The notes under the pieces are model-generated. The model was not told where the DNA came from and searched no databases. It worked only from the letters and a program-made list of their open reading frames with translations. Source: an uncultured Allorhizobium sp. (GTDB lineage Bacteria > Pseudomonadota > Alphaproteobacteria > Rhizobiales > Rhizobiaceae). From it: 64,000 bases of DNA. Position numbers and translations under genes: made by a program. Position 1 is the stretch's first letter, and the number at the start of each line of letters is the position of its first letter. Where the stretch lies: contig OY288189.1 of NCBI GenBank assembly GCA_958439205.1, positions 3,797,001 through 3,861,000 on the forward strand. Reading direction: 5' to 3'. Positions 1 to 64,000 of the stretch are shown here, in pieces.

Positions 1-571
1 CGAGCACCCACCAGAGCACGATGGCGACACCCAGAGCATGCCAGGCCCAGAGGCGCCGGCTATCTCCCTCGCCCCGGATCACCTTGATCGCCTCATGCCA
101 GAGGAAAGAGCCGAGGATGATGGCAGGACCGACGGTCAGGCGGCCGGCGAGCGTCAAGTTGAACTCGCGCAGCGTGCGGCCAAACCAGCCGAAGCGGTCC
201 CAGTCCTTGGCGGTGAAATAATAGGATTCCGGATCTTCGATCGGATCGGTCAGATGCTCGTCGCGGTGATGGGCGAGATGGCTCTGCTTGTATACATGAT
301 AGGGCAGCCAGAGCGAAATCGGCGGTACGCCGATCGCATCGTTGATCCAGACATGGCGGGTCGGATGATTGTGGATCACCTCGTGCTGAAGCGAGCCATG
401 CCAGGCAATCAGCCAGGCGCCTGATGGAATGAGTATCCAAAGCGGAATGTCGCGCCAGAACCAGGTGAGGCCAAGGAAGCCCCCGTATATCAGAGCGGCC
501 AATGCGACGGTCGGCCATTCGATGCGCGCGATGCGCGGTATTGCGATCTCACCTTCGGCAAGATGTGCCAT
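1..571 (-). CDS. Fatty acid desaturase family protein (partial, C-terminus off the edge)
   Basis: Reading the minus strand from the ATG at 571 gives an open frame of 190 codons to the window edge. It shows membrane-desaturase histidine boxes: HEVIHNH near residues 67-73 and HLAHHRDEH near residues 101-109. Hydrophobic segments lie around residues 25-60. These boxes bind the di-iron centre of the integral-membrane desaturase/hydroxylase superfamily, which acts on acyl chains or related lipids. The third box should lie beyond the window. The substrate cannot be told from this fragment. It is divergent from the sigma factor gene at 844 and probably unrelated to the iron locus. Confidence 0.8.
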   Translation of the reverse strand, partial: MAHLAEGEIAIPRIARIEWPTVALAALIYGGFLGLTWFWRDIPLWILIPSGAWLIAWHGSLQHEVIHNHPTRHVWINDAIGVPPISLWLPYHVYKQSHLAHHRDEHLTDPIEDPESYYFTAKDWDRFGWFGRTLREFNLTLAGRLTVGPAIILGSFLWHEAIKVIRGEGDSRRLWAWHALGVAIVLWWVL

Positions 572-843
572 GCAGTCCCCGTATGAAAGTCCCCATGGAA
601 CCTGAAGCTAGCGAGTTTGCAGATGATTCGCTCCAGCAAATGCGCCACGTCGCGCCGCGAAAAGAGCAGGAAACGGCGAAAACCGGCCAAAAATCAGCTC
701 TTATCGCGGTAAAGACGCCGGATCTGGACAGGGTGAGACTGAGAACGGCATTCCAACCGACACGGATTGCCACCCCCGGCCTAATCGGCTAGAGCGAAAG
801 CTTCCTGCATCTCTCATATTTTAACCGGTGACGTCGACGCCCC

Positions 844-1359
844 ATGGCTGCAGAACCCCAGAGCCAGCTCGAGGTTTTCCTGGAGAACAGGTCGGCCCTG
901 GTGAGCTATGCCGCCCGGTTGCTGGGTTCGCGTGACCAGGCCGAAGACATCGTGCAGGACGCTTTCCTGCGGCTGACGCCGATCGATTCGGGTGATTACG
1001 CGCCGCGTCAGGTCTTGTCCTATCTCTACAGCATCGTGCGCAATCTGGCCCTTGATCAGTTGAAGCGCCGCAATATCGAGACGCGTGGCCGTGACACGGA
1101 TCCGCCGTTCTGGATCCTGCCACAGGACCCGGGCTCGCCGGAGGAATTCGTGCTTTTCGCCGATCAGGCACGGGTTGCGTCGGAGACGCTGGATGCATTG
1201 CCGCCCGACACCCGCCGGGCCATCGAGCTCTACCGGATCGAAGGCTGGACGCTGGAGGCGATCGCCTCCGAGCTCAACGTCTCGGTCGCGACGACGCACC
1301 GGATGATCCGCAGCGGCATGGTGAAGATCGCCCTGTCGCTCGATCGGGCGAGCCATTGA
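844..1359 (+). CDS. fecI: FecI-type ECF RNA polymerase sigma factor
   Basis: This 171-residue protein has the sigma-70 region 2 pattern (DIVQDAFLRL near residues 35-45, then YLYSIVRNLALDQLKRR) and a region 4 helix-turn-helix (LEAIASELNVSVATTHRMI near 137-156). It is followed by fecR and a TonB receptor with an STN domain, the standard order of iron cell-surface signalling. FecI-type sigma factors are held by FecR and released when the loaded receptor signals. The likely target is the receptor promoter downstream and perhaps the siderophore operon. The ATG at 844 has no strong ribosome site; no better in-frame start is visible. Confidence 0.85.
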   Translation: MAAEPQSQLEVFLENRSALVSYAARLLGSRDQAEDIVQDAFLRLTPIDSGDYAPRQVLSYLYSIVRNLALDQLKRRNIETRGRDTDPPFWILPQDPGSPEEFVLFADQARVASETLDALPPDTRRAIELYRIEGWTLEAIASELNVSVATTHRMIRSGMVKIALSLDRASH

Positions 1360-1376
1360 AAAATGTCGGGGGGCAC

Positions 1377-1517
1377 ATGAAAAAACAGATCGATCCGATC
1401 GTATATCCTGCAGGCAGAGATGAGTTCGCCGCCAAGGCGGACCACACTCGCGCCCGCATCGCGCGCTGCCTGAAGGTGGTGGCGAGCCAGAGCCAACAGG
1501 GGACAGCCAGGCGGTGA
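1377..1517 (+). CDS. Small 46-codon ORF between fecI and fecR
   Basis: ATG at 1377 to TGA at 1515-1517 encodes a 46-residue, Arg/Gln-rich, basic peptide beginning MKKQIDPIVYPAGRDEF. Its stop overlaps the GTG start of fecR in a GTGA arrangement (1514-1517), the usual sign of translational coupling, and it begins 17 bases after the fecI stop. It has no signal peptide or membrane segment. I do not recognise it. It could be a real micro-protein of the FecI/FecR switch or only a leader that couples fecR translation to fecI. Confidence 0.5.
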   Translation: MKKQIDPIVYPAGRDEFAAKADHTRARIARCLKVVASQSQQGTARR

Positions 1518-2521
1518 GTGTCACGGATCAGCCAGAACAGCAGGACGCCATGCTTCTCGAAGAGGCGATGGACTGGTTCATGTTGCTGCGTGATGCGCCA
1601 GCGGACCCTGCGCTGACTGCCGTCTGGGGAGACTGGCTGCACGCTTCGGACGCCCATGCCGCTGCCTGGGCCCGGATCTGTCGCACCTGGGCGGCGCTCG
1701 GCGAAACGCCGGTTGCGTCGCCCGAGATCGCGCCGAAGGCTTCTCGTCCTTCGCCCGCACCTCACGTCCCAATGCGGAACTCGGGATTTCTCCGCCGCGG
1801 TCTTGGCCTTGCCGGCGCAAGCCTGATGTCGCTTGCGCTGATTGCCGCTGTTTTTGGACCGACGCTGCAGATCAGGCTGGAGGCGGATTTCCGCACGGGC
1901 GCCGGCGAGACGGAAATCGTTACGCTTGCCGATGGATCGCGGGTGACGCTTGCGCCCGAAACGGCGCTGGCCGATGACTTCGACGGCACGTCCCGCCATG
2001 TCCGCCTGCTCTCGGGTGAAGCCTTTTTCGAGGTAGAACGGGATACCGCCCGCCCCTTCGTGGTCGATGCGCAGGATGCTTCCGTGCGGGTGCTCGGCAC
2101 CGCGTTCAGCGTTCGCGATACGGGCCACGGCACGCGGGTGGAACTGGCGCATGGGTCAATTGCACTTCGACCGCAGGGCGCGCTTGATGCCGAAGAACTC
2201 GCGCTCGTGCCCGGCGATGTGGTGACCGTGGATCGCAAGGGTGGCAAGGCGGAATTGAGCCGGATCGAGCCCTCCGATATCGCGCTCTGGCGCGAAGGGC
2301 GCCTCGCTGTTACCGATCAGCCGCTCGGCGATGTCGTGGCACTCATCCAGCGCCAGCACCCGGCCTGGATCATGCTGCCGGAAGGCGATCTGGCAGCGCT
2401 CAGGGTCACCGGTCTCTATGACCTCAGCGATCCCGACCGGGCGCTGATGGCGCTGGCTGCCGCCTTCGGCCTGCAGGTGCGGACGGCGTCTCCCTATCTC
2501 CGCATCGTCTCCACCCGCTGA
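1514..2521 (+). CDS. fecR: FecR-family anti-sigma / sigma regulator
   Basis: This 335-residue protein has the FecR layout. An N-terminal cytoplasmic sigma-binding domain (about residues 10-65, with the EEAMDWFMLLRDAP pattern of DUF4880) is followed by one membrane helix (about 96-116) and a periplasmic FecR domain (about 130-240, LADGSRVTLAPETAL). The C-terminal subdomain (about 270-335, NHG-like/DUF4974 style) normally meets the receptor's STN domain. FecR holds FecI inactive and passes on the ligand signal across the inner membrane. The GTG start overlaps the stop of the small ORF upstream. Confidence 0.88.
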   Translation: MSVTDQPEQQDAMLLEEAMDWFMLLRDAPADPALTAVWGDWLHASDAHAAAWARICRTWAALGETPVASPEIAPKASRPSPAPHVPMRNSGFLRRGLGLAGASLMSLALIAAVFGPTLQIRLEADFRTGAGETEIVTLADGSRVTLAPETALADDFDGTSRHVRLLSGEAFFEVERDTARPFVVDAQDASVRVLGTAFSVRDTGHGTRVELAHGSIALRPQGALDAEELALVPGDVVTVDRKGGKAELSRIEPSDIALWREGRLAVTDQPLGDVVALIQRQHPAWIMLPEGDLAALRVTGLYDLSDPDRALMALAAAFGLQVRTASPYLRIVSTR

Positions 2522-2662
2522 AATAACGTCTATAATTCAGCTATTTAATCATCATTTCGCGAACCAGTCGCAAAAAGATGAATGTTGTCTGAAAAACTTG
2601 TCTCTTTCACTCGTATTTAACCTCGAACACGGCGTTGAGCCAGTTTGAGTATGGGGACGAGT

Positions 2663-4987
2663 ATGACTGTGACGAGACTTTCTGCGGATCGCGACGCCTT
2701 GATCGGGGCTGCGTCGCGCCGGCTTCTGACCGCAACGGCCTGCGCGCTGGCGCTTCTGGCGGGCCCCTTCGCGATGCCCGTCGTGGCGCAGACGGCGCCT
2801 GTGAGTGCTGCGACCCGCGCCTATGACATTCCGGCGCAGCCGCTGGCCAATGCGCTGAGAGCTTTCGGCCGCCAGTCCGGCCTGCAGGTTTCCCTGCCGG
2901 CAGAGGCGGCCCGTGGCGCGAACTCCGCCGCCGTATCCGGGACGCTTTCGACCGAGGCTGCGCTTTCGCAGCTCTTGTCCGGCACCGGACTTTCCTATCG
3001 CATCAGCAATGGCACGGTCGTCGTCGGCGACCAATCTTCCGCGGTCACCGGTGGTGCGCCTTCAGCCGATGGCTCAACCGTGATCGGTGAAATCAACGTC
3101 ACTGGCCAGCGGGCCGAGACCAGCGTCAGCTCCGTCAACATCGGCGCCGAAGAGCTCGCGGCGCGCAATCCGACCAGCGTCGCCGACGTCTTCCGCGACG
3201 AAGCGGGGGTGAGCGTCGGAAGCTCGATCCCGACCTCGCAGAAGGTCTATGTCAACGGGCTGGAAGAAACGACACTTGCCGTCAGCATCGACGGCAGCCG
3301 GCAGAACAACCGCGTCTTCCACCACAATGCCACCAACCTGATCGACCCGTCGCTGCTGAAGGCCGTCGACGTCGATGCCGGCATCGCGCCGGCCGATACA
3401 GGCCCGGGCGCGCTTGCAGGCTCGATCGCCTACGAGACGAAGGACGTGAAGGACATTCTCACCGCCGACGGCTTCGGCGGCATGGTGTCGGAAACCTACA
3501 ATTCGAACAGCAACACCTTCACCACCGGGCTTGGCGGCTGGGCGATGCAGGACGGCTTCGAATTCCTCGGCTTCCTGAACTATGGCAAGGGTGGAAACTT
3601 CGAAGCTGGCAATGGCGAGGAGGTTGTCGGCACTGAGACCAATCTTCTGAGCGGGCTCGGCAAGTTTGCCTATGAGGCCGAGAGCGGCGATCGGTTCGAG
3701 TTCAGCCACGAGCGGGTGCGCGACGATGCCGAGCGGCCTTTCCGAGCAAACGGCATCTTTGTCGGCCGACCGTGGCAGCCCACAACACGAAACTATCTTC
3801 TGGAGCGCCAAAACACGGTCTTCACCTATTCGGATACCACACCCGAGGGCTGGTGGGACCCGACGGTGCGTCTCGCCTACAGCACGAGCTCGGTCGACAC
3901 CACGGCTTATCCGAGACCGACTGCTGGATGGCCAACCAGCTACCCGACGATTGGTGAAAGCCAAAGTCTCAACGGGAAGTTCGAAAACAAGTTCGCACTC
4001 GATAACGGCAACATTGTCGCCGGCGTCGACTTCTATCGCGACCAGATCGAACTCGACAGTGTAACCGATGTCCCGGCGTTGATGGATGACGGGACTGAAA
4101 AGGCCACCAATATCGGCATCTACACACAGGCGAGGCTCGAACCTCTGGACAATACACGGGTTTCCTTCGGGGGGCGTGTCGATAAGCAATGGTTCGAAGG
4201 CGTCAATGGTGAGGAATGGGATCATGCCGGCGTCAGCGGCAATGCGTCGGTCGAATATGACCTGACGAGTTTCCTCACGGCCAAAGCCGGTGCTTCCCAT
4301 GTCTGGGCCGGCATTCCGCTCGCCGAGAGCTTCATCATGGATCCGAACTGGGATTACCGGGCGCACGGTCCGGAAGTTACCACAGCCAATAACGTCACGG
4401 CGGGCCTGGAGCTCCATCACAATGGCTACACGGCCGAGGCCACCGTATTCCGCAGCAGCATCCAGGACGCACGTGTCGCAAAGTACACAGCAAGTCCCCC
4501 TGTGGCTTCCGTTGAATACGCCAACTTAAATTACGACGTTGTTTCAGAGGGATATGAACTCGGAATCGGGTACGATTGGGTCGACGGCTTCGTGAAGGTG
4601 AAGTATGCGCACATTACCGGAGAGGTTGATGGAAAGCCGGTAAATTCTGATACGGGCAACTACCTGGCGACCCCGGTTGGCGACATCATCACCGTCTCTG
4701 CGGCTCACACTTTCAACGAATGGGGGCTCACCGTCGGCGGAGACATGGAATTCGCACCGACATACGAGTCCGGCGGCACGACCTACGAGTCATACAATGT
4801 CGTCAACATCTACACTGAGTGGAAGCCGGAACAGCTGTCTCACATGACCTTCCGGGCGGAAGTGCAGAATCTCTTCAACGAGACCTATGCGAGCCGCGCC
4901 ACCTATGGCCAGGAGTTCGAGGCAGATGTGACTCCGCTCTACGAGCAGGGCCGGACCTTCCTGCTCTCGGTCAAGGCGACCTTCTGA
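2663..4987 (+). CDS. TonB-dependent siderophore receptor/transducer with STN domain
   Basis: This is an outer-membrane receptor of about 774 residues. The order is: signal peptide (ALALLAGPFAMPVVAQ), STN domain (YDIPAQPLANALRAFGRQSG onward, roughly the first 100 mature residues), plug, and a 22-strand-type barrel ending in aromatic F (SVKATF). The STN domain marks a transducer that signals to FecR, fitting fecI-fecR just upstream. The siderophore genes downstream suggest the ligand is the ferric petrobactin-like siderophore made here. ATG 2663 is preferred because GGGGACGA lies just upstream; TTG 2645 and ATG 2651 are alternatives. Ligand assignment is inference. Confidence 0.88.
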   Translation: MTVTRLSADRDALIGAASRRLLTATACALALLAGPFAMPVVAQTAPVSAATRAYDIPAQPLANALRAFGRQSGLQVSLPAEAARGANSAAVSGTLSTEAALSQLLSGTGLSYRISNGTVVVGDQSSAVTGGAPSADGSTVIGEINVTGQRAETSVSSVNIGAEELAARNPTSVADVFRDEAGVSVGSSIPTSQKVYVNGLEETTLAVSIDGSRQNNRVFHHNATNLIDPSLLKAVDVDAGIAPADTGPGALAGSIAYETKDVKDILTADGFGGMVSETYNSNSNTFTTGLGGWAMQDGFEFLGFLNYGKGGNFEAGNGEEVVGTETNLLSGLGKFAYEAESGDRFEFSHERVRDDAERPFRANGIFVGRPWQPTTRNYLLERQNTVFTYSDTTPEGWWDPTVRLAYSTSSVDTTAYPRPTAGWPTSYPTIGESQSLNGKFENKFALDNGNIVAGVDFYRDQIELDSVTDVPALMDDGTEKATNIGIYTQARLEPLDNTRVSFGGRVDKQWFEGVNGEEWDHAGVSGNASVEYDLTSFLTAKAGASHVWAGIPLAESFIMDPNWDYRAHGPEVTTANNVTAGLELHHNGYTAEATVFRSSIQDARVAKYTASPPVASVEYANLNYDVVSEGYELGIGYDWVDGFVKVKYAHITGEVDGKPVNSDTGNYLATPVGDIITVSAAHTFNEWGLTVGGDMEFAPTYESGGTTYESYNVVNIYTEWKPEQLSHMTFRAEVQNLFNETYASRATYGQEFEADVTPLYEQGRTFLLSVKATF

Positions 4988-4999
4988 TCAGACAAGACA

Positions 5000-5033
5000 G
5001 CCCTTCGCCGGGAGACCGGCGGAGGGCTTTTCT
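5000..5033 (+). terminator. Strong Rho-independent terminator after the receptor gene
   Basis: A 12-bp stem (GCCCTTCGCCGG / CCGGCGGAGGGC, one G-T pair) with a GAGA loop is followed by TTTTCT. It begins 12 bases after the receptor stop, so receptor and biosynthesis genes are probably separate or only partly linked transcripts. Confidence 0.85.
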
Positions 5034-5135
5034 GTATCGAGTGACGAGGACAACCTCGATGAGCGAGTTGGAATCCAAGCGGGATTTCCGCCACGGGCTT
5101 CGCGGACCGGATGTTCGGCCGGCCGGAGCGTGGTC

Positions 5136-6947
5136 ATGATGGCGCGCGCCCAGACCCAAGCCCAGGCCCAGGCACGGCCAGATCCGCATGCGATCGCAGC
5201 CGCCGCCACATTCCAGAGCTTTGCCAATTGCTATATCCGCGAGATCGATGCCGGCTGCGCGGGCTGCATGGCGCTTGATGGCTGCGAGCGGCGCTGCCTC
5301 GACTGGTATCTCGCAGCACAGCGGCTGCATCTGCGCGCGGTTCTTCAGGCCGAAAGCCAGGTAGGCCCGAAGGCCTTCGGGCCGCTCTTCAGCCGCCAGC
5401 AGGGGGAAACAGGCTGGCAGCCGATCGATCCGCTCTGGGCCGTGCAATGCCTGGTGCAAGACCTTGCCGAAAAGACCAGGGGTGAAAGCCGCCCGGGCGC
5501 TGGGCTCGAGCTGATGCTCAGAACACTGCAGAGCTGCGCCCGGATCGCGACGCTGGCAGACGAGGCGCAGGATCGGCGCGACAACCAGCCCGAGGGTTTC
5601 CTCGAAAGCGAGCAATCGCTCACCTTCGGGCACTGGATGCACCCGACGCCGAAGAGCCTTACCGGCATGAGCGACTGGCAGTCGGCGGTCTATGCCCCCG
5701 AAGGTGGCGGGCGTTTTGCGCTCACCTATTTCGCCGCACCGCGCGATATGGTGCGGGCCTGCTCAGTCGCGGGCGATCTCAATGCAATCGTCGGCGCAAT
5801 GGCGGGCGATCTGCTCGATGCGGGGGCGCTTGGCGAGGACGAGATGCTTCTGCCCATGCATCCGTTGCAGGCCGAAGCACTGATGCTTCAGCCGCGCATC
5901 CAGGCGCTGATCGAGGCCGGTCGTCTGCGTCCGCTCGGCAGTGGTGGGGTTCTCTTTACCGCAACGTCTTCGGTACGCACCATCGCCTCCGACGACTGCG
6001 ACTGGATGCTGAAATTCTCGCTGCCGGTGAAGATCACCAATTCGCTCCGGCTCAACCGGGCCCATGAGCTGGAGGCCGGCGTCGTCATGGCGCGGCTGGT
6101 CGAGTTGCTCGATCTTGAGACCCGGCTGCCGAAGCTCGGCTTCCTAAGGGATCCCGCCTATCTGACGCTCGATTTGGCCGGTGAAACGGAAAGCGGCTTC
6201 GAGGTGATCCTGCGGGAAAACCCCTATCGCGGCGAAAAGGGCGTGGGCGTGGTCAGCCTCGCGGCGCTCACGGCGCCCGCCCTTCCCGGTCGGTACCAGC
6301 GGCTTGCGGCGCTCATAGAGCGGTTGGCCGGAGCGGCGGGACTGGCGAAGACCGAGGCCGCGCATCAGTGGTTCGACCGCTATCTCGACTGCGCCGTAAC
6401 GGCCCTTGTCCGGCTGTATGATGAGACGGGCATTGCGCTCGAAGCGCATCAGCAGAACATGCTGGTCGATGTGTCCGAGGGCTGGCCGTCAAAAGTCGTC
6501 TATCGCGACAGCCAGGGTTTCTATCTCTCGGAGCGGCATCGCCCGACGCTAACGAAGGCTCTCCCGGAACTGACCGAGGTCGCCGACCTCTTTTATCCCG
6601 ACGCCGAGATCCGCCAGCGCTTCGGCTATTACCTTGTCGTCAACCAGGTCTTTGCCGTGATCCACCGGATGGGTGCCGAGGGGCTGGCCGACGAAGCCTG
6701 CCTGCTGGCCCGGCTGCGCGGCCATCTGACGGCGCTGACCAAGACATTGCGCGGCAGCGGGCTCGATTTCGTCCGGCATCTTCTCGACGACCGGACGATC
6801 ATCACCAAGGCCAATCTCGGTGTCCGCATCGCCGGCATCGATGAGCTCGAAGGTGGCGCGGGAGCCTCGCTCTATCGCGAGATGCCGAACCCGCTTCATC
6901 CCGCCAACCTCAAGACCGCGAGGCTCGACGATGCCCTTGCCTCTTGA
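5136..6947 (+). CDS. asbA: AsbA-like NIS siderophore synthetase (IucA/IucC family)
   Basis: This protein of about 603 residues belongs to the IucA/IucC family of ATP-dependent, NRPS-independent siderophore (NIS) synthetases. Visible family blocks are HPTPKS, the nucleotide-binding LLPMHPLQAE near residue 240, ATSSVRT, LKFSLPVKITNS and ALEAHQQN near residue 440. The pattern around ATFQSFANCYIRE, EQSLTFGHWMHPTPKS and PVKITNSLRLN is the one I know from petrobactin AsbA, which joins citrate to spermidine. A Cys-rich stretch (CAGCMALDGCERRC) near residue 45 is unusual. ATG 5136 follows GGAG at 5125-5128; GTG 5130 is also open. Confidence 0.88.
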   Translation: MMARAQTQAQAQARPDPHAIAAAATFQSFANCYIREIDAGCAGCMALDGCERRCLDWYLAAQRLHLRAVLQAESQVGPKAFGPLFSRQQGETGWQPIDPLWAVQCLVQDLAEKTRGESRPGAGLELMLRTLQSCARIATLADEAQDRRDNQPEGFLESEQSLTFGHWMHPTPKSLTGMSDWQSAVYAPEGGGRFALTYFAAPRDMVRACSVAGDLNAIVGAMAGDLLDAGALGEDEMLLPMHPLQAEALMLQPRIQALIEAGRLRPLGSGGVLFTATSSVRTIASDDCDWMLKFSLPVKITNSLRLNRAHELEAGVVMARLVELLDLETRLPKLGFLRDPAYLTLDLAGETESGFEVILRENPYRGEKGVGVVSLAALTAPALPGRYQRLAALIERLAGAAGLAKTEAAHQWFDRYLDCAVTALVRLYDETGIALEAHQQNMLVDVSEGWPSKVVYRDSQGFYLSERHRPTLTKALPELTEVADLFYPDAEIRQRFGYYLVVNQVFAVIHRMGAEGLADEACLLARLRGHLTALTKTLRGSGLDFVRHLLDDRTIITKANLGVRIAGIDELEGGAGASLYREMPNPLHPANLKTARLDDALAS

Positions 6948-8655
6948 CCTGCCCAGCCAATCGGAGGAGCGCGTGCTCCGTCAGCTCGTCTCCGCGCTCA
7001 TCTTCGAAGGCGTGGCGCGGGTGGACGATCCCGGTTCGAACGACGGCACGACGCGGCTTCAAATCGGCAGCGGCGAGGCGCGCGCACGGCTGCATCAGGG
7101 GCCGTTTGGCCGCCCCCGCATGGCGCCCGGCTCGCTGCAACTGCGATGCCCGCAAACGCGCGCCTGGACCGCGGGCGCGCTCGACCAATTGGTCGATCTG
7201 GTCCCGGCGCCTGAGGCGGCGCGGCTGACGCTGCTGAAGGAATTGCAAAGCACGATCGTCTTTCTGGCGCAGGACAGCACCATGCCCCAACCCGGTGACC
7301 GCCGGTCGCTGCCCTTCGACCGGCTGGACTGCGCGCTTTCCGAGGCGCATCCCTATCATCCCTGCTTCAAGTCGCGCACCGGCTTCAGCCTAGAAGACAA
7401 TGCGCTGTTCGGCCCGGAGGCCGCCCGGCCCTTCCGGCTGCATTGGCTGGCGGTCGCACGAGCGCATGTGCGCGAGGCGTTGCCGGCCTCGCCGGACACC
7501 TTCTGGCTGAGGGAACTGGGCGAGGCGCATGCGGCCCGGCTGTTCTCGCGGATGAAACGAAAGGGGGTCTCGCTCGACAGCCATGCGCTTGTGCCGCTGC
7601 ATCCCTGGCAGTGGCGGCATCTGAAGGACGGGTTGCTGGCCGACTGGATCGCCGATGGGCGTGTCGCCTCGCTTGGCGAGAACGGCGATCCCTACCGGGC
7701 GACGCAATCGATCCGCACGCTCATCAACCATGCCGATCCGACCCGCGCGCATGTGAAGCTACCGCTCGACATCGTCAACACCTCCTCGATGCGCGTGCTG
7801 GAGCCGCATTCGATCGTGACCGCACCGCATCTCAGCCGCTGGCTTGCGGGGCTCGTTGCCGCTGACCCGGATTTCCGCAGCCGCTATCCGCTCGACCTCC
7901 TGCAGGAATATGCCGGCATCCGCGTCGATGCTGATGGCGCGCTCGACGGCAAGCTAGGGCTGATGCTGCGCGAGAGCCCAACACTTCTGCCCGGCGAACA
8001 GGCGGTGCCGTTCAACGCGCTGATGATGCTGGAGGCGGATGGCAAACCGTTCATCGCGCCGTGGATTGCGCAGCACGGACTTCTCCCCTGGCTGCACCGG
8101 ATGCTGGAGGTCGTGGTTCTGCCGGTCTGGCATCTGATGGTGCATCACGGCGTGGCACTCGAAGCGCATGGGCAGAACATGATCCTCGTGCTCCGCAATG
8201 GCTGGCCGGAGCGGCTGATCCTGCGCGATTTCCACGAGAGCGTCGAATTCTGCCCGGCACTTCTGCGCCACCCGCAAGACCTTCCGGATTTTGCAGCCAT
8301 CGATCCCGTTTATGACGGGGCGCCGTCGGATGCCTATTACTGGACCGACCATGCCAACGAGCTGCGCGAGTTGGTGATGGACTGCCTGTTCATCTACTGC
8401 CTGACGGAGGTCTCGCTGTTGATCGAGACGGCCTATGGTCTGTCCGAACAGGCTTTCTGGGACCTCGTGAGCGACCTGCTCGACAGTTACGGCGCACAAT
8501 ATCCCGACAAGGCGCGGCTTGGGCTCTTTGCCCATGACAGCACGGAAATTTCGACGGAATCGCTGCTGTCGCGCAAGCTTTTCCGCTACCGCGAGATCTA
8601 TCGCCACCGGGTGCCCAATCCGCTTGGGCTCAAAGAAAGGAGCGACCAGCCATGA
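6931..8655 (+). CDS. asbB: AsbB-like NIS siderophore synthetase (IucA/IucC family)
   Basis: This second NIS synthetase (about 574 residues) starts at ATG 6931, 17 bases inside the end of asbA, so the two are translationally coupled. Family blocks visible are HPYHPCFKSRTGF, LVPLHPWQW, SIRTLIN, VKLPLDIVNTSSMRVL and ALEAHGQNM. In petrobactin synthesis AsbB adds the second polyamine, or polyamine-aryl unit, to the citrate arm left by AsbA. The C-terminal NPLGLK ending is also typical of this family. Having both an AsbA- and an AsbB-type enzyme distinguishes this locus from aerobactin or rhizobactin loci. Confidence 0.88.
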   Translation: MPLPLDLPSQSEERVLRQLVSALIFEGVARVDDPGSNDGTTRLQIGSGEARARLHQGPFGRPRMAPGSLQLRCPQTRAWTAGALDQLVDLVPAPEAARLTLLKELQSTIVFLAQDSTMPQPGDRRSLPFDRLDCALSEAHPYHPCFKSRTGFSLEDNALFGPEAARPFRLHWLAVARAHVREALPASPDTFWLRELGEAHAARLFSRMKRKGVSLDSHALVPLHPWQWRHLKDGLLADWIADGRVASLGENGDPYRATQSIRTLINHADPTRAHVKLPLDIVNTSSMRVLEPHSIVTAPHLSRWLAGLVAADPDFRSRYPLDLLQEYAGIRVDADGALDGKLGLMLRESPTLLPGEQAVPFNALMMLEADGKPFIAPWIAQHGLLPWLHRMLEVVVLPVWHLMVHHGVALEAHGQNMILVLRNGWPERLILRDFHESVEFCPALLRHPQDLPDFAAIDPVYDGAPSDAYYWTDHANELRELVMDCLFIYCLTEVSLLIETAYGLSEQAFWDLVSDLLDSYGAQYPDKARLGLFAHDSTEISTESLLSRKLFRYREIYRHRVPNPLGLKERSDQP

Positions 8656-9920
8656 TCCTGATCGACGGGACCTTCCATAGCCAAGCAGAGATCGACGCTA
8701 AGGGCGAAGCCTTCCTTGCCGCAACCCGCATCGCGGACCCGCGCCTCAGCGTCGCCGTCTGCCTGCCCGAAACCATCGACTGGCTGTCCGCCTTCTTCGC
8801 TATCAAGCGGCTCGGGGCAAGCATCCTGCCGCTTCTGCCCGGCACGCCGCTGGCCACCGCCCGCAAGCTGGCCAAGGAGGCCGGCTGCCACCAGCTCTAT
8901 CACGGCGGCACGACCGCCGAATGGCTGGGCGAGCCCGACGACGAGAGTCCGCGCGGGCGGCTGTTGCAGATGAGCTCGGGCACCACGGGGGCTGCAAAAT
9001 GCGTGGCACGCGGATGGGACGATATCGAGCGGGAGCTGGAAGACTATGTCAGCTTCTTCCGTGAGCCCCAGGACATGACGCCCGTCGTCGCCTGCCCGAC
9101 CACCCATTCCTACGGGCTGATCTGCGGGCTTCTGGTCGGCTTGAAGCGCGGACGCGTGCCGCATGTGGTGAACACCGCCAATCCCAAGCATCTGATCAAG
9201 GTTTTGCACGAAACCGAGCGGCCGATCCTCTATTCCTCGCCGGCCATGCTGCACGCGCTGGCGCGGCTTTTGCCTCAGGGCGAAAAGGTGCATGCGATCA
9301 TGACCTCGGGCACGCTGTTGCCGGAGAGCTGGTTTTCCACCATCCGCGCCAAGGCCGAGCGCTTCTACCAGCAATATGGCTGCTCGGAAGCCGGCTGCGT
9401 GGCGATCAACAGCAACCTTACCCATCCCGCCGACATGGGCCGCATCCTGCCGCGCTTCACACTTGCCGAAGAGGGCAGCGCGGATACGCCGGTCGAGATC
9501 GTGCTGAATGGGATCACCAGGATCGAGACCAAGGATCTCGGCTATGTCAGAGCCGACGGCATACTGGTCTTCATCTCGCGGCTCGATGACACGGTGAATG
9601 TCTCGGGCCTCAACGTCTATCCCCGCGATGTCGAAGACCAGGCGATTGCCGTGGACGATGTCACCGATGCGGTGGCCTTCCGCGTGCCTGACAGTTTTGC
9701 CGGCGAGCGGGTGGCGCTGGTCTATTCGGCGAACCGGATGATGCCACCATCCGAGCTGCGCGAGCGGCTGATCGCCGTCCTGCAGCCGCATCAGGTGCCG
9801 ATGCATCTGGTGCAGGTGGCCGAGGTGCCGCGCCAGGCGAACGGCAAGATCAGCCGACGCGAGATCGCAAGGCGCTTTTTGGACGGAGAATTCAACGATC
9901 AGAAGGAGCGCGCCTCGTGA
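8652..9920 (+). CDS. asbC: AsbC-like aryl-AMP ligase (activates 3,4-dihydroxybenzoate)
   Basis: A 422-residue AMP-binding enzyme whose ATG overlaps the asbB stop by four bases (ATGA). The adenylate-forming P-loop MSSGTTGAAK is at residues 107-116, the QQYGCSEAG motif is mid-protein, and the C-terminal subdomain carries the acyl-ligase catalytic lysine region (RQANGKISRREI). AsbC adenylates 3,4-dihydroxybenzoate and loads it on the aryl carrier protein; here the carrier is the N-terminal part of the next gene. Substrate choice is inferred from the neighbours. Confidence 0.82.
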   Translation: MILIDGTFHSQAEIDAKGEAFLAATRIADPRLSVAVCLPETIDWLSAFFAIKRLGASILPLLPGTPLATARKLAKEAGCHQLYHGGTTAEWLGEPDDESPRGRLLQMSSGTTGAAKCVARGWDDIERELEDYVSFFREPQDMTPVVACPTTHSYGLICGLLVGLKRGRVPHVVNTANPKHLIKVLHETERPILYSSPAMLHALARLLPQGEKVHAIMTSGTLLPESWFSTIRAKAERFYQQYGCSEAGCVAINSNLTHPADMGRILPRFTLAEEGSADTPVEIVLNGITRIETKDLGYVRADGILVFISRLDDTVNVSGLNVYPRDVEDQAIAVDDVTDAVAFRVPDSFAGERVALVYSANRMMPPSELRERLIAVLQPHQVPMHLVQVAEVPRQANGKISRREIARRFLDGEFNDQKERAS

Positions 9921-11230
9921 CCCGAAGCGACATCATCGACGCCATCGCACAGGTGCTGGCCGGTCCCATGCAGCATCGGCATGTGGAGGCGTTTTCGCCG
10001 ACAGCGCGGCTCAACCAGGACCTCTATCTCGATTCCGTGCTGATCCTGCAGATCTTCCTCAATCTCGAGCTCGAACACGGGCTGATGGTCGATGATGCCG
10101 TGATCAGCCGAAAGGACGTGGTGACGGTGGCCGATCTCGCCGATCTCTTCCTGCCTGAAGACGACGCGGCACCCGCCGAACCGGAGCCTGTCGCAGAGCC
10201 GATGGCGGAATTCGAAGGCGGGGTGCATGGCGAGGAGTATTACGACATCAAGGTGCACTGCTTCGTCAGCTGCCTTTGCGATGGCTTGAAACGGCGCGGC
10301 ATCGATCACCGGCCCTTCTATTTCGGCATCTGGGATGCGCCCTTCGGGATCAGCCCGCGCCACGAACTGCTTTATCACGACGCGACCGTCAGCCATGAGC
10401 CCTTCCGCCTCTGGTTCGAGCGGCTTTACCGCGCGCCCGTGACGCCCTGGTACGACCATTCCCGCTCCAAGGACGAGAATATCGCGACCTTCCTCGATCT
10501 GCTCGAAAAGCGGACGGAAACCGAGGGCGTGATGGTGATGCTTGACCTCTTCCACCTGCCGGAGCGGGAGAACAAGTTCAACCAGAACCCCTTCCCGCAC
10601 TACCTGATGCCGGAAATGACCGAAGATCCTGTTGTCTGGTTCATCCGTGACCCCGACTATCGCTGGGAAGGGCCGATCGAGCACGCGAAGGTCTTGAACG
10701 CGATTGCCCAGCCGTCGGTCGCCGGCGGCTATCATTTCGACCGCGCCGACTTCCAGCCGGCTGCCGATGCCGATGTCGCGGCCTATCTGAATACCTGCCT
10801 GATCCGCGACCGCAACCCGCTGATCGACGCGCTCCGATTGATCCTTGCCGCCCATGTCGAGGGGCGTGACGGGCTGACGCTCTCAGACCTGACATCAGGG
10901 CTTCGCGAACTGCCGGTGCTCGCCATCCGCAAATATGCCTATGAGCACGGCTTTGCCTTCATCTGGCGGGCGGCAAAGCTGGCCAACAGCGAATTCGAGC
11001 ACTGGTGCACCGAGATCGAGGCGCTGCATCAGGAGCTGAAGAACATCCACTTTGCCGCCATGAAGCTCGCCCAGACGGGCGACCGGCGGCTGATCGAGGA
11101 TGTCACGCGCCGGCTCGACCGCGCCGACCGCTTCGAGACCTCCATCAAGACCAGGCTAGGTGCCGCCTTCGACGCCTGGAGTGCCGGTTTTCAAGACACA
11201 GCGGCTCCGCGCCTGAAGGCGCTCGGCTGA
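9917..11230 (+). CDS. Fused aryl carrier protein and AsbE-like condensing protein (AsbD-AsbE)
   Basis: This 437-residue protein starts at a GTG overlapping the asbC stop. Residues 1-75 form an acyl/aryl carrier domain with a phosphopantetheine site at LYLDSVL (Ser40). An acidic, Pro-rich linker spans about 76-97. Residues from about 100 on (YYDIKVHCFVSCLCDGLKRR, then DAPFGIS, FIRDPDYRWEGP) match the AsbE/DUF6005 family. In Bacillus, AsbD and AsbE are separate proteins: AsbE moves the dihydroxybenzoyl group from AsbD to the polyamine. Fusion would tether donor and transferase. This is recognition of family pattern, not a database hit. Confidence 0.8.
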   Translation: MTRSDIIDAIAQVLAGPMQHRHVEAFSPTARLNQDLYLDSVLILQIFLNLELEHGLMVDDAVISRKDVVTVADLADLFLPEDDAAPAEPEPVAEPMAEFEGGVHGEEYYDIKVHCFVSCLCDGLKRRGIDHRPFYFGIWDAPFGISPRHELLYHDATVSHEPFRLWFERLYRAPVTPWYDHSRSKDENIATFLDLLEKRTETEGVMVMLDLFHLPERENKFNQNPFPHYLMPEMTEDPVVWFIRDPDYRWEGPIEHAKVLNAIAQPSVAGGYHFDRADFQPAADADVAAYLNTCLIRDRNPLIDALRLILAAHVEGRDGLTLSDLTSGLRELPVLAIRKYAYEHGFAFIWRAAKLANSEFEHWCTEIEALHQELKNIHFAAMKLAQTGDRRLIEDVTRRLDRADRFETSIKTRLGAAFDAWSAGFQDTAAPRLKALG

Positions 11231-11263
11231 TCCATGACCATCTGACATCTGGGAGAAACGACC

Positions 11264-12175
11264 ATGACCATCCGACCCTTTACCCGCCGCGCGCTGATCG
11301 CCGCCGGCCTCACCCTTGCCGCCCTGCCGGCGCTGGCACTCGATGTCGAGACCTATGCCGGCAAGGTTACCGTCGAGGGCACGCCGTCGAAGGTTGCCGT
11401 CTTCGACATTGCCGCCCTTGATACGCTGCTCGCCATCGGCGTGATGCCGGCGGGCATTCCTGAGAACCTTTATCTCTCCGAACTCTCGGACCTGAAGGGC
11501 AAGGCCGAAGTGGTCGGTGACATCTTCGAGCCCAATCTCGAAGCCCTGAGCGCGCTTGCCCCTGACCTGATCATCCTCGGCGGCCGCTCCTCCGGCAAGG
11601 AAAAGGAAACGGGCAAGGTCGCGCCCTCGCTCGACATGACCATGGACGGCGTCGATGTGGTCAACCAGGCGCGGGAGCGCGCCACGACCTATGGCGCGAT
11701 CTTCGGCAAGCAGGCGGAGGCTGAGAAGACTGTCGCCGATTTCGACGCAGCGCTCGCCCGCGCCAAGGCCGCCGTGCACGGCAAGGGCAAGGGCCTGATC
11801 CTGATGACCAACGGGCCGAAGATCACCGCTTACGGGATCGATTCCCGCTTCGGCTGGGTGCATAAGGCGCTCGACCTGCCGCCGGCAGTGGATGATGTCG
11901 AGGCCGCCACCCATGGCGAGCCGGTCTCCTTCGAATTCATCGCCAAGGCCAATCCCGACTGGCTGCTGGTGCTCGACCGGGCCGCCGCCATCGGCGCCAA
12001 TGACCAGAATGCCAAGGCAACGCTCGACAACGCGCTGGTCGCCGAGACCAAGGCCTGGAAGAGCGGCCAGGTGATCTATCTGCCGTCGGCGGACTTCTAC
12101 ATCGCAGCCGGCGGATTGAAGGCCACCGAACGGGTGCTGGCCTCCATCGAGGCCGCCTTCTCCGCCAGCCAGTGA
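11264..12175 (+). CDS. Siderophore-binding periplasmic protein, CeuE/YclQ type
   Basis: A 303-residue class III solute-binding protein with a signal peptide (RRALIAAGLTLAALPALA). The opening VAVFDIAALDTLLAIGVMP is typical of the CeuE/FatB/YclQ/VctP group, which binds bis-catecholate or petrobactin-type ferric complexes. The gene follows asbDE by 33 bases, with GGGAG upstream of the ATG. It delivers the ferric siderophore to the permease pair encoded next. The group assignment independently supports a catecholate rather than hydroxamate product. Confidence 0.85.
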   Translation: MTIRPFTRRALIAAGLTLAALPALALDVETYAGKVTVEGTPSKVAVFDIAALDTLLAIGVMPAGIPENLYLSELSDLKGKAEVVGDIFEPNLEALSALAPDLIILGGRSSGKEKETGKVAPSLDMTMDGVDVVNQARERATTYGAIFGKQAEAEKTVADFDAALARAKAAVHGKGKGLILMTNGPKITAYGIDSRFGWVHKALDLPPAVDDVEAATHGEPVSFEFIAKANPDWLLVLDRAAAIGANDQNAKATLDNALVAETKAWKSGQVIYLPSADFYIAAGGLKATERVLASIEAAFSASQ

Positions 12176-13152
12176 TGTCTGCCATTGCTGACACACCACA
12201 TCGCCGCGTGATGATTGGCGCCGGGCTCTGCCTGGCGCTTCTCGTCGTCTTGAGCCTGGCCATCGGCGTGCAGGAGCTGTCGCTCTCCGGTACCGACGGG
12301 GCGATGCCCTTTGCCGATCTCATGGCCATCAGCCGGCTGCCGCGCACGCTCGCCGCCGTGCTCTGTGGCGCTGGGCTCGCCGTTGCCGGCCAGATCATGC
12401 AGACGCTGACGCGCAACCGTTTCGTCGAACCCTCGACAGCGGGCACCGCCCAGAGTGCAGCACTCGGCATCCTGATCGTGACGCTCTTTCTGCCGGCCGC
12501 AGGTTTGGGCGTGAAGGCACTGGTCGCCAGCGGCTGTGCGCTCGCTGGAACGGCGCTGTTCCTCGCCACCGCCCATCGCCTGCCGCCGGAACAGCCGCAT
12601 CTCGTGCCGCTTTTCGGCCTTGTCTATGGCGGCGTGGTCGGGGCTGCCGTCACCTATGTCGCCTGGCAGACCGATCTCCTGCAATATCTGGACATCTGGA
12701 CCAATGGCGAATTCTCCGGCGTGCTGAAGGGCCGCTACGAACTGCTGTTCGTCGCAGTCATCATCGTCGCGGCGGCGATCCTGATTGCCGACAGGCTGAC
12801 GATCATGGCGCTCGGCGAGGACCAGGCGACCAGCCTCGGCATCGACTATCGCCGGATGACGCAGATCGGGCTGGTGCTGGTCTCGGTCATGTCGGCGCTC
12901 TCGGTCGTCGTTGTCGGGCTGATCCCCTTTGTCGGCCTCGTCGTGCCCAATCTCGTCTCGCGCATCTCGGGCGACAATCTGCGCGGCACGCTGCCGCTTG
13001 TGGCACTCGGCGGCGCGATCCTCGTTCTCGCCTCCGACATCGCGGGCCGCATCATGCGCTTTCCTTACGAGATCCCCGTCGGCACCGTGATGGGCGTGAT
13101 CGGGCCGGCAGTCTTCCTCTGGTTCATCCTTCGGGAGCGGCGCGATGCGTGA
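12175..13152 (+). CDS. Iron-siderophore ABC permease (FecCD family), first subunit
   Basis: This hydrophobic protein of about 325 residues has roughly nine membrane helices and the FecCD landmarks SRLPRTLAAVLCGAGLAVAG near the start, followed by LTRNRFVEPSTAGT. FVGLVVPNLVSRISG lies near residue 260; it contains the cytoplasmic coupling loop that meets the ATPase. The ATG at 12175 shares its A with the binding-protein stop (TGATG); a GTG at 12172 is one codon earlier. Corresponds to CeuB/YclN in the petrobactin-type importers. Confidence 0.87.
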   Translation: MSAIADTPHRRVMIGAGLCLALLVVLSLAIGVQELSLSGTDGAMPFADLMAISRLPRTLAAVLCGAGLAVAGQIMQTLTRNRFVEPSTAGTAQSAALGILIVTLFLPAAGLGVKALVASGCALAGTALFLATAHRLPPEQPHLVPLFGLVYGGVVGAAVTYVAWQTDLLQYLDIWTNGEFSGVLKGRYELLFVAVIIVAAAILIADRLTIMALGEDQATSLGIDYRRMTQIGLVLVSVMSALSVVVVGLIPFVGLVVPNLVSRISGDNLRGTLPLVALGGAILVLASDIAGRIMRFPYEIPVGTVMGVIGPAVFLWFILRERRDA

Positions 13153-14089
13153 CCGGATCGTCATCGGCCTTCTTCTCTGTCTTGCGCTCTTGGCCATCAC
13201 CGCCTTCATGACGGTCAACCTGCGCGGCAATATCGCTTTTGCGATGGAGCTGCGCGGCATCCGGCTTGCCGCGCTGGTGACCGTCGCGGTTGCCATCGCG
13301 CTCTCGACCGTCACCTTCCAGACGATCACCGGCAACCGCATCCTCACACCGTCGATCATGGGCCTCGATGCGCTCTACCAGTTTGGTCAGGCGGCCCTCG
13401 TCTTTGCGCTTGGCGGGCTGGGTTATGTCTCGCTCTCGCCGCATCTGAAATTCGGCATGGAGGCATCTGCCCTGATGCTGCTCGCCATGCTGATCCTCTG
13501 GCCGGCGCTGAAAAGCCGGATGGACCTGACACTGATGTTGCTCGCCGGCGTCGTCATCGGGGGGCTCTTCCGCAGCCTCACCAATCTTCTGGCACGGCTG
13601 ATCGATCCGCAGGAATTCGCCGTGGCGCAGCGGGCGATGTATGCCAACTTCTCCGCGCCGAATACGGACTTGCTCGCCATCGCAGCACTCGTCACGATAC
13701 TCGCCGGCGGCTTCCTCTTCTCGCGGCGCCATCTGCTCGACATCGCGGCGCTGGGGCGCGACACGGCGATCGGCCTCGGTCTCGACTGGAACCTGCTAGT
13801 GCTGGTGCAGCTCATCACCGTGTCACTGCTGGTCGCCGTCTCCACCGCGCTGGTCGGCCCCGTCACCTTTTTCGGTCTGTTGATTGCCGCCCTTGCCGAA
13901 CGGCTCACATCCTCGCGCAGGCATGGCTCCGTCTTCGTGGTTGCTATGCTTCTCGGCGTGATCGTGCTGGTCGGCGGACAGACGCTATTGCAGCACGGGC
14001 TTGGCCAGGCCGGCACGCTCTCTGTTGTCGTCGACTTCCTCGGCGGCCTTGTCTTCATACTGCTTCTGTTTGCGAGGCGCACAAGATGA
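13145..14089 (+). CDS. Iron-siderophore ABC permease (FecCD family), second subunit
   Basis: 314 residues with many membrane helices. It overlaps the preceding permease by eight bases. FecCD features include MELRGIRLAALVTVAVAIAL near residue 35, GNRILTPSIMGLDALY and VGPVTFFGLLIAALAERL. It should form a heterodimer with the first permease to move the ferric siderophore through the inner membrane; it corresponds to CeuC/YclO. Confidence 0.87.
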   Translation: MRDRIVIGLLLCLALLAITAFMTVNLRGNIAFAMELRGIRLAALVTVAVAIALSTVTFQTITGNRILTPSIMGLDALYQFGQAALVFALGGLGYVSLSPHLKFGMEASALMLLAMLILWPALKSRMDLTLMLLAGVVIGGLFRSLTNLLARLIDPQEFAVAQRAMYANFSAPNTDLLAIAALVTILAGGFLFSRRHLLDIAALGRDTAIGLGLDWNLLVLVQLITVSLLVAVSTALVGPVTFFGLLIAALAERLTSSRRHGSVFVVAMLLGVIVLVGGQTLLQHGLGQAGTLSVVVDFLGGLVFILLLFARRTR

Positions 14090-14853
14090 TCGAAATCACA
14101 TCCGTCAGCCTCACTCGCGAGGGCCAGCGCGTGCTCGAGGGCATCGACCTCACCCTCCCCCGAGGTGGCCTGACGGCCCTGGTCGGCCCGAACGGTGCCG
14201 GAAAATCTACCCTGCTCTCGCTCGCCGCCCGGCTGTTGCCGCTGCAGCAGGGATCCATCACCATCGACGGACTGCCGGTCGGCTCGACGCCCGGCAAGGT
14301 TCTCGCCAAAAAGCTTGCGATTCTGAGGCAAGACTCTGGTCCACCGCCGCGCGTCACCGTGCGCGAAATGGTCGGCTTCGGCCGGTTTCCGCATAGTGGC
14401 GGACGGATGACGGCGGAGGACAAGGCGATGGTCGAGGAGGCGCTTGCCCGCTTCGAGCTCGAAGGCCTTGCCAACCGCTCGCTCGACCGGCTCTCCGGCG
14501 GTCAGCGGCAGCGGGTGATGGTGGCGATGACCTATACGCAAGGAACCGACTACATCCTGCTCGACGAGCCCTTGAACAATCTCGACATGTATCACGCCCG
14601 CCAGCTGATGCTGGAACTGCGCCGCCTCGCCGACGAGACAGGCCGCACCATCGTCATCGTGCTGCACGACATCAACCATGCATCGGCCAGCGCCGACCGC
14701 ATCATCGCGATGAAAAACGGCCGGATCGCAGCCGATGGCACGCCTGATGCCATCATGCGCTCGGACGTGCTGGAGGCGATCTACGGGTTCGCCGTCCCGG
14801 TTGTGGAGGCGGGCGGCATGCGGCTGGCGCTGCAATATGCGCGGGTGGGGTGA
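14086..14853 (+). CDS. Iron-siderophore ABC transporter ATPase
   Basis: 255 residues with a full ABC ATPase set: Walker A GPNGAGKST near residue 39, signature LSGGQRQR near 137, Walker B DYILLDEPLNNLDM, and the switch His in VLHDINHA. The start overlaps the permease stop (ATGA). It powers ferric-siderophore uptake and corresponds to CeuD/YclP. It is the last gene of the coupled run from asbA onward. Confidence 0.93.
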   Translation: MIEITSVSLTREGQRVLEGIDLTLPRGGLTALVGPNGAGKSTLLSLAARLLPLQQGSITIDGLPVGSTPGKVLAKKLAILRQDSGPPPRVTVREMVGFGRFPHSGGRMTAEDKAMVEEALARFELEGLANRSLDRLSGGQRQRVMVAMTYTQGTDYILLDEPLNNLDMYHARQLMLELRRLADETGRTIVIVLHDINHASASADRIIAMKNGRIAADGTPDAIMRSDVLEAIYGFAVPVVEAGGMRLALQYARVG

Positions 14854-14877
14854 GCGTGAAGGGGGCAGATTTGACGA

Positions 14878-14952
14878 TGGCTGGGGCGCCAGGATTCGAA
14901 CCTGGGAATGTCGGTACCAAAAACCGATGCCTTACCGCTTGGCGACGCCCCA
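14878..14952 (-). tRNA. tRNA-Gln (anticodon UUG)
   Basis: The minus strand folds as a cloverleaf: acceptor TGGGGCG/CGCCCCA, D arm GCCAAGCGGTAAGGC, anticodon stem TCGGT/ACCGA with loop TTTTGGT (anticodon TTG, read UUG), T arm CCAGG-TTCGAAT-CCTGG and an encoded 3' CCA. The 3' end faces the siderophore cluster. Confidence 0.95.
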
Positions 14953-15123
14953 ACAGGATTGCGGGGCCGCGGGCGGCGCTGCAAATCGCGGCCTGATTAT
15001 CAAAGCCTAAGCCGGGCGGCAACACCTTCACGCCGGGACTTTGCAGTTTTTCCCGGAACGATGCAGCGGGCAGGTCGTTTCTCTCACATCCCCACGAGAG
15101 AAACCCCGACGAAAGGACATCTC

Positions 15124-15684
15124 ATGCCCTCCATCACTTCCGCCCGCATCCTGATCATCGCCACCCATGGCTACGAGCGCTCCGAGTTGCGCGTGCCGCT
15201 CGAGCAGCTGACGGCCAAGGGCGCTTCGGTCAGCATCGCCTCGCTCGAAAAGGCGCCGATCAAGAGCTGGGATGCTGAAAACTGGGGCGACACCGTCGAC
15301 GTCGATCTGACCCTCGACGAGGTCAAGATCGATGATTTCGACGCGCTCGTCATTCCCGGCGGCCAGATCAATCCGGACCTGCTGCGCAAGGAACAGAAGG
15401 CCGTTGATCTGGTGAAGACCTTCATCAAGTCCGGCAAGACGGTTGCTGCTGTCTGCCATGGTCCGTGGCTGCTGATCGAGGCCGGCGCCGTCAAGGGTCG
15501 CAAGGCGACCTCGTTCTCGTCGATCAAGACCGACATGATCAATGCCGGTGCCGACTGGCGCGACGAAGCCGTGGTCACCGACCAGGGCATCATCACCTCG
15601 CGCAATCCCGATGATCTCGATGCCTTCGTCGCGAAGATCGTCGAGGAGATCGAAGAAGGCCGGCACGAGCGCCGCGCGGCCTGA
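15124..15684 (+). CDS. DJ-1/PfpI family protein (YhbO-like)
   Basis: 186 residues from ATG 15124 with AAAGGACA upstream. The fold's nucleophile elbow AAVCHGPWLL puts the reactive cysteine at residue 111, followed by the partner His. The pattern ATHGYERSELRVPLEQL and FDALVIPGGQINPDLLR is that of PfpI/YhbO proteins, which act as stress proteins, deglycase-like enzymes or proteases in the cytoplasm. It stands alone, followed by its own terminator. Confidence 0.88.
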   Translation: MPSITSARILIIATHGYERSELRVPLEQLTAKGASVSIASLEKAPIKSWDAENWGDTVDVDLTLDEVKIDDFDALVIPGGQINPDLLRKEQKAVDLVKTFIKSGKTVAAVCHGPWLLIEAGAVKGRKATSFSSIKTDMINAGADWRDEAVVTDQGIITSRNPDDLDAFVAKIVEEIEEGRHERRAA

Positions 15685-15714
15685 TCTCTCAGGCCCGATC
15701 TAGAGAACAATGCG

Positions 15715-15743
15715 AAAACCCGGCGGGCGACTGCCGGGTTTTT
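15715..15743 (+). terminator. Rho-independent terminator after the PfpI gene
   Basis: Stem CCCGGC/GCCGGG (15719-15724 and 15733-15738), extended by flanking AAA/TTT, with loop GGGCGACT and a T-run. It lies about 30 bases after the PfpI stop. Confidence 0.8.
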
Positions 15744-15779
15744 GTCATCTCCGGGCAGGCGAGCAACCGCCTGCTCGCT

Positions 15780-16106
15780 CTAGCCGGGCACGGCCGGTAT
15801 CTCCCGTTTCAGATCCGGCTCGTCGTGGATGAAGGTGAGCTGCAGGGTCGCCATGCGCTCGGCAGCCGGATCGCGGATCTCGTCCAAGCCCTCCGGCGGG
15901 TCGACGGCAATGCCGGCCTCACTGAGGACCGTGACCAGCTCGGCAAAGGCACCGGCCGGGAGCGTCAGGCGGATCGTGTTCATCAGGTTGGAATACATGC
16001 GCGTGTCGTCGATCCAGCCACCGAGGCGGTTGACGGTGTCGAAGACGAAGCTCGTTGCCGCCTTTCGCTCGACGCGCGTGACAGCCGACAGCATCACAAT
16101 GGCCAT
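15780..16106 (-). CDS. Conserved hypothetical protein, 108 residues
   Basis: I chose the ATG at 16106 because GGGAAG precedes it; upstream residues in the same frame look non-coding. The small protein (MAIVMLSAVTRVERKAATSF...) has no signal peptide, membrane helix or known catalytic motif that I can see. A pattern of a hydrophobic strand, helix and acidic tail suggests a small alpha/beta cytoplasmic protein. It faces the PfpI gene convergently and diverges from the membrane protein at 16218. Function unknown. Confidence 0.65.
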   Translation of the reverse strand: MAIVMLSAVTRVERKAATSFVFDTVNRLGGWIDDTRMYSNLMNTIRLTLPAGAFAELVTVLSEAGIAVDPPEGLDEIRDPAAERMATLQLTFIHDEPDLKREIPAVPG

Positions 16107-16217
16107 ATAAGACTTCCCTTCCCTCTGATCAGAGAGTGCAGCAGGCTGCGGTGACAAATCAAGCGTGCTGTGGAATAGGCATGCACACGCCTTCAGGCGC
16201 CAGATCAGGTCACGGAC

Positions 16218-17231
16218 ATGAAGAAGCAGAAGCAGCCACACAGGAAGACGGGACGCTATAGCGCAGGCCATGGGCAGGCGGCGAAACCTGCGGCTGGCGC
16301 TCCGGTGATTGGCTCTCGCGCTTTGGCGGCAGATGCTGCGCTTTCACCTCGGACCCTGGACGGCACGGTGCAGGGTGGGCGTGCGCGCTTCCTGGCCGGG
16401 GTGCGGACGCGAGCCTTTCAGGTCGCGTTTTTCGTCTTTCTTCTCGGCGTGGCAACGGTCGCTGCCTCCCTCGTCATTCCGCATGAATTCGCTTTCTTCG
16501 AGCTCGGTTATCTCTTCACGCTCTCCATCTACGACCTCGTGCTGGCCATGCTGGGCCTATCCGTCGCCATCGGCATGGCGGAGCGTCGAAGCGAGGTCCT
16601 GGCGATCGCGCTGGCCTTCCTCGGCGTCGTCGCGCCCATGCTTGTCTTCTTCGACCCGATCTTCCATGCGATCCTGCAGAGCCCGCTCGGCCACGAACTC
16701 TTCCTGATCGCACCCGTCGCCGTGATGCTGTCGGGTGTGGTGCTCTGGCTGCCGGCGTCTCTGCGCCGGTTTGTGGCGCCTGTGGCGGCGGTCGTGGTTG
16801 GCTTTTCGCTCTCGCTCTTCATCGGGCTTGATGATTTCGGCATCGGCATCAAGGAGTTTGCCTTCTCCGCCGTCCTCGGGGCCCTGTGGATCCTGTTGGT
16901 TCCAGGCCTGATGCTAAGGCCCTTCCGGGGTGGGTGGCTGACTATCCCTGCCCGGATCATCGGATCCTGGCTGATGGCGATCGCCGTCATCGTCACCGTC
17001 TCGCTCTATGTGCCGCTTGCCCCGGATGCGCCGCCGCTTGCCGATCCGAGCCTGCCCAACGGCGGTGTGACGCTTGACGCCCCGGCGCTGCCGCCGCTCG
17101 ATCCGGCGATCGAGGAAGGGCTGATGGAAGCGCCGGATGGTTTTGATGGGGCACCGCCAGACGGCGGCATTCCGGCACCGGAGCTCGGCGACAATCCGCT
17201 TCTGGGCGGCGGGCGCAATAACCAACCTTGA
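16218..17231 (+). CDS. Polytopic membrane protein of unknown function
   Basis: 337 residues. A basic, Lys/Gln-rich N-terminus (about 1-60) precedes about six or seven membrane helices between residues 70 and 265 (for example AFFVFLLGVATVAASLVIP and VPGLMLRPFRGGWLTI), followed by a Pro/Gly/Asp-rich tail (about 270-337). The tail would be in the periplasm or cytoplasm and is probably disordered. I recognise no family. The next gene, on the same strand, is the DUF1499 protein. Confidence 0.7.
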   Translation: MKKQKQPHRKTGRYSAGHGQAAKPAAGAPVIGSRALAADAALSPRTLDGTVQGGRARFLAGVRTRAFQVAFFVFLLGVATVAASLVIPHEFAFFELGYLFTLSIYDLVLAMLGLSVAIGMAERRSEVLAIALAFLGVVAPMLVFFDPIFHAILQSPLGHELFLIAPVAVMLSGVVLWLPASLRRFVAPVAAVVVGFSLSLFIGLDDFGIGIKEFAFSAVLGALWILLVPGLMLRPFRGGWLTIPARIIGSWLMAIAVIVTVSLYVPLAPDAPPLADPSLPNGGVTLDAPALPPLDPAIEEGLMEAPDGFDGAPPDGGIPAPELGDNPLLGGGRNNQP

Positions 17232-17318
17232 GCTTGGTCGCTCGCTTTGTCTGTCGACGCCCTTCGTGTGAGCCGTTACAAACGGGATCGAAAAGCCTCC
17301 TGATTCCGGTAGATCCGC

Positions 17319-18260
17319 ATGCTCGTCCGCTATGACCGTCCGGTGTCCCGCTCCGCCTTTCTTGCGCGGCGGCTGGCCCTGTTTGCGCTCGGCATGCTTG
17401 TTGTCGTGGTTCTGGCGCATCGCTTCGGGCCGCTCGCCACGCCGGACTTCGTTCTGCTGGTGCTGGCTTGCGCGGTGCCGGCCGCCCTCTCCGTGCCGCT
17501 GGCGCTTCTGGGACTGGCGCGGCTCTGGCAGGTCGGGGCCCTTGGCGGGGTCGCGGCTGCCTGGGCGCTGGTCTATGCCGCCTTGCCGCTCGGACTGCCG
17601 GCCTATGGCTACTATCTCTCCATAACCAAGCCGCCGCTCACCGAAGTGGCGACCGATCTCTCCGACCGGCCCGCCTGGGTTTCCGTGCCGACAGCGGAAC
17701 AGCATCTTCTGCCGCGCCCTGCCCTGCCCGAGAACGCCGATGAAGCCCAGCTTGCCGCCTATCCCGGTCTCAATGGTCGCCGCTACGAGGGAGCGATCGA
17801 CCGCGTCTATGAAGCGGTGCGCAAGGTCGCGGCAGAAAACCGGCTGGTGGTGACGGCAAGCCGAGGTGAGGAATATGGCCTGCCGGCGCTGGAGCTGCGG
17901 CCGACGGCGGAAAGCCCTGTTGTGGCGGAGACACCGGGTGGTGCAACGCCACTGGCCGCCGATGAGGCCCTGCCGGAAAGCGGGCCTCTGCCGACTGCGC
18001 GTCCGGAGCCCAGCCTGCTGGTGCCGCTTTCTGACGGCGAACCGGAAGGTACGGCTCGCCTGCAATTTTCCACCCGCACGCTGGTGTTCGGCCTGCCTTT
18101 CGATGCGGTGGTGCGCTTGCGCGAAGAGGCGGAGATGACGCTGGTCGATATGCGGGTCGCTTCGCGCTACGGGCCGCATGACCTTGGCATCAGCGACCGG
18201 ATCGCTGAAGATTTCCTGCATGCACTGGATGCGGAACTTTTGGGGATTGCGGGGAACTGA
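17319..18260 (+). CDS. DUF1499 domain membrane protein
   Basis: 313 residues. Three membrane helices fill residues 15-100. The rest is soluble and matches the DUF1499 pattern: NGRRYEGAIDRVYEAVRKVA, then FGLPFDAVVRLREEA and MRVASRYGPHDLGISDRI. DUF1499 proteins are widespread in alphaproteobacteria and plastids and have no settled function. A Pro/Glu-rich insert lies at about 205-250, in the middle of the domain. It follows the membrane protein at 16218 by 87 bases and could be co-transcribed. Confidence 0.75.
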   Translation: MLVRYDRPVSRSAFLARRLALFALGMLVVVVLAHRFGPLATPDFVLLVLACAVPAALSVPLALLGLARLWQVGALGGVAAAWALVYAALPLGLPAYGYYLSITKPPLTEVATDLSDRPAWVSVPTAEQHLLPRPALPENADEAQLAAYPGLNGRRYEGAIDRVYEAVRKVAAENRLVVTASRGEEYGLPALELRPTAESPVVAETPGGATPLAADEALPESGPLPTARPEPSLLVPLSDGEPEGTARLQFSTRTLVFGLPFDAVVRLREEAEMTLVDMRVASRYGPHDLGISDRIAEDFLHALDAELLGIAGN

Positions 18261-18299
18261 CGGGGCGACGCTCGACGTTGTTCAGGTTTGTGCCAGACC

Positions 18300-18431
18300 T
18301 TACCCCCCCTCTGGCCTGCCGGCCATCTCCCCCACACGGGGGGGAGATCGGATGAACGCTGGCGTAGGCGACAACCTCCACTCTCCCCACCTGTGGGGGA
18401 GATGTCGGCACAGCCGACAGAGGGGGGCAAG
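18300..18431. repeat. Inverted pair of rhizobial-type intergenic palindromes
   Basis: Two imperfect arms, 18300-18352 and 18376-18431, are inverted copies of one element (cores CATCTCCCCCACA and CCCCCTCTG). Each arm is itself hairpin-forming. This resembles the RIME-type mosaic elements known between genes of Rhizobiaceae. The element separates the DUF1499 gene from the convergent hydrolase gene and may act in transcript ends. Confidence 0.75.
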
Positions 18432-18447
18432 CCGAAGGCTGACGACC

Positions 18448-19374
18448 TTAACCGGGCCGATATTCCCCCAAGAGCTTCGGCGGGCCATCCGTGGCAATCA
18501 TCCCCTTCTCCACGAGATCCTCGATATGGGCGAGCACCGAGAGGGCTGCCGCCCCATGCAGGCGCGGATCGGTCGTGGCGTAGATGACCTTGACCATGTC
18601 GGCGATCAGGCGATCGCCCTTGCGGATGCGCTCCAGCACGGCGCGTTCGCGCAGGCGGCGGTGGGTGCGCAAGGCGCGGACGAAACCTTGAGGCTCGGTG
18701 ACCTCGCCGCCATGGCCGGGGAGATAGAGGCGGTCGTTGCGCTCCAGTAAGCGGTCGAGCGAGGCCATGTAGTCGCTCATGGCGCCATCCGGGGGCGCGA
18801 CGATCGAGGTGGCCCAGGCCATCACGTGATCGGCGGAGAATAGGATGCCGGTGTCTTCAAGGGCGAAGGCGGCGTGATTGGCCGTGTGCCCCGGCGTGTG
18901 CACGGCGGTGAGGCGCCAGCCATCGCCTTCGACGGTCGCGCCATCGGCAAGCGCCAGGTCGGGGACGAAATCGGTGTCGGAGCTTTCGGCGAAGGGGTTC
19001 ACCTCGCCCTCGAAGAGCGGACGGGCCGGACGATGCGGGCCTTCGGCGACGATGATCGCGCCGGTCTGCTCTTTCAGGCGGCGGGCGAGCGGGGAATGGT
19101 CGCGATGGGTGTGGCTGACGGCGATGTGGGTGACTTCGCGGCCCTTGAGCGCTTCCATCAGAGCATCGAAATGCGCGTCATTGTCCGGACCGGGATCGAT
19201 GACGCAGACGGAGTTTTGGCCGACGATATAGGTGTTGGTGCCATGGAAGGTGAACGGGCTGGGATTGGGTGCGGTGAGGCGCTGAACGCCATCTGCTACG
19301 GGCACCGCCACGCCATGCTGCGGCTCGAAGGTGGTGACGAACTGCGGCACTGCCTGATCGTCGGCCAAGCTCAT
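18448..19374 (-). CDS. MBL-fold metallo-hydrolase
   Basis: About 308 residues from ATG 19374, which overlaps the upstream cupin stop in an ATGA. The zinc motif SHTHRDH is near residue 85, with later ligands at HTPGHT, SADHV and GHGG. Layout and length fit the LACTB2-like/hydroxyacylglutathione-hydrolase group of metallo-beta-lactamase-fold hydrolases, cytoplasmic, with a C-terminal winged-helix-like tail (RLRERAVLERIRKGDRL). The substrate is not predictable. Coupling to the cupin suggests they act together. Confidence 0.87.
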   Translation of the reverse strand: MSLADDQAVPQFVTTFEPQHGVAVPVADGVQRLTAPNPSPFTFHGTNTYIVGQNSVCVIDPGPDNDAHFDALMEALKGREVTHIAVSHTHRDHSPLARRLKEQTGAIIVAEGPHRPARPLFEGEVNPFAESSDTDFVPDLALADGATVEGDGWRLTAVHTPGHTANHAAFALEDTGILFSADHVMAWATSIVAPPDGAMSDYMASLDRLLERNDRLYLPGHGGEVTEPQGFVRALRTHRRLRERAVLERIRKGDRLIADMVKVIYATTDPRLHGAAALSVLAHIEDLVEKGMIATDGPPKLLGEYRPG

Positions 19375-19667
19375 TTGTACTCGATCTCGATGAAGCTCAT
19401 CGGCTGGTCGCCGCCATTGATCACATTGTGCTCGACGCCAGCATCCCGACGATAGGCCTCGCCGGCGCGGCTCGTGACGCGGCGCTCGCCCGAGGCATCC
19501 TCGATCAGGAAATGGCAATCGGTCATCGGCACGACGACGTAGCCGAGGCCATGGGTGTGATGCCCGGTCGCAGCCCCCGGCTCGAAATCCCAGCGGGTGA
19601 TGCGGGTGACGGCATCATCGAGCACAACAGTCGGGATGGCGGGCGGACGGGCGGAATAGCCGGGCAT
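19371..19667 (-). CDS. Small cupin-domain protein
   Basis: 98 residues from ATG 19667 with GGAG upstream. A single cupin barrel is visible: motif 1 GHHTHGLGYVVVPMTDCHF and motif 2 near GVEHNVIN, with His residues to bind a metal. Such small cupins are metal-binding oxygenase-like or sugar-binding proteins. Its stop overlaps the start of the MBL hydrolase gene, so the two are co-translated. Confidence 0.82.
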   Translation of the reverse strand: MPGYSARPPAIPTVVLDDAVTRITRWDFEPGAATGHHTHGLGYVVVPMTDCHFLIEDASGERRVTSRAGEAYRRDAGVEHNVINGGDQPMSFIEIEYK

Positions 19668-19854
19668 GGGTGGAGACTCCGGAGGGGATGAGAGCGCGCG
19701 GACATGCGGTGTCCGGACGTTAGCCCGTGGCCGGCCCGGGGGCAATCGCCCCCCTGGCAAGAGCGGATGGTTACGCGCAGCCCCTGCGATGTGCAGGTCG
19801 CGGGCGCGGACGGTCCGGTTCTTCCGGCTGCAGAACCGCCCTCCTCCCCACTAT

Positions 19855-20715
19855 TCACTGCAGATGCCTGAGCTTGTCCGGGTTGCGCATGACATAGATG
19901 GCGGTGATGGCGCCGTCCTCGATCTGCAGCGCTGTGGTCTGCAACTCGCCGTCCGCTTCGCGGGTGACAAAGCCCGGCAGACCGTTGATGAGGCCGATAC
20001 GCAGGAGGGCTGATCCCGCAGGCCAGATCTTTTCCCAGAGATAGGTGTGAACCTTCATCACCGCCTGATGGCCGAGGATCGGTGCGACCGCCGCCTGTCG
20101 CTTGCCGCCGCCATCGGAATGCAGGCCGACATCGGCCGCGAGCATGGCGGAGAGTGCGGTCATGTCGCCGCTGCGCGAGGCTTTGAAAAAGGCTTCCGCC
20201 ATCTCCAGCCCGCGCTTGGCGTCGATGGTGTAGCGGGTTCGTGCTTCCCGGACGTTGCGGCGGGCCCTTGCTGCCAATTGCCGGCAGGCGGCGATGTCGC
20301 GGTCCAAGGTTTCGGCGATCTCCTCAAATGGCAGGCCGAAGACATCGTGGAGCAGCAGGGCCGCTCGCTCCAAGGGCGACAGCCGCTCCAGCGCCAGCAT
20401 CAGCGGCAGGGTGACGTCCTCGGGCTCGTCCTCGTCTTCGAGCACCGGTTCCGGCAGCCAGGGGCCGATATAAGTCTCGCGCAGGTGGCGGGCCGATTTC
20501 AGCTGGTCGAGGCAAAGCCTTGTGACGACGCGGCGCAGAAACGCCTCGGGCTCGCGGATCTCGCCGCGGTCGGCCCTCATCCAGCGGATGAAGGCCTCCT
20601 GCAGCATGTCTTCGGCATCCGTGACCGAGCCCAGCATGCGATAGGCGAGCCGCATCAGCTTGCGCCTCAGGGGATCGAAACTCGCCGCCGCATCTCTATG
20701 CTCGGAGGGCAACAT
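19855..20715 (-). CDS. ECF41-type sigma factor with SnoaL-like C-terminal extension
   Basis: 286 residues from ATG 20715, which shares one base with the stop of the AhpD-like gene. Sigma region 2 (MLGSVTDAEDMLQEAFIRW) and region 4 (LPFEEIAETLDRDIAACRQ) are followed by a fused SnoaL/NTF2-like domain. The linker has the WLPEP motif and the extension has DGGGK and NPDKL, all hallmarks of group ECF41, where the extension works as a built-in regulator instead of a separate anti-sigma factor. The partner gene and promoter are both present upstream. Confidence 0.92.
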   Translation of the reverse strand: MLPSEHRDAAASFDPLRRKLMRLAYRMLGSVTDAEDMLQEAFIRWMRADRGEIREPEAFLRRVVTRLCLDQLKSARHLRETYIGPWLPEPVLEDEDEPEDVTLPLMLALERLSPLERAALLLHDVFGLPFEEIAETLDRDIAACRQLAARARRNVREARTRYTIDAKRGLEMAEAFFKASRSGDMTALSAMLAADVGLHSDGGGKRQAAVAPILGHQAVMKVHTYLWEKIWPAGSALLRIGLINGLPGFVTREADGELQTTALQIEDGAITAIYVMRNPDKLRHLQ

Positions 20716-21182
20716 CAGGCGGCCACGCCTTGAGTGCGGGTTGCCGGTGTCTCGATCCAGAGACCGAAGCCGACGGCAAGCCTGTTCCAGCCGTTGATGA
20801 CATTGATCATCAGCGTCAGCTTCACCTGCTCCTCCTCGGTAAAGGCCGCCTGCAGATCCCGGCGCGCCGTCTCCTGCGGATGGCCGGTGGCAAGTGTGGT
20901 CAGCGCTTCGGTCCAGCACAGCGCTGCCCGCTCGCGCTCCGAATAACACGGCGCCTCGCGCCAGGCCGAGAGCAGATAGATGCGGTTCTCCGTCTCGCCC
21001 TTGGCCCGAGCTTCGGCCGTGTGCATGTTGATGCAGTTGGCGCAGGCATTGATCTGGGACGAACGGATCTTGACGAGCTCGATCAGGCTCGGCTCAAGGC
21101 TTGCGGCGATGTCGGTCGAGACGGCCATCCACTTCTTCATCGAGGCGGGGGCGGCTGCGAAAGGATCGAGTGTTGCGGTCAT
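20715..21182 (-). CDS. AhpD/carboxymuconolactone decarboxylase-family protein, ECF41 partner
   Basis: 155 residues from ATG 21182, with AAGGAA upstream. The AhpD-like redox site CANCINMH places Cys47, Cys50 and His54 for a peroxidase or thiol-disulfide role. In many genomes a carboxymuconolactone-decarboxylase/AhpD gene sits beside the ECF41 sigma gene and is its main target. Here it is the first gene of a two-gene operon read from the promoter at 21216-21242. Confidence 0.9.
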   Translation of the reverse strand: MTATLDPFAAAPASMKKWMAVSTDIAASLEPSLIELVKIRSSQINACANCINMHTAEARAKGETENRIYLLSAWREAPCYSERERAALCWTEALTTLATGHPQETARRDLQAAFTEEEQVKLTLMINVINGWNRLAVGFGLWIETPATRTQGVAA

Positions 21183-21215
21183 GATGTCGGTTCCTTCTGT
21201 TGGGTACGAGATCAT

Positions 21216-21242
21216 GACGAGCGGGGGACGGTCAATGTGACA
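21216..21242 (-). promoter_or_regulatory. ECF41 promoter
   Basis: On the minus strand the bases read TGTCACA, 16 bases, CGTC, an exact match to the published ECF41 target promoter (TGTCACA-N16-CGTC). It lies 34 bases before the AhpD-like start codon, so the sigma factor probably drives its own operon. Confidence 0.88.
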
Positions 21243-21369
21243 TGGGCGGGGATTTTTTGTTGGGTGTTGGACGGGCCATGATATTCTGCTTGCAGCGGCA
21301 GGCTTTCAAGATCGGCGAGGCTTCGCCCGCGAAGTGAGATATCGGCTTCAGCTTGGTTAAGCTTTCGAC

Positions 21370-22176
21370 CTATGGCAATGGATCGACGTGCAGTTCGGTC
21401 CATATAGTAATCACGGCCTGGATCGCCGCGACACCGATAAGGGATGCAGTCAACCAACCAATTCGTCGCTGCTGCCTGATGTTGTCGTCGTGGCGCTCTT
21501 TCTGGCCTTGCAGGTTTTCCAGGGTAGGAATCGTCCTGTCTGTAATCGAATAGGATACGGTTTTCATCTGGAGTTCCCCAGACTGCACTAACGAATTGAG
21601 CAGCAATTCATAGTACTGCTCTGTCTCGTTGTACCTTGGGTGATCCATCGAGCGAAGCGTGTATAAGTCTGCCATGAGACTTACTACGCTGGGACTGTAA
21701 TCGGGCTTCTCAATGGTCTTTTTCAGGAAGTGCTCAAGCAGTCGCATGCGATCAGCGCGTACGAGTTCAGTGCGATTAAAATGACGTTGTTCGATACGAT
21801 CGCGCCGGACCTCCCGGACAGGATAGAGCGTCCACAATCCTAGTATGAACGACGAGGCTGTTGTGTAGTTGAACCGCGCATTACCATAAATTTGCAAAAA
21901 CGAGATTTCCATGTTGGCGACTTCGGCGTTACCGACCGTCCGCCGCTCACCTGGGTGCTGGTGATCGTTGAACCAAAGTCCGATCACACCGTCCTTTTCC
22001 AGCGACTGCACAATGAAGCGCTTTTTACCCTCTTGGTCGTGAAGATAGATAAAGACCTGATCACTGTCGTGGGGAAGCTCTTGGAAGATGTCGTCGTTCG
22101 TGGCTGGCGGACGCTTCAATGCTATCCGGATAGCCTGTCGTTTAGCGAAAAGTTTTACAGGGGAAAAAATGCTCAC
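21370..22176 (-). CDS. Unrecognised protein with C-terminal membrane anchor
   Basis: About 268 residues if read from GTG 22176, preceded by GAGG; an ATG at 22263 would add 29 residues. Mostly soluble and rich in Arg, Asp and Tyr, it ends with one hydrophobic helix (WLTASLIGVAAIQAVITIW) close to the C-terminus, so it is a tail-anchored or single-pass membrane protein. The base composition is visibly more AT-rich than the neighbours, suggesting transfer. It diverges from the HEPN-like gene at 22324. I do not recognise a family. Confidence 0.6.
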   Translation of the reverse strand: MSIFSPVKLFAKRQAIRIALKRPPATNDDIFQELPHDSDQVFIYLHDQEGKKRFIVQSLEKDGVIGLWFNDHQHPGERRTVGNAEVANMEISFLQIYGNARFNYTTASSFILGLWTLYPVREVRRDRIEQRHFNRTELVRADRMRLLEHFLKKTIEKPDYSPSVVSLMADLYTLRSMDHPRYNETEQYYELLLNSLVQSGELQMKTVSYSITDRTIPTLENLQGQKERHDDNIRQQRRIGWLTASLIGVAAIQAVITIWTELHVDPLP

Positions 22177-22323
22177 TGCCACCTCACTCAAATATGGGAA
22201 CCCGCGAGAACGAAATCTATTGCTATTTGAAGAGACTGAGGAAGGACTAATACGGAATATCAATTTCTGGCACCTGCGCGCCAGCTAGTTGGCCATCTGA
22301 TTGCGCTAAACTGAGGCTACAAA

Positions 22324-22818
22324 ATGAGAGCCGTGTTCACATCAACGACTCCGATAGGGTTTATTAACAAAGCCGAGGCTTACAGGGCGGGAGCCCAGCT
22401 CCTGGCAAAGGATCTAACCGGATTCGGAGGGTGGGCTGGCGATCCTACTCGATACCTCTATTACCACGGCATTGAGTTATACCTTAAAGCAGCGCTCATC
22501 TCTGCCGGTAAAACAGAAGCCCAGTTGAAGGCAATTGGTCACAGCTTCTCCAAATTGGCCAACGAATCCAATTCTGCAGGCCTTGGGTTGAGCCACGCTG
22601 AAGACCTGAAGATTATGGCGCTGATTGACGCGGACCAAAACTATATTAGATCTCGCTATCACTACGTCGGTTACTTCAGCACTCCGACAATACAGGCGCT
22701 GGATGGTACAGCGCACTCAGTTGCGACGCTCTCGGTTCAAATGGTGCGGCGGTCCGGACAACGAGTGCGCACGCCCTTGCCGGCGCTGCCTCTTGAGTAC
22801 AGGTTTCAGACGGGCTGA
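22324..22818 (+). CDS. HEPN-like small protein
   Basis: 164 residues. The segment RYLYYHGIELYLKAALI (residues 43-59) followed by GHSFSKLA resembles the HEPN fold core (an Rx4H motif at R43-H48, the amphipathic E-x2-LKA helix, and the H-D/S-x2-KL turn). HEPN proteins are often RNases or toxin and defence components, or partners of nucleotidyltransferases; no nucleotidyltransferase gene is adjacent. AT-richer than its surroundings, as is the divergent gene at 21370. The assignment is by pattern only. Confidence 0.5.
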   Translation: MRAVFTSTTPIGFINKAEAYRAGAQLLAKDLTGFGGWAGDPTRYLYYHGIELYLKAALISAGKTEAQLKAIGHSFSKLANESNSAGLGLSHAEDLKIMALIDADQNYIRSRYHYVGYFSTPTIQALDGTAHSVATLSVQMVRRSGQRVRTPLPALPLEYRFQTG

Positions 22819-22880
22819 GTTTCCCATTTAAATTGGAGAGGCGGAGTAGCGATGCTCGTCCGAGTCTGAGTTCGTACCGA

Positions 22881-25559
<2,679 letters not shown>

Positions 25560-25781
25560 TGCCCTCTCCACCTGAACAGGCTTGTTTTTCCACCGTTTAC
25601 AGCAATTGTGACGGATTGGAAACGTTCAACAGACAAGTTTATGCTGCAATGCATCATAATTGCGGCAGATCTGGCCTCAAAGGCTCACGCGGATGTGAAA
25701 TTGCGTGGAGAGACGTGAAAGACGGATTTCGAAGCGACATTGTAAGCAGGGCCTACAAGTACGGGACATGTGGGGACCAGA

Positions 25782-26783
25782 ATGACTGTTCACTGGACGC
25801 GGCGCCAGCTTTTGCGGCTGGCCGGGACGGCAACACTGACGGGGGCGCTCACCGGGGCGCTGAAGGCCGAGGGGATCGAGATCCAAACCGAGCTTCCGGC
25901 GGCGCAGACGCCACAGCTGCCTTTCGGCCTGACGCGACCGGTGCATGTCGGCGAGGTTTGCCTCCGGGCGAAAGATGTCGCGCGGCTCAAGGCCTATTAC
26001 ACCAGCATGCTGGGTCTCGACGTGCTGAAGGATGGGACGGATGCCGTGACCCTCGGGGCTAGCGGGACGCCGCTCCTGCATATTCTTGCCCGACCGGATG
26101 CGACGCCTGAGGCACCGGGTCAGGCCGGCCTCTATCACACCGCTTTCCTTATGCCTGACCGCGCCGATCTCGCGCGCTGGCTGGTGCATGTGGCGCGCAG
26201 CCAAATTCCGCTCACCGGCTTTGCCGATCACTCAGTGTCGGAGGCCGTCTATCTGACGGATCCCGAGGGCAATGGCGTCGAGGTCTATAGCGACCGGCCG
26301 CAGGAGACCTGGCTCTGGGCGGGCAACACAGTCACCATGGGAAGCAAGGAACTCAATATCGACGACATCTTCCTCAAGACGAAGACGCGCACGGACCGCG
26401 ACGACTATACGAGCGTGCCGGCCGCGCTGCGGATCGGCCATATCCATCTGAGGGTCGGCGGGCTGGAGACGGCACGGGCCTTTTATGCCGATGCGCTTGG
26501 CCTAGACGTGGTGGCCGGCAGCGACGAGCGCGGCGCGACCTTCCTGTCGTCTGGCCGCTATCACCACCATATCGGCGCCAATATCTGGGAAAGCCGGGAT
26601 GCCGGCCCGCGTCAGGACGCAATGACCGGGCTCGACTGGTTCTCGCTACACACGAACGACGAGTCGATCCTTGAAGGGCGCCGCGCAAATCTTCAGGCAA
26701 AGGGCTTTGCCGTCAGCGCCATCGAAGGCGGGATCGAGGCACTGGATCCCTGGGGCACGAGGGTTAGGCTCAAGCGGATTTGA
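25782..26783 (+). CDS. VOC-family (glyoxalase/extradiol dioxygenase fold) protein
   Basis: About 333 residues from ATG 25782, with GGGGA upstream. Two vicinal-oxygen-chelate modules are visible: one opening HVGEVCLRAKDVARLKAYY and another IGHIHLRVGGLETARAFY, with ligands in LYHTAF and HHHIG. This layout fits CatE-like or glyoxalase-like enzymes. The N-terminus (TRRQLLRLAGTATLTGAL) looks like a twin-arginine-type signal or a hydrophobic start, so export is possible; an internal start would remove it. Substrate unknown. Confidence 0.8.
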   Translation: MTVHWTRRQLLRLAGTATLTGALTGALKAEGIEIQTELPAAQTPQLPFGLTRPVHVGEVCLRAKDVARLKAYYTSMLGLDVLKDGTDAVTLGASGTPLLHILARPDATPEAPGQAGLYHTAFLMPDRADLARWLVHVARSQIPLTGFADHSVSEAVYLTDPEGNGVEVYSDRPQETWLWAGNTVTMGSKELNIDDIFLKTKTRTDRDDYTSVPAALRIGHIHLRVGGLETARAFYADALGLDVVAGSDERGATFLSSGRYHHHIGANIWESRDAGPRQDAMTGLDWFSLHTNDESILEGRRANLQAKGFAVSAIEGGIEALDPWGTRVRLKRI

Positions 26784-26931
26784 CATTCCAGGACCCGGAG
26801 ATTGTTACAGGGTCATCACGCAATGCAATAAACGGTCACGCAAAATGACCAGACAAATCAATTGAGGGTGATGCGCTCCGGGCCAGCGTTTGCTAGGTGG
26901 CATTCTAGTAAATTGTAATCCGGAATCAAAA

Positions 26932-28251
26932 ATGACCCTGACCAGCCCGGTTTCACTGACTGAGATCCCGCAGAACAACCTTTACCAGAAGGGCGACGTC
27001 TTCGTTCTCTTCGGCGAATTGTTCGGTCGTGGCTATGTCACTGGCCTGCTCGACCAGGCCAAGAAGGCCGGCATGGAGATCATCGGGATCACCGTTGGTC
27101 GCCGTGACGAGAACAACAGACTGCGTCCGCTGACCGACGAAGAGCTTGCCCAGGCGGAAGCCAATCTCGGCGGCCGGATCATCAACGTGCCTGCCATGGC
27201 CGGTTTCGACCTCGATGCGCCCGAAGGCGAGAAGACGCCGACGGACCTGCTTGCTTCGCTGACGCTGGAAAACTGGGAAACGGAAAAGCTCGACTGGGCG
27301 CATATCGAAAAGTGCCGCCAGGTTGGCGTGTCGCGTTTCCAGGATGCCGTTGCCAAGATCATGGGCGAGCTGGAAGGCATGATTGCCGATGGCAAAAACG
27401 TGCATTTCGCTCACACCATGGCTGGCGGCATTCCCAAGGCCAAGGTCTTCCTCGTTCTTGCCAACCGCATCTACAAGGGCCGTGGCGCGCGCCACATGTC
27501 CTCGCAGGTGCTGCTCGACAGCGATCTCGGCAAGCTGATCCTGCAGAACTTCGACGAAGTCTCCGCCAACACCTTCCGTCACCTGATCGAGGGCAGTGCT
27601 GCCATCCGTAACCGCATCGAAAAGAGCGGCGGGCAGGTGCGTTATTCGGCCTATGGCTATCACGGCACGGGCATCCTGATCGGCGACGAATACCGCTGGC
27701 AGACCTATACGAACTACACCCAGGGCTATGCCAAGATGAAGCTCGAGGCGATTGCCGAGGAGGCTTACGCTTCCGGCATCAAGGCGACTGTCTTCAACTG
27801 CCCCGAGATCCGCACCAACTCGTCCGACGTCTTTGCCGGGATCGAGCTGCCGCTTTTGCCGCTGCTCAAGGCCTTGAAGAAGGAGAACGGTGGCGCACGG
27901 GCGCAGAAGATCTGGGCTGATTGCGAGAACCTGCTCGTAGAGGGTGCGACGGTCGACGACGTTCTGCAGAAGATCGCCGACTTCCAGGCGAGCGACGTAA
28001 TGATCCCGTTCTACGACTTCAACAACTGGCCGATGCCCAACAGCCAGGGCCAGTCGGACATCACCATCAGCACCTCGCAGGAGATTGCGCAGATGCACAA
28101 GGACGGCAAGGCGCTGATCTCGGACTATCTGAGCGTGCTCGTGGTCGAGGCGACCGGCGCGCTGATCTTCGGCGAAATGGCCAACCCGTCTGCGCCGGTT
28201 CTCTGGCTGAACCACGACATGGTGGCACGGCAGATCAACAAGGCTGGTTGA
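26932..28251 (+). CDS. Probable enoyl-ACP reductase of the FabMG type
   Basis: 439 residues from ATG 26932. The whole length (IPQNNLYQKGDVFVLFGELF..., HTMAGGIPKAKVFLV, FNCPEIRTNSSDVF, FYDFNNWPMPNSQGQSDI) matches a proteobacterial family I know as FabMG-like enoyl-ACP reductase, reported as a triclosan-tolerant FabI substitute. Two Gly-rich turns (GELFGRGYVTG and MAGGIPK) could bind NAD(P)H, but a classical SDR motif is not clear. Likely role: last reduction of fatty acid elongation or a related reaction. The family name is recalled, not searched; function confidence is moderate. Confidence 0.6.
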   Translation: MTLTSPVSLTEIPQNNLYQKGDVFVLFGELFGRGYVTGLLDQAKKAGMEIIGITVGRRDENNRLRPLTDEELAQAEANLGGRIINVPAMAGFDLDAPEGEKTPTDLLASLTLENWETEKLDWAHIEKCRQVGVSRFQDAVAKIMGELEGMIADGKNVHFAHTMAGGIPKAKVFLVLANRIYKGRGARHMSSQVLLDSDLGKLILQNFDEVSANTFRHLIEGSAAIRNRIEKSGGQVRYSAYGYHGTGILIGDEYRWQTYTNYTQGYAKMKLEAIAEEAYASGIKATVFNCPEIRTNSSDVFAGIELPLLPLLKALKKENGGARAQKIWADCENLLVEGATVDDVLQKIADFQASDVMIPFYDFNNWPMPNSQGQSDITISTSQEIAQMHKDGKALISDYLSVLVVEATGALIFGEMANPSAPVLWLNHDMVARQINKAG

Positions 28252-28579
28252 GCGATCAGGCAATAGGCAGTAGCCAATAGGATTGTGCCGGGAGCCTTGC
28301 TTCCGGCATTTTCGTTTCGGTGGATCGTCATCCTCGGGTTTGCCCCGAGGATCTACTGCCGCCGCAATTGGCTCGACGGTAAGGGCCCTCCCTTAAGCGT
28401 CCCATTCATGACCACCCTTGGCAGATCCTCGGGGCAAGCCCGAGGATGACGGCGGGTGTGGGCCGGGCAGTGACAGCCAATGACCGTGCACCGCCTCATC
28501 GAGAAGGGGCCTTTTCCGGGGGCGAACTGATCGCCGGTTTGCACGGCTGGACTTGGTTCACCATTGCTGGCAGGCAGGG
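28252..28579. repeat. Intergenic region with an inverted pair of palindromic repeats
   Basis: Between the FabMG-like and MFS genes. Arms at 28328-28354 and 28424-28450 are near-perfect inverted copies (TCATCCTCGGG, then CCCCGAGGATCT). Each arm also contains a small hairpin. This is a second repeat family, different from that at 18300. No gene or RNA is apparent in the remaining bases. Confidence 0.75.
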
Positions 28580-29779
28580 ATGACTGGTCATCAGACAAAT
28601 CGAGTCTTCCCGATGCATTTTCAGCCGCAGTACCGCGTCTATATCGCCTTCTTTCTCTTCGCCATGTCGACGGGATCGCTGTTCTCGCGGCTGCCGGACC
28701 TGCAGGTGCAGCTCTCCGTCAACAAGGCGGAGCTGGGGCTGACGTTGATCGGCATGGCGATCGGCTCGCTGATTTCGCTCACCCTCTCCTCACCGCTGAT
28801 CGTCCGGCTGGGTTCGCGTACGACGCTGGCCATCTCGCTGCTCGGCGTGATGGCGCTCTTGTCCCTCATCTCGCTCCTGCCGTCCGCGCCCTTCGTCTTT
28901 GCAACGCTCTTTGCCGTGGGACTTCTCGCCGGCGCGCTGGAGATCTGCCTCAATGTCGAGATCGGGCGGATCGAGGCGCAGGCAGGTTTCGGCATCATGA
29001 ACCGCGCGCATGGCTGCTGGAGCCTCGGCTTCTTCGTCACGGCCGTGACCGCCTCTCTGGTACGGCAGGCCGGCGTGACGATGCAGGTGCATATGCATGT
29101 GCTGCTCGGGCTGATGTTCGTCATTGGCGCGATCACGATCGCCGGCATGAAGAATGCGCCTGTCCTCACCACCGCCGGAGCCGAGGACAAGGCACCGCAT
29201 TTCGCGCTGCCGACGCTGGCTCTGCTGCCACTGTGCATCATCGGCACCTCGGCCTTCCTGATCGAGGGTGCCGGCATCGACTGGTCGACGATCTACATGG
29301 AAGAGGTCTTCGACGTCTCGCCCTTCATCTCGGGTTCGGGGCTGACGCTCTTCGCTTTCTTCATGGCGCTCGCCCGCCTAACTGTCGATCCGGTGGTCGA
29401 TCGCCATGGCGCAAGGCTCGTCGGGCGCGTGCTACTGACGGTCGCAGCGGTTGGCATCGCCATGGCCTGGCTTGCGCCCTCGCCTACGCTGGCCCTAATC
29501 GGCTTTGCGCTGATGGGCGCCGGCTGCAGCGCGGTCTATCCGATGGCCGTCTCGGCCGCGGCCCAACGCACGGACCGGCCGGCGGTGATCAATGTCGCGG
29601 CAATCGCGCAGATGGCCTTCGTTGTCTTTTTCCTCGGCCCCCCGCTGCTCGGTTTCGTCGCCGAAGCCTTCGGCATCCGCAACGCCTACCTTGTCTGCCT
29701 GCCGCTGGTGCTGGGATCGATCTTTGCGAGTGCAGCGCTGCCGGCTGGGCCGGCACGGCGCAAGAAGCTGGCGGTTTGA
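28580..29779 (+). CDS. MFS transporter (YbjJ-like)
   Basis: 399 residues with about 12 membrane helices. MFS signs include GSLFSRLPDLQVQL near helix 1, LGSRTTLAISLLGVMAL after helix 2, and a central charged loop (AGAEDKAPH). The pattern NRAHGCWSLGF and the conserved GAGIDWSTIYM are seen in YbjJ/FucP-like inner-membrane exporters of unknown ligand. ATG 28580 is used; ATG 28613 is an alternative start. A 409-codon ORF in another frame over the same bases is a shadow. Confidence 0.85.
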   Translation: MTGHQTNRVFPMHFQPQYRVYIAFFLFAMSTGSLFSRLPDLQVQLSVNKAELGLTLIGMAIGSLISLTLSSPLIVRLGSRTTLAISLLGVMALLSLISLLPSAPFVFATLFAVGLLAGALEICLNVEIGRIEAQAGFGIMNRAHGCWSLGFFVTAVTASLVRQAGVTMQVHMHVLLGLMFVIGAITIAGMKNAPVLTTAGAEDKAPHFALPTLALLPLCIIGTSAFLIEGAGIDWSTIYMEEVFDVSPFISGSGLTLFAFFMALARLTVDPVVDRHGARLVGRVLLTVAAVGIAMAWLAPSPTLALIGFALMGAGCSAVYPMAVSAAAQRTDRPAVINVAAIAQMAFVVFFLGPPLLGFVAEAFGIRNAYLVCLPLVLGSIFASAALPAGPARRKKLAV

Positions 29780-29782
29780 CCC

Positions 29783-30202
29783 TCAGCGGGTGAGGAAGGC
29801 CAGTTCTTCCGGCGTTGGATCGCCGAAGATCTTGATGCCGAGCTTGGCATCGGAGATGTAGAGCAGTGCCCGCTTGCCATCTTCGGAATAAAGCACGCGG
29901 ATCCAGCTCGTTTCGCAGGTGCGGGGCTCACAGGCGCGGAAGAGCTGCATGCGCCTGTCCTTGACCGAGACCTCCTCGGAGGCGAGCGCCACATAACGCG
30001 GTTGGCGCACTAGCGCGCGCACCCAGAAGGGCAGACCCGGCTTGCCCTTGAGCATCTCCATCAGGCTGTCGCGATGGGCCGGGGACGTGGCGAGCACGCT
30101 CGGCAGGTAATTGCCGGCAAGCGAAGTGGAGGCCGTTTGGGCGTGGAGGGGCGGGGCGCCGAAGGCTATCAAGATGCCTAGGACAAGGATGTTTTTTCTC
30201 AC
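29783..30202 (-). CDS. Ivy-like periplasmic lysozyme inhibitor
   Basis: 139 residues from GTG 30202, overlapping the smc stop in a GTGA. Signal peptide (ILVLGILIAFGAPPLHA) then a small domain. The order MLKGKPGLPFWV, then a disulfide loop CEPRTC (Cys91-Cys96), then VLYSEDGKRALLYI follows the E. coli lysozyme inhibitor Ivy, where the loop is CKPHDC. The loop's His is missing here, so activity against c-type lysozyme is uncertain. It would act in the periplasm. Coupling to smc is unexpected and may only be transcriptional economy. Confidence 0.7.
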   Translation of the reverse strand: MRKNILVLGILIAFGAPPLHAQTASTSLAGNYLPSVLATSPAHRDSLMEMLKGKPGLPFWVRALVRQPRYVALASEEVSVKDRRMQLFRACEPRTCETSWIRVLYSEDGKRALLYISDAKLGIKIFGDPTPEELAFLTR

Positions 30203-33200
30203 ACCAGATCCCTCTCGCGCAGCGCCTCCGCCGTCTGCAGGTCGACGGAGACGAGTTGGCTGACGCCTTGCTCCGCCATGGTGACGCCGAAGAGGCGGTT
30301 CATGCGGGCCATGGTGATGGGGTTGTGGGTGATGATGACGAAGCGGGTCTCGGTGGAGGCGGCCATTTCGTCCATCAGGTTGCAATAGCGCTCGACATTG
30401 TGGTCATCAAGCGGCGCGTCGACCTCGTCCAGCACGCAGATCGGTGCGGGGTTGGTCAAGAAGACCGCGAAGATCAGAGCCATGGCGGTCAGCGCCTGTT
30501 CGCCGCCCGACAGCAGCGTCATGGTCTGCGGCTTCTTGCCCGGCGGGCGGGCGAGGATTTCGAGGCCGGCTTCCAGCGGGTCGTCGCTTTCGATCAGCTG
30601 CAGTTCGGCCGTGCCGCCATTGAAGAGGTGGGTGAAGAGGCGTTGGAACTGGGCGTTGACCACATCGAAGGCGGCGATCAGGCGTTCGCGGCCTTCGCGG
30701 TTGAGGCTCTGGATTGCGCCGCGCAGCTTGCGGATCGCATCGATGATATCGTCGCGCTCCTTGATCATGGCGGCGAGCTTGTCGGACAGTTCCTTCTGCT
30801 CTTCCTCGGCGCGGAGGTTCACGGCGCCTAAGCGCTCGCGCTCCATCTTCAGCCGGTCGACATTGCGTTCGACTTCGCGCAGATCGCCGATCTGTGAGGG
30901 ATCCTTCAGGCCCGTCAGGCGGAAGGCTTCATGCGGGGGAACGTTCAGCGCTTCGGCGATGCGGGCCTCGGCATCGACGCGCCATTCGCGGGCGGAGACG
31001 AGGCGCTCCTCGGCGCGGCCGCGCTTTTCCCTGCTTTCAGCGAGTTCGGCCAAGGCGGCGGCGGCCTTCTGGTCGGCCTCGCGCTGGCGGGTCTCGGCCT
31101 CGATCAGGCGGTCAGCGGCGTCGCGACGGTCCTTCTCGGCCTTGTCGAGGGCGGTCATCAGGTTGCGGCGCTTGTCCTCGAATTCGTCGGGCGCCATTTC
31201 GAGATCGGTGATCTCCTCGCGGGCTTCAGCCTCGCGCTCGCGCAGGGTCGCGATATGCTCCTCGGCGGATTTTGCCCGGCTCTGCCAGTTCTGCTTTTCC
31301 TGGCGGATCGAGAGGATGCGGCGGCGGCGCATCTCGTCTTCGCGGGCCAGCCCCTCGAAGCGGGCGCGGGCTTCGGCGAGCAGGCCACGGTCGCGGGCGA
31401 CAATAGCCTCGGCGTCACGCAGGCGGGCGTCGAGAGCGGAGAGGTCAGGTGTCTCCTCCATCTCGATGCGGGCGGTTTCTTCCTGCTCGACGATCTCCTC
31501 GATCTGCCCCTTAAGACCATTCACGGCCTCTTCAATGACTTCACGGCGGCGGATGAGATCGCCTGAGGCGCGCTCGGCCTGAGCGAGGGCATCGCGGGCT
31601 TCGGCGAGTGCGCGGACCGTCAGGCGGCTGCGGTCACGGGCGTCGGTGAGGCGGGCTTCCTCGGCGCGGATGGCATCGGCGGCCTCGGCCAGGCGATCCT
31701 CGGCCTCGACCATCTGATCGCGGGCTTCCTCCGTCTCGATCTCGATTTCGGCAAGCCGGTTCTTCTGGGCAAGGCGGAGCGCGGCGGCACTCGGGGCATC
31801 GGCGCCGGTCACATGGCCGTCCCAGCGATAGACGGCGCCGTCGCGGGTGACCAGGCGCTGGCCGGGGGCGAGGCTTGCCATCAGGCGGAGTGCATCGGCC
31901 TCTTCGACGACGCCGATCTGGCGCAGCGCACGGGTAAGTGCTGCGGGTGCGCGGACATGGGCGATCAGCGGCTTTGTGCCCGACGGCAGGCTCGGGTCCC
32001 CTGCCCCTTCGCCATTGCCGTGCCAATGGGCGGGGGCGGATTGGTCGAGCGCGCTGTCGAGATCATCACCGAGGGCGGCACCCAGCGCCGTCTCATAACC
32101 GCGATCGACGGAGAGCTGGTCGGCAACCGGGGGGAAATCGCCCGTGGTCGTGGAGGCCAGGATGCGGGCGATAGTGCGGGCTTCGGTCTCCAGACCGTTG
32201 ACGCGGGCGCGGGCGGCTTCCAGCGGCTGGCGCAGATGGCTTTCGGTGCGGCGCGCTTCAGTGAGCGCTGCTTCTGCCTCCATGGCCGCACTCTCAGCGT
32301 CGGCGACGGCCTGTTCGGCGATCTCGACCATTTCGCGCTTCTCGTCCGGATCGGGCAAAGCGGCGATGCGGTCGGAGATGTCGGAGAGTTCGCGGGTGGC
32401 CTCGGAGATCTGGCGCTCCAGCCGAGCGCGGCGCTCCGTCAGATCGCGGATGGCGCGTTCCAGCTGGTTGCGGCCGGCAGCGGCCTCGGCGCGTTCGGCG
32501 GTGAGGCGGGTGAAGTCGCGTTCGCTGTCGGAAAGGGTTGCGGCAGCGGCCTCGAAGGCCTCCTTCGCCTCCTCGGCAAAACGTCCGGCATCGGCAAGGA
32601 TTTCTTCGAGCTCGGCCTCTTCCTCGGCCAGCCTTGCGATGACTTCGGCATTCTCCGACACCAGACGCTCCTCACGACGGATGTCCTCGTCGAGCTGGGC
32701 GAGACGGCGGGTGAGTTCGTCGCGGCGGCGCAGAATGCGGCTTGCTTCCTCATCCAGCTGGCTGCGGGCAATCTGCAGGCGCTGGAGGCTTGCTGCACAT
32801 TTCGCCTCCTCCTCGCGCAGTTCCGGCATCTTGAGGCTGGCCACGGCTTGAAGCTTGGCCGCCTCCATCTGGTGGTTCGCCTTTTCGGCAACCGTCGACA
32901 TCGCCTGGTTCAAGGCGCTTTCGGCCTCGCCCTCGGCCTGCTTGGCTTGTGCCCAGCGGATATGCAGGAGCATTGCCTCATGGGCGCGGATATCGGCCGA
33001 GAGCTGCTTGAAGCGGTTGGCCTGGCGGGCCTGGCGTTTCAGGCTCTCGATCTGGCTTTCGAGCTGGGCGGTGATGTCTTCCAGGCGCTCCAAATTGGTC
33101 TCGGCGGCGCGCAGCCTGAGTTCCGCCTCGTGGCGGCGCGAATGCAGGCCGGAAATGCCGGCGGCCTCTTCCAGCAATTGCCGGCGCGCCTGGGGCTTGG

Positions 33201-33663
33201 CCTGGATCAGCTCGCCGATGCGGCCCTGGCCGACCATGGAGGGCGAGCGGGCGCCGGTCGAGGCATCGGCGAAGAGAAGCTGCACGTCCTTGGCGCGGGC
33301 CTCCTTGCCATTGATGCGGTAGACCGAGCCATTGCCGCGCTCGATGCGGCGCGTCACCTGGATCTCGTCGGCATCGTTGAAGGCGGCGGGGGCCGTGCGG
33401 TCGGAATTGTCGAGATAAAGGCCGACTTCGGCCGAGTTGCGCGCCGGGCGATTACCGGAGCCCGAAAAGATGACGTCGTCCATGCCCGACGCGCGCATGT
33501 TCTTGTAGGAATTCTCGCCCATGACCCAGCGCAGCGCCTCGACGAGGTTCGACTTGCCGCAGCCATTCGGCCCGACAATGCCAGTCAGGCCGCGCTCGAT
33601 GATGAATTCGGAGGGTTCGACGAAGGACTTGAAGCCGACGACACGCAGGCGGTTGAATTTCAT
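30199..33663 (-). CDS. smc: Chromosome segregation protein SMC
   Basis: 1154 residues. N-terminal Walker A GPNGCGKSN (31-39), two long coiled coils separated by a hinge (around residues 510-660, GDFPPVADQLSVDRGYE), then the C-terminal ABC signature LLSGGEQALTA and Walker B ICVLDEVDAPLDD. With ScpA/ScpB it forms the condensin that organises sister origins. The usual length for alphaproteobacteria. It lies downstream of dsbA across a repeat element; its stop overlaps the start of the Ivy-like gene. Long ORFs on the other strand are shadows of its coiled-coil codons. Confidence 0.97.
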   Translation of the reverse strand: MKFNRLRVVGFKSFVEPSEFIIERGLTGIVGPNGCGKSNLVEALRWVMGENSYKNMRASGMDDVIFSGSGNRPARNSAEVGLYLDNSDRTAPAAFNDADEIQVTRRIERGNGSVYRINGKEARAKDVQLLFADASTGARSPSMVGQGRIGELIQAKPQARRQLLEEAAGISGLHSRRHEAELRLRAAETNLERLEDITAQLESQIESLKRQARQANRFKQLSADIRAHEAMLLHIRWAQAKQAEGEAESALNQAMSTVAEKANHQMEAAKLQAVASLKMPELREEEAKCAASLQRLQIARSQLDEEASRILRRRDELTRRLAQLDEDIRREERLVSENAEVIARLAEEEAELEEILADAGRFAEEAKEAFEAAAATLSDSERDFTRLTAERAEAAAGRNQLERAIRDLTERRARLERQISEATRELSDISDRIAALPDPDEKREMVEIAEQAVADAESAAMEAEAALTEARRTESHLRQPLEAARARVNGLETEARTIARILASTTTGDFPPVADQLSVDRGYETALGAALGDDLDSALDQSAPAHWHGNGEGAGDPSLPSGTKPLIAHVRAPAALTRALRQIGVVEEADALRLMASLAPGQRLVTRDGAVYRWDGHVTGADAPSAAALRLAQKNRLAEIEIETEEARDQMVEAEDRLAEAADAIRAEEARLTDARDRSRLTVRALAEARDALAQAERASGDLIRRREVIEEAVNGLKGQIEEIVEQEETARIEMEETPDLSALDARLRDAEAIVARDRGLLAEARARFEGLAREDEMRRRRILSIRQEKQNWQSRAKSAEEHIATLREREAEAREEITDLEMAPDEFEDKRRNLMTALDKAEKDRRDAADRLIEAETRQREADQKAAAALAELAESREKRGRAEERLVSAREWRVDAEARIAEALNVPPHEAFRLTGLKDPSQIGDLREVERNVDRLKMERERLGAVNLRAEEEQKELSDKLAAMIKERDDIIDAIRKLRGAIQSLNREGRERLIAAFDVVNAQFQRLFTHLFNGGTAELQLIESDDPLEAGLEILARPPGKKPQTMTLLSGGEQALTAMALIFAVFLTNPAPICVLDEVDAPLDDHNVERYCNLMDEMAASTETRFVIITHNPITMARMNRLFGVTMAEQGVSQLVSVDLQTAEALRERDLV

Positions 33664-33900
33664 CGTACCACCCTCCCCTTCGCCCCGCTTGCGGGGAGAA
33701 GGTGGCCCGAAGGGCCGGATGAGGGGCCGAGGGTGGACAAGGCTTCACGGATAGTTATGCCCCGAAGGGCAGAGGGGGGTAACGCGGAATGAGACAACAG
33801 CGATCTGCCCCTCATCCGCCTGCCGGCACCTTCTCCCCGCAGGCGGGGAGAAGGGCGATAATAGGCGCCGCCGGCGCCCGTCGTCAGAACGGAACGTCGA
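33664..33900. repeat. Inverted mosaic repeat between dsbA and smc
   Basis: Arms at about 33671-33729 and 33806-33857 are inverted imperfect copies (cores CCCCGC-TTGC-GGGGAGAAGG and GGATGAGGGGC). It resembles RIME-type elements of Rhizobiaceae and shares cores with the element at 51966. Being inside a same-strand gene pair, it may end dsbA transcripts or stabilise them. Confidence 0.75.
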
Positions 33901-34647
33901 TCAGAGCAGGCTGTCGATGAGGGCCGACATGGAGTCAACCGACATGTCCCCCGAATAGGCCTTGCCATTGATCAGGAAGGTCGGGGTCGACTGAACTCCG
34001 AATTCCTCAGCACCGCGATCGCGGACTGCCGACACATCACCGGCAAGCTGGGCGTTCGTCAAGCAGGCGTCAAAGGTCTCCTGTGTAAAACCACCGAGCT
34101 TGGAAAGCTGCAGCATGGCGCCACGGACGTCGCCATCCGTCGGTGCCGCCCAGGTGCGCTGCTGCTTGAGCAGCATGGAGACGAAGGGGAAGAACTTGTC
34201 TTCGGTCGTGCAGCGGGCCAGCATGAAGGCGGCGAGCGAGGCGGTGTCCTGCGGGAACGGGAATTCGCGCAGCACGAAATAGACCTTGCCGGTGTCGACA
34301 TATTTGGTCTTGATCGCTTCGAAGGTGTTTTCGTGGAAATGCGCGCAGTGCGGGCAGGTCATCGACATGTATTCGATCACCTTGACCGGGGCGTTCGGGT
34401 CGCCGAGCGCCATTTCCTTCAGCGAGCCGGGCTTCAGGGCCGCTTCCATATCGACATCGCGGTCAGCGGTCAGGATCTCGGCAGAGGTGGTCGAGGCCGT
34501 GGTCTCGTTGCTGACGGCAGGCTGGGCTTCAGCGCTGGCGGCCTTGTCTTCAGCGTCGCTGCAGGCGGTGAGCGCGATGCCGACGGCGGCGATGGCGATG
34601 CCGCCGAGCAAACGGCGCTTGGTGATCGAGAGTTCGGAAGTCGACAT
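33901..34647 (-). CDS. DsbA-family thiol:disulfide lipoprotein
   Basis: 248 residues. Signal peptide with lipobox LTAC (Cys29), an Ala/Ser/Thr-rich linker, then a thioredoxin-fold domain with the CPHC active site (Cys98, Cys101) and the cis-Pro loop VQSTPTFLINGK near residue 218. It should oxidise or shuffle disulfides of exported proteins while anchored in a membrane. Normally found upstream of smc in Rhizobiaceae. The paired DUF721 gene lies 11 kb away, across the putative insert. Confidence 0.9.
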   Translation of the reverse strand: MSTSELSITKRRLLGGIAIAAVGIALTACSDAEDKAASAEAQPAVSNETTASTTSAEILTADRDVDMEAALKPGSLKEMALGDPNAPVKVIEYMSMTCPHCAHFHENTFEAIKTKYVDTGKVYFVLREFPFPQDTASLAAFMLARCTTEDKFFPFVSMLLKQQRTWAAPTDGDVRGAMLQLSKLGGFTQETFDACLTNAQLAGDVSAVRDRGAEEFGVQSTPTFLINGKAYSGDMSVDSMSALIDSLL

Positions 34648-35066
34648 GGGTCAGTTACCTGCTTGCAAGGGTCTTGGATGGGTCCACCGTTATAACGGCA
34701 AAAGGCGCCAAACAAGGCAGGCACCCCATCGAAAAATCAAAGTTCCGTGACCTTTTCACTGCCAGCCCCGTAGGAGGATGCGCGTTCTTGGCCGAGCACG
34801 GGAAAACGGCGTGCGAATTTCGCTTGCCGCCAGCGCCACGCGTAGCGGATGATGCGGGACCTTCACGGGCTGAAACCAGCGCTCTGCGGCCAGTGACAGG
34901 CAGATCTGATCCGCCCTCAGGGCTGCGGATGGATAGCGGTCATTCTGGCTGACAAAGGCATGGGAAAAACCCAATGTTGGCCGGTGTTTTCATGTTTTAC
35001 ACCTTCTAACAAGAGGTTAACCTGCTTAAGGGAATTCATCCATTCATTGTCAAAGTAGCTTTTCAG
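34648..35066. other. Intergenic region, no convincing gene
   Basis: 419 bases between the divergent dsbA and Slam-like genes. A 72-codon minus-strand ORF (34756-34974) exists but has no ribosome site or recognisable domain. The right 80 bases are AT-rich (TTTTCATGTTTTACACC, AACAAGAGGTTAACC) and probably hold the promoter of the gene at 35067. No terminator or RNA gene is clear. Confidence 0.5.
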
Positions 35067-36464
35067 ATGCTGTTGCCGAAGAGCCGGGGGATCTCACCCC
35101 TCCCCGCCTATAGTTTGAGCCTCGCGCTTGCCGCGCTCTGCCTGACCGTCACGACCGTTCCAGCCGCTGCCCAGCAGTCGCAGAACGTCGCGCCTCGGGC
35201 GGGAGCAACCTCGCTTGAGCAGATCGAAGCGCAGCGTAGCCAGCTCTTTGCGCGGATGATGGAGGCACCCGACGATCTCGACACGGCCTTCGAATATGCG
35301 GCTCTCTCGTCTCAGGCGGGCGATCTCGAGGGCGCGATTTCGACGCTGGAGCGCATGCTGATCTATGCGCCCGGCCTGCCCCGGCTGCAGCTCGAACTCG
35401 GTGTGCTCTACTACCGGCTCGGTGCCTATGAGACGGCGCGGCAATATTTCGACGGGGCGAAGGCTGCCGGCGATGTGCCGCCCGAGGTTGCCGCCAAGGT
35501 CGACCAGTATCTTGCCGCGATCGACCAGAAGAGTGATCCCTCGCAGTTCTCTGGCATGCTGCGCGCCGGTCTGCGCTATCAGAGCAATGCCAATGCCGGG
35601 CCGGGCAATTCCACCGTGACGCTGAACGGCCTTTCCTACACACTCGACAATCTGAGCGTTGCGGGCGAGGACTACAACGCCTTCGTCAACGGTGCCGTGC
35701 GCTATCGCCACGACACGGATATCCAGGGGCTTGCGCTGGAAGCCGGGATATCCGGCTATGCGGCGGGATATCGCGACCGCGACACGCTGAACACGGCGGC
35801 GGCCGAAGCCTATGCCGGACCCGTCTTCGATCTCGGCCGCTTCGGGCTGGACGACCGGTCGGTCTCCGTCATGCTCTTGACCAGCGGCGTCCTGATCGAG
35901 GGTGATCGTTATCTGGCCTCGGCCGGCATCTCGACCAATTTCGACTGGCAGGTGACGCCGGTCGACAGCCTCTCGGCGAGCCTGCAATATCGCTATGAGG
36001 ACTATTCCAACACCAAGTCGCGCAAGACGGCGGAGCTGCAGAGCGGCAACCGCTTCGATGCGCAAGTCTCCTGGTCGCACAATGTGACCGCAGATTTCAG
36101 CCTGACTGGCCGGCTGCTCGCCTCACGGCGGGATGCCGAGACGGGCTATCTCTCGTCCACCGAAGTGGGCGGCGCGATTTCGGGCACCTACCGCTATGCG
36201 GCGCTGATCGGCGATGGACCGGCCTGGATCATCGGGCTCGAAGCAGCCGTGGCAGGTCGCGGTTATGACGACCCGGACACCATGATCAATTCGGGCGAAA
36301 GCCAGCGCGACACGGACTTCAGCCTGAACCTCAAGCAGATCACGCCCTTTACCGAGCGCGTGGCGCTGGTCGCCGAGGCCGGCTACCGCAAGGTCTGGTC
36401 GAATTATGACATCAAGTCCTTCGACAACATCTCGGTGTCGATCGGCATCCAGTCGGCTTTCTAG
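35067..36464 (+). CDS. Slam-like TPR/outer-membrane barrel protein
   Basis: 465 residues. Signal peptide (SLALAALCLTVTTVPAAAQ), a TPR-like helical part (about 50-165, LELGVLYYRLGAYETARQYF and VDQYLAAID), then a beta-barrel region from about 175 on (GLRYQSNANAGPG) ending in aromatic F (SIGIQSAF). The order of TPR, the YLAAI turn, the (D/Q)SNxN strand and about 14 strands matches surface lipoprotein assembly modifiers (Slam, DUF560), which move TbpB-like proteins across the outer membrane. The gene right after encodes a protein with a TbpB-like end, supporting this. A plain outer-membrane porin-like protein is the alternative. Confidence 0.65.
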   Translation: MLLPKSRGISPLPAYSLSLALAALCLTVTTVPAAAQQSQNVAPRAGATSLEQIEAQRSQLFARMMEAPDDLDTAFEYAALSSQAGDLEGAISTLERMLIYAPGLPRLQLELGVLYYRLGAYETARQYFDGAKAAGDVPPEVAAKVDQYLAAIDQKSDPSQFSGMLRAGLRYQSNANAGPGNSTVTLNGLSYTLDNLSVAGEDYNAFVNGAVRYRHDTDIQGLALEAGISGYAAGYRDRDTLNTAAAEAYAGPVFDLGRFGLDDRSVSVMLLTSGVLIEGDRYLASAGISTNFDWQVTPVDSLSASLQYRYEDYSNTKSRKTAELQSGNRFDAQVSWSHNVTADFSLTGRLLASRRDAETGYLSSTEVGGAISGTYRYAALIGDGPAWIIGLEAAVAGRGYDDPDTMINSGESQRDTDFSLNLKQITPFTERVALVAEAGYRKVWSNYDIKSFDNISVSIGIQSAF

Positions 36465-36474
36465 GAGCATCACG

Positions 36475-39036
36475 ATGAAGACGAATACGCGTCATGCCCT
36501 GCTTTGCACCTCTGCCGCGCTCTTGATGCTCGCGGGGGCTCCGGCGCAAGCCGAGACTGACGTTGCCGGCGTGACTGCCGCCGTCAATCCGCAGGCAACG
36601 GCCTTTGATGCTTCAGGCAAGCCTCGCCTGATCTCGCTCGGCGATGCCGTGATCCGCAATCACCGGATCGAGACCAGCGGCGAAGGCCTGGTGCAGATCC
36701 TGTTGGCCGACGGGACATCGTTTACCGTCGGACCCAACTCCTCCGTGGTGATCGACAGCTTCGTCTACGATCCCGAGAAAAACACGGCCTCGCTGGCGGC
36801 CACCATGACCAAGGGCGCGCTGCGCTTCATCGGCGGCAAGGCCTCCAAGGCGAGCGGCAATGTAAAGATCGACACGCCGATCGGGACAGCCGGCATTCGT
36901 GGTGCCGTGGTCGACATCAATCTCAACGGCCAGACGGCGGACGGCCAGCCGCTGCCGCCGCATATGACGCTGGTCTATGGCAAGGAAGTGCAGCTGACCG
37001 GCCAGGGCGCGCCGCAGCGCCTGTTCAAACAGGGCTTCTCGATCGTCGCGGGCGATGGCCAGCCGCGCGTCCAGCGCACGCCGCCGCAATGGGTGAGCGG
37101 CCTGCAGCAGACCCTCGCCGGCCGCCCGGGCCAAGGTGGTGGCACCAACAACGCGCCGACCGACCAGACGGTTGCAAGCAGCACGGTCAGCCAAAGCAAC
37201 TCGGCGCAGCTGCCTTCGGAAAACTCGATCCCGGTGCCGCAACCGCGCCCGATCGTGACGACGCCGGTGGAAGAAGTGGCGGGAGAATCGCAGCGGGATG
37301 TGGGGCCGCGGCCGGAGGTGCCGGATGATGGCGAGGACGACGGTGACAGCGATGACGGTACCGCCGTTTCCGTTCTCTCACCGACAGTGGGCGCCGGCAG
37401 CGGAGCAATCGGAGGATCGAGCGGCGTCAGGCTGGAACAGTCACGCGGTACGCTGACCCGCAATGCCGACGGCACTCTGACAGGCAGCGACGGCGCCGGA
37501 AATGACTTTACGCTCCCGGCGTTGTCGTCGGCCACCGTATTGACCGAGCAGCTCGTGACAGGCGAGGTCAATGGGACAGCGGTGAACGGAACCGCCTATA
37601 CCGGCAGCGGCGGGTTCTTCACATACATGGTGAAAGCACAGATCGCAGATCCGCAAGCCTTCTATGTCGTCGGCGGCACGCCTGCCGATGCGCAGGAAAC
37701 GCTCTCAAGCGGGGAGATCATGTCCTACGTGCTTGAACCGGATCTGCTTGCTGCACTCATGAATGGTGACGGTCAGACAATTCCATTTACCGGAAGCTTC
37801 ATCGGCAGCGAAGACGCTGTGGTCAGCGACCTCCTTGTGAGCGGCGTAACCACGACGAGCGGTGGCGCCGTCGGTCGTGCCCTGCAGGCTTCGCTTGTCA
37901 TCAGCGGCACGGGTTCCGGGCAGACGAGTGCCATCAATGTCATGAGCGGCGTTTTTAAACCGGCCTCGGGTGGCGGCTACGGCATGACCGGATCGACAGC
38001 CGGATCAAGCCGGAGCGATGCAGAAGACGATGCAGGTCACATTCAGGGGCTTACTGCAAGTATTGGCAGCACCGCAGGCGAGGATCACTTCCTCGGGGCC
38101 GACGGGGAGTATCTGGTCGTTGCTTCGGGATCGATGGGGACAAGGGAGTTCGGGGAACCGGCTCCGGAGTTCGACGGGTACGAACAGGTCCATGTCGCCA
38201 GCCGTGATGACAGCATCTCGACCGACGGGCAAAAACGACTGAGCGACCAAACGTTGGGCTTCACTTCGGGCATTGTCGAGGAGTTTGGAGGTGAGAGGCT
38301 GTTTACCGGTCGGGTCACCATTACGCCGGACGCCGATTCCGGCACCTTCGACGGACGGTTCACATCGAATGGCGGCGACGAGTACGCCGATTTCTACTCG
38401 GACGATGCAAATTCCTCGTATCTTTCCGACCAGCTGATAGCGGCCACGAACCAGGAGCAAGGCTCCTATATGGTTTCCTCGGCTGCAGTACCGGCCAAGA
38501 TCTTCGACGGGGGCTCGTCGAGCCAGATCTGCAATGCCTGCGACTTCATGACCTGGGGCTGGTGGGGCCGCAACAGCGTCGGCGAGGTAGACTACAAAGT
38601 GCATCTCGGCAACTGGATCATCGGGGTCAGGCCGGAGAACATGGATGTTCCGACAACTGGGACTGCGACATACAACGGCCATGCAGTCGGTACGGTGTTG
38701 AATGACGGCGCACAGTACATCGCCACCGGCCAAATGATTTCGACAATGAATTTCGCCAGTCGAAGCGGAACGGTCTCCGTCACGGGCTTTGACGGACGTG
38801 ACTTCTCGACCAGCGTCGGTTTCGAAAATGGGGGCGTGCGCACGGCAACTTTCAATGGGAGCAGTTCCGGCAGCATCGACATGACAGTGAGCGGTGCATT
38901 CGCACAGGGTCCGGGTGGCGCCGATATGCCGCCCGACCCCGTCAAAGGCATCATGGGCAACTTCACCGCCAACGATAATGCTGGCTGGTCCTCCACCGGC
39001 ATCTTCGCCGGGAGCACCACGGGCGTAACCCAGTGA
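36475..39036 (+). CDS. Secreted FecR-domain protein with TbpB-like C-terminal barrel
   Basis: 853 residues from ATG 36475, with AGGAG upstream. Signal peptide without lipobox (LLMLAGAPAQA). A FecR-type domain covers about 45-165 (LADGTSFTVGPNSSVVIDSF, TPIGTAGIRG). A Pro/Asp-rich linker follows (about 200-300). The long Gly/Ser-rich C-terminal part ends in a repeat pattern like the TbpB beta-barrel (TATYNGHAVGTV, YIATGQMISTMNFASRSGTV, GSIDMTVSGAF, IMGNF). FecR domains outside the FecI system are ligand- or polymer-sensing modules. It probably leaves the cell through the Slam-like protein; this is inference. Confidence 0.65.
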   Translation: MKTNTRHALLCTSAALLMLAGAPAQAETDVAGVTAAVNPQATAFDASGKPRLISLGDAVIRNHRIETSGEGLVQILLADGTSFTVGPNSSVVIDSFVYDPEKNTASLAATMTKGALRFIGGKASKASGNVKIDTPIGTAGIRGAVVDINLNGQTADGQPLPPHMTLVYGKEVQLTGQGAPQRLFKQGFSIVAGDGQPRVQRTPPQWVSGLQQTLAGRPGQGGGTNNAPTDQTVASSTVSQSNSAQLPSENSIPVPQPRPIVTTPVEEVAGESQRDVGPRPEVPDDGEDDGDSDDGTAVSVLSPTVGAGSGAIGGSSGVRLEQSRGTLTRNADGTLTGSDGAGNDFTLPALSSATVLTEQLVTGEVNGTAVNGTAYTGSGGFFTYMVKAQIADPQAFYVVGGTPADAQETLSSGEIMSYVLEPDLLAALMNGDGQTIPFTGSFIGSEDAVVSDLLVSGVTTTSGGAVGRALQASLVISGTGSGQTSAINVMSGVFKPASGGGYGMTGSTAGSSRSDAEDDAGHIQGLTASIGSTAGEDHFLGADGEYLVVASGSMGTREFGEPAPEFDGYEQVHVASRDDSISTDGQKRLSDQTLGFTSGIVEEFGGERLFTGRVTITPDADSGTFDGRFTSNGGDEYADFYSDDANSSYLSDQLIAATNQEQGSYMVSSAAVPAKIFDGGSSSQICNACDFMTWGWWGRNSVGEVDYKVHLGNWIIGVRPENMDVPTTGTATYNGHAVGTVLNDGAQYIATGQMISTMNFASRSGTVSVTGFDGRDFSTSVGFENGGVRTATFNGSSSGSIDMTVSGAFAQGPGGADMPPDPVKGIMGNFTANDNAGWSSTGIFAGSTTGVTQ

Positions 39037-41264
39037 CAGCGGACGCGCCGGGGCGCCCGACGTCGGCCAAGGCCCCCAGCCCGCGCCATCGCCTGTCCTC
39101 CTCGCAGCGGCGCAAGCTCGGTGTGATGCTGATGGGGGTGGCCGCACTCGTCGCGGTCATCACGGCGCATGCGGCCTTTGCTCCCCAGGCCTTCCGGCTG
39201 ACTTCGCTGGTGTTCGATACCTATCAGACCATCAAGCCGCGTGACGCGACCGATCCGCCGGTTGCGGTCATCGATATCGACGAAGCCTCGATCGGCACGC
39301 TCGGGCAATGGCCCTGGTCGCGCCGGACGGTGGCGGAGATCGTCACACGGGCAAGCGGGCTGGGAGCCGCGGCAATCGGCTTCGACATCGTGTTTTCCGA
39401 ACCGGACAGAACGGCACCTGCGCGGCTGGTCGAGGAGATGCGGCGCCAGGGGATTGCCATCGAGGTCGGCCCCGATCTTCCGGATCCGGATGCCCAATTG
39501 GCAGACGCCGTTGCCGCAAATGCCGTGGCGCTCGGGATCGCGCTCACCAACGAGACGTCGGCGCCGGCCCCTGAACCAAAGGCCGGCTTCTCCTTTGTCG
39601 GGCCGGATCCGCAGGCGCGGCTTTCGCCCTATTCCGGCGCGCTCTCCAATCTTCCCCTGCTCAACGAGCGGGCGACGGCGATGGGCTATTTCTCCTTTCC
39701 GCCGACGCCCGACAACATCATCCGCACCTTTCCGCTGATCTCAAAAAGCGGCAACAGGCTCTATCCAGCGCTGTCGATCGAGACGCTGCGGATTGCCCAG
39801 CAGGCGGGGTCCTTCGTCCTGCGCTCGGCCGGCACGGCAGAGGGCTCGGCGATGACGGACTTGAGGGTCGGCGCGCTCGACATTCCCGTTTCCGCCGATG
39901 GCGAGATCTGGATCTACTATTCCGGCCTGCCGAACATGCCGATGATTTCGGCAGCCGATCTCTTCGATCCCGCCAAGGCAGCGACACTGATGGGCCAGAT
40001 CCAGGGACGAATTCTGCTGGTCGGCACCAGTGCGGTGGGCCTGCGCGATATCGTGGCGACGCCCGTCGATCCGGCCATGGCGGGTGTTAAGGTGCATGCC
40101 GAGATCATCGACCAGATCGCGAGCGGCGTCTTCCTGCAGCGTCCGGACTGGATTGTCGGTGCGGAGCGGGCAGCGGCCATTGCCGTCGGGCTTGTGCTGC
40201 TGCTGGTGCTGGCGACCGCCACGCCTGCCCTTTCGGTAATCGTCGCGTTGATGCTTGGCAGCCTCGTTGGCGGTGGCTCGTGGCTTGCCTTCTCTCAGGC
40301 CTTGACGCTCTTCGATCCGCTGTTGCCGCTGGCGAGCCTCGGCGCGGTGCTGCTCACGGCCCTGCCGCTCCTCCTGATGCTCACCCACCGCGAAAAGCGC
40401 TTCGTGCGCGAAAGCTTCGGGCGCTATCTTTCGCCGACGCTGGTCGAACGGCTCTCGGAAAACCCGGAGGGCCTCACACTCGGCGGTGAGGACCGGGAGC
40501 TTACCATCCTGTTCTCCGACATCCGCGGCTTCACCACGCTGTCGGAAAAGCTGACCCCGACCGAACTCACCGGGCTTCTCAACAACTTCCTGACGCCGAT
40601 GACCGACGTGCTTTTGCAGCGCGAGGCGACGATCGACAAATATATCGGCGATGCGGTCATGGCCTTCTGGAATGCGCCGCTCGACATTGCCGATCATCCG
40701 CAAAAGGCCTGCCTTGCCGCGCTCGATATGGTCTCGGCGCTGGAACGGCTCAACCGCGAAAGCGGCATGGCGCTGAAGATCGGCATCGGGCTCAACACCG
40801 GCATGGCCTGTGTCGGCAATCTCGGTTCCGACCAGCGCTTCAGCTATTCCTGCCTCGGCGACAGCGTCAATCTCGCCTCGCGCGTCGAGGGCATGAGCAA
40901 GCTCTACGATGTCTCGATCCTGGTGACCGAAGATGTCCGATCACGAACGACAGGCCTGCTGTTTGCCGAAGTCGACCGGGTGCGCGTGGTCGGACGGCAG
41001 GCGCCGGTGACGCTGCATGCGCTGGTGGGGGCTCCAGAGAACACCGGTGGTGGGCAGACCGAGCTGCTCGAACGGCACAGGAGCTTCCTTGCCGCCTGGC
41101 AGGCCGGCGATCTGGGCGTGGCCCGCGAGCACTTGAAGTTGCTCCAGGCCCTGCCGCAGAATCCACTTTCCGGCACGCATAAGCTCTATCAGGAGCGCCT
41201 TGAGACGCTGCCTGAGACGGCGCCGGAAGGTTGGGATGGCGTGTTCACGGCCAATACCAAGTAG
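39033..41264 (+). CDS. CHASE2-domain adenylate/guanylate cyclase
   Basis: 743 residues, GTG start overlapping the previous stop (GTGA). An N-terminal membrane helix (about 30-50) leads to a periplasmic CHASE2 sensor (about 55-365, VAVIDIDEASIGTLGQWPW). Three membrane helices (about 370-455) precede a class III cyclase domain (about 475-655). Both metal Asp residues are present (FSDIRGFT and IGDAVMAFW), as are the purine-recognising Lys (DKYIGD) and Asp (CLGDSVNLASR) typical of ATP use, and the transition-state Asn/Arg in NLASR. So it should make cAMP in response to an envelope signal. Confidence 0.9.
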   Translation: MTADAPGRPTSAKAPSPRHRLSSSQRRKLGVMLMGVAALVAVITAHAAFAPQAFRLTSLVFDTYQTIKPRDATDPPVAVIDIDEASIGTLGQWPWSRRTVAEIVTRASGLGAAAIGFDIVFSEPDRTAPARLVEEMRRQGIAIEVGPDLPDPDAQLADAVAANAVALGIALTNETSAPAPEPKAGFSFVGPDPQARLSPYSGALSNLPLLNERATAMGYFSFPPTPDNIIRTFPLISKSGNRLYPALSIETLRIAQQAGSFVLRSAGTAEGSAMTDLRVGALDIPVSADGEIWIYYSGLPNMPMISAADLFDPAKAATLMGQIQGRILLVGTSAVGLRDIVATPVDPAMAGVKVHAEIIDQIASGVFLQRPDWIVGAERAAAIAVGLVLLLVLATATPALSVIVALMLGSLVGGGSWLAFSQALTLFDPLLPLASLGAVLLTALPLLLMLTHREKRFVRESFGRYLSPTLVERLSENPEGLTLGGEDRELTILFSDIRGFTTLSEKLTPTELTGLLNNFLTPMTDVLLQREATIDKYIGDAVMAFWNAPLDIADHPQKACLAALDMVSALERLNRESGMALKIGIGLNTGMACVGNLGSDQRFSYSCLGDSVNLASRVEGMSKLYDVSILVTEDVRSRTTGLLFAEVDRVRVVGRQAPVTLHALVGAPENTGGGQTELLERHRSFLAAWQAGDLGVAREHLKLLQALPQNPLSGTHKLYQERLETLPETAPEGWDGVFTANTK

Positions 41265-41271
41265 CTCGCCT

Positions 41272-43545
41272 TCACTCGTGCAGTGCCTGGACCACCCGGT
41301 TGGCGATGGTGAGCCGTTCGGCAAGCGTGGTGGCGCAGAGGCGGTGGACGAGAAGCGCCAGTTCCGGATCTGATTGTTCGAGATAACGCAATTGCCGGCG
41401 GGCAAGGCGGTAGACGGTCGAGGGCACTTCGGCCACCACGTCTGCCGTGCGCGGACCGCCGCGGTAGATGGCGATCTCGCCCAAGACGACGCCGGGTTTG
41501 ACCGTGCGCAGGCGCAGGCGTTTGCCGTTTCCGAGCACGGCTTCGACCTTGGCTCGACCGGTCCAGAGCAGGAAGAGATCGTCGCCGGCCTCGCCTGCCC
41601 GGATGAAGCGATCGCCGTGCTGGAGGCGGATTTCCTGCATGGAGGCGACGAGATCCTTGAGCCTCGTGCTCGGGCCGATGGTCTGGGCCAGATAGTCCTC
41701 GACATCCTGCCAGGTTTCTTCGCGGGCGATTTCGCCGAGCAGTCGCTGTTCGCAGTACTCGATGGCGTGATCGAGATCAGGCTCGAACCGCGTGGTGGGG
41801 TCGCCCTGCCCGTCGAGACCATTGCGGCGGAGCGTGGCCTCGGCTTGCGGCGTGAGGCCGCTCAACAGCAATTCGGCGTCCTCCGTGGCGAGGAGATTGC
41901 GGATCTTGACGAAGGCGGCAGCAGCGGCGGTGTCCATGCCGCTCACCCGACGGAAATCGAGGACGGCGAAACGCAGTTTCGGGCGGGCGGTATCCTTCAG
42001 GCGGCTGCGCACAATTGCCACCACCTGTTCTGCCGTGCCGAAAAACAGAAATTCCTGGAGTTCGAGAACCTGGACCTGATCGCCTTCAGCTTCCAGTCTG
42101 TCGTTTTCGACCAGTGGACGGTCGATGCTGCTGCGGCGGATGCGGAGTGATGTGTCGCTCCGGATGACCGAAAGACGGGCATAGTTATAGACGAAGGAGA
42201 GGATGGCGAGACCAAGCCCCATCATCATCCCGGTCAGGAAGCCGAAAGCGAGCATGCCGGCGGGGATGGTCAGCACCACCAGCCATTCATTGCGCGGCAG
42301 TTGACGGCGGGCGCCCCAGAGCCATTCCTCCGCCATGTCATAACCGAGCGTGATCATCAGACCGGCGGCAACGAAGGTCGGCATGGCACCGGCAAGCTGT
42401 CCGGCAAACGGCAGCATCAGCACCAGAACCAGCGTGGTGGCAAAGCCCGGCAGGCGGCTCGCGCCGCCCATCCGGGTTGCGAGCAGGGTCATGCTCATGC
42501 TGCTGAAGCCCGGCGCGCCGCCAAAGCCTCCGGCAAGCAGGTTGGCGAGGCCCGTGGTGCGCAGTTCCGAATCCGCATCGATCTCGCGGCGGGTGGCGAC
42601 CTCCTGGCCGCTCGTGTTGAGGAGAAGTCCGACCATGCTCAGAAGAACCACCGAGGCGATGGCCGGCGCGGCATGGGCCACGGCAGACCAGTCGGCCTGC
42701 CACAAGATCGACAAGGGAGACGGCAGTTCCAGCCCCGTCTGGAGTGGCAGCGCCGGCAGCCAGTGGAAGGCGCGTGCGGCCTCCGGATCGATGCCAAGCA
42801 CGGACAAAAGCCCATAGAACAGCAGGGCTGCGGCGATCATGATCCCGGGTGCGATCAGCGGGCTGGAGGATCGCCTGAGCGAGAAGTTCAGGATGAAGGC
42901 GAAGATCAGCGCGATATGCAGATTGGCGAAGGCCTGGCGACCATCCACCGTGGCAAACAGGTCTGATATCGTATGGGCTCCGAGCAGCATGTTCACCGCC
43001 CCCTGGATCATCAGGCAGCCGGAGCCGGCGAGAAATCCAGCGATGACCGAGAAGGGCATGAAGCGCACCAGGCGGCCAAAGCCGAAGGCGCCTGAGACCA
43101 CAAAAACGAGACCGGTTGCGACGGCGCTCGTGCCGAGAATGGCAAAGGCGGTCATGATGCGGACCTCATCCGGCGCGTCCAGCAGCGTCGGAGAGGCGAG
43201 TGCCACGGCAATCGCGGCTGCAAGGATCGCGACATTTGGCTTTCGAACCTGGCCGATGCTGGCCGGGTAGCGGCTGCCGATGGTGATCACGAAAGTGAGC
43301 AGGATGCTGGACATGAGGATGGCGCCGACCCCCATGCCGAAACCGGCGGAGACCGAGCCGGTAAAGATGAGAGCGGCAAAGGCAATGCTGGTGCCCAGAC
43401 CGTCAATGCCGGCGATCACCGCAAAGAGCAGTGGCGCGAGGAGCGCGGTGACCGTTGCCGGGCGCAGACGACCGGAGGACACTGGATGTGTGCCACCCGG
43501 CAGTGCAGCCGGTTGTGGCGATAGGGGGGTGTCCTGCAGGCTCAC
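41272..43545 (-). CDS. SulP-family transporter with STAS and cyclic-nucleotide-binding domains (copy 1)
   Basis: 757 residues, GTG start 16 bases after copy 2. The order is: SulP membrane domain with 10-12 helices (about 35-450, IAGIDGLGTSIAFAALIFTG, LRTTGLANLLAGGFGGAPG), STAS domain (about 490-590, LDFRRVSGMDTAAAAA), and C-terminal cNMP-binding domain (about 630-745) with phosphate-cassette LGEIAIYRGGPRTADV. SulP proteins carry sulfate, bicarbonate, dicarboxylates or other anions. It converges on the cyclase gene with only seven bases between, so cAMP control by that enzyme is a natural guess. Substrate unknown. Confidence 0.88.
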   Translation of the reverse strand: MSLQDTPLSPQPAALPGGTHPVSSGRLRPATVTALLAPLLFAVIAGIDGLGTSIAFAALIFTGSVSAGFGMGVGAILMSSILLTFVITIGSRYPASIGQVRKPNVAILAAAIAVALASPTLLDAPDEVRIMTAFAILGTSAVATGLVFVVSGAFGFGRLVRFMPFSVIAGFLAGSGCLMIQGAVNMLLGAHTISDLFATVDGRQAFANLHIALIFAFILNFSLRRSSSPLIAPGIMIAAALLFYGLLSVLGIDPEAARAFHWLPALPLQTGLELPSPLSILWQADWSAVAHAAPAIASVVLLSMVGLLLNTSGQEVATRREIDADSELRTTGLANLLAGGFGGAPGFSSMSMTLLATRMGGASRLPGFATTLVLVLMLPFAGQLAGAMPTFVAAGLMITLGYDMAEEWLWGARRQLPRNEWLVVLTIPAGMLAFGFLTGMMMGLGLAILSFVYNYARLSVIRSDTSLRIRRSSIDRPLVENDRLEAEGDQVQVLELQEFLFFGTAEQVVAIVRSRLKDTARPKLRFAVLDFRRVSGMDTAAAAAFVKIRNLLATEDAELLLSGLTPQAEATLRRNGLDGQGDPTTRFEPDLDHAIEYCEQRLLGEIAREETWQDVEDYLAQTIGPSTRLKDLVASMQEIRLQHGDRFIRAGEAGDDLFLLWTGRAKVEAVLGNGKRLRLRTVKPGVVLGEIAIYRGGPRTADVVAEVPSTVYRLARRQLRYLEQSDPELALLVHRLCATTLAERLTIANRVVQALHE
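41275..41616 (-). repeat. Near-identical C-terminal segment shared by the two SulP genes (copy 1)
   Basis: These bases encode the last 114 residues of copy 1 (from GDRFIRAGEA to ALHE), identical in protein to copy 2 at 43565-43906. At DNA level I count about 17 differences in roughly 340 bases, far fewer than in the membrane domains. This points to local gene conversion or selection holding the domain constant. Confidence 0.85.
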
Positions 43546-43561
43546 GGTCCGTCCGATCCTG

Positions 43562-45832
43562 TCACTCGTGCAGTGCCTGGACCACCCGGTTGGCGATCGT
43601 CAGGCGTTCGGCAAGCGTGGTGGCGCAGAGGCGGTGGACGAGAAGCGCCAGTTCCGGATCTGACTGTTCGAGATAACGCAACTGCCGGCGGGCAAGGCGG
43701 TAGACGGTCGAGGGCACCTCGGCCACCACGTCTGCCGTGCGCGGACCGCCGCGGTAGATGGCAATCTCGCCCAAGACGACGCCGGGTTTGACCGTGCGAA
43801 GACGCAGGCGTTTGCCGTTGCCGAGCACGGCTTCGACCTTGGCCCGGCCGGTCCAGAGCAGGAAGAGATCGTCGCCGGCCTCGCCTGCCCGGATGAAACG
43901 GTCACCGGGCTGCAGACGGATTTCCTCCATCGAGGCGACCAGATCCTTCAACCGTGCACTCGGACCGATGGTCTGGACAAAATAGTCCTCGATATCCTGC
44001 CATGTCTCCTCGCGGGCGATGGCCGCGATCAGTCGTTCCTCGCAGCGCTCCAGCGCATGGTCGAGGTCGCGTTCTCGCCCGACGGAGGGGTCGGTGGAGA
44101 AATCAATGCCGTTTCTCGCCAGGGCCTGCTCGATATCCGGTGATAGACTGCTGAAGATCAGTTCCACCTCGCTTCCTGCAAGCAGGTTGCGGATCTTGAC
44201 GAAAGTGGCGGCAGCAGCGGCATCCATGCCGCTCACGCGGCGGAAGTCGATGACCACAAAGCGGAGCGACAGGCGGGTTCGATCCAGCAAACGCTGGCGG
44301 ATCGCCTCGACCACCTGTTCGGCGGTGCCGAAGAAGAGGAATTCCTGCAGCTCCAGCACCTGGACCTGCTCGCCTTCGAGCTCGATCAGGCTGTTTTCTG
44401 CCGGCGGCCGATCGATGCTGCTTTTGCGCTCGCGCAGCGAGGCATTGACGCGGATGACCGAGAGGCGGGCATAATTATAAACGAAAGTAACGATGGAGAG
44501 GCCGAGGCCGAGCGCCATGCCACCCATGAAACCGAAGGCGGCCATGCCGAGCGGAATGGCGAGCACGACCAGCCACTCCATGCGCGGTAACTGCCGGCGC
44601 GTGCGCCAAAGCCAGTCGTGGATCAGCTCGACACCGAGCGCAACCATCAGGCCGGCGGCGACGAAGGTCGGCATGGCACCGGCGAGTTCGCCGGCAAAGG
44701 GCAGCATCATTGCCAGCATCAGGGCGGTCGCGACGCCGACGGAGCGGGCCTTCGCCCCCATGCGGTTGGCGAGCAGGGTCATGGAAAGCCCGGTGAACCC
44801 GGGGGCGCCGCCGAAGCCGCCGGCAACCAGGTTGGCCATACCGGTGGTGCGCAGTTCCGCATCCGCATCGATCTCCTGGCGCGTGGCGACTTCCAGCCCG
44901 CTGGTGTTGAGCAGGAGGCCGACCATGCCGAGAAGCGCCACGGAGATGATTGCGGGCAAGGCCTGCAGGACGACCGCCCAATCCGCCGTCATGACGACGT
45001 GGGCCGGTTGCGGGAGGGCAAAACCGCCGCCAGGTGGCAGGGCGGGCAGCCATTGCATGGTGCGAGCCTGGTCGCTGTCGACGCCGATAACGGCCAGCAT
45101 GGCATAGAACAGCAGACCACCGCCGAGCAGGACCAGCGGCATGGTGAGCGGGCTTGTCGAGCGGCGCAGGGCAAAGACCATCACCACCGCGAAAACGACG
45201 GATACATAGAGGTTGGCGAGCGCCTGCTGGCCATCCGGTCGGACCAGAAGGTCGACGATGGCGCGGTCGCCGACGACCATCATCACGGCACCCTGGATCA
45301 AGAGCCAGCCGGAGCCAGCGAGAAAACCGGCGACCACCGGATAAGGCATGAAACGCACGAGGCGGCCGAAGCGGCAGAGGCCGAAGATCCAGAAGACGAG
45401 GCCAGTGACCACGGCACTGGAGCCCAGGATGGCAAATGCCGTGGCGACCTTGACCTCCTGCGGGGCAAATTCCAGATGGGCAGCGCTCGCCGCGATCGCT
45501 GTGGCCAGGATGGCGATGCTGGCTTCCTGCACCTGACCGATGCTGGAAGGATAGCGGCTGCGCAGCGCAATCCAGAGCGCCATGACGATGCTCGACAGGA
45601 GGATGACGCCGACGCCCATGCCGAAGCCGGCCGCAAGCGGGCCCGCAAAGATCAGTGCGGCGAAGGCGATGCTGGTGCCAAGGCCATCAATGCCGGCAAT
45701 GACGGCGAAGAGCACAGGCGCCATGACGGGTGCAGATATGCCCGGGACCGGGAAACGCCATCCCTGCCGCTGTGGGACGGCAGCGATCGCGCTTTTGCGA
45801 TCCGGGATGGGCGTCGGATTGTGGAGGTTCAC
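43562..45832 (-). CDS. SulP-family transporter with STAS and cyclic-nucleotide-binding domains (copy 2)
   Basis: About 756 residues from GTG 45832 (AGGAAAAG upstream), which makes its length match copy 1; the open frame continues upstream to 45967 without good coding signs. Same architecture: SulP membrane domain (PVLFAVIAGIDGLG), STAS domain (VIDFRRVSGMDAAAAATF) and cNMP-binding domain identical to copy 1 at its end. Membrane and STAS parts differ clearly from copy 1, so the two may carry different anions under the same nucleotide control. It is the first gene of a two-gene operon. Confidence 0.88.
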   Translation of the reverse strand: MNLHNPTPIPDRKSAIAAVPQRQGWRFPVPGISAPVMAPVLFAVIAGIDGLGTSIAFAALIFAGPLAAGFGMGVGVILLSSIVMALWIALRSRYPSSIGQVQEASIAILATAIAASAAHLEFAPQEVKVATAFAILGSSAVVTGLVFWIFGLCRFGRLVRFMPYPVVAGFLAGSGWLLIQGAVMMVVGDRAIVDLLVRPDGQQALANLYVSVVFAVVMVFALRRSTSPLTMPLVLLGGGLLFYAMLAVIGVDSDQARTMQWLPALPPGGGFALPQPAHVVMTADWAVVLQALPAIISVALLGMVGLLLNTSGLEVATRQEIDADAELRTTGMANLVAGGFGGAPGFTGLSMTLLANRMGAKARSVGVATALMLAMMLPFAGELAGAMPTFVAAGLMVALGVELIHDWLWRTRRQLPRMEWLVVLAIPLGMAAFGFMGGMALGLGLSIVTFVYNYARLSVIRVNASLRERKSSIDRPPAENSLIELEGEQVQVLELQEFLFFGTAEQVVEAIRQRLLDRTRLSLRFVVIDFRRVSGMDAAAAATFVKIRNLLAGSEVELIFSSLSPDIEQALARNGIDFSTDPSVGRERDLDHALERCEERLIAAIAREETWQDIEDYFVQTIGPSARLKDLVASMEEIRLQPGDRFIRAGEAGDDLFLLWTGRAKVEAVLGNGKRLRLRTVKPGVVLGEIAIYRGGPRTADVVAEVPSTVYRLARRQLRYLEQSDPELALLVHRLCATTLAERLTIANRVVQALHE
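43565..43906 (-). repeat. Near-identical C-terminal segment shared by the two SulP genes (copy 2)
   Basis: Direct-repeat partner of 41275-41616, encoding the same 114 C-terminal residues. Recombination between the two could delete or fuse the genes, since they are tandem and in the same orientation. Confidence 0.85.
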
Positions 45833-46031
45833 GGCTTTTCCTGCTGCTGGAAGGCATTCGCGGCCGGACTTCGAAGCCCGATCGGACGAGTGGTAGACCC
45901 GGCAGGAGTGGCGGGCAACGCGACGAGCCGGATCGGCCCAAACTTGGCCGCAGAGGTCAGCAGACATGCGGGCGGGAACTGGGAAAACCCATGTCTTTCA
46001 AAGGTTCGAGCCGGGTGGCAGGACCGAAGGG

Positions 46032-46523
46032 CTATTTGCGCTTGGCCTGCAGGACGGCTGTGCCGAGACGCTCGACGGCGCGGCGGAGATTCTCGTTCTC
46101 GATTCCGTCCATCATCGCTTCCAGCCGCTTTGCCTTTTCGCCTTCGAGTTTCCTGATCTTCGGCCTGACACTCGCGTTCGAAACCGGTTTCTGGACGATG
46201 CGGACCTGGCCGATGGCGGGATAGCCGAAGAAGCCATTGATGCGAGCGATCAGCTCGCCCTGGGCATGGGAGAGGAAAAGCGCGCGGGCACCCTCGCAGG
46301 CAATCGTCAACACGCCGGGGCGGTGGCCGCCATCCTCGGGCAGGTCCGAGCGGCGCGGCCAGGCGATCTTTTCCGGCCGGGTGCAATCGGCAAAGTTTTC
46401 GCCAACAATGTCTTCCCAGGAGCCGAGCAGCGCCGTGTTGATTCCCGCACGGCGCACCAGCACGGGATCGACGATCCCGTTGGCGATGTCGGCAATCTGG
46501 TTTGCGCCCTTGAAGGTGGCCAT
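46032..46523 (-). CDS. DUF721 (DciA-like) protein
   Basis: 163 residues from ATG 46523. The DUF721 core is visible: LLGSWEDIVGENFADCTRPEKI, then GVLTIACEGARALFLSHAQGELIARIN. Related proteins (DciA) help load the replicative helicase; in rhizobia the gene sits between mutY (divergent) and dsbA. The C-terminal tail is Lys/Arg/Glu-rich. The divergent mutY start is 82 bases away, so they share a control region. Confidence 0.82.
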   Translation of the reverse strand: MATFKGANQIADIANGIVDPVLVRRAGINTALLGSWEDIVGENFADCTRPEKIAWPRRSDLPEDGGHRPGVLTIACEGARALFLSHAQGELIARINGFFGYPAIGQVRIVQKPVSNASVRPKIRKLEGEKAKRLEAMMDGIENENLRRAVERLGTAVLQAKRK

Positions 46524-46605
46524 TGCGTCTGGGGATCCTTCACATCGGCCCTTGAACGGGCGACTGCTTTGGCCAGATATAGGCCATCTCGCCCTCTTTT
46601 CGCAA

Positions 46606-47712
46606 ATGACCGATTTGACGCTCCCCAGCAAAGCCCTGACACGACCGACGGCGCCCGCACTGCTTGCCTGGTATGACCGGCATCACCGCGAGTTGCCCTG
46701 GCGCATTTCGCCCTCAGCGGCGAAGCGCGGCGTGACGCCGGATCCCTATTACATCTGGATGTCCGAGGTGATGCTGCAGCAGACGACGGTTGCAGCAGTG
46801 AAGGCCTATTTCGCCAAGTTCATTGCCCGCTGGCCGACGGTCACGGATCTGGCCGATGCACCGAACGAAGATGTCATGGCCGCCTGGGCTGGGCTCGGCT
46901 ACTACGCCCGCGCCCGTAACCTGAAGAAATGTGCCGAGGCCGTGGCCTTTGAGCATGGCGGTGTCTTTCCCGATACTGAAGAAGGCCTGCGCGCGCTTCC
47001 CGGCATTGGCGACTATACGTCTGCCGCGGTTGCGGCGATTGCCTTCAACCGGCCATCCGCTGTCATGGACGGGAATGTCGAGCGGGTGATCTCGCGGCTC
47101 TTTGCCATCGAGGCGCCGCTTCCGGGATCCAAGCCGCAGATGAAGGCGAAGGTGGCGGAACTCACGCCGACCGACCGGCCGGGGGACTTTGCCCAGGCGA
47201 TGATGGATCTAGGGGCTACGATCTGCACCCCGAAGCGGCCGGCCTGCGCGCTCTGTCCGTTCAACGATGCCTGTCTGGCGCTGGCCACAGATGAGCCTGA
47301 GCGTTTCCCGGTCAAGGCCGCCAAGAAGGCGAAGCAGGTGCGGCTTGGAGCTGCCTTCATCGCTGTTGATCGCGAGGGGCGGCTTCTGCTGCGCAAGCGG
47401 GTGGAAAGCGGCCTGCTGGGTGGCATGACCGAGGTGCCGACGACCGAGTGGACTTCGCGGCAGGACGGGGAGACCGGGACAGACGCAGCCCCCTTCCCGG
47501 CCAACTGGCAGGCAGCGGGCAGCATCTCCCATGTCTTCACGCATTTCGAGCTCAGGCTCTCGATCTTTCGCGTCGGGCCGATCGACCGTCCATCTGGTAA
47601 TCACGGTTTCTGGGTGCCGGTCACCGAACTTGATGGGGAAGCGCTGCCCACTGTCATGAAGAAGGCAATTGCAGCCGCTATTCCAACCGCCTTTCCAACA
47701 GCCAAGGGCTAA
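46606..47712 (+). CDS. mutY: Adenine DNA glycosylase MutY
   Basis: 368 residues from ATG 46606. Catalytic N-terminal domain with LPWR, SEVMLQQTTV, the helix-hairpin-helix LPGIGDYTSAAVAAIAF and the 4Fe-4S cluster Cys residues in CTPKRPACALCPFNDAC. The C-terminal NUDIX-like domain (about 240-360, LLLRKRVESGLLGGM) recognises 8-oxoguanine. It removes A paired with 8-oxoG to prevent G:C to T:A changes. The HAD gene follows by three bases, so they are probably co-transcribed. Confidence 0.95.
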   Translation: MTDLTLPSKALTRPTAPALLAWYDRHHRELPWRISPSAAKRGVTPDPYYIWMSEVMLQQTTVAAVKAYFAKFIARWPTVTDLADAPNEDVMAAWAGLGYYARARNLKKCAEAVAFEHGGVFPDTEEGLRALPGIGDYTSAAVAAIAFNRPSAVMDGNVERVISRLFAIEAPLPGSKPQMKAKVAELTPTDRPGDFAQAMMDLGATICTPKRPACALCPFNDACLALATDEPERFPVKAAKKAKQVRLGAAFIAVDREGRLLLRKRVESGLLGGMTEVPTTEWTSRQDGETGTDAAPFPANWQAAGSISHVFTHFELRLSIFRVGPIDRPSGNHGFWVPVTELDGEALPTVMKKAIAAAIPTAFPTAKG

Positions 47713-47715
47713 GAC

Positions 47716-48327
47716 ATGACCGAAATCCGCCATATCGTCTTCGACATCGGCAAGGTGCTCATCCATTACGATCCGAACCTGCCCTTTTCACGGATCATCC
47801 CGGACGCCGACGAGCGGGCGGACTTCTTCGCGCGTGTCTGCACCCATGACTGGAACATCGAGCAGGATCGCGGCCGCAGCTGGGCCGATGCCGAGGCGCT
47901 GCTGATCGACCAGTTTCCGGAACGGGAAGAGCATATCCGCGCCTTCCGTAAATACTGGGCCGAGATGGTGCCTCACGCCTATGACGACAGTGTCGCCATC
48001 ATGACCGGCCTCATCGATGCCGGTCGCGACGTGACCATGCTCACCAACTTCGCCGCCGATACCTTCACCGAGGCGCGGAAGATGTATCCGTTCCTCAACC
48101 TGCCGCGCGGCGTCACGGTTTCGGGCGAGGTCGGGCTCATCAAGCCTGACGTGGCGATCTATGAGCGGCATGTCGCGGATTTCGGCCTGTCGCCAGAGCA
48201 TTCCGTCTTCATCGATGACAGTCTGCCCAACGTCGAAGGCGCGCGCGCTGCCGGCTGGCATGCGGTGCATTTTACCGGTGCGGAAAAGCTGAAGGCGGAT
48301 CTGCAGGGGCTGGGTATCAGCGTTTAA
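47716..48327 (+). CDS. HAD-superfamily hydrolase (subfamily IA)
   Basis: 203 residues. Motif I is VFDIGKVLI, where the second Asp of the usual DxDxT is replaced by Gly, a variation seen in the FDxGGVL group of HAD-IA proteins. Motif II is MLTNF, motif III around GLIKPD, and motif IV VFIDDSLPNVEGA. It resembles alpha-D-glucose-1-phosphate-phosphatase/YihX-type or haloacid-dehalogenase-like enzymes. Directly after mutY, as in other rhizobia. Confidence 0.85.
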   Translation: MTEIRHIVFDIGKVLIHYDPNLPFSRIIPDADERADFFARVCTHDWNIEQDRGRSWADAEALLIDQFPEREEHIRAFRKYWAEMVPHAYDDSVAIMTGLIDAGRDVTMLTNFAADTFTEARKMYPFLNLPRGVTVSGEVGLIKPDVAIYERHVADFGLSPEHSVFIDDSLPNVEGARAAGWHAVHFTGAEKLKADLQGLGISV

Positions 48328-48379
48328 TCGTCCACACGAAGGCGCATCGGGCGGCGGCTGAGGCGGCCGCTCCTGTGCT

Positions 48380-49381
48380 TCAGCCGGGTCGCTCGACCAG
48401 CTCTACGCGGCGATTCATGGCGCGGCCCGGCTCGGTCTGGTTGCTGGCGCGCGGTGCCAGCATGCCCATTCCCGCAGCGGCGAGGCGTTCTTTCGAGATG
48501 CCCGCCGACACCAGGGCTGCCATGACCGCTTGCGCCCGCTTTTGTGACAGCGAAAGGTTTGTCTCGGCATCCCCGATCCAATCGGTGTGGCCGACGATAT
48601 AAACCCTCAGCCCCGGGTTCGAGGTCAGGAGCTTTGTCATCTCGGCGATCGCCGGGGCGGCTTCCGGCGACAGGTTTGCCGTGCCGAAGTCGAAATAGAC
48701 ATTGTCGAGCGCGATATGCCCCTCGTCCGAGATGCCCTTGGCCATGGCTGCGGCATCGATCATGCGGGTTTCGAGTGCGGAAGACGTGACTAGATCCAGA
48801 TGGACAGCCGTGCGTTCTGATGCATTTTCCGCAAGTGGTGCTTTCTGGTTTTGTGCGACGTAGAGCGCTAGATGGCGCGTACCATCCGCCGAAACGGCTG
48901 CCATGTAATGCTCGCCATCCTTGATATAGAGCGCGAACTCCGAGGCAGTCCCCAGATTGCGCAGCCTCCGATTTGCCGGATAGATGACCACCTTGCCCAA
49001 GAGGGCATTGTTGCTGCCGCAGGCTCGGCCGGCACATTCGAACAGGGGCGAAAAACCGGCGCCTATCAATGACGTGCGATAGTTGAGAAAGACGTCGGCA
49101 GCACTTGCGCCTTCCGGCGTGACATAGAGGCGACGCTGCAACTGCCCCTCGACCGGCTTGAGCTCGGAGGGGGCCCTACCCTTCATCGGGCCGACGGGCA
49201 GATCAAAGCGCACAAAGCCGGCATCTTCCGCGCCGTAGAGGCAGGCACCTTCGTAGACGGCCATGTCCTCAAGCGGGGCAAAGCCATCCAAGGTCGGACA
49301 GGTTTCCGCAGACGCATTATGCGCCAATCCCAGAAGCGCGAACGCAAGAATGGCGAGGAATTTCCTGGAAAGCCGGACCAT
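48380..49381 (-). CDS. OmpA-family cell-envelope protein
   Basis: 333 residues from ATG 49381, preceded by AGAGGTG. Signal peptide (ILAFALLGLAHNASA), a periplasmic domain with four Cys residues (CPTLDG, GACLYG, ECAGRACG) that may form disulfides, then an OmpA-like peptidoglycan-binding domain (about 225-330: NVYFDFGTANLSPEA and GHTDWIGDAETNLSLSQKRA). It should tie the envelope to peptidoglycan. Convergent with the HAD gene. Confidence 0.87.
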   Translation of the reverse strand: MVRLSRKFLAILAFALLGLAHNASAETCPTLDGFAPLEDMAVYEGACLYGAEDAGFVRFDLPVGPMKGRAPSELKPVEGQLQRRLYVTPEGASAADVFLNYRTSLIGAGFSPLFECAGRACGSNNALLGKVVIYPANRRLRNLGTASEFALYIKDGEHYMAAVSADGTRHLALYVAQNQKAPLAENASERTAVHLDLVTSSALETRMIDAAAMAKGISDEGHIALDNVYFDFGTANLSPEAAPAIAEMTKLLTSNPGLRVYIVGHTDWIGDAETNLSLSQKRAQAVMAALVSAGISKERLAAAGMGMLAPRASNQTEPGRAMNRRVELVERPG

Positions 49382-49763
49382 GCTGCACCTCTGACCGGGC
49401 AATCCCCCAATGGCCTGCCGCCCGGCCGGATGGTGGCGTGTGCGCAACGCCTGATCAAGTGTTTCCTATCACTCGGCATGCGTTTCGGGCATGCAGAACA
49501 CGATCCAGGACAAAATGGGAAGATGGAGGGGGTCGGGAAACACCAGGCTCTGGGCGTAACGGCCTGAGAGCGAGGCGCTGGCGCGGGTGGAGTTGGCGGA
49601 CCCCTGCCCGCGCCAGATCGATCTCAAGAGATCGAATTCAGCCCAGATAGAAGCTTCGACTTGCACGAAGCTGATCACAAGTATGTGATGTTATTCTAAT
49701 ATTTTTATTGTGGCACTACACCGGCGCGCGGAGACGCGCCGGTTGCTCGCTGTGTGAAACTGC
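49382..49763. other. Structured, gene-free intergenic region
   Basis: 382 bases between OmpA and ccrM, with no coding ORF that I trust. Five successive hairpins are visible: 49578-49616 (stem CTGGCGCGGG), 49619-49634 (CGATCTC), 49652-49672 (AGCTTCG), 49674-49689 (ATCACA) followed by an AT/T-rich stretch, and 49720-49743 (ACCGGCGCG). The last may end ccrM transcription. The rest may be a small RNA or a long OmpA leader. Confidence 0.5.
49720..49743 (-). terminator. Possible terminator of ccrM
   Basis: Perfect 9-bp stem ACCGGCGCG/CGCGCCGGT with a six-base loop, 21 bases after the ccrM stop. There is no T-run directly after it on the minus strand, so it may act as a transcript-end stabiliser. 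Confidence 0.45.
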
Positions 49764-50897
<1,134 letters not shown>

Positions 50898-51048
50898 TTA
50901 CTCACTCTTACGCTGACGCAGCACGGGATGTGAGGCTTATGGTTACCGAACTTGGTTACTGAAGGGTGAAGAGGGGGTGAGATTTTGTGCGGGGGTGGGA
51001 ATGGGTGACGGCATTTTGCGGAGACGGAAACTGCAACACTCACGGCAG

Positions 51049-51261
51049 CTAGGTTAAGATCTGCAGTAAGATCGATGGATTGCTCAGCAACATACCTATG
51101 ATCAAGCCAGCCGCACCGAGGCCGATGGCGCCTGCAAGGCCGTGCGTCTGCAAACCTATGCAGGCTCCTACAGCGCAGGCAGTCAGCATGACCGTTGAGG
51201 TCCAGATGATGCCTAAAAAATTCAGCCAACGAGATTTTGAAGGCTCTGTCTGTTCAGTCAT
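51049..51261 (-). CDS. Small membrane protein, 70 residues
   Basis: Read from ATG 51261, the peptide has a charged start (MTEQTEPSKSRW) and two hydrophobic helices (WTSTVMLTACAVGACIGL and AGAIGLGAAGLIIGMLL) joined by a short turn. There is no strong ribosome site. It resembles no family that I know and could be a small hairpin membrane protein. AT content is slightly higher than in the neighbours. Confidence 0.45.
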   Translation of the reverse strand: MTEQTEPSKSRWLNFLGIIWTSTVMLTACAVGACIGLQTHGLAGAIGLGAAGLIIGMLLSNPSILLQILT

Positions 51262-51422
51262 CAGCTTTATCCAAGACCTCTCAAATTTCAAACTAGAGCA
51301 CACACACAGGTGCTGACACTGAAATCTACGGCCACCCGCCTCCATTGGCAGATACGAACTGGGTCCAAACTTGTCATCCCACACCGGGTATTATATGTTG
51401 GTACAATCAAGGAGGAGCGCAT

Positions 51423-51671
51423 ATGTCTCGCAATACGTCCGTGACGCTTGGTGACCATTTTACCAGTTTCATCAACGAGCAGGTGGAGACCGGACGTTAC
51501 GGCTCCGCGAGCGAGGTCATGCGGGCAGGACTTCGGCTGCTCGAAGAACACGAGGCCAAGGTCAAGGCGCTTCAGGATGCCTTGATTGAAGGCGAACAGT
51601 CCGGGGAGCCTCGACCCTTTGATTTTGAGGCCTTCAAGGCGCGCAAGCGAGCTGAGTTCAAAGGCAAATGA
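51423..51671 (+). CDS. parD: ParD-family antitoxin
   Basis: 82 residues with AAGGAGG upstream of the ATG. The N-terminal ribbon-helix-helix ([35 protein letters not shown]) binds operator DNA; the flexible tail ([15 protein letters not shown]) wraps the toxin. Its stop overlaps the parE start (ATGA). The operator is probably in the 50 bases upstream, around TATTATATG. Confidence 0.9.
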
Positions 51672-51961
51672 AGGCGCTCGCGCTTTCGCCAGCCGCAGAA
51701 GCGGATATTGACCAGATCTGGGACTATACAGCCGAGATATGGGGCGCGGACCAAGCCGACGCCTATACGGATAAGATCCGCACAGCCTGTGTCCGGCTTG
51801 CCTCAGGCGTCTTACGAGGTCGCCCGGTGGATGTTCGTGCAGGCTATCTGAAACAGTCCATTGGATCGCATGTGATCTATTTTCGGGACAAGAAGGACAG
51901 AATTGAAGTCCTGCGTATCCTGCATCAGAAGCAGGATGTCAGCCGAAACCTGCTGAACTAA
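51668..51961 (+). CDS. parE: ParE-family toxin
   Basis: 97 residues of the RelE/ParE fold: [18 protein letters not shown] at the start and [20 protein letters not shown] near the end, followed by the QDVSRNLL tail. ParE toxins poison DNA gyrase. Co-translated with the antitoxin. Full length; no sign of decay. Confidence 0.9.
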
Positions 51962-51965
51962 GAAT

Positions 51966-52048
51966 TTCCCCCTCATCCCGGCGCAATAAGTTGCACCTGA
52001 ACGCTGCGCGCGACGCCTTCTCCCCGCCGGGGAGAAGAGGAACGCTAC
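51966..52048. repeat. Partial mosaic palindromic repeat
   Basis: Contains TTCCCCCTCATCCCGG and CCTTCTCCCCGCCGGGGAGAAG, sharing cores with the element at 33664-33900. Only one arm is complete, so it looks like a degraded copy. It separates parE from the convergent MmcQ-like gene. Confidence 0.65.
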
Positions 52049-52386
52049 CGCTCCGCATCCCAGGCCTTCACCACCGCCTTCTTCGCCTGCGCCCGCCACA
52101 CGCGGGTGAGGTTTTCCCGCGCCCATTCGATATCGAGCCGGTCCGGGCGGGCCAGCACCAGCCGATGGGGCCGGTGATGGTCGGTGGTGAAGAAGGTGTC
52201 CGGGTCCATCTCGATCAGGTGGTCGCGCTCCTCGAAGGGGACCTTGAAGACCGGGCAGTCGTGGATAGGGTTCCAGAAGAGCATAGCCTTGCCGTTGACC
52301 TTGAAGGACACGGCTCCCCAGGAGGTGGTTTCCTCCGTTGTCGGCAGAGCGAGGATGATCTGGCGGAGCGTCTCGAGGGTGATCAT
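52045..52386 (-). CDS. MmcQ/YjbR-family protein
   Basis: 113 residues. The CyaY-like fold pattern of MmcQ/YjbR is visible: LRQIILALPTTEETTSWGAVSFKVNGKAM at the start, then FEERDHLIEMDPDTFFTTDHH and the final VWRAQAKKAVVKAW. These are small putative DNA-binding proteins of unknown role. It lies downstream of DUF1284 with a 124-base gap and may be read separately. Confidence 0.82.
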   Translation of the reverse strand: MITLETLRQIILALPTTEETTSWGAVSFKVNGKAMLFWNPIHDCPVFKVPFEERDHLIEMDPDTFFTTDHHRPHRLVLARPDRLDIEWARENLTRVWRAQAKKAVVKAWDAER

Positions 52387-52510
52387 GGTGGGGCCTCCGG
52401 GCTGGAAGTCTGCCAGAGGTTGCGGGGCCTGTCATCTGCTGCTGAAACGCCCCTCCTCCGGCGCGCCGCGCCACCTTGTCCTTAGCTGCGGGGCGAAGCA
52501 GCCGCCGACC

Positions 52511-52933
52511 TCAGGGCGCGATGCGCACACCCAGATAGCCTCCATCCGCGACATGATCGCAAAGGCCGGACCATTCGCAGCCCGAACAGGCCGCGCGGAT
52601 CTCGCCGGTGGCGAAGGTCTTCCGGAGGCGGGCGATCAGGGCGGCTGATGGCGTGATGCGGGCACCCGGCGGAAGTGGGCTGCCGACGAGACGGGAGACG
52701 GCGTCTGCTGCTTCGCGATCTCGCTCGATGACACCAGCCCCGTGGCAATGGGCCTCGGGATCTGCGGTGAGCGGGCCGCAGATGTCGTCCGGCCCCGCCA
52801 CCAGCTCGATCTCCTCGCCGGCCGACAGCCTTGCGGCGATCGCCTCGTAATTCTCGACGAAGGCGGGAGAATAGCCCTTGCCGACATAGGTCAGCATGCA
52901 GAGCAGATGGTGGGCGCGGAGCCGGACGGTCAT
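52511..52933 (-). CDS. DUF1284 Cys-rich protein
   Basis: 140 residues. Opens with RLRAHHLLCMLTYVGKGYS, the DUF1284 signature, and carries Cys residues in DDICGPL, AHCHG, RAACSGCEWSGLCDH that could hold an iron-sulfur cluster. It follows bioY by 26 bases and is probably in the same operon, a pairing I associate with rhizobia. Function unknown; a link with biotin, whose synthase needs Fe-S clusters, is only a guess. Confidence 0.82.
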   Translation of the reverse strand: MTVRLRAHHLLCMLTYVGKGYSPAFVENYEAIAARLSAGEEIELVAGPDDICGPLTADPEAHCHGAGVIERDREAADAVSRLVGSPLPPGARITPSAALIARLRKTFATGEIRAACSGCEWSGLCDHVADGGYLGVRIAP

Positions 52934-52959
52934 GCTTGTTTCAGTCGGTTATCAAAAGC

Positions 52960-53550
52960 TCAGAGTTCGAGCGGCTGTGTGTTGTGGCGGGCAAGCGCCA
53001 TCAGCAGGGCGGCGGCGAGAGCCGATTTCAGCACGGCACCGAGGATGAAGGGTGTGACGCCGAGAGCCAAGCCCTTTTCGGCACCGATGAGATAGCCAAG
53101 CCAGGTGCCGCCGATCGCAAGGCACAGGATGTTGGCGGAGAAATGGGCGAGGAAGCTCTTGACCACATGGCTGCCCGTCCAGCCCTTGTTCGCGAGATAA
53201 CCGGCAAGCGCTGCGATGATCGGGAAGGCTGCGAGGTAACCGGCCGTCGGGCCGACAAAGGGGGCAAGACCGCCGCTGCCACCGGCCAGAACCGGCAGGC
53301 CCATCATAGCTTCTCCCAACCACGCCAGCACAGTCAGCGCGCCGAGGCGCCAGCCGTAGAGCACGCCGATCATGGTGATGGCGAGGGTTTGCAAGGTGAT
53401 CGGCACCGGGACCATGGGCACCGATATCTGTGAGGCGAGCGCCAGCACGCCTGTGCCGAAGAGGAGAAGCGCGGCCTGCATGGGAAGCGATCGGCCTGAA
53501 ATGCCGAGCGGATCGAAACCGCGTGCGGCGGGCGCGAGGATGGTGGTCAT
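52960..53550 (-). CDS. bioY: Biotin transporter substrate-binding protein BioY
   Basis: 196 residues with about six membrane helices. BioY landmarks are ISVPMVPVPITLQTLAITMIG near residues 43-63, then GPTAGYLAAF and the closing helix. It is the S component of an energy-coupling-factor biotin importer or works alone; bioM/bioN are not in this window. ATG 53550 has GGAGATTG upstream. The BioR box at 53564 lies 14 bases before the start. Confidence 0.93.
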   Translation of the reverse strand: MTTILAPAARGFDPLGISGRSLPMQAALLLFGTGVLALASQISVPMVPVPITLQTLAITMIGVLYGWRLGALTVLAWLGEAMMGLPVLAGGSGGLAPFVGPTAGYLAAFPIIAALAGYLANKGWTGSHVVKSFLAHFSANILCLAIGGTWLGYLIGAEKGLALGVTPFILGAVLKSALAAALLMALARHNTQPLEL

Positions 53551-53563
53551 GGGCAATCTCCAT

Positions 53564-53573
53564 TTTATAGATA
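53564..53573 (-). promoter_or_regulatory. BioR box 1, perfect palindrome
   Basis: TTATAGATAA matches the alphaproteobacterial BioR operator consensus (TTATMKATAA). Its position just before bioY means that bound BioR would block transcription. Confidence 0.85.
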
Positions 53574-53594
53574 ATTTGAAGTGACGGAGATCTT

Positions 53595-53604
53595 TTATCT
53601 ATGG
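53595..53604 (-). promoter_or_regulatory. BioR box 2, imperfect
   Basis: TTATCTATGG matches 8 of 10 consensus bases, 31 bases from box 1 (about three helix turns), so both could be bound on one face. Confidence 0.6.
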
Positions 53605-53710
53605 AATCAGGTGCTGCCAAGGTGGCCAGTCGCGGAATCTTGCGAGACGAACGGCGAAGAAGACGGAAAAAAGAGCAGGAGACCGACGCGCCTGAGGCTT
53701 GCCCTTCATT

Positions 53711-53720
53711 TTATCTATAT
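53711..53720 (-). promoter_or_regulatory. BioR-like box 3
   Basis: TTATCTATAT matches 9 of 10 bases, but it lies 116 bases upstream of box 2. It may be a far operator or chance in an AT-rich stretch. Confidence 0.4.
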
Positions 53721-53746
53721 TTTTGAGATCGACACCAAGGCGCAGC

Positions 53747-54078
53747 CCCTCACCCTGAGGTGCCTGCACCAGCAGGCCTCGAAGGGCGAGGCCACGGAGT
53801 TCCCCATCCGCCCTCGTCCTTCGAGGGGAGCATTCGCTCCCGCCTCAGGATGAGGGCTCATCAACCGACAGGGGCGCCACATCACGGGACGATGGCTGGC
53901 CAGCAGAGAGCGGTATCCTCTTGCCAGGATGAGGGTTGGTCAGTGGCTACGTCGCCCACACCCTCCCCTTGAGGGGGAGGGTCAGACCGAAGGTCCGGGG
54001 TGGGGTGATCGTGACGTTTGTAGGGATCACCCCACCCGCCGCTTTGCGGCGACCTCCCCCTCAAGGGGAGGTGGGAGT
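53747..54078. repeat. Two consecutive inverted-repeat elements between bioY and bioR
   Basis: First element: arms 53747-53791 and 53811-53856 (CCCTCA(C/T)CCTGAGG, CTCGAAGG). Second: arms 53958-54010 and 54025-54074 (CTCCCCTTGAGGGGGAGG and GGGTGGGGTGATC). They belong to different families. No gene is evident in the 528 bases between bioY and bioR beyond these and the BioR boxes. Confidence 0.75.
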
Positions 54079-54759
54079 TTAACCGACGATGGCAAAGCCT
54101 TCGGTCTCTGCGCGGCCCGGCGCCGGCATGGGGGCGCGGCCGATCCATTGGACGTGGCGCTCCAGGATGCGGGCGGCTTCAGCAGCATCGCCGGATTTCA
54201 GCGCTTCGAGGATAGCGCGGTGGTCGTGGTCGGTGCGGGCTTCCCAGGTGGCGCGCCAGGCGACGAAGAGGAAGCGGGCGGAGACGGCGTGCAGGTCGTC
54301 GATGACGGACAGTAGTCGCGGCATGCCGCAGGTGGAGACGATCAGGCGGTGGAAGCGGCGGTTGGCCTCTTCCCAGGTGCGAACATCCTTGGCGTTGTCG
54401 GCATCGGTGGCGGCCTGTTCTGCGGCAGCCAGCACCTCCGGCGTGAGGTTCGGAGCAGCGTGGCGCAGCGCCAGGACCTCCAGGGCGGCGCGCATCTCGG
54501 CGACTTCGCGCACCTGTTTCAGGTCGAAGCTCGCGACACGCACGCCGCGACGGGGAATGCTGACGACGAGGCCTTGCGCTTCCAGCCGGCGGAAAGCCTC
54601 ACGCACGGGCACATGGCTTGCGCCGAATTCCTCGGCGATATGGTCCTGCGCGAGACGCGAACCGGGCACGAGTTCGCCATGGATGATGCGCTCCGCCAGC
54701 GCGCGGCTGATGCGGCTCGCAATCGTATCCTCTGGAGAATCTTCGGGCTTTTTCGGCAT
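54079..54759 (-). CDS. bioR: GntR-family repressor, probably BioR
   Basis: 226 residues from ATG 54759 (AGGA upstream; ATG 54771 is four codons earlier). N-terminal winged helix (ALAERIIHGELVPGSRLAQD, HVPVREAFRRLEAQGLV) and a C-terminal FCD ligand domain (VREVAEMRAALEVLALRHAA ... RFHRLIVSTCG). Adjacency to bioY and three BioR-like boxes make it the likely BioR, the repressor of biotin synthesis and uptake in alphaproteobacteria. No box lies near its own start. Another FCD regulator is possible. Confidence 0.72.
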   Translation of the reverse strand: MPKKPEDSPEDTIASRISRALAERIIHGELVPGSRLAQDHIAEEFGASHVPVREAFRRLEAQGLVVSIPRRGVRVASFDLKQVREVAEMRAALEVLALRHAAPNLTPEVLAAAEQAATDADNAKDVRTWEEANRRFHRLIVSTCGMPRLLSVIDDLHAVSARFLFVAWRATWEARTDHDHRAILEALKSGDAAEAARILERHVQWIGRAPMPAPGRAETEGFAIVG

Positions 54760-54814
54760 GGGTTCCTGCATAGTCAGCGGCTGCCGGCTTGTCGAGGGAG
54801 TGGCGGAATGCGCG

Positions 54815-55132
54815 TCAGTCGAGCGCCCGCAAGATCGCCTGCCAATCCTGCCGACCGCCGAGAATGCGCAGGATGGTCACCTGCCCTTCGAGATCAAGAT
54901 AAACGATCAGATGGCTTCGAAAGGGATAGATCCGCGCTGGCGGCGTGAACTCGAGACGCTGGCGATGCAGCGCTGGAGACTGGGCTACTCGCTCGAAGGC
55001 CAGGACGAGTTCGTCGAGATAGTGATCAGCCCGGTCGGGGGACCACGTTTCAGCGCCATAGGCCCAGACGCTTTCCAGGTCGCGCAGGGCTTCAGGCGCG
55101 ATGGTGTAAGCGCCGCTATTAGCGGGCACCAT
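54815..55132 (-). CDS. ParE-family toxin (second module)
   Basis: 105 residues from ATG 55132, which overlaps the end of the antitoxin gene by 14 bases. ParE/RelE fold: YTIAPEALRDLESVWAYGAE, then FRSHLIVYLDLEGQVTILRIL and the GRQDW tail. Similar in design to the ParE at 51668 but clearly divergent in sequence, so they are not a recent duplicate. Confidence 0.88.
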   Translation of the reverse strand: MVPANSGAYTIAPEALRDLESVWAYGAETWSPDRADHYLDELVLAFERVAQSPALHRQRLEFTPPARIYPFRSHLIVYLDLEGQVTILRILGGRQDWQAILRALD

Positions 55133-55364
55133 GGCTCTCGCGCATCCGCCGCTTGAAGGCTTCGGGATCGAAAGTTTCCGGCGGACCGCTTTCGATCCCC
55201 TTGGTGATGGCAGCCTGAAGCTGATCAAAGGCTGCAAGGCGCTCCTGGTCCTTGCGAATGAGGTCGCGAATGTAGTCGCTGGCATTGCCGTAGCGACCGC
55301 TCTCGGCCTGACGCTCGACCCAGGCCTTCATCGGATCGGGAAGGGATACGTTCATCGTTGCCAT
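55119..55364 (-). CDS. ParD-family antitoxin (second module)
   Basis: 81 residues from ATG 55364, with GGAGG upstream. Ribbon-helix-helix start NVSLPDPMKAWVERQAESGRY and ASDYIRDLIRKDQERL, then the toxin-binding tail with PETFDPEAFKRRM, parallel to the [11 protein letters not shown] of the first ParD. It should bind and silence the toxin gene that overlaps it. Confidence 0.9.
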   Translation of the reverse strand: MATMNVSLPDPMKAWVERQAESGRYGNASDYIRDLIRKDQERLAAFDQLQAAITKGIESGPPETFDPEAFKRRMRESHGAR

Positions 55365-55426
55365 GGTCTGCCTCCAGTCATGCGACCAAGATGGCGGCAA
55401 TGGCAAAGTTTGTCAAAGCCTTCCCC

Positions 55427-55771
55427 TCACCCATGCCTTGCGCGACTATCCTCCGGCGCCTCGGCGCGATCGTCGAGGCCGTAGTCACGCAGGACATTGG
55501 CGACGCGCAGGCGATAGGCGGCAAATACACCGCCGCGGCCAGCGGCCTGGGCGGCGCGGTGTTCTTCCGTTTCGCGCCAGCGGCGCACGGCCTCCTCGTC
55601 GCGCCAGAAGGAGAGCGACAGGAGCTTGCCGCGGGTCGTCAGGCTTTCGAAGCGCTCGACGGAAAGGAAGCCGTCCATCGATTCCAGATGGTCACGAAGC
55701 TCGCCGGCCAAATCGAGATAGCGGTGGCGCTCGCCGATGAAGGGGATCACCTCGAAGATGACGGCGATCAT
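55427..55771 (-). CDS. Antibiotic biosynthesis monooxygenase (ABM) domain protein
   Basis: 114 residues. A ferredoxin-like ABM fold: MIAVIFEVIPF, FLSVERFESL, LLSLSFWRDEEAVRRWRETEEH. Small ABM proteins are cofactor-free oxygenases or heme-degrading-like enzymes. Its start overlaps the stop of the NIPSNAP gene (ATGA), so the two form an operon, divergent from the ArsR regulator. Confidence 0.85.
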   Translation of the reverse strand: MIAVIFEVIPFIGERHRYLDLAGELRDHLESMDGFLSVERFESLTTRGKLLSLSFWRDEEAVRRWRETEEHRAAQAAGRGGVFAAYRLRVANVLRDYGLDDRAEAPEDSRARHG

Positions 55772-56097
55772 GGCTGGACCTTCAGGGACGGCGGGCTGGA
55801 GACGTTCTTCAGGAAGAGCCGGTCTTCCTCCAGGATGAAGCGGGCGTTTTTCGCAAAGTCGTAATTGGCCTTGCCGAGCGGATCGGCGGCGAGCCTTGCA
55901 CGGTAGACCTCGTAAGCTGCGAGGTTTTCGATGTTGTAGATGCCATAGGCCGTCGTCGCCGACCCCTCATGCGGGGCGAAATAGCCGATGAGATCGGCGC
56001 CGCAGCGCGGGATCGCTTCACCCCAATTGCGGGCATAGGTGGCGAAGTCGTCGCGGCCGAAGGGGTCGATGCGATAGCGGATGATGCAGGTGATCAT
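55768..56097 (-). CDS. NIPSNAP-family protein
   Basis: 109 residues from ATG 56097 with GAGGAG upstream. Opens with MITCIIRYRIDPFGRDDFATYARNW; later GADLIGYFAPHEGS and LAAYEVYRARL match NIPSNAP dimeric alpha-beta barrels. Role unknown. It is the first gene of the pair under the two palindromes at 56153 and 56198. Confidence 0.85.
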   Translation of the reverse strand: MITCIIRYRIDPFGRDDFATYARNWGEAIPRCGADLIGYFAPHEGSATTAYGIYNIENLAAYEVYRARLAADPLGKANYDFAKNARFILEEDRLFLKNVSSPPSLKVQP

Positions 56098-56152
56098 GGG
56101 GTGCTCCTCGTGGTTGACGAGGTGGGTCTTGCCACGGCGCCGAGAGCTGATG

Positions 56153-56170
56153 CTTCGATCGTGGTCGAAG
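56153..56170. promoter_or_regulatory. Candidate ArsR operator 1
   Basis: Perfect inverted repeat CTTCGA-N6-TCGAAG, in the divergent promoter between the NIPSNAP and ArsR-type genes. Confidence 0.55.
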
Positions 56171-56197
56171 TCTCGCCGATGTTTTCCATGCTGCATA

Positions 56198-56215
56198 GTT
56201 CGACCGAGATCGAAG
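56198..56215. promoter_or_regulatory. Candidate ArsR operator 2
   Basis: Second inverted repeat with the same core and spacing (TTCGA-N6-TCGAA), 45 bases from the first centre to centre. Two matching sites in a short promoter make chance unlikely. Confidence 0.55.
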
Positions 56216-56264
56216 CATTGGCTACACTCGACATGCAGAATGATGCCACCCCAAGGAGACGAAC

Positions 56265-56951
56265 ATGGCGGAAGGACCTGATATCGCGCGCATCGCTTCG
56301 CTGATCGGCGATCCCGCGCGCTCAAACATGCTGCTGGCACTGCTCGGTGGTCAGGCGCTGACGGCGACGGAGCTTGCGGGGGCGGCGGGCGTGACACTTC
56401 AAACTGCGAGTTCACATCTCTCCAAGCTCGAAGAGGGCGGATTGCTCTCCCAGCGCAAGCAGGGGCGGCATCGTTATTTCGCGCTGGCCGATGGCCATGT
56501 CGGCGCGATGATCGAGAGCCTGATGAGCTTTTCGGCGACGCGCGGCCATCTGCGCCATCGCGCAGGTCCGAAAGAGCCGGAGCTGCGCAAGGCGCGGATC
56601 TGCTACGACCATCTGGCCGGCGACTTCGGCGTGCGCATGCTGGACAGCCTGATCGCGCAAGGGGCTATCCGCGCCGAGGACGAGGCGCTGACGCTGACCG
56701 GCGAAGGCGAGAGCCTGTTGCGGGGTCAGGGGCTCGATATCGGCAGCCTTCGGGCCAAACGACGGCCCCTGTGTCGGGCGTGTCTCGACTGGAGCGAAAG
56801 GCGCACCCATCTGGCCGGCGCTCTCGGAGCGGCACTGCTGTCGCATTTTCTTGAGCGGGGTCATGCAAGGCGGGTGGAGGAAAGCCGGATCATCCGGTTT
56901 TCGCCTGAGGGCGAGCGCCGGTTTCTGGCGATGTTTCCGGCAGCGGACTGA
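56265..56951 (+). CDS. ArsR-family transcriptional regulator
   Basis: 228 residues. Winged helix at about 5-85 (IGDPARSNMLLALLGGQALTATEL, TLQTASSHLSKLEEGGLL, GRHRYFAL) and a long C-terminal domain with CRACLDW that may bind a ligand. Longer than the classic 110-residue ArsR. Divergent from the NIPSNAP-ABM pair, which it probably represses via the two TTCGA palindromes. Confidence 0.85.
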   Translation: MAEGPDIARIASLIGDPARSNMLLALLGGQALTATELAGAAGVTLQTASSHLSKLEEGGLLSQRKQGRHRYFALADGHVGAMIESLMSFSATRGHLRHRAGPKEPELRKARICYDHLAGDFGVRMLDSLIAQGAIRAEDEALTLTGEGESLLRGQGLDIGSLRAKRRPLCRACLDWSERRTHLAGALGAALLSHFLERGHARRVEESRIIRFSPEGERRFLAMFPAAD

Positions 56952-57013
56952 ACGGACACCAAGACGCGCGCATCGGCGCTGGAGGGGGCATTGCTGCCCC
57001 CTGCCCTTGCCAC

Positions 57014-57748
57014 TCAGATGTCTTCGATGAATTCGACTTCGCCACTGGCGATGTCATAGACGGCTGCCACAACACGGACCGCGCCCGAGGTCACGAGTTC
57101 GCTGACGATATGGCTTTCATCGGCGATGCGGCGAGCGCCGGAGATTGCGTTCAAGCGGACAGTCTCTGCGACGAGCCCCTCCCCTTTGTCCTTGGCGGAA
57201 AGCACGACGGGGAGGATCGGCTGGACCATCTTGCCGATCGAGCCGCCGAGCACTGCACCTTTGGTGACTTCATCGCAGGCGGCGGTGACGGCGCCGCATT
57301 TGCTGTGGCCCATGACGACGACCAGCGGCGACTTCAGATGTTCGGTTCCGTATTCGATCGTGCCGAGCGCGCCGGTGTCCAGCACATTGCCGGCATTGCG
57401 GATGACGAAGAGTTCGCCGAGGGTCGAGCCGCCGAAGACCAGTTCAGGGCTGACGCGACTGTCGGAACAGGTGAGGATGGTCGCCCAGGGATGCTGACCG
57501 CCGGCAAGTTCGCCGCGGACCGCGACAAGATTGGAGGCGCAGGCCTCGGCGTCCTCGACAAAACGCCGGTTGCCTTGCTTCAACCGCGCCAGGGCTTCTG
57601 CCGGCGTCGTCACGGGTGAGGTCGCGGGCGCTGTTGTGGCGGCGCGTGCGGGCGCGCTGCCGATGAGAGCGGCCGTGGTCAGGCCGACGCCGGCGAGCTT
57701 GAAGAGGTTGCGACGGTTAAGGCCTTGCGTTTCGCATTCCTGGCACAT
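57014..57748 (-). CDS. Beta-carbonic anhydrase with twin-arginine-type leader
   Basis: 244 residues from ATG 57748. A leader NRRNLFKLAGVGLTTAALIG looks like a Tat signal, then a beta-class carbonic anhydrase: TCSDSRVSPE with Cys/Asp/Arg and GHSKCGAV with His/Cys as zinc ligands. Most bacterial beta enzymes are cytoplasmic; the leader and a short Cys pair (CQEC) at the start suggest export to the periplasm. It converts CO2 and bicarbonate. Convergent with the ArsR gene. Confidence 0.88.
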   Translation of the reverse strand: MCQECETQGLNRRNLFKLAGVGLTTAALIGSAPARAATTAPATSPVTTPAEALARLKQGNRRFVEDAEACASNLVAVRGELAGGQHPWATILTCSDSRVSPELVFGGSTLGELFVIRNAGNVLDTGALGTIEYGTEHLKSPLVVVMGHSKCGAVTAACDEVTKGAVLGGSIGKMVQPILPVVLSAKDKGEGLVAETVRLNAISGARRIADESHIVSELVTSGAVRVVAAVYDIASGEVEFIEDI

Positions 57749-57912
57749 GCTGGATGTCCTGTTGATGGTGGGGTGGCCGGACGGCCGAGGGCAAGGTCGC
57801 TCGCCGATCCCGGCGAAATTGTGATATGTCAATATTATGATCTATAATTAATGTTTTGCGCCTCAGAGGTTGCGGGGATGCGCCCATTGCATCCAGAAGG
57901 CGCTTTTCAAAC

Positions 57913-57934
57913 AAACCTACCGTATGGTATGTTT
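57913..57934. promoter_or_regulatory. Candidate TetR operator before the SMR gene
   Basis: An imperfect palindrome with half-sites AAACCTACCGT and ATGGTATGTTT, matching at 9 of 11 positions, 31 bases before the SMR start. It fits a TetR-type site for the regulator encoded just downstream. Confidence 0.55.
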
Positions 57935-57965
57935 ATCTCAAATATGACCCAAGGATGTCTTTGTC

Positions 57966-58310
57966 ATGAGCCCCGCCCTCACTGCCTATGGCGCGCTTGC
58001 CGCTGCGATCGTACTGGAAGTCATCGGCACGACGCTTTTGCAAAAGTCGGCGCAATTCACCAAGCTCTGGCCGACGGCGGGCATGGTAATGTTCTACGTC
58101 GCCTCCTTCTATCTGCTCTCCCAAGCACTGAAGGGCATGCCGCTCGGCATCGCCTATGCCATGTGGGGCGGGCTTGGCATCGTTTTGACGGCCCTGATCA
58201 GCGTCTTCTATCTCAAGCAGAGCCTCGACCTCGCAGCCTTAGCCGGCATCGCGCTGATCGTCACAGGCGTGATCGTAATGAACACGCTGTCGAGCACGGT
58301 GTCGCACTGA
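57966..58310 (+). CDS. Small multidrug resistance (SMR/EmrE-like) transporter
   Basis: 114 residues, four membrane helices. The SMR landmarks are LEVIGTTLLQKS with the essential membrane Glu near residue 18, and IAYAMWGGLGIVLTA. EmrE-type antiporters exchange protons for quaternary-ammonium or other cationic compounds. Its stop shares one base with the TetR start (TGATG). Confidence 0.92.
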   Translation: MSPALTAYGALAAAIVLEVIGTTLLQKSAQFTKLWPTAGMVMFYVASFYLLSQALKGMPLGIAYAMWGGLGIVLTALISVFYLKQSLDLAALAGIALIVTGVIVMNTLSSTVSH

Positions 58311-58900
58311 TGGCGGCCTCCGCCTCGCCGGCCGACGGAACCTTGTCTGCCCATCACCGCAAGAAGCAACCGGAGCAGGTGCGACGGGCACTGCTCGATT
58401 GCGCCGCCCAGATCGCGGCGGAAGACGGGGCAGCCGCGATCACCATCCAGGCCGTGGCGACACGGGCGGGTGTGACCAAGGGCGGGTTGCTGCATCATTT
58501 CGACAGCAAGCAGGCGCTCCTGGCGGCCGTGTTCAAGGATCTGCTCGACAAGATGGATCAGGAAATCGACCGGACTCTGGCGGATGATCCGGCGTCGCGC
58601 GGGCGCTTCACGCGGGCCTATGTGCGCGCCTGTTTCTCCGACCGGCTGCTCGGCGACCGCAGCCTCTGGGGCGCGCTGTCGGTCGCGATCGTGTCCGAAC
58701 CGGCGCTGCGTGCGCTGTGGTCGACCTGGCTCGACGGGCGGATGGCGCGGCATGCCGAAACCGACGGCGATCCGAGGCTCGTTGCCGTGCGGCTTGCAGC
58801 CGACGGTGTGTGGCTTGCGGACATGATGGAGAAGGACGGCGGGCTGAAGCGCTACCCTCAGGATTTCGAGGGCGTGCTGCTGACGATGGCTGAGGCTTGA
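58310..58900 (+). CDS. TetR-family regulator
   Basis: 196 residues from ATG 58310. The N-terminal helix-turn-helix (RRALLDCAAQIAAEDGAAAITI, VATRAGVTKGGLLHHFDSKQAL) is typical; the C-terminal helices form the ligand pocket. Coupled to the SMR gene, so it probably represses that gene and itself through the palindrome at 57913. Confidence 0.9.
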   Translation: MAASASPADGTLSAHHRKKQPEQVRRALLDCAAQIAAEDGAAAITIQAVATRAGVTKGGLLHHFDSKQALLAAVFKDLLDKMDQEIDRTLADDPASRGRFTRAYVRACFSDRLLGDRSLWGALSVAIVSEPALRALWSTWLDGRMARHAETDGDPRLVAVRLAADGVWLADMMEKDGGLKRYPQDFEGVLLTMAEA

Positions 58901-59000
58901 GACCAGACGGACCCCAGCGACCTTCCGCACGGCAGACCTGCATGACGCGTGATTGTCCTTGCCCTTCCGATCGTGTAGGGAGCGACTTTCCCTGGACCAC

Positions 59001-59705
59001 ATGACGGATGTTTCCATGAGCGGCTTCGACCTCACCCTTTTCGATTGCGACGGCGTGCTCGTCGATTCCGAGATCATCGCGGCCAAGGTCGAGTCGAAGC
59101 TTCTGACGGAAGCCGGTTACCCGATCTCGGTCGAGGAAATGGGCGAACGCTTTGCCGGCATGACCTGGAAGAACATTCTTCTGACGATCGAGAAGGAAGT
59201 CGACATTCCCCTGTCGGCCAGCCTGATCGACAAGTCGGAACAGCTGCTCGACCAGAAGCTGGCGCGTGAGGTGAAGGCCATCGAGGGCGTGCAGTATGCG
59301 CTATCCCGGATATCAGGTCCGCGCTGCATCTGCTCGAACTCGTCCTCGCAGCGGCTCGACATGATGCTGACGAAGGTCGGGCTGAAGGAATTCTTCGCGC
59401 CGCATATCTATTCGGCCAAGGATCTCGGCGCCGACCGCGTCAAGCCGAAGCCCGACATCTTCTTGCATGGCGCAGCACAGTTCAACGTCAGCCCATCCAA
59501 GTGCATCGTGATCGAAGATTCCGTGCACGGCGTGCATGCGGCGCGCGAAGCCGGCATGCGGGTCATCGGCTTTACCGGCGCATCGCACACCTATCCCTCG
59601 CATGCGGACAAACTGACGGATGCGGGTGCGGAAACGGTCATCGCCCGGATGCAGGACCTGCCGGGCGTGATCGCTGCTATGGCCGAATGGGAAGGCGTTT
59701 TCTGA
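59001..59705 (+). CDS. HAD-superfamily phosphatase (subfamily IA)
   Basis: 234 residues from ATG 59001 (ATG 59016 is also possible). Complete motifs: LFDCDGVLVDSE (two catalytic Asp), ICSNSSS, KPKPDIFLHGA and VIEDSVHGVHAA. Looks like YieH/6-phosphogluconate or beta-phosphoglucomutase-type phosphatases acting on small sugar phosphates. Convergent with the lipid kinase gene. Confidence 0.88.
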   Translation: MTDVSMSGFDLTLFDCDGVLVDSEIIAAKVESKLLTEAGYPISVEEMGERFAGMTWKNILLTIEKEVDIPLSASLIDKSEQLLDQKLAREVKAIEGVQYALSRISGPRCICSNSSSQRLDMMLTKVGLKEFFAPHIYSAKDLGADRVKPKPDIFLHGAAQFNVSPSKCIVIEDSVHGVHAAREAGMRVIGFTGASHTYPSHADKLTDAGAETVIARMQDLPGVIAAMAEWEGVF

Positions 59706-59723
59706 TCTAGGCCGGCTCGGTCA

Positions 59724-60644
59724 TCACGTCCTGATCGTCAGGGCGCCTGACATGATTTCCGCGACGAAGCCGCCGCGGATCGGAGCCTCGCCGTCGACAT
59801 CGATCGGAAAGCGGGCGGCGTCTCGCGGTCGAACCTCCACTCGACGGCCCTTGTGGAAGCTGAGGAGCGGATGGCCGACATGACCGGCCTTATGCAGGCG
59901 TCCCAGTAAATTCAGAAGACCGAAGACACTCTCTTCGCGCATGACGGCAATGTCGAACAGGCCGTCGGCGACATCGGCGTCCGGCGTGATGTGCATGCCG
60001 CCGCCGAACCAGCCGCCATTGGCGATCGCCGTCAAGGCGAGCTTGCCGTGATGCACGCGCATCCCATCGATCAGTACCTCGAAATCATAGGGCCGGTAGC
60101 GCAGGATCGCGAGGGCGGAATGGACGAGGAAGCGCAGCGGACCGTTGAGGATGCGGATGCGACCCGGCGCGTTGACGGCCTCGACGATCTCGCCGGAGAT
60201 GCCGACACTGGTGATATTGGCGAAGTAGCGGCGTTGCTCTTGGCCATTGGCATCGTGGCTTGTCAGGAGCCCGGCATCGATGCGGCGCAGGGGCGCGTTG
60301 GCGATATGGTCGGCAAGGGCCGCGGGATCAGCCGGAAGCGCGAAGTTGCGGACGAAATCGCAGCCTGTGCCGATCGGCAGGAAGGCGAGCGGCATATCGG
60401 GCCGCGAGGAGTTCAAAACGCCGTCGACGACATCGCTGATCGTACCATCACCGCCCGCGACCAGCAGGAAATCGTAAGGACCCGCGGCAAGCTCGCGGGC
60501 AAGCCTGCGAGCGTCGCCACTGGAGCGGCTCTCGTGGATCTCCATATCGGGAAAATGTCTGCGGAAGGCGGCGGACAACGGCACCCATTGCTTCCGGCCC
60601 ACACGACCGCCCGCAATGGGGTTTCTCACGACTGCAATTTTCAA
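59724..60644 (-). CDS. Diacylglycerol kinase-family lipid kinase (YegS-like)
   Basis: 306 residues. The DAGK catalytic domain has VRNPIAGGRVG and the nucleotide motif LLVAGGDGTISDVVDG near residue 65, then LPIGTGCDF. The C-terminal beta-sandwich (ADGLFDIAVMREES, FPIDVDGEA) completes the fold. It phosphorylates a lipid, probably diacylglycerol or a related phospholipid precursor, at the inner membrane. Confidence 0.9.
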   Translation of the reverse strand: MKIAVVRNPIAGGRVGRKQWVPLSAAFRRHFPDMEIHESRSSGDARRLARELAAGPYDFLLVAGGDGTISDVVDGVLNSSRPDMPLAFLPIGTGCDFVRNFALPADPAALADHIANAPLRRIDAGLLTSHDANGQEQRRYFANITSVGISGEIVEAVNAPGRIRILNGPLRFLVHSALAILRYRPYDFEVLIDGMRVHHGKLALTAIANGGWFGGGMHITPDADVADGLFDIAVMREESVFGLLNLLGRLHKAGHVGHPLLSFHKGRRVEVRPRDAARFPIDVDGEAPIRGGFVAEIMSGALTIRT

Positions 60645-60815
60645 TCAGGTCTCCCCCGGAAGGCACCCCATTTAGGGCACTTCCACGCGCGCAAATGCCG
60701 GCTTGCGAATGTTCCCCACGGCAAGCGTCGGGTCGCAAACTAGCATTCGGCGAGGCGCGAGAGCAAGGCGAGGCGGCTCACCCGGACTATGCCTTGCACA
60801 GGGTTCGCGAGGCGT

Positions 60816-62240
60816 TCAGCCCTGCTGCCACCTGTGCGTCGAGGCGATGTGCCGGGTGCTGAGACGTGGCTCGCCGAAGAGCTTCTGGCGCAGCGGTCCC
60901 TGGCGATATTCCGTCTTGTAGAGGCCGCGCTCCTGCAGGCGGGGGACGACGAGTTCGATGATGTCGTCGAAGCATTCCGGCACGACCGTGCGCGAGAGAT
61001 TGAAGCCGTCGACGCCAGTGTCCTCGACCCAGTCGATTAGCCATTCGACCACCTTATCCGCCGAAGCGACCAGCGGCGGCTGGCGGCTGCCGAGCACCAT
61101 CTGCTCGATCAGCTTGCGCTTGGTCCATTGCGGGCCAGCAGCACGGTCCATCGCCTTGATGTTGGAGGTGATCGCCTGGCTCTTGCCCGTTTCGACAGGC
61201 TCGTCCATGTCGAACTTGTCGAAGTCGATGCCCATGGATGCGGCGGCATGGGTGAGTGCTGCCTCGGAGCTGACGTAGCGCTTGTAATCCTCGAACTTGT
61301 CCTGCGCCTCCTTCTCGGTGCGGCCGGTGACGATGGTGGCGCCGAGGAAGACCTTGATGTCGTCTCCATTTCGGCCGAAACCTTCAGCCCTTGCCCTGAT
61401 ATCGGTGACGATCTCGCGCACGCCCTCCTTCTTCTGGCCGTTGACGAAGACGCATTCGGCATGGGTGGCAGCGAACTGGCGACCGCGCGGCGAAGAGCCG
61501 GCCTGATAGAGGACCGGCGTGCGCTGTGGCGAGGGTTCGCTCAGATGATAGGCATCCACTTGGTATTGCCGTCCATGATGATGGACGGGGTGGACACGTG
61601 ACGGATCGGCATAGATCTTGGCGGCCTTGTCGGCGACCACGGCGGCATCTTCCCAGCTGCCCTCCCAGAGCTTGTAGACCACTTCCATATATTCATCGGC
61701 GAGATCGTAGCGATCGTCATGGGCCATCTGGCCATCGAGGCCGATCGCGCGGGCCGCGCTGTCGAGATAGCCGGTGACGATGTTCCAGCCCATGCGGCCA
61801 CCGGTCAAATGGTCCAGCGTCGCCATCCGGCGGGCAAAGAGGAAGGGCTGTTCGTAGGTGAGATTGGCAGTCACCCCGAAGCCGAGATGGCTTGTGACCG
61901 AGGCCATGGCCGGGACAAGCATCATCGGGTCGTTGACCGGCACCTGGACCGCACCCCGCAGCGCTGGCGCGGGGCTGCCGCTCAAGACGTCATAGATGCC
62001 AACGACATCGGCGAGGAAGATGCCATCGAAGAGGCCGGCTTCCAGGCGCTTGGCATATTCGGTCCAGTAGGCGAGGCTGTTGTATTCCATCGACCGGTCG
62101 CGCGGATGCGACCAGAGGCCCTGCTGGATGTGGCCGATGCAGTTCATGTCGAATGCGTTGAAATGGATCTGGCGTGCCACTTGTATTTCATCCCTCTTCC
62201 ATGGCTCGATAGACCCGATGGCTTGTGGACGCCCCGTCAT
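60816..62240 (-). CDS. LLM-class flavin-dependent monooxygenase (NtaA/SnaA/DszA-like)
   Basis: 474 residues. Group features: VARQIHFNAFDMN, SMEYNSLAYWTEYAKRLEAGLFDGIF, TSHLGFGVT, GGRMGWNIVTGYLDSAAR and YQAGSSPRGRQFAATHAECVF. These FMNH2-dependent oxygenases attack nitrilotriacetate, EDTA, dibenzothiophene sulfone or alkyl sulfides, so a role in sulfur or xenobiotic use is plausible. No flavin reductase gene is adjacent. Divergent from the XRE-cupin regulator, 59 bases away, which probably controls it. Confidence 0.88.
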   Translation of the reverse strand: MTGRPQAIGSIEPWKRDEIQVARQIHFNAFDMNCIGHIQQGLWSHPRDRSMEYNSLAYWTEYAKRLEAGLFDGIFLADVVGIYDVLSGSPAPALRGAVQVPVNDPMMLVPAMASVTSHLGFGVTANLTYEQPFLFARRMATLDHLTGGRMGWNIVTGYLDSAARAIGLDGQMAHDDRYDLADEYMEVVYKLWEGSWEDAAVVADKAAKIYADPSRVHPVHHHGRQYQVDAYHLSEPSPQRTPVLYQAGSSPRGRQFAATHAECVFVNGQKKEGVREIVTDIRARAEGFGRNGDDIKVFLGATIVTGRTEKEAQDKFEDYKRYVSSEAALTHAAASMGIDFDKFDMDEPVETGKSQAITSNIKAMDRAAGPQWTKRKLIEQMVLGSRQPPLVASADKVVEWLIDWVEDTGVDGFNLSRTVVPECFDDIIELVVPRLQERGLYKTEYRQGPLRQKLFGEPRLSTRHIASTHRWQQG

Positions 62241-62299
62241 CTATCTTATGTTCCCGTCCACTATAGAAGACGCACAAGACAGATTTGGCAAGGGCTGAG

Positions 62300-62893
62300 A
62301 TGAACGATACGGCAGGCAAGTTCGAGAGCCATGATGAGCATCGCCAGGCGCGGGCCATCGCCGAGCGTGTGCGGCTGGAACGCGATAGCCGCGGCTGGTC
62401 GCTGGCGGAGCTATCTGTCCGGTCGGGCGTGTCGAAGGCAATGATCAGCAAGGTGGAGCGATGCGAGGCAAGCCCGACGGCCACCGTGCTCGGGCGTTTG
62501 TCGGGCGCCTTCGGCCTACCGCTTTCGGTGCTGCTGGCGCTTGCCGAACGGGAGGGAGACCAGTTGGCCCGCCATGCGGAGCAGCCGGTCTGGACCGACC
62601 CGGATACGGGCTATACGCGCCGGACCCTGTCTCCCGCCAATGGCGGCCAGCTGGAACTCCTGGAAGTGGTGCTGCCGCCAGGTGTGCGCGTGCCATACCC
62701 GGCCTCCGCCTTCAGCTTCCAGCATCAGCAGATCTATGTTCTCGAAGGAAATCTCGACTTCATCGAGGGCGCACGCAGCCATCGGCTTTCGACCGGCGAC
62801 TGCCTGCAGCTCGGAGCGCCCGCTGACTGTGTCTTCATTAATGGCGGTGAACGAGCAATCCGCTATCTGGTGGCGCTGACGCGGCGGGTCTAG
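62300..62893 (+). CDS. XRE-family regulator with C-terminal cupin
   Basis: 197 residues from ATG 62300 with AAGGGCTGAG upstream. The helix-turn-helix SLAELSVRSGVSKAMISKVER is followed by a cupin (QLELLEVVLPPGVRVPYPAS, FQHQQIYVLEGNLDF) that could sense a small ligand. XRE-cupin proteins often repress or activate an adjacent enzyme gene, here the divergent monooxygenase. Confidence 0.88.
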   Translation: MNDTAGKFESHDEHRQARAIAERVRLERDSRGWSLAELSVRSGVSKAMISKVERCEASPTATVLGRLSGAFGLPLSVLLALAEREGDQLARHAEQPVWTDPDTGYTRRTLSPANGGQLELLEVVLPPGVRVPYPASAFSFQHQQIYVLEGNLDFIEGARSHRLSTGDCLQLGAPADCVFINGGERAIRYLVALTRRV

Positions 62894-62930
62894 GCGCCGA
62901 TCGATCGATCCAACGCCTGTTCTCGGGAAC

Positions 62931-63491
62931 TTACTTCTTCTTCGGCTGTTCGAAGCCGATGAACGCACGGGTCATGCCGGAGACATTGCCGGGCACGTTG
63001 ATCGCCTTGGTGTAGACGAACTGGGTCGGCGTGTTCACGTCGGCAAGCGATACCGGATACTGCTCGAGCTCGTTGAAGACTTCCTGGCCGCCATCGGTGA
63101 CGGTGACGCGCACCGGCAGGTTGATGGTGCCGGCCTTGCCCTGCGGACCGGAGACGAGACGTCCCTGGATGAGCGCGTTGACGGTGAGTGTGGTCTCGGT
63201 GCGGGCGCAAGAGCGCGTCGAGTCGGCGAGCGAGGCCTGGAACACGACCTGCTCGGCATCGCCTTCCTTGCCACGGGCATAGGAGCGATAGACAGCGGTG
63301 CCGTCACGGAGCGAAATCTGGGGGCAGAAACCCTGGACGAAGGCTTGTTGGGCCGGCGCTGCGGCGGGCGTCGCGGCAGCCGGTTCAGAGGACGAAAGCC
63401 CAAGACCGCCACCGAGGCTGCCGGCATTGCAACCCGAAAGAACCATCATCAGCGAAACGGCGACAACACCGCGCGACACGTTTACAGACAC
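62931..63491 (-). CDS. Conserved lipoprotein of unknown function
   Basis: 186 residues. Signal peptide with lipobox LSGC (Cys21), then an Ala/Pro-rich linker and a domain with Cys pair (FCPQISLRDG, RSCARTE). The C-terminal VYTKAINVPG and KKK end are well formed. It should sit in a membrane facing the periplasm. I know similar proteins only as hypothetical rhizobial lipoproteins. Confidence 0.75.
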   Translation of the reverse strand: MSVNVSRGVVAVSLMMVLSGCNAGSLGGGLGLSSSEPAAATPAAAPAQQAFVQGFCPQISLRDGTAVYRSYARGKEGDAEQVVFQASLADSTRSCARTETTLTVNALIQGRLVSGPQGKAGTINLPVRVTVTDGGQEVFNELEQYPVSLADVNTPTQFVYTKAINVPGNVSGMTRAFIGFEQPKKK

Positions 63492-63803
63492 GAGACTTCA
63501 CCTTCCGCATGCTCGGCCAAAGGCCGAAAAACAGTCAAACTTGAGGCTTTTCAGCGCCCTCGCGGATGGTCTATACCAGCGGCCACGACAAAAATCGATT
63601 GGGTAGCCGGCAATTTGCGTCAAATTTCAACCGGTCCTCAACCTCAGGCCTTCGGGCCGGCTCCGGCAAGGCCGCTTGCGATTGCCGGGCTTGCGAAATC
63701 TTGGCGAGCGCACTGGCGCAAACGGGCAAACCTCACTATCCGAAACGCCATAGATTTGACGGCGGCTTCGGCTCCGACTTTTTGAACGATAGGGATGAGC
63801 GAC
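63492..63803. other. Intergenic region before thrC
   Basis: 312 bases between the divergent lipoprotein and thrC. Short ORFs here lack ribosome sites and look random. I see no hairpin, tRNA or clear promoter motif. Confidence 0.5.
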
Positions 63804-64000
63804 GTGGAATATATCTCGACCCGCGGCGAGGCTCCGAGCCTCGGCTTTTGTGACGCACTTCTGGCCGGCCTTGCCCGGGACGGCGGGCTCTACGTGCCGC
63901 GCGAATGGCCGCAGATGTCGAAAAAGACGATCCGCGGGTTGCGCGGCAAGTCTTACGAAGAGGTCGCTTTCGAAGTGCTACTTCCCTTCACCAATGGCGA
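63804..64000 (+). CDS. thrC: Threonine synthase (partial, N-terminus only)
   Basis: The first 65 residues reach the window edge: VEYISTRGEAPSLGF, then ALLAGLARDGGLYVPREW. This N-terminal domain pattern is characteristic of threonine synthase, which turns O-phosphohomoserine to threonine with PLP. GTG 63804 is preferred because AGGG lies 10 bases upstream and homologs start at about this point; ATG 63795 in the same frame lacks a ribosome site. Confidence 0.9.
   Translation, partial: MEYISTRGEAPSLGFCDALLAGLARDGGLYVPREWPQMSKKTIRGLRGKSYEEVAFEVLLPFTNG

Follow-up and report, generated by a model that had tools for sequence, protein, structure and literature searches.

A five-gene block in the analysed DNA, a 64-kb stretch from a soil-type bacterium referred to here as the window, encodes an outer-membrane protein, a secreted FecR-domain protein and a CHASE2 adenylate cyclase (together, the trio), facing two SulP transporters that end in cyclic-nucleotide (cNMP) binding domains. 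We read the trio as a putative envelope-spanning sensor that makes cAMP and the two facing SulPs as the direct targets of that cAMP, and give this reading about an even chance of being right. Judged from the sequences, direct gating by cAMP is the best-supported reading of the SulPs, which makes them candidates for such control. An earlier note had proposed the five genes as one chain, from envelope sensing through cAMP to anion transport. The five open reading frames are present with their named domains above Pfam cut-offs; they are listed here together with the two bordering genes.

33901..34647, minus strand: dsbA-like gene, left border of the inserted block
35067..36464, plus strand: outer-membrane protein gene; Pfam TPR_19 over cut-off
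36475..39036, plus strand: FecR-domain protein gene; Pfam FecR 35.5 bits, cut-off 24
39033..41264, plus strand: CHASE2 adenylate cyclase (class III) gene; Pfam CHASE2 178.6 bits, Guanylate_cyc 88.5 bits
41272..43545, minus strand: SulP2 gene; Pfam Sulfate_transp, STAS and C-terminal cNMP_binding, all over cut-off
43562..45832, minus strand: SulP1 gene; Pfam Sulfate_transp, STAS and C-terminal cNMP_binding, all over cut-off
46032..46631, minus strand: dciA, right border of the inserted block; Pfam DciA 46.3 bits

The five genes occupy the stretch from dsbA to dciA. The trio forms a compact row on the plus strand, and the FecR stop and the GTG start of the cyclase overlap in a GTGA at 39033-39036, just as the note had it. 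The SulP operon was said to end seven bases from the cyclase, and the stops of the cyclase (41264) and SulP2 (41272) are indeed 7 nt apart. The SulP pair lies on the opposite strand and converges on the trio, which rules out one five-gene operon and implies at least two transcription units. A scan for promoters and terminators gave no signal exceeding that of shuffled sequences. The FecR gene most likely starts at 36475 and not at 36406, the first ATG of its open reading frame. SulP1 most likely starts at the GTG at 45832, in a frame open to 45967, because many relatives first show homology at about residues 42-46 of the long open reading frame.

The identification of the third gene as a CHASE2 adenylate cyclase was borne out by CHASE2 and class III catalytic domains over their Pfam cut-offs. 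Its catalytic motifs, FSDIRGFT, IDKYIGD and YSCLGDSVNLASR, contain the usual catalytic residues, which we take to be the metal-binding Asp pair, the base-selecting Lys and the Asn and Arg transition-state residues. The best PDB matches are adenylate cyclases including CyaB, with which the motifs align; at the two presumed base-recognition positions the enzyme has Lys and Ser, the latter aligned with a Thr of CyaB. On these residues, the trio's cyclase probably makes cAMP.

Both SulPs carry the three domains of the transporter with a cNMP-binding end that had been described for them. They share Sulfate_transp and STAS with SLC26-type transporters and differ in the linkage of their genes to a cyclase and in their divergence: scores against the NCBIfam sulP subfamily TIGR00815 were 114 and 113 bits, under the cut-off of 380, and therefore place them on a divergent branch. 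BicA is matched only partially (66-67 bits, cut-off 880). The SulP2 pocket motif reads GEIAIYRGGPRTA, that of SulP1 is also intact, and the cNMP domain contains GE...R[TS]A, presumably its phosphate-binding cassette. PDB sequence matches of SulP1 include the cNMP domains of PKG, PKA and SthK, as well as plant sulfate transporter 4.1. Among cyclase-linked SulPs the pocket motif is intact in all 33 frames read out, a count that includes duplicates and omits four further linked genes in which the match crossed a stop upstream of the likely start. Those linked SulPs that were placed in the tree form a single clade (100/99); the cyclase tree is a quick version.

The 3' end of SulP2, which encodes the cNMP domain (41272..41673, minus strand), is near-identical to positions 43562-43963 of SulP1. 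The last 133 residues are 98% identical in amino acids and 93% in nucleotides, and the cores 62% in amino acids, which makes recent gene conversion the probable origin of the shared end. In 7/7 two-SulP genomes the paralogs resemble each other most in the cNMP domain (72-98% amino acid identity, against 60-64% for the core). Two transporters with diverged cores would thus have one homogenised switch in common.

The outer-membrane protein was modelled with AlphaFold2 from 13 sequences at moderate confidence (mean pLDDT 69). A signal region is followed by a periplasmic TPR part with six TPR-like helices and then by 14 long strands, predicted to form a C-terminal 14-stranded beta-barrel. Foldseek placed BcsC first by E-value, and its top matches by TM-score included the 14-strand barrels CymA and OmpG, while a PDB sequence search gave weak matches only, mostly to TPR. 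The FecR protein has an apparent signal peptide without a lipobox. Its model is poor overall (pLDDT 37), and only the C-terminal barrel, eight strands at residues 730-848, is usable; in Foldseek this barrel matched NHBA (E 4e-5) and, more weakly, the TbpB C-lobe, HpuA and hemophilin. The sequence HMMs fell below cut-off, with slam_lipo NF041636 at 29.4 bits (cut-off 80), and by sequence the PDB yielded only a weak match to an antifreeze protein. Weak as the sequence HMMs are, the modelled fold suggests an 8-stranded barrel of the TbpB/NHBA/hemophilin type, that of Slam/type 11 cargo. The description of a secreted FecR/TbpB-like protein thus agrees with the FecR score and the barrel matches.

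The first gene had been called Slam-like, and there the case is mixed: DUF560 (PF04575) did not match among Pfam families listed up to E 10, and what speaks for the name are the 14 strands, the TPR part and the neighbour's cargo-like barrel. By this architecture and company the protein seems to be Slam/T11SS-like. The Slam/type 11 system (PMC8406197, PMC12282271) likewise sets a TPR and 14-strand barrel protein beside an exported cargo, and the cargo, like the FecR protein, has a C-terminal 8-strand barrel and a variable N-terminus. It differs in that the window's cargo-like protein contains a FecR domain and has a cyclase as its partner; the words "FecR" and "cyclase" are absent from PMC12282271, and "FecR" from PMC8406197.

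Altogether, the Slam-like barrel at the outer membrane would handle the barrel that ends the FecR protein, and the state of this pair would report an outside ligand or surface state. The periplasmic FecR domain may contact the CHASE2 domain and set cyclase activity, a contact we infer because the gene pair is conserved. The cyclase, with its catalytic residues in place, would make cAMP; this could bind the pockets of SulP1 and SulP2, and bound cAMP may open or close anion transport with no transcription factor in between. The same signal may also be answered by regulators of the CRP type encoded at other places in the genome.

Co-occurrence of the families was evaluated in a sample of 63 genomes of the genus. 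The cyclase is present in 25 and the SulP in 20, and 20/20 SulP genomes have the cyclase (Fisher 4e-12, for genes that are non-independent, being linked by descent). The SulP adjoins the cyclase at dciA/dsbA in 18 of these (14 read as loci or window; G151, G181, G187 and G190 by coordinates only), and two (G201 and G208) are arranged otherwise. Recurrence in 18 genomes at one site makes the arrangement more than chance. Loci L049-L060 were rejected as additional genomes, since 9 of these 12 have at least 93% of their sampled 60-mers in common with G-handle loci. Of the 25 cyclase genomes, 5 have the trio but lack the SulP, two of them with SulP remnants, which rules out a universal five-gene module. 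The proposed chain therefore survives in part: trio and SulP-cNMP co-occur, in three arrangements, with pockets and catalytic residues intact, but they are not a fixed set.

Since the trio stays intact after SulP loss, it has other work, and this favours the strongest alternative, that the trio's output goes mainly to CRP-family transcription factors, in the manner of CyaD1/D2/K and Clr, while the SulP, with no coupling dedicated to it, hears bulk cAMP or is itself under transcriptional control. Genome G000 has 11 cNMP matches, hence others beyond the two SulPs; some cNMP neighbours of cyclases, at L134, L136 and L152, are of the CRP type; and a Clr pathway downstream of CyaD1/D2/K is published for S. 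meliloti, going by the available part of PMC5498481. Against this, a home-made cNMP profile found no third cNMP gene in the whole 64-kb window, and the SulP has its own intact pocket and, in the genus sample, was found only in genomes that also have a CHASE2 cyclase. We consider this explanation possible but unlikely.

The five-gene block is an insertion that separates dciA from dsbA: in 20/20 block-free members of the genus inspected, a dsbA-like gene lies within 1.2 kb of dciA. The same slot also received a sulfide:quinone reductase-like gene (7 loci in 5 genomes). Both observations would fit hitch-hiking, in which two unrelated cargoes were co-inserted at this site and inherited as an island. 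The same SulP clade is, however, found near CHASE2 cyclases at other sites in two other arrangements, and we regard hitch-hiking as rather improbable.

The SulP lies near a CHASE2 cyclase in three arrangements, the first being the convergent one at dciA/dsbA (18 genomes). In the second (G201, G208 and a Shinella plasmid) the SulP is divergent and about 4 kb upstream of the trio, and in the third (an Ensifer plasmid) about 2 kb separate it from a cyclase that belongs to a distant lineage. The Shinella and Ensifer plasmids carry the same SulP clade together with NHLP-type exporter genes. After the trio, G201, G208 and Shinella have NHLP HlyD and ABC1 (ABC2 was read in G208 and Shinella), and the SulP comes after two further ABC-type genes; a cNMP gene is close to the NHLP genes in G208 and G201; and in Ensifer NHLP genes, FecR and SulP form one cluster. 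In these sister loci, then, trio and SulP-cNMP accompany genes of the kind known from NHLP/NHLM export operons with cyc_nuc_ocin proteins. A Gloeothece plasmid with a cyanobacterial SulP-cNMP has no cyclase among annotated neighbours within 8 kb. In S. meliloti, the cyclase locus on pSymB has a FecR gene beside the cyclase and gave no match to the Slam-like protein or SulP.

These clusters would be expected if the SulP-cNMP was originally part of a trio-controlled NHLP-type peptide exporter and the window's block is a remnant minus the exporter. TIGR03796 is over cut-off in 7 genomes of the genus, 6 of them cyclase-positive, with the exporter elsewhere in the genome in four (G175, G176, G181 and G197). 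The window genome, by contrast, has no TIGR03796 match at E 1e-100, and only 4/18 adjacent-block genomes reach the cut-off, so an exporter origin seems improbable. Class IIIb cyclases of such a type respond to bicarbonate, and the Lys and Ser of the cyclase and the partial BicA match would suit a reverse coupling, in which bicarbonate or a different anion, imported by the SulP, tunes the cyclase and the cNMP domain gives feedback, but the divergent SulPs reach no SulP subfamily cut-off and this is very improbable.

Direct control of the SulPs by the trio's cAMP would be one option among several for such a sensor, with the SulP as an optional effector. In a 151-genome family sample, 9/10 genomes with a strong Slam-like match have no SulP close by. 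The nine Slam-FecR loci of other genera showed no SulP and no other cNMP gene in their stretches (one only 6 kb long; cyclase adjacent in 7), and in the four other SulP-cNMP genomes of the sample the SulP was not near a cyclase in the stretches read. Forty family cyclases were taken as full-length at E below 1e-130, from a list transcribed by hand. In a class sample, SulP and CHASE2 co-occurred weakly (11/15 vs 174/369, P 0.06). Among 15 distant class-level SulPs, the nine with intact pockets all come from CHASE2 genomes and two of the six with broken pockets do (Fisher 0.011, post hoc); tblastn found no linked cyclase, FecR or Slam-like protein in their 8-19.5 kb stretches.

The neighbours of CHASE2 cyclases were then counted in 60 stretches (57 genomes), hand-picked, with no look at the neighbours, from among the top-scoring CHASE2 matches listed; the first 40 were mostly single representatives of a family and clear of contig ends. 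Eight cNMP genes were observed within 5 kb of the cyclases, using a home-made profile from the SulP domains and one cyc_nuc_ocin-type protein, against 1.4 expected under an assumed Poisson distribution from whole-genome PF00027 counts of 40 genomes (their mean standing in for 18 stretches of uncounted genomes). No cNMP gene was within 5 kb in 53/60 neighbourhoods. The set includes a row Slam-FecR-AC-[NDH2+cNMP], and a Paracoccus plasmid has a trio with a 55% identical cyclase, from which a [cNMP+patatin] gene diverges. CHASE2 cyclases beside varied cNMP-domain proteins are thus a minority pattern, which suggests a direct connection of such sensors to these proteins in some cases.

The earlier note knew of no described system with this set, which, as far as full-text searches go, holds for the SulP link in bacteria, and which fails for the trio, already in print. 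As far as the available parts of the papers go, clusters of CHASE2 cyclase, FecR, TPR and phosphodiesterase are described in Campylobacterota (PMC9239204); they have a cAMP phosphodiesterase, of which Pfam found none among the window's five genes between dsbA and dciA, and those parts mention neither the SulP nor the type-11-like barrel of the window. In S. meliloti an outer-membrane barrel feeds CHASE2 cyclases (PMC7529298, PMC13001267). By its description, the NsrA-CyaK/CyaD1/CyaD2-Clr system resembles the window in joining an outer-membrane beta-barrel receptor to inner-membrane CHASE2 cyclases, and its smc02177, which adjoins smc02178, itself near cyaD1, also has a FecR domain and is dispensable for signal perception. 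NsrA's barrel, unlike the window's outer-membrane protein, comprises residues 600-1200, output is via the regulator Clr, and the available text mentions no SulP. In fungi, a SulP protein that combines STAS and a cyclic-nucleotide domain appears in a figure legend (PMC5541321), and full-text literature searches found no description of a bacterial SulP-cyclase link. What is new is this link, the T11SS-like head and the minority pattern of cNMP neighbours.

A wider reading, which we hold tentatively and think less probable than not, is that a pair derived from type 11 secretion now serves as a sensor, signalling an outside event to the CHASE2 cyclase, whose cAMP is used locally by interchangeable neighbouring cNMP effectors, largely transcription-free, and that this is general in alphaproteobacteria. 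The effectors would be SulP here; in other places the role would fall to NDH-2, an EAL phosphodiesterase, a CRP regulator, a peptide exporter or a patatin lipase.

In the bacterial cAMP circuits that are known best, the signal runs to transcription factors of the CRP type. Here a conserved sensor-cyclase unit is repeatedly encoded beside proteins that cAMP could potentially switch directly, anion transporters among them, and a signalling role is proposed for type-11-like outer-membrane pairs, which have been described as secretion devices (PMC8406197, PMC12282271).

The earlier note had read five adjacent genes as a chain from an envelope sensor through cAMP to anion uptake. All five are present at the named place, and the GTGA overlap of FecR protein and cyclase is confirmed. 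The SulP pair does end 7 nt from the cyclase, but on the opposite strand and convergent with it.

Genes of the five-gene block (window coordinates)
35067-36464, + strand: TPR/beta-barrel (Slam-like) protein
36475-39036, + strand: FecR protein, 10 nt after the TPR/barrel gene
39033-41264, + strand: CHASE2 cyclase, its GTG start overlapping the FecR stop as GTGA
41272-43545, - strand: SulP2, convergent with the cyclase, 7 nt apart
43562-45832, - strand: SulP1, 16 nt upstream of SulP2; frame open to 45967

The SulP core, STAS and C-terminal cyclic-nucleotide-binding (cNMP) domains all exceed their Pfam cut-offs in SulP1 and SulP2, and the NCBIfam sulP, DauA and BicA models match both partially, far below cut-off. 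A motif read-out of the cyclase sequence shows the residues usual for class III. The same genome encodes a second CHASE2 protein outside the window (G000:C1:4156532-4157311).

Within the genus, the expected co-occurrence held in one direction. Among 63 genomes the cyclase was found in 25 (E <= 1e-100) and SulP in 20 (E <= 1e-60); all 20 SulP genomes have the cyclase and none of the 63 has SulP without it, but five of the 25 have the cyclase without SulP. Three of these (G153, G161, G173) gave no tblastn match to SulP at 1e-8, G167 has 31 SulP codons left and G196 has SulP fragments. SulP remnants lie next to an intact trio of Slam-like, FecR and cyclase genes at L065 (10316-10408) and L067 (8651-9151). 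SulP adjoins the cyclase in 18 of the 20 genomes (in 14 the locus or window sequence was read, and for G151, G181, G187 and G190 this comes from coordinates only), and seven genomes carry two copies. G201 and G208 have SulP divergent from the trio and about 4 kb upstream of it, behind two ABC-type genes.

The block is inserted between dciA and a dsbA-like gene. Of the 38 genomes (of 63) without a cyclase match at E 1e-100, 37 gave a dsbA match, and in all 20 inspected the dciA-dsbA spacing is at most 1.2 kb with no five-gene match between them. The whole trio lies between the two borders in 18 of 21 cyclase-positive loci read (20 plus the window); at the G189 locus a contig end cuts inside FecR, and in G201 and G208 the trio is sited elsewhere. 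A search of named contigs gave 12 loci, titled Rhizobium, Agrobacterium, Peteryoungia or 'Rhizobiales bacterium' (among them R. rosettiformans, Peteryoungia aggregata, R. wuzhouense and Agrobacterium albertimagni), with SulP-cyclase-FecR-Slam between dciA and dsbA in 12/12; nine are the same genomes as in our own samples. A sulfide:quinone reductase-like gene (L051 18838-20142; 221 bits to NF049943, cut-off 525), absent from the window, lies between the Slam-like gene and dsbA at seven loci (L051 and six others) from five genomes, two locus pairs being the same genome. This neighbour is a hint of sulfur anions.

In a family sample of 151 genomes, 10 (own included) have strong Slam-like matches, with FecR beside all 10 and the cyclase beside eight (in G020 across two contig ends); in G023 the cyclase is 68 kb away, and in G066 the contig ends. 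Three weaker Slam-like matches (G019, G039, G121) adjoin another arrangement, the cyclase being divergent from Slam-FecR in G019 and G039. SulP was found in 5/151, own included, and in the four others no cyclase was near it within stretches of 12.7-19 kb; all four have a full-length CHASE2 cyclase somewhere, versus 40/150 overall (P 0.0045). In a class sample of 385, SulP occurs in 16 and CHASE2 in 186, own counted in both; CHASE2 is in 11/15 non-own SulP genomes versus 174/369 (P 0.06).

The AlphaFold2 model of the TPR/barrel protein has TPR helices and 14 long strands (mean pLDDT 69, 13 sequences; a moderate model). Foldseek placed BcsC, a TPR-barrel protein, first by E-value, with better TM-scores for the 14-strand barrels CymA and OmpG. 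The FecR protein seems to begin with a Sec signal that lacks a lipobox; where it has Cys at residue 11, the consensus of relatives has Ala. Its C-terminus has eight strands in the predicted model, and these match NHBA, the TbpB C-lobe, HpuA and hemophilin in Foldseek. NHBA and HpuA are Slam/type-11 cargo. Passages of PMC8406197 and PMC12282271 list TbpB, fHbp and hemophilin among such cargo. Because the DUF560 model did not match the TPR/barrel protein, the modelled pair is called type 11 secretion system-like on the strength of its architecture and is not counted as a member on sequence. In the FecR protein, C686 and C689 ('CNAC'), ahead of its C-terminal barrel, are invariant in 13 sequences and may form a redox or metal site.

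Other cNMP proteins also lie beside CHASE2 cyclases. Of 60 CHASE2-cyclase stretches from 57 genomes, 33 have FecR within 5 kb, 19 a Slam-like protein and 18 both. There are eight cNMP genes within 5 kb, in seven neighbourhoods, versus 1.40 expected (P 1e-4), and five within 2 kb versus 0.57 expected.

cNMP genes near CHASE2 cyclases (Pfam; locus coordinates)
L156 6188-7882: type II NADH dehydrogenase (NDH-2) with C-terminal cNMP domain, 36 nt after the cyclase in the row Slam-FecR-AC-NDH2
L157 7636-8940 and L167 11279-12535: cNMP-EAL, frames 19 and 11 nt from the cyclase
L146: cNMP-DUF1003
L134 (twice), L136, L152: CRP types

The cNMP-EAL genes may reflect cAMP to c-di-GMP cross-talk. In Paracoccus aminophilus pAMI5 (L195 3224-5050), a gene annotated as cyclic nucleotide-binding and patatin-like phospholipase is divergent from a TPR-FecR-CHASE2 cyclase row whose cyclase is 55% identical. 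No cNMP gene lies within 5 kb at 53/60 neighbourhoods, and none was seen at the nine Slam-FecR loci that the family sample has from other genera; this is a minority pattern.

Among plasmids, SulP-cNMP was found in three records (E 1e-60). Shinella sp. H4-D48 p1 has the G208 order: the trio, peptide-export-type (NHLP) HlyD-ABC1-ABC2, and divergent C39, ABC and SulP. At L061, L062, L111, L112 and L194 (G208, G201, Shinella p1) the trio is followed by NHLP HlyD and ABC1, with a divergent C39/ABC/SulP-cNMP row; ABC2 was read in G208 and Shinella p1. In G208, ABC2 is followed by a cNMP protein, similar to cyc_nuc_ocin (146 bits, cut-off 161), and a DUF3307 protein. In Ensifer sp. PDNC004, about 2 kb separate SulP from a CHASE2 cyclase; FecR, NHLP genes and a gene for a short TPR protein are divergent from that cyclase. 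A quick tree put this cyclase in a different lineage, so the neighbourhood outlived a cyclase change or formed again. A Gloeothece SulP has no annotated cyclase within 8 kb. The linked SulPs included in the tree form one clade (support 100/99), sister to the unlinked L041/L042.

The cyclic-nucleotide pocket motif GE[IV]..Y.....RTA, or a close form, is kept in 33/33 linked SulP frames, duplicates counted and four further linked genes left out. Among 15 non-own class-sample SulPs, nine keep GE...R, all in genomes with CHASE2; of the other six, Arg is replaced by His in two and the motif is lost in four, with CHASE2 in 2/6 genomes (9/9 vs 2/6, P 0.011, post hoc, the four lost motifs being one clade). 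In 7/7 genomes with two SulPs, the paralogs resemble each other most over the last 133 residues (72-98% aa), versus 56-67% for the STAS/linker part and 60-64% for the core. The window pair and that of G175 reach 98% aa and 93-95% nucleotide identity over these residues; in the window, SulP2 41272-41673 and SulP1 43562-43963 encode these 98% aa identical domains and the cores are 62% identical. Gene conversion would explain this similarity most simply. The cNMP ends are alike and the cores have diverged; therefore the two transporters keep one switch.

The earlier note knew of no described system with this set. For the trio, this was not borne out: passages of PMC9239204 describe clusters of CHASE2 cyclase, PDE, FecR and TPR in Campylobacterota, and in S. 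meliloti, according to parts of PMC5498481, PMC7529298 and PMC13001267, NsrA, a barrel protein, and CHASE2 cyclases work with Clr, and the FecR-domain protein smc02177 is dispensable for plant-signal perception. For the bacterial SulP link it stood as far as the open-licence literature searched goes, in which no paper on a bacterial SulP with a cyclic-nucleotide domain came up. A figure legend of PMC5541321 has a fungal SulP/STAS protein with such a domain; PMC8638967 and PMC5131308 were set aside as unrelated in content. The trio is thus of a known kind. The arrangement is real and conserved within the genus, and it recurs in two further forms; the putative direct wiring of the trio to SulP, new as far as searched, is plausible.
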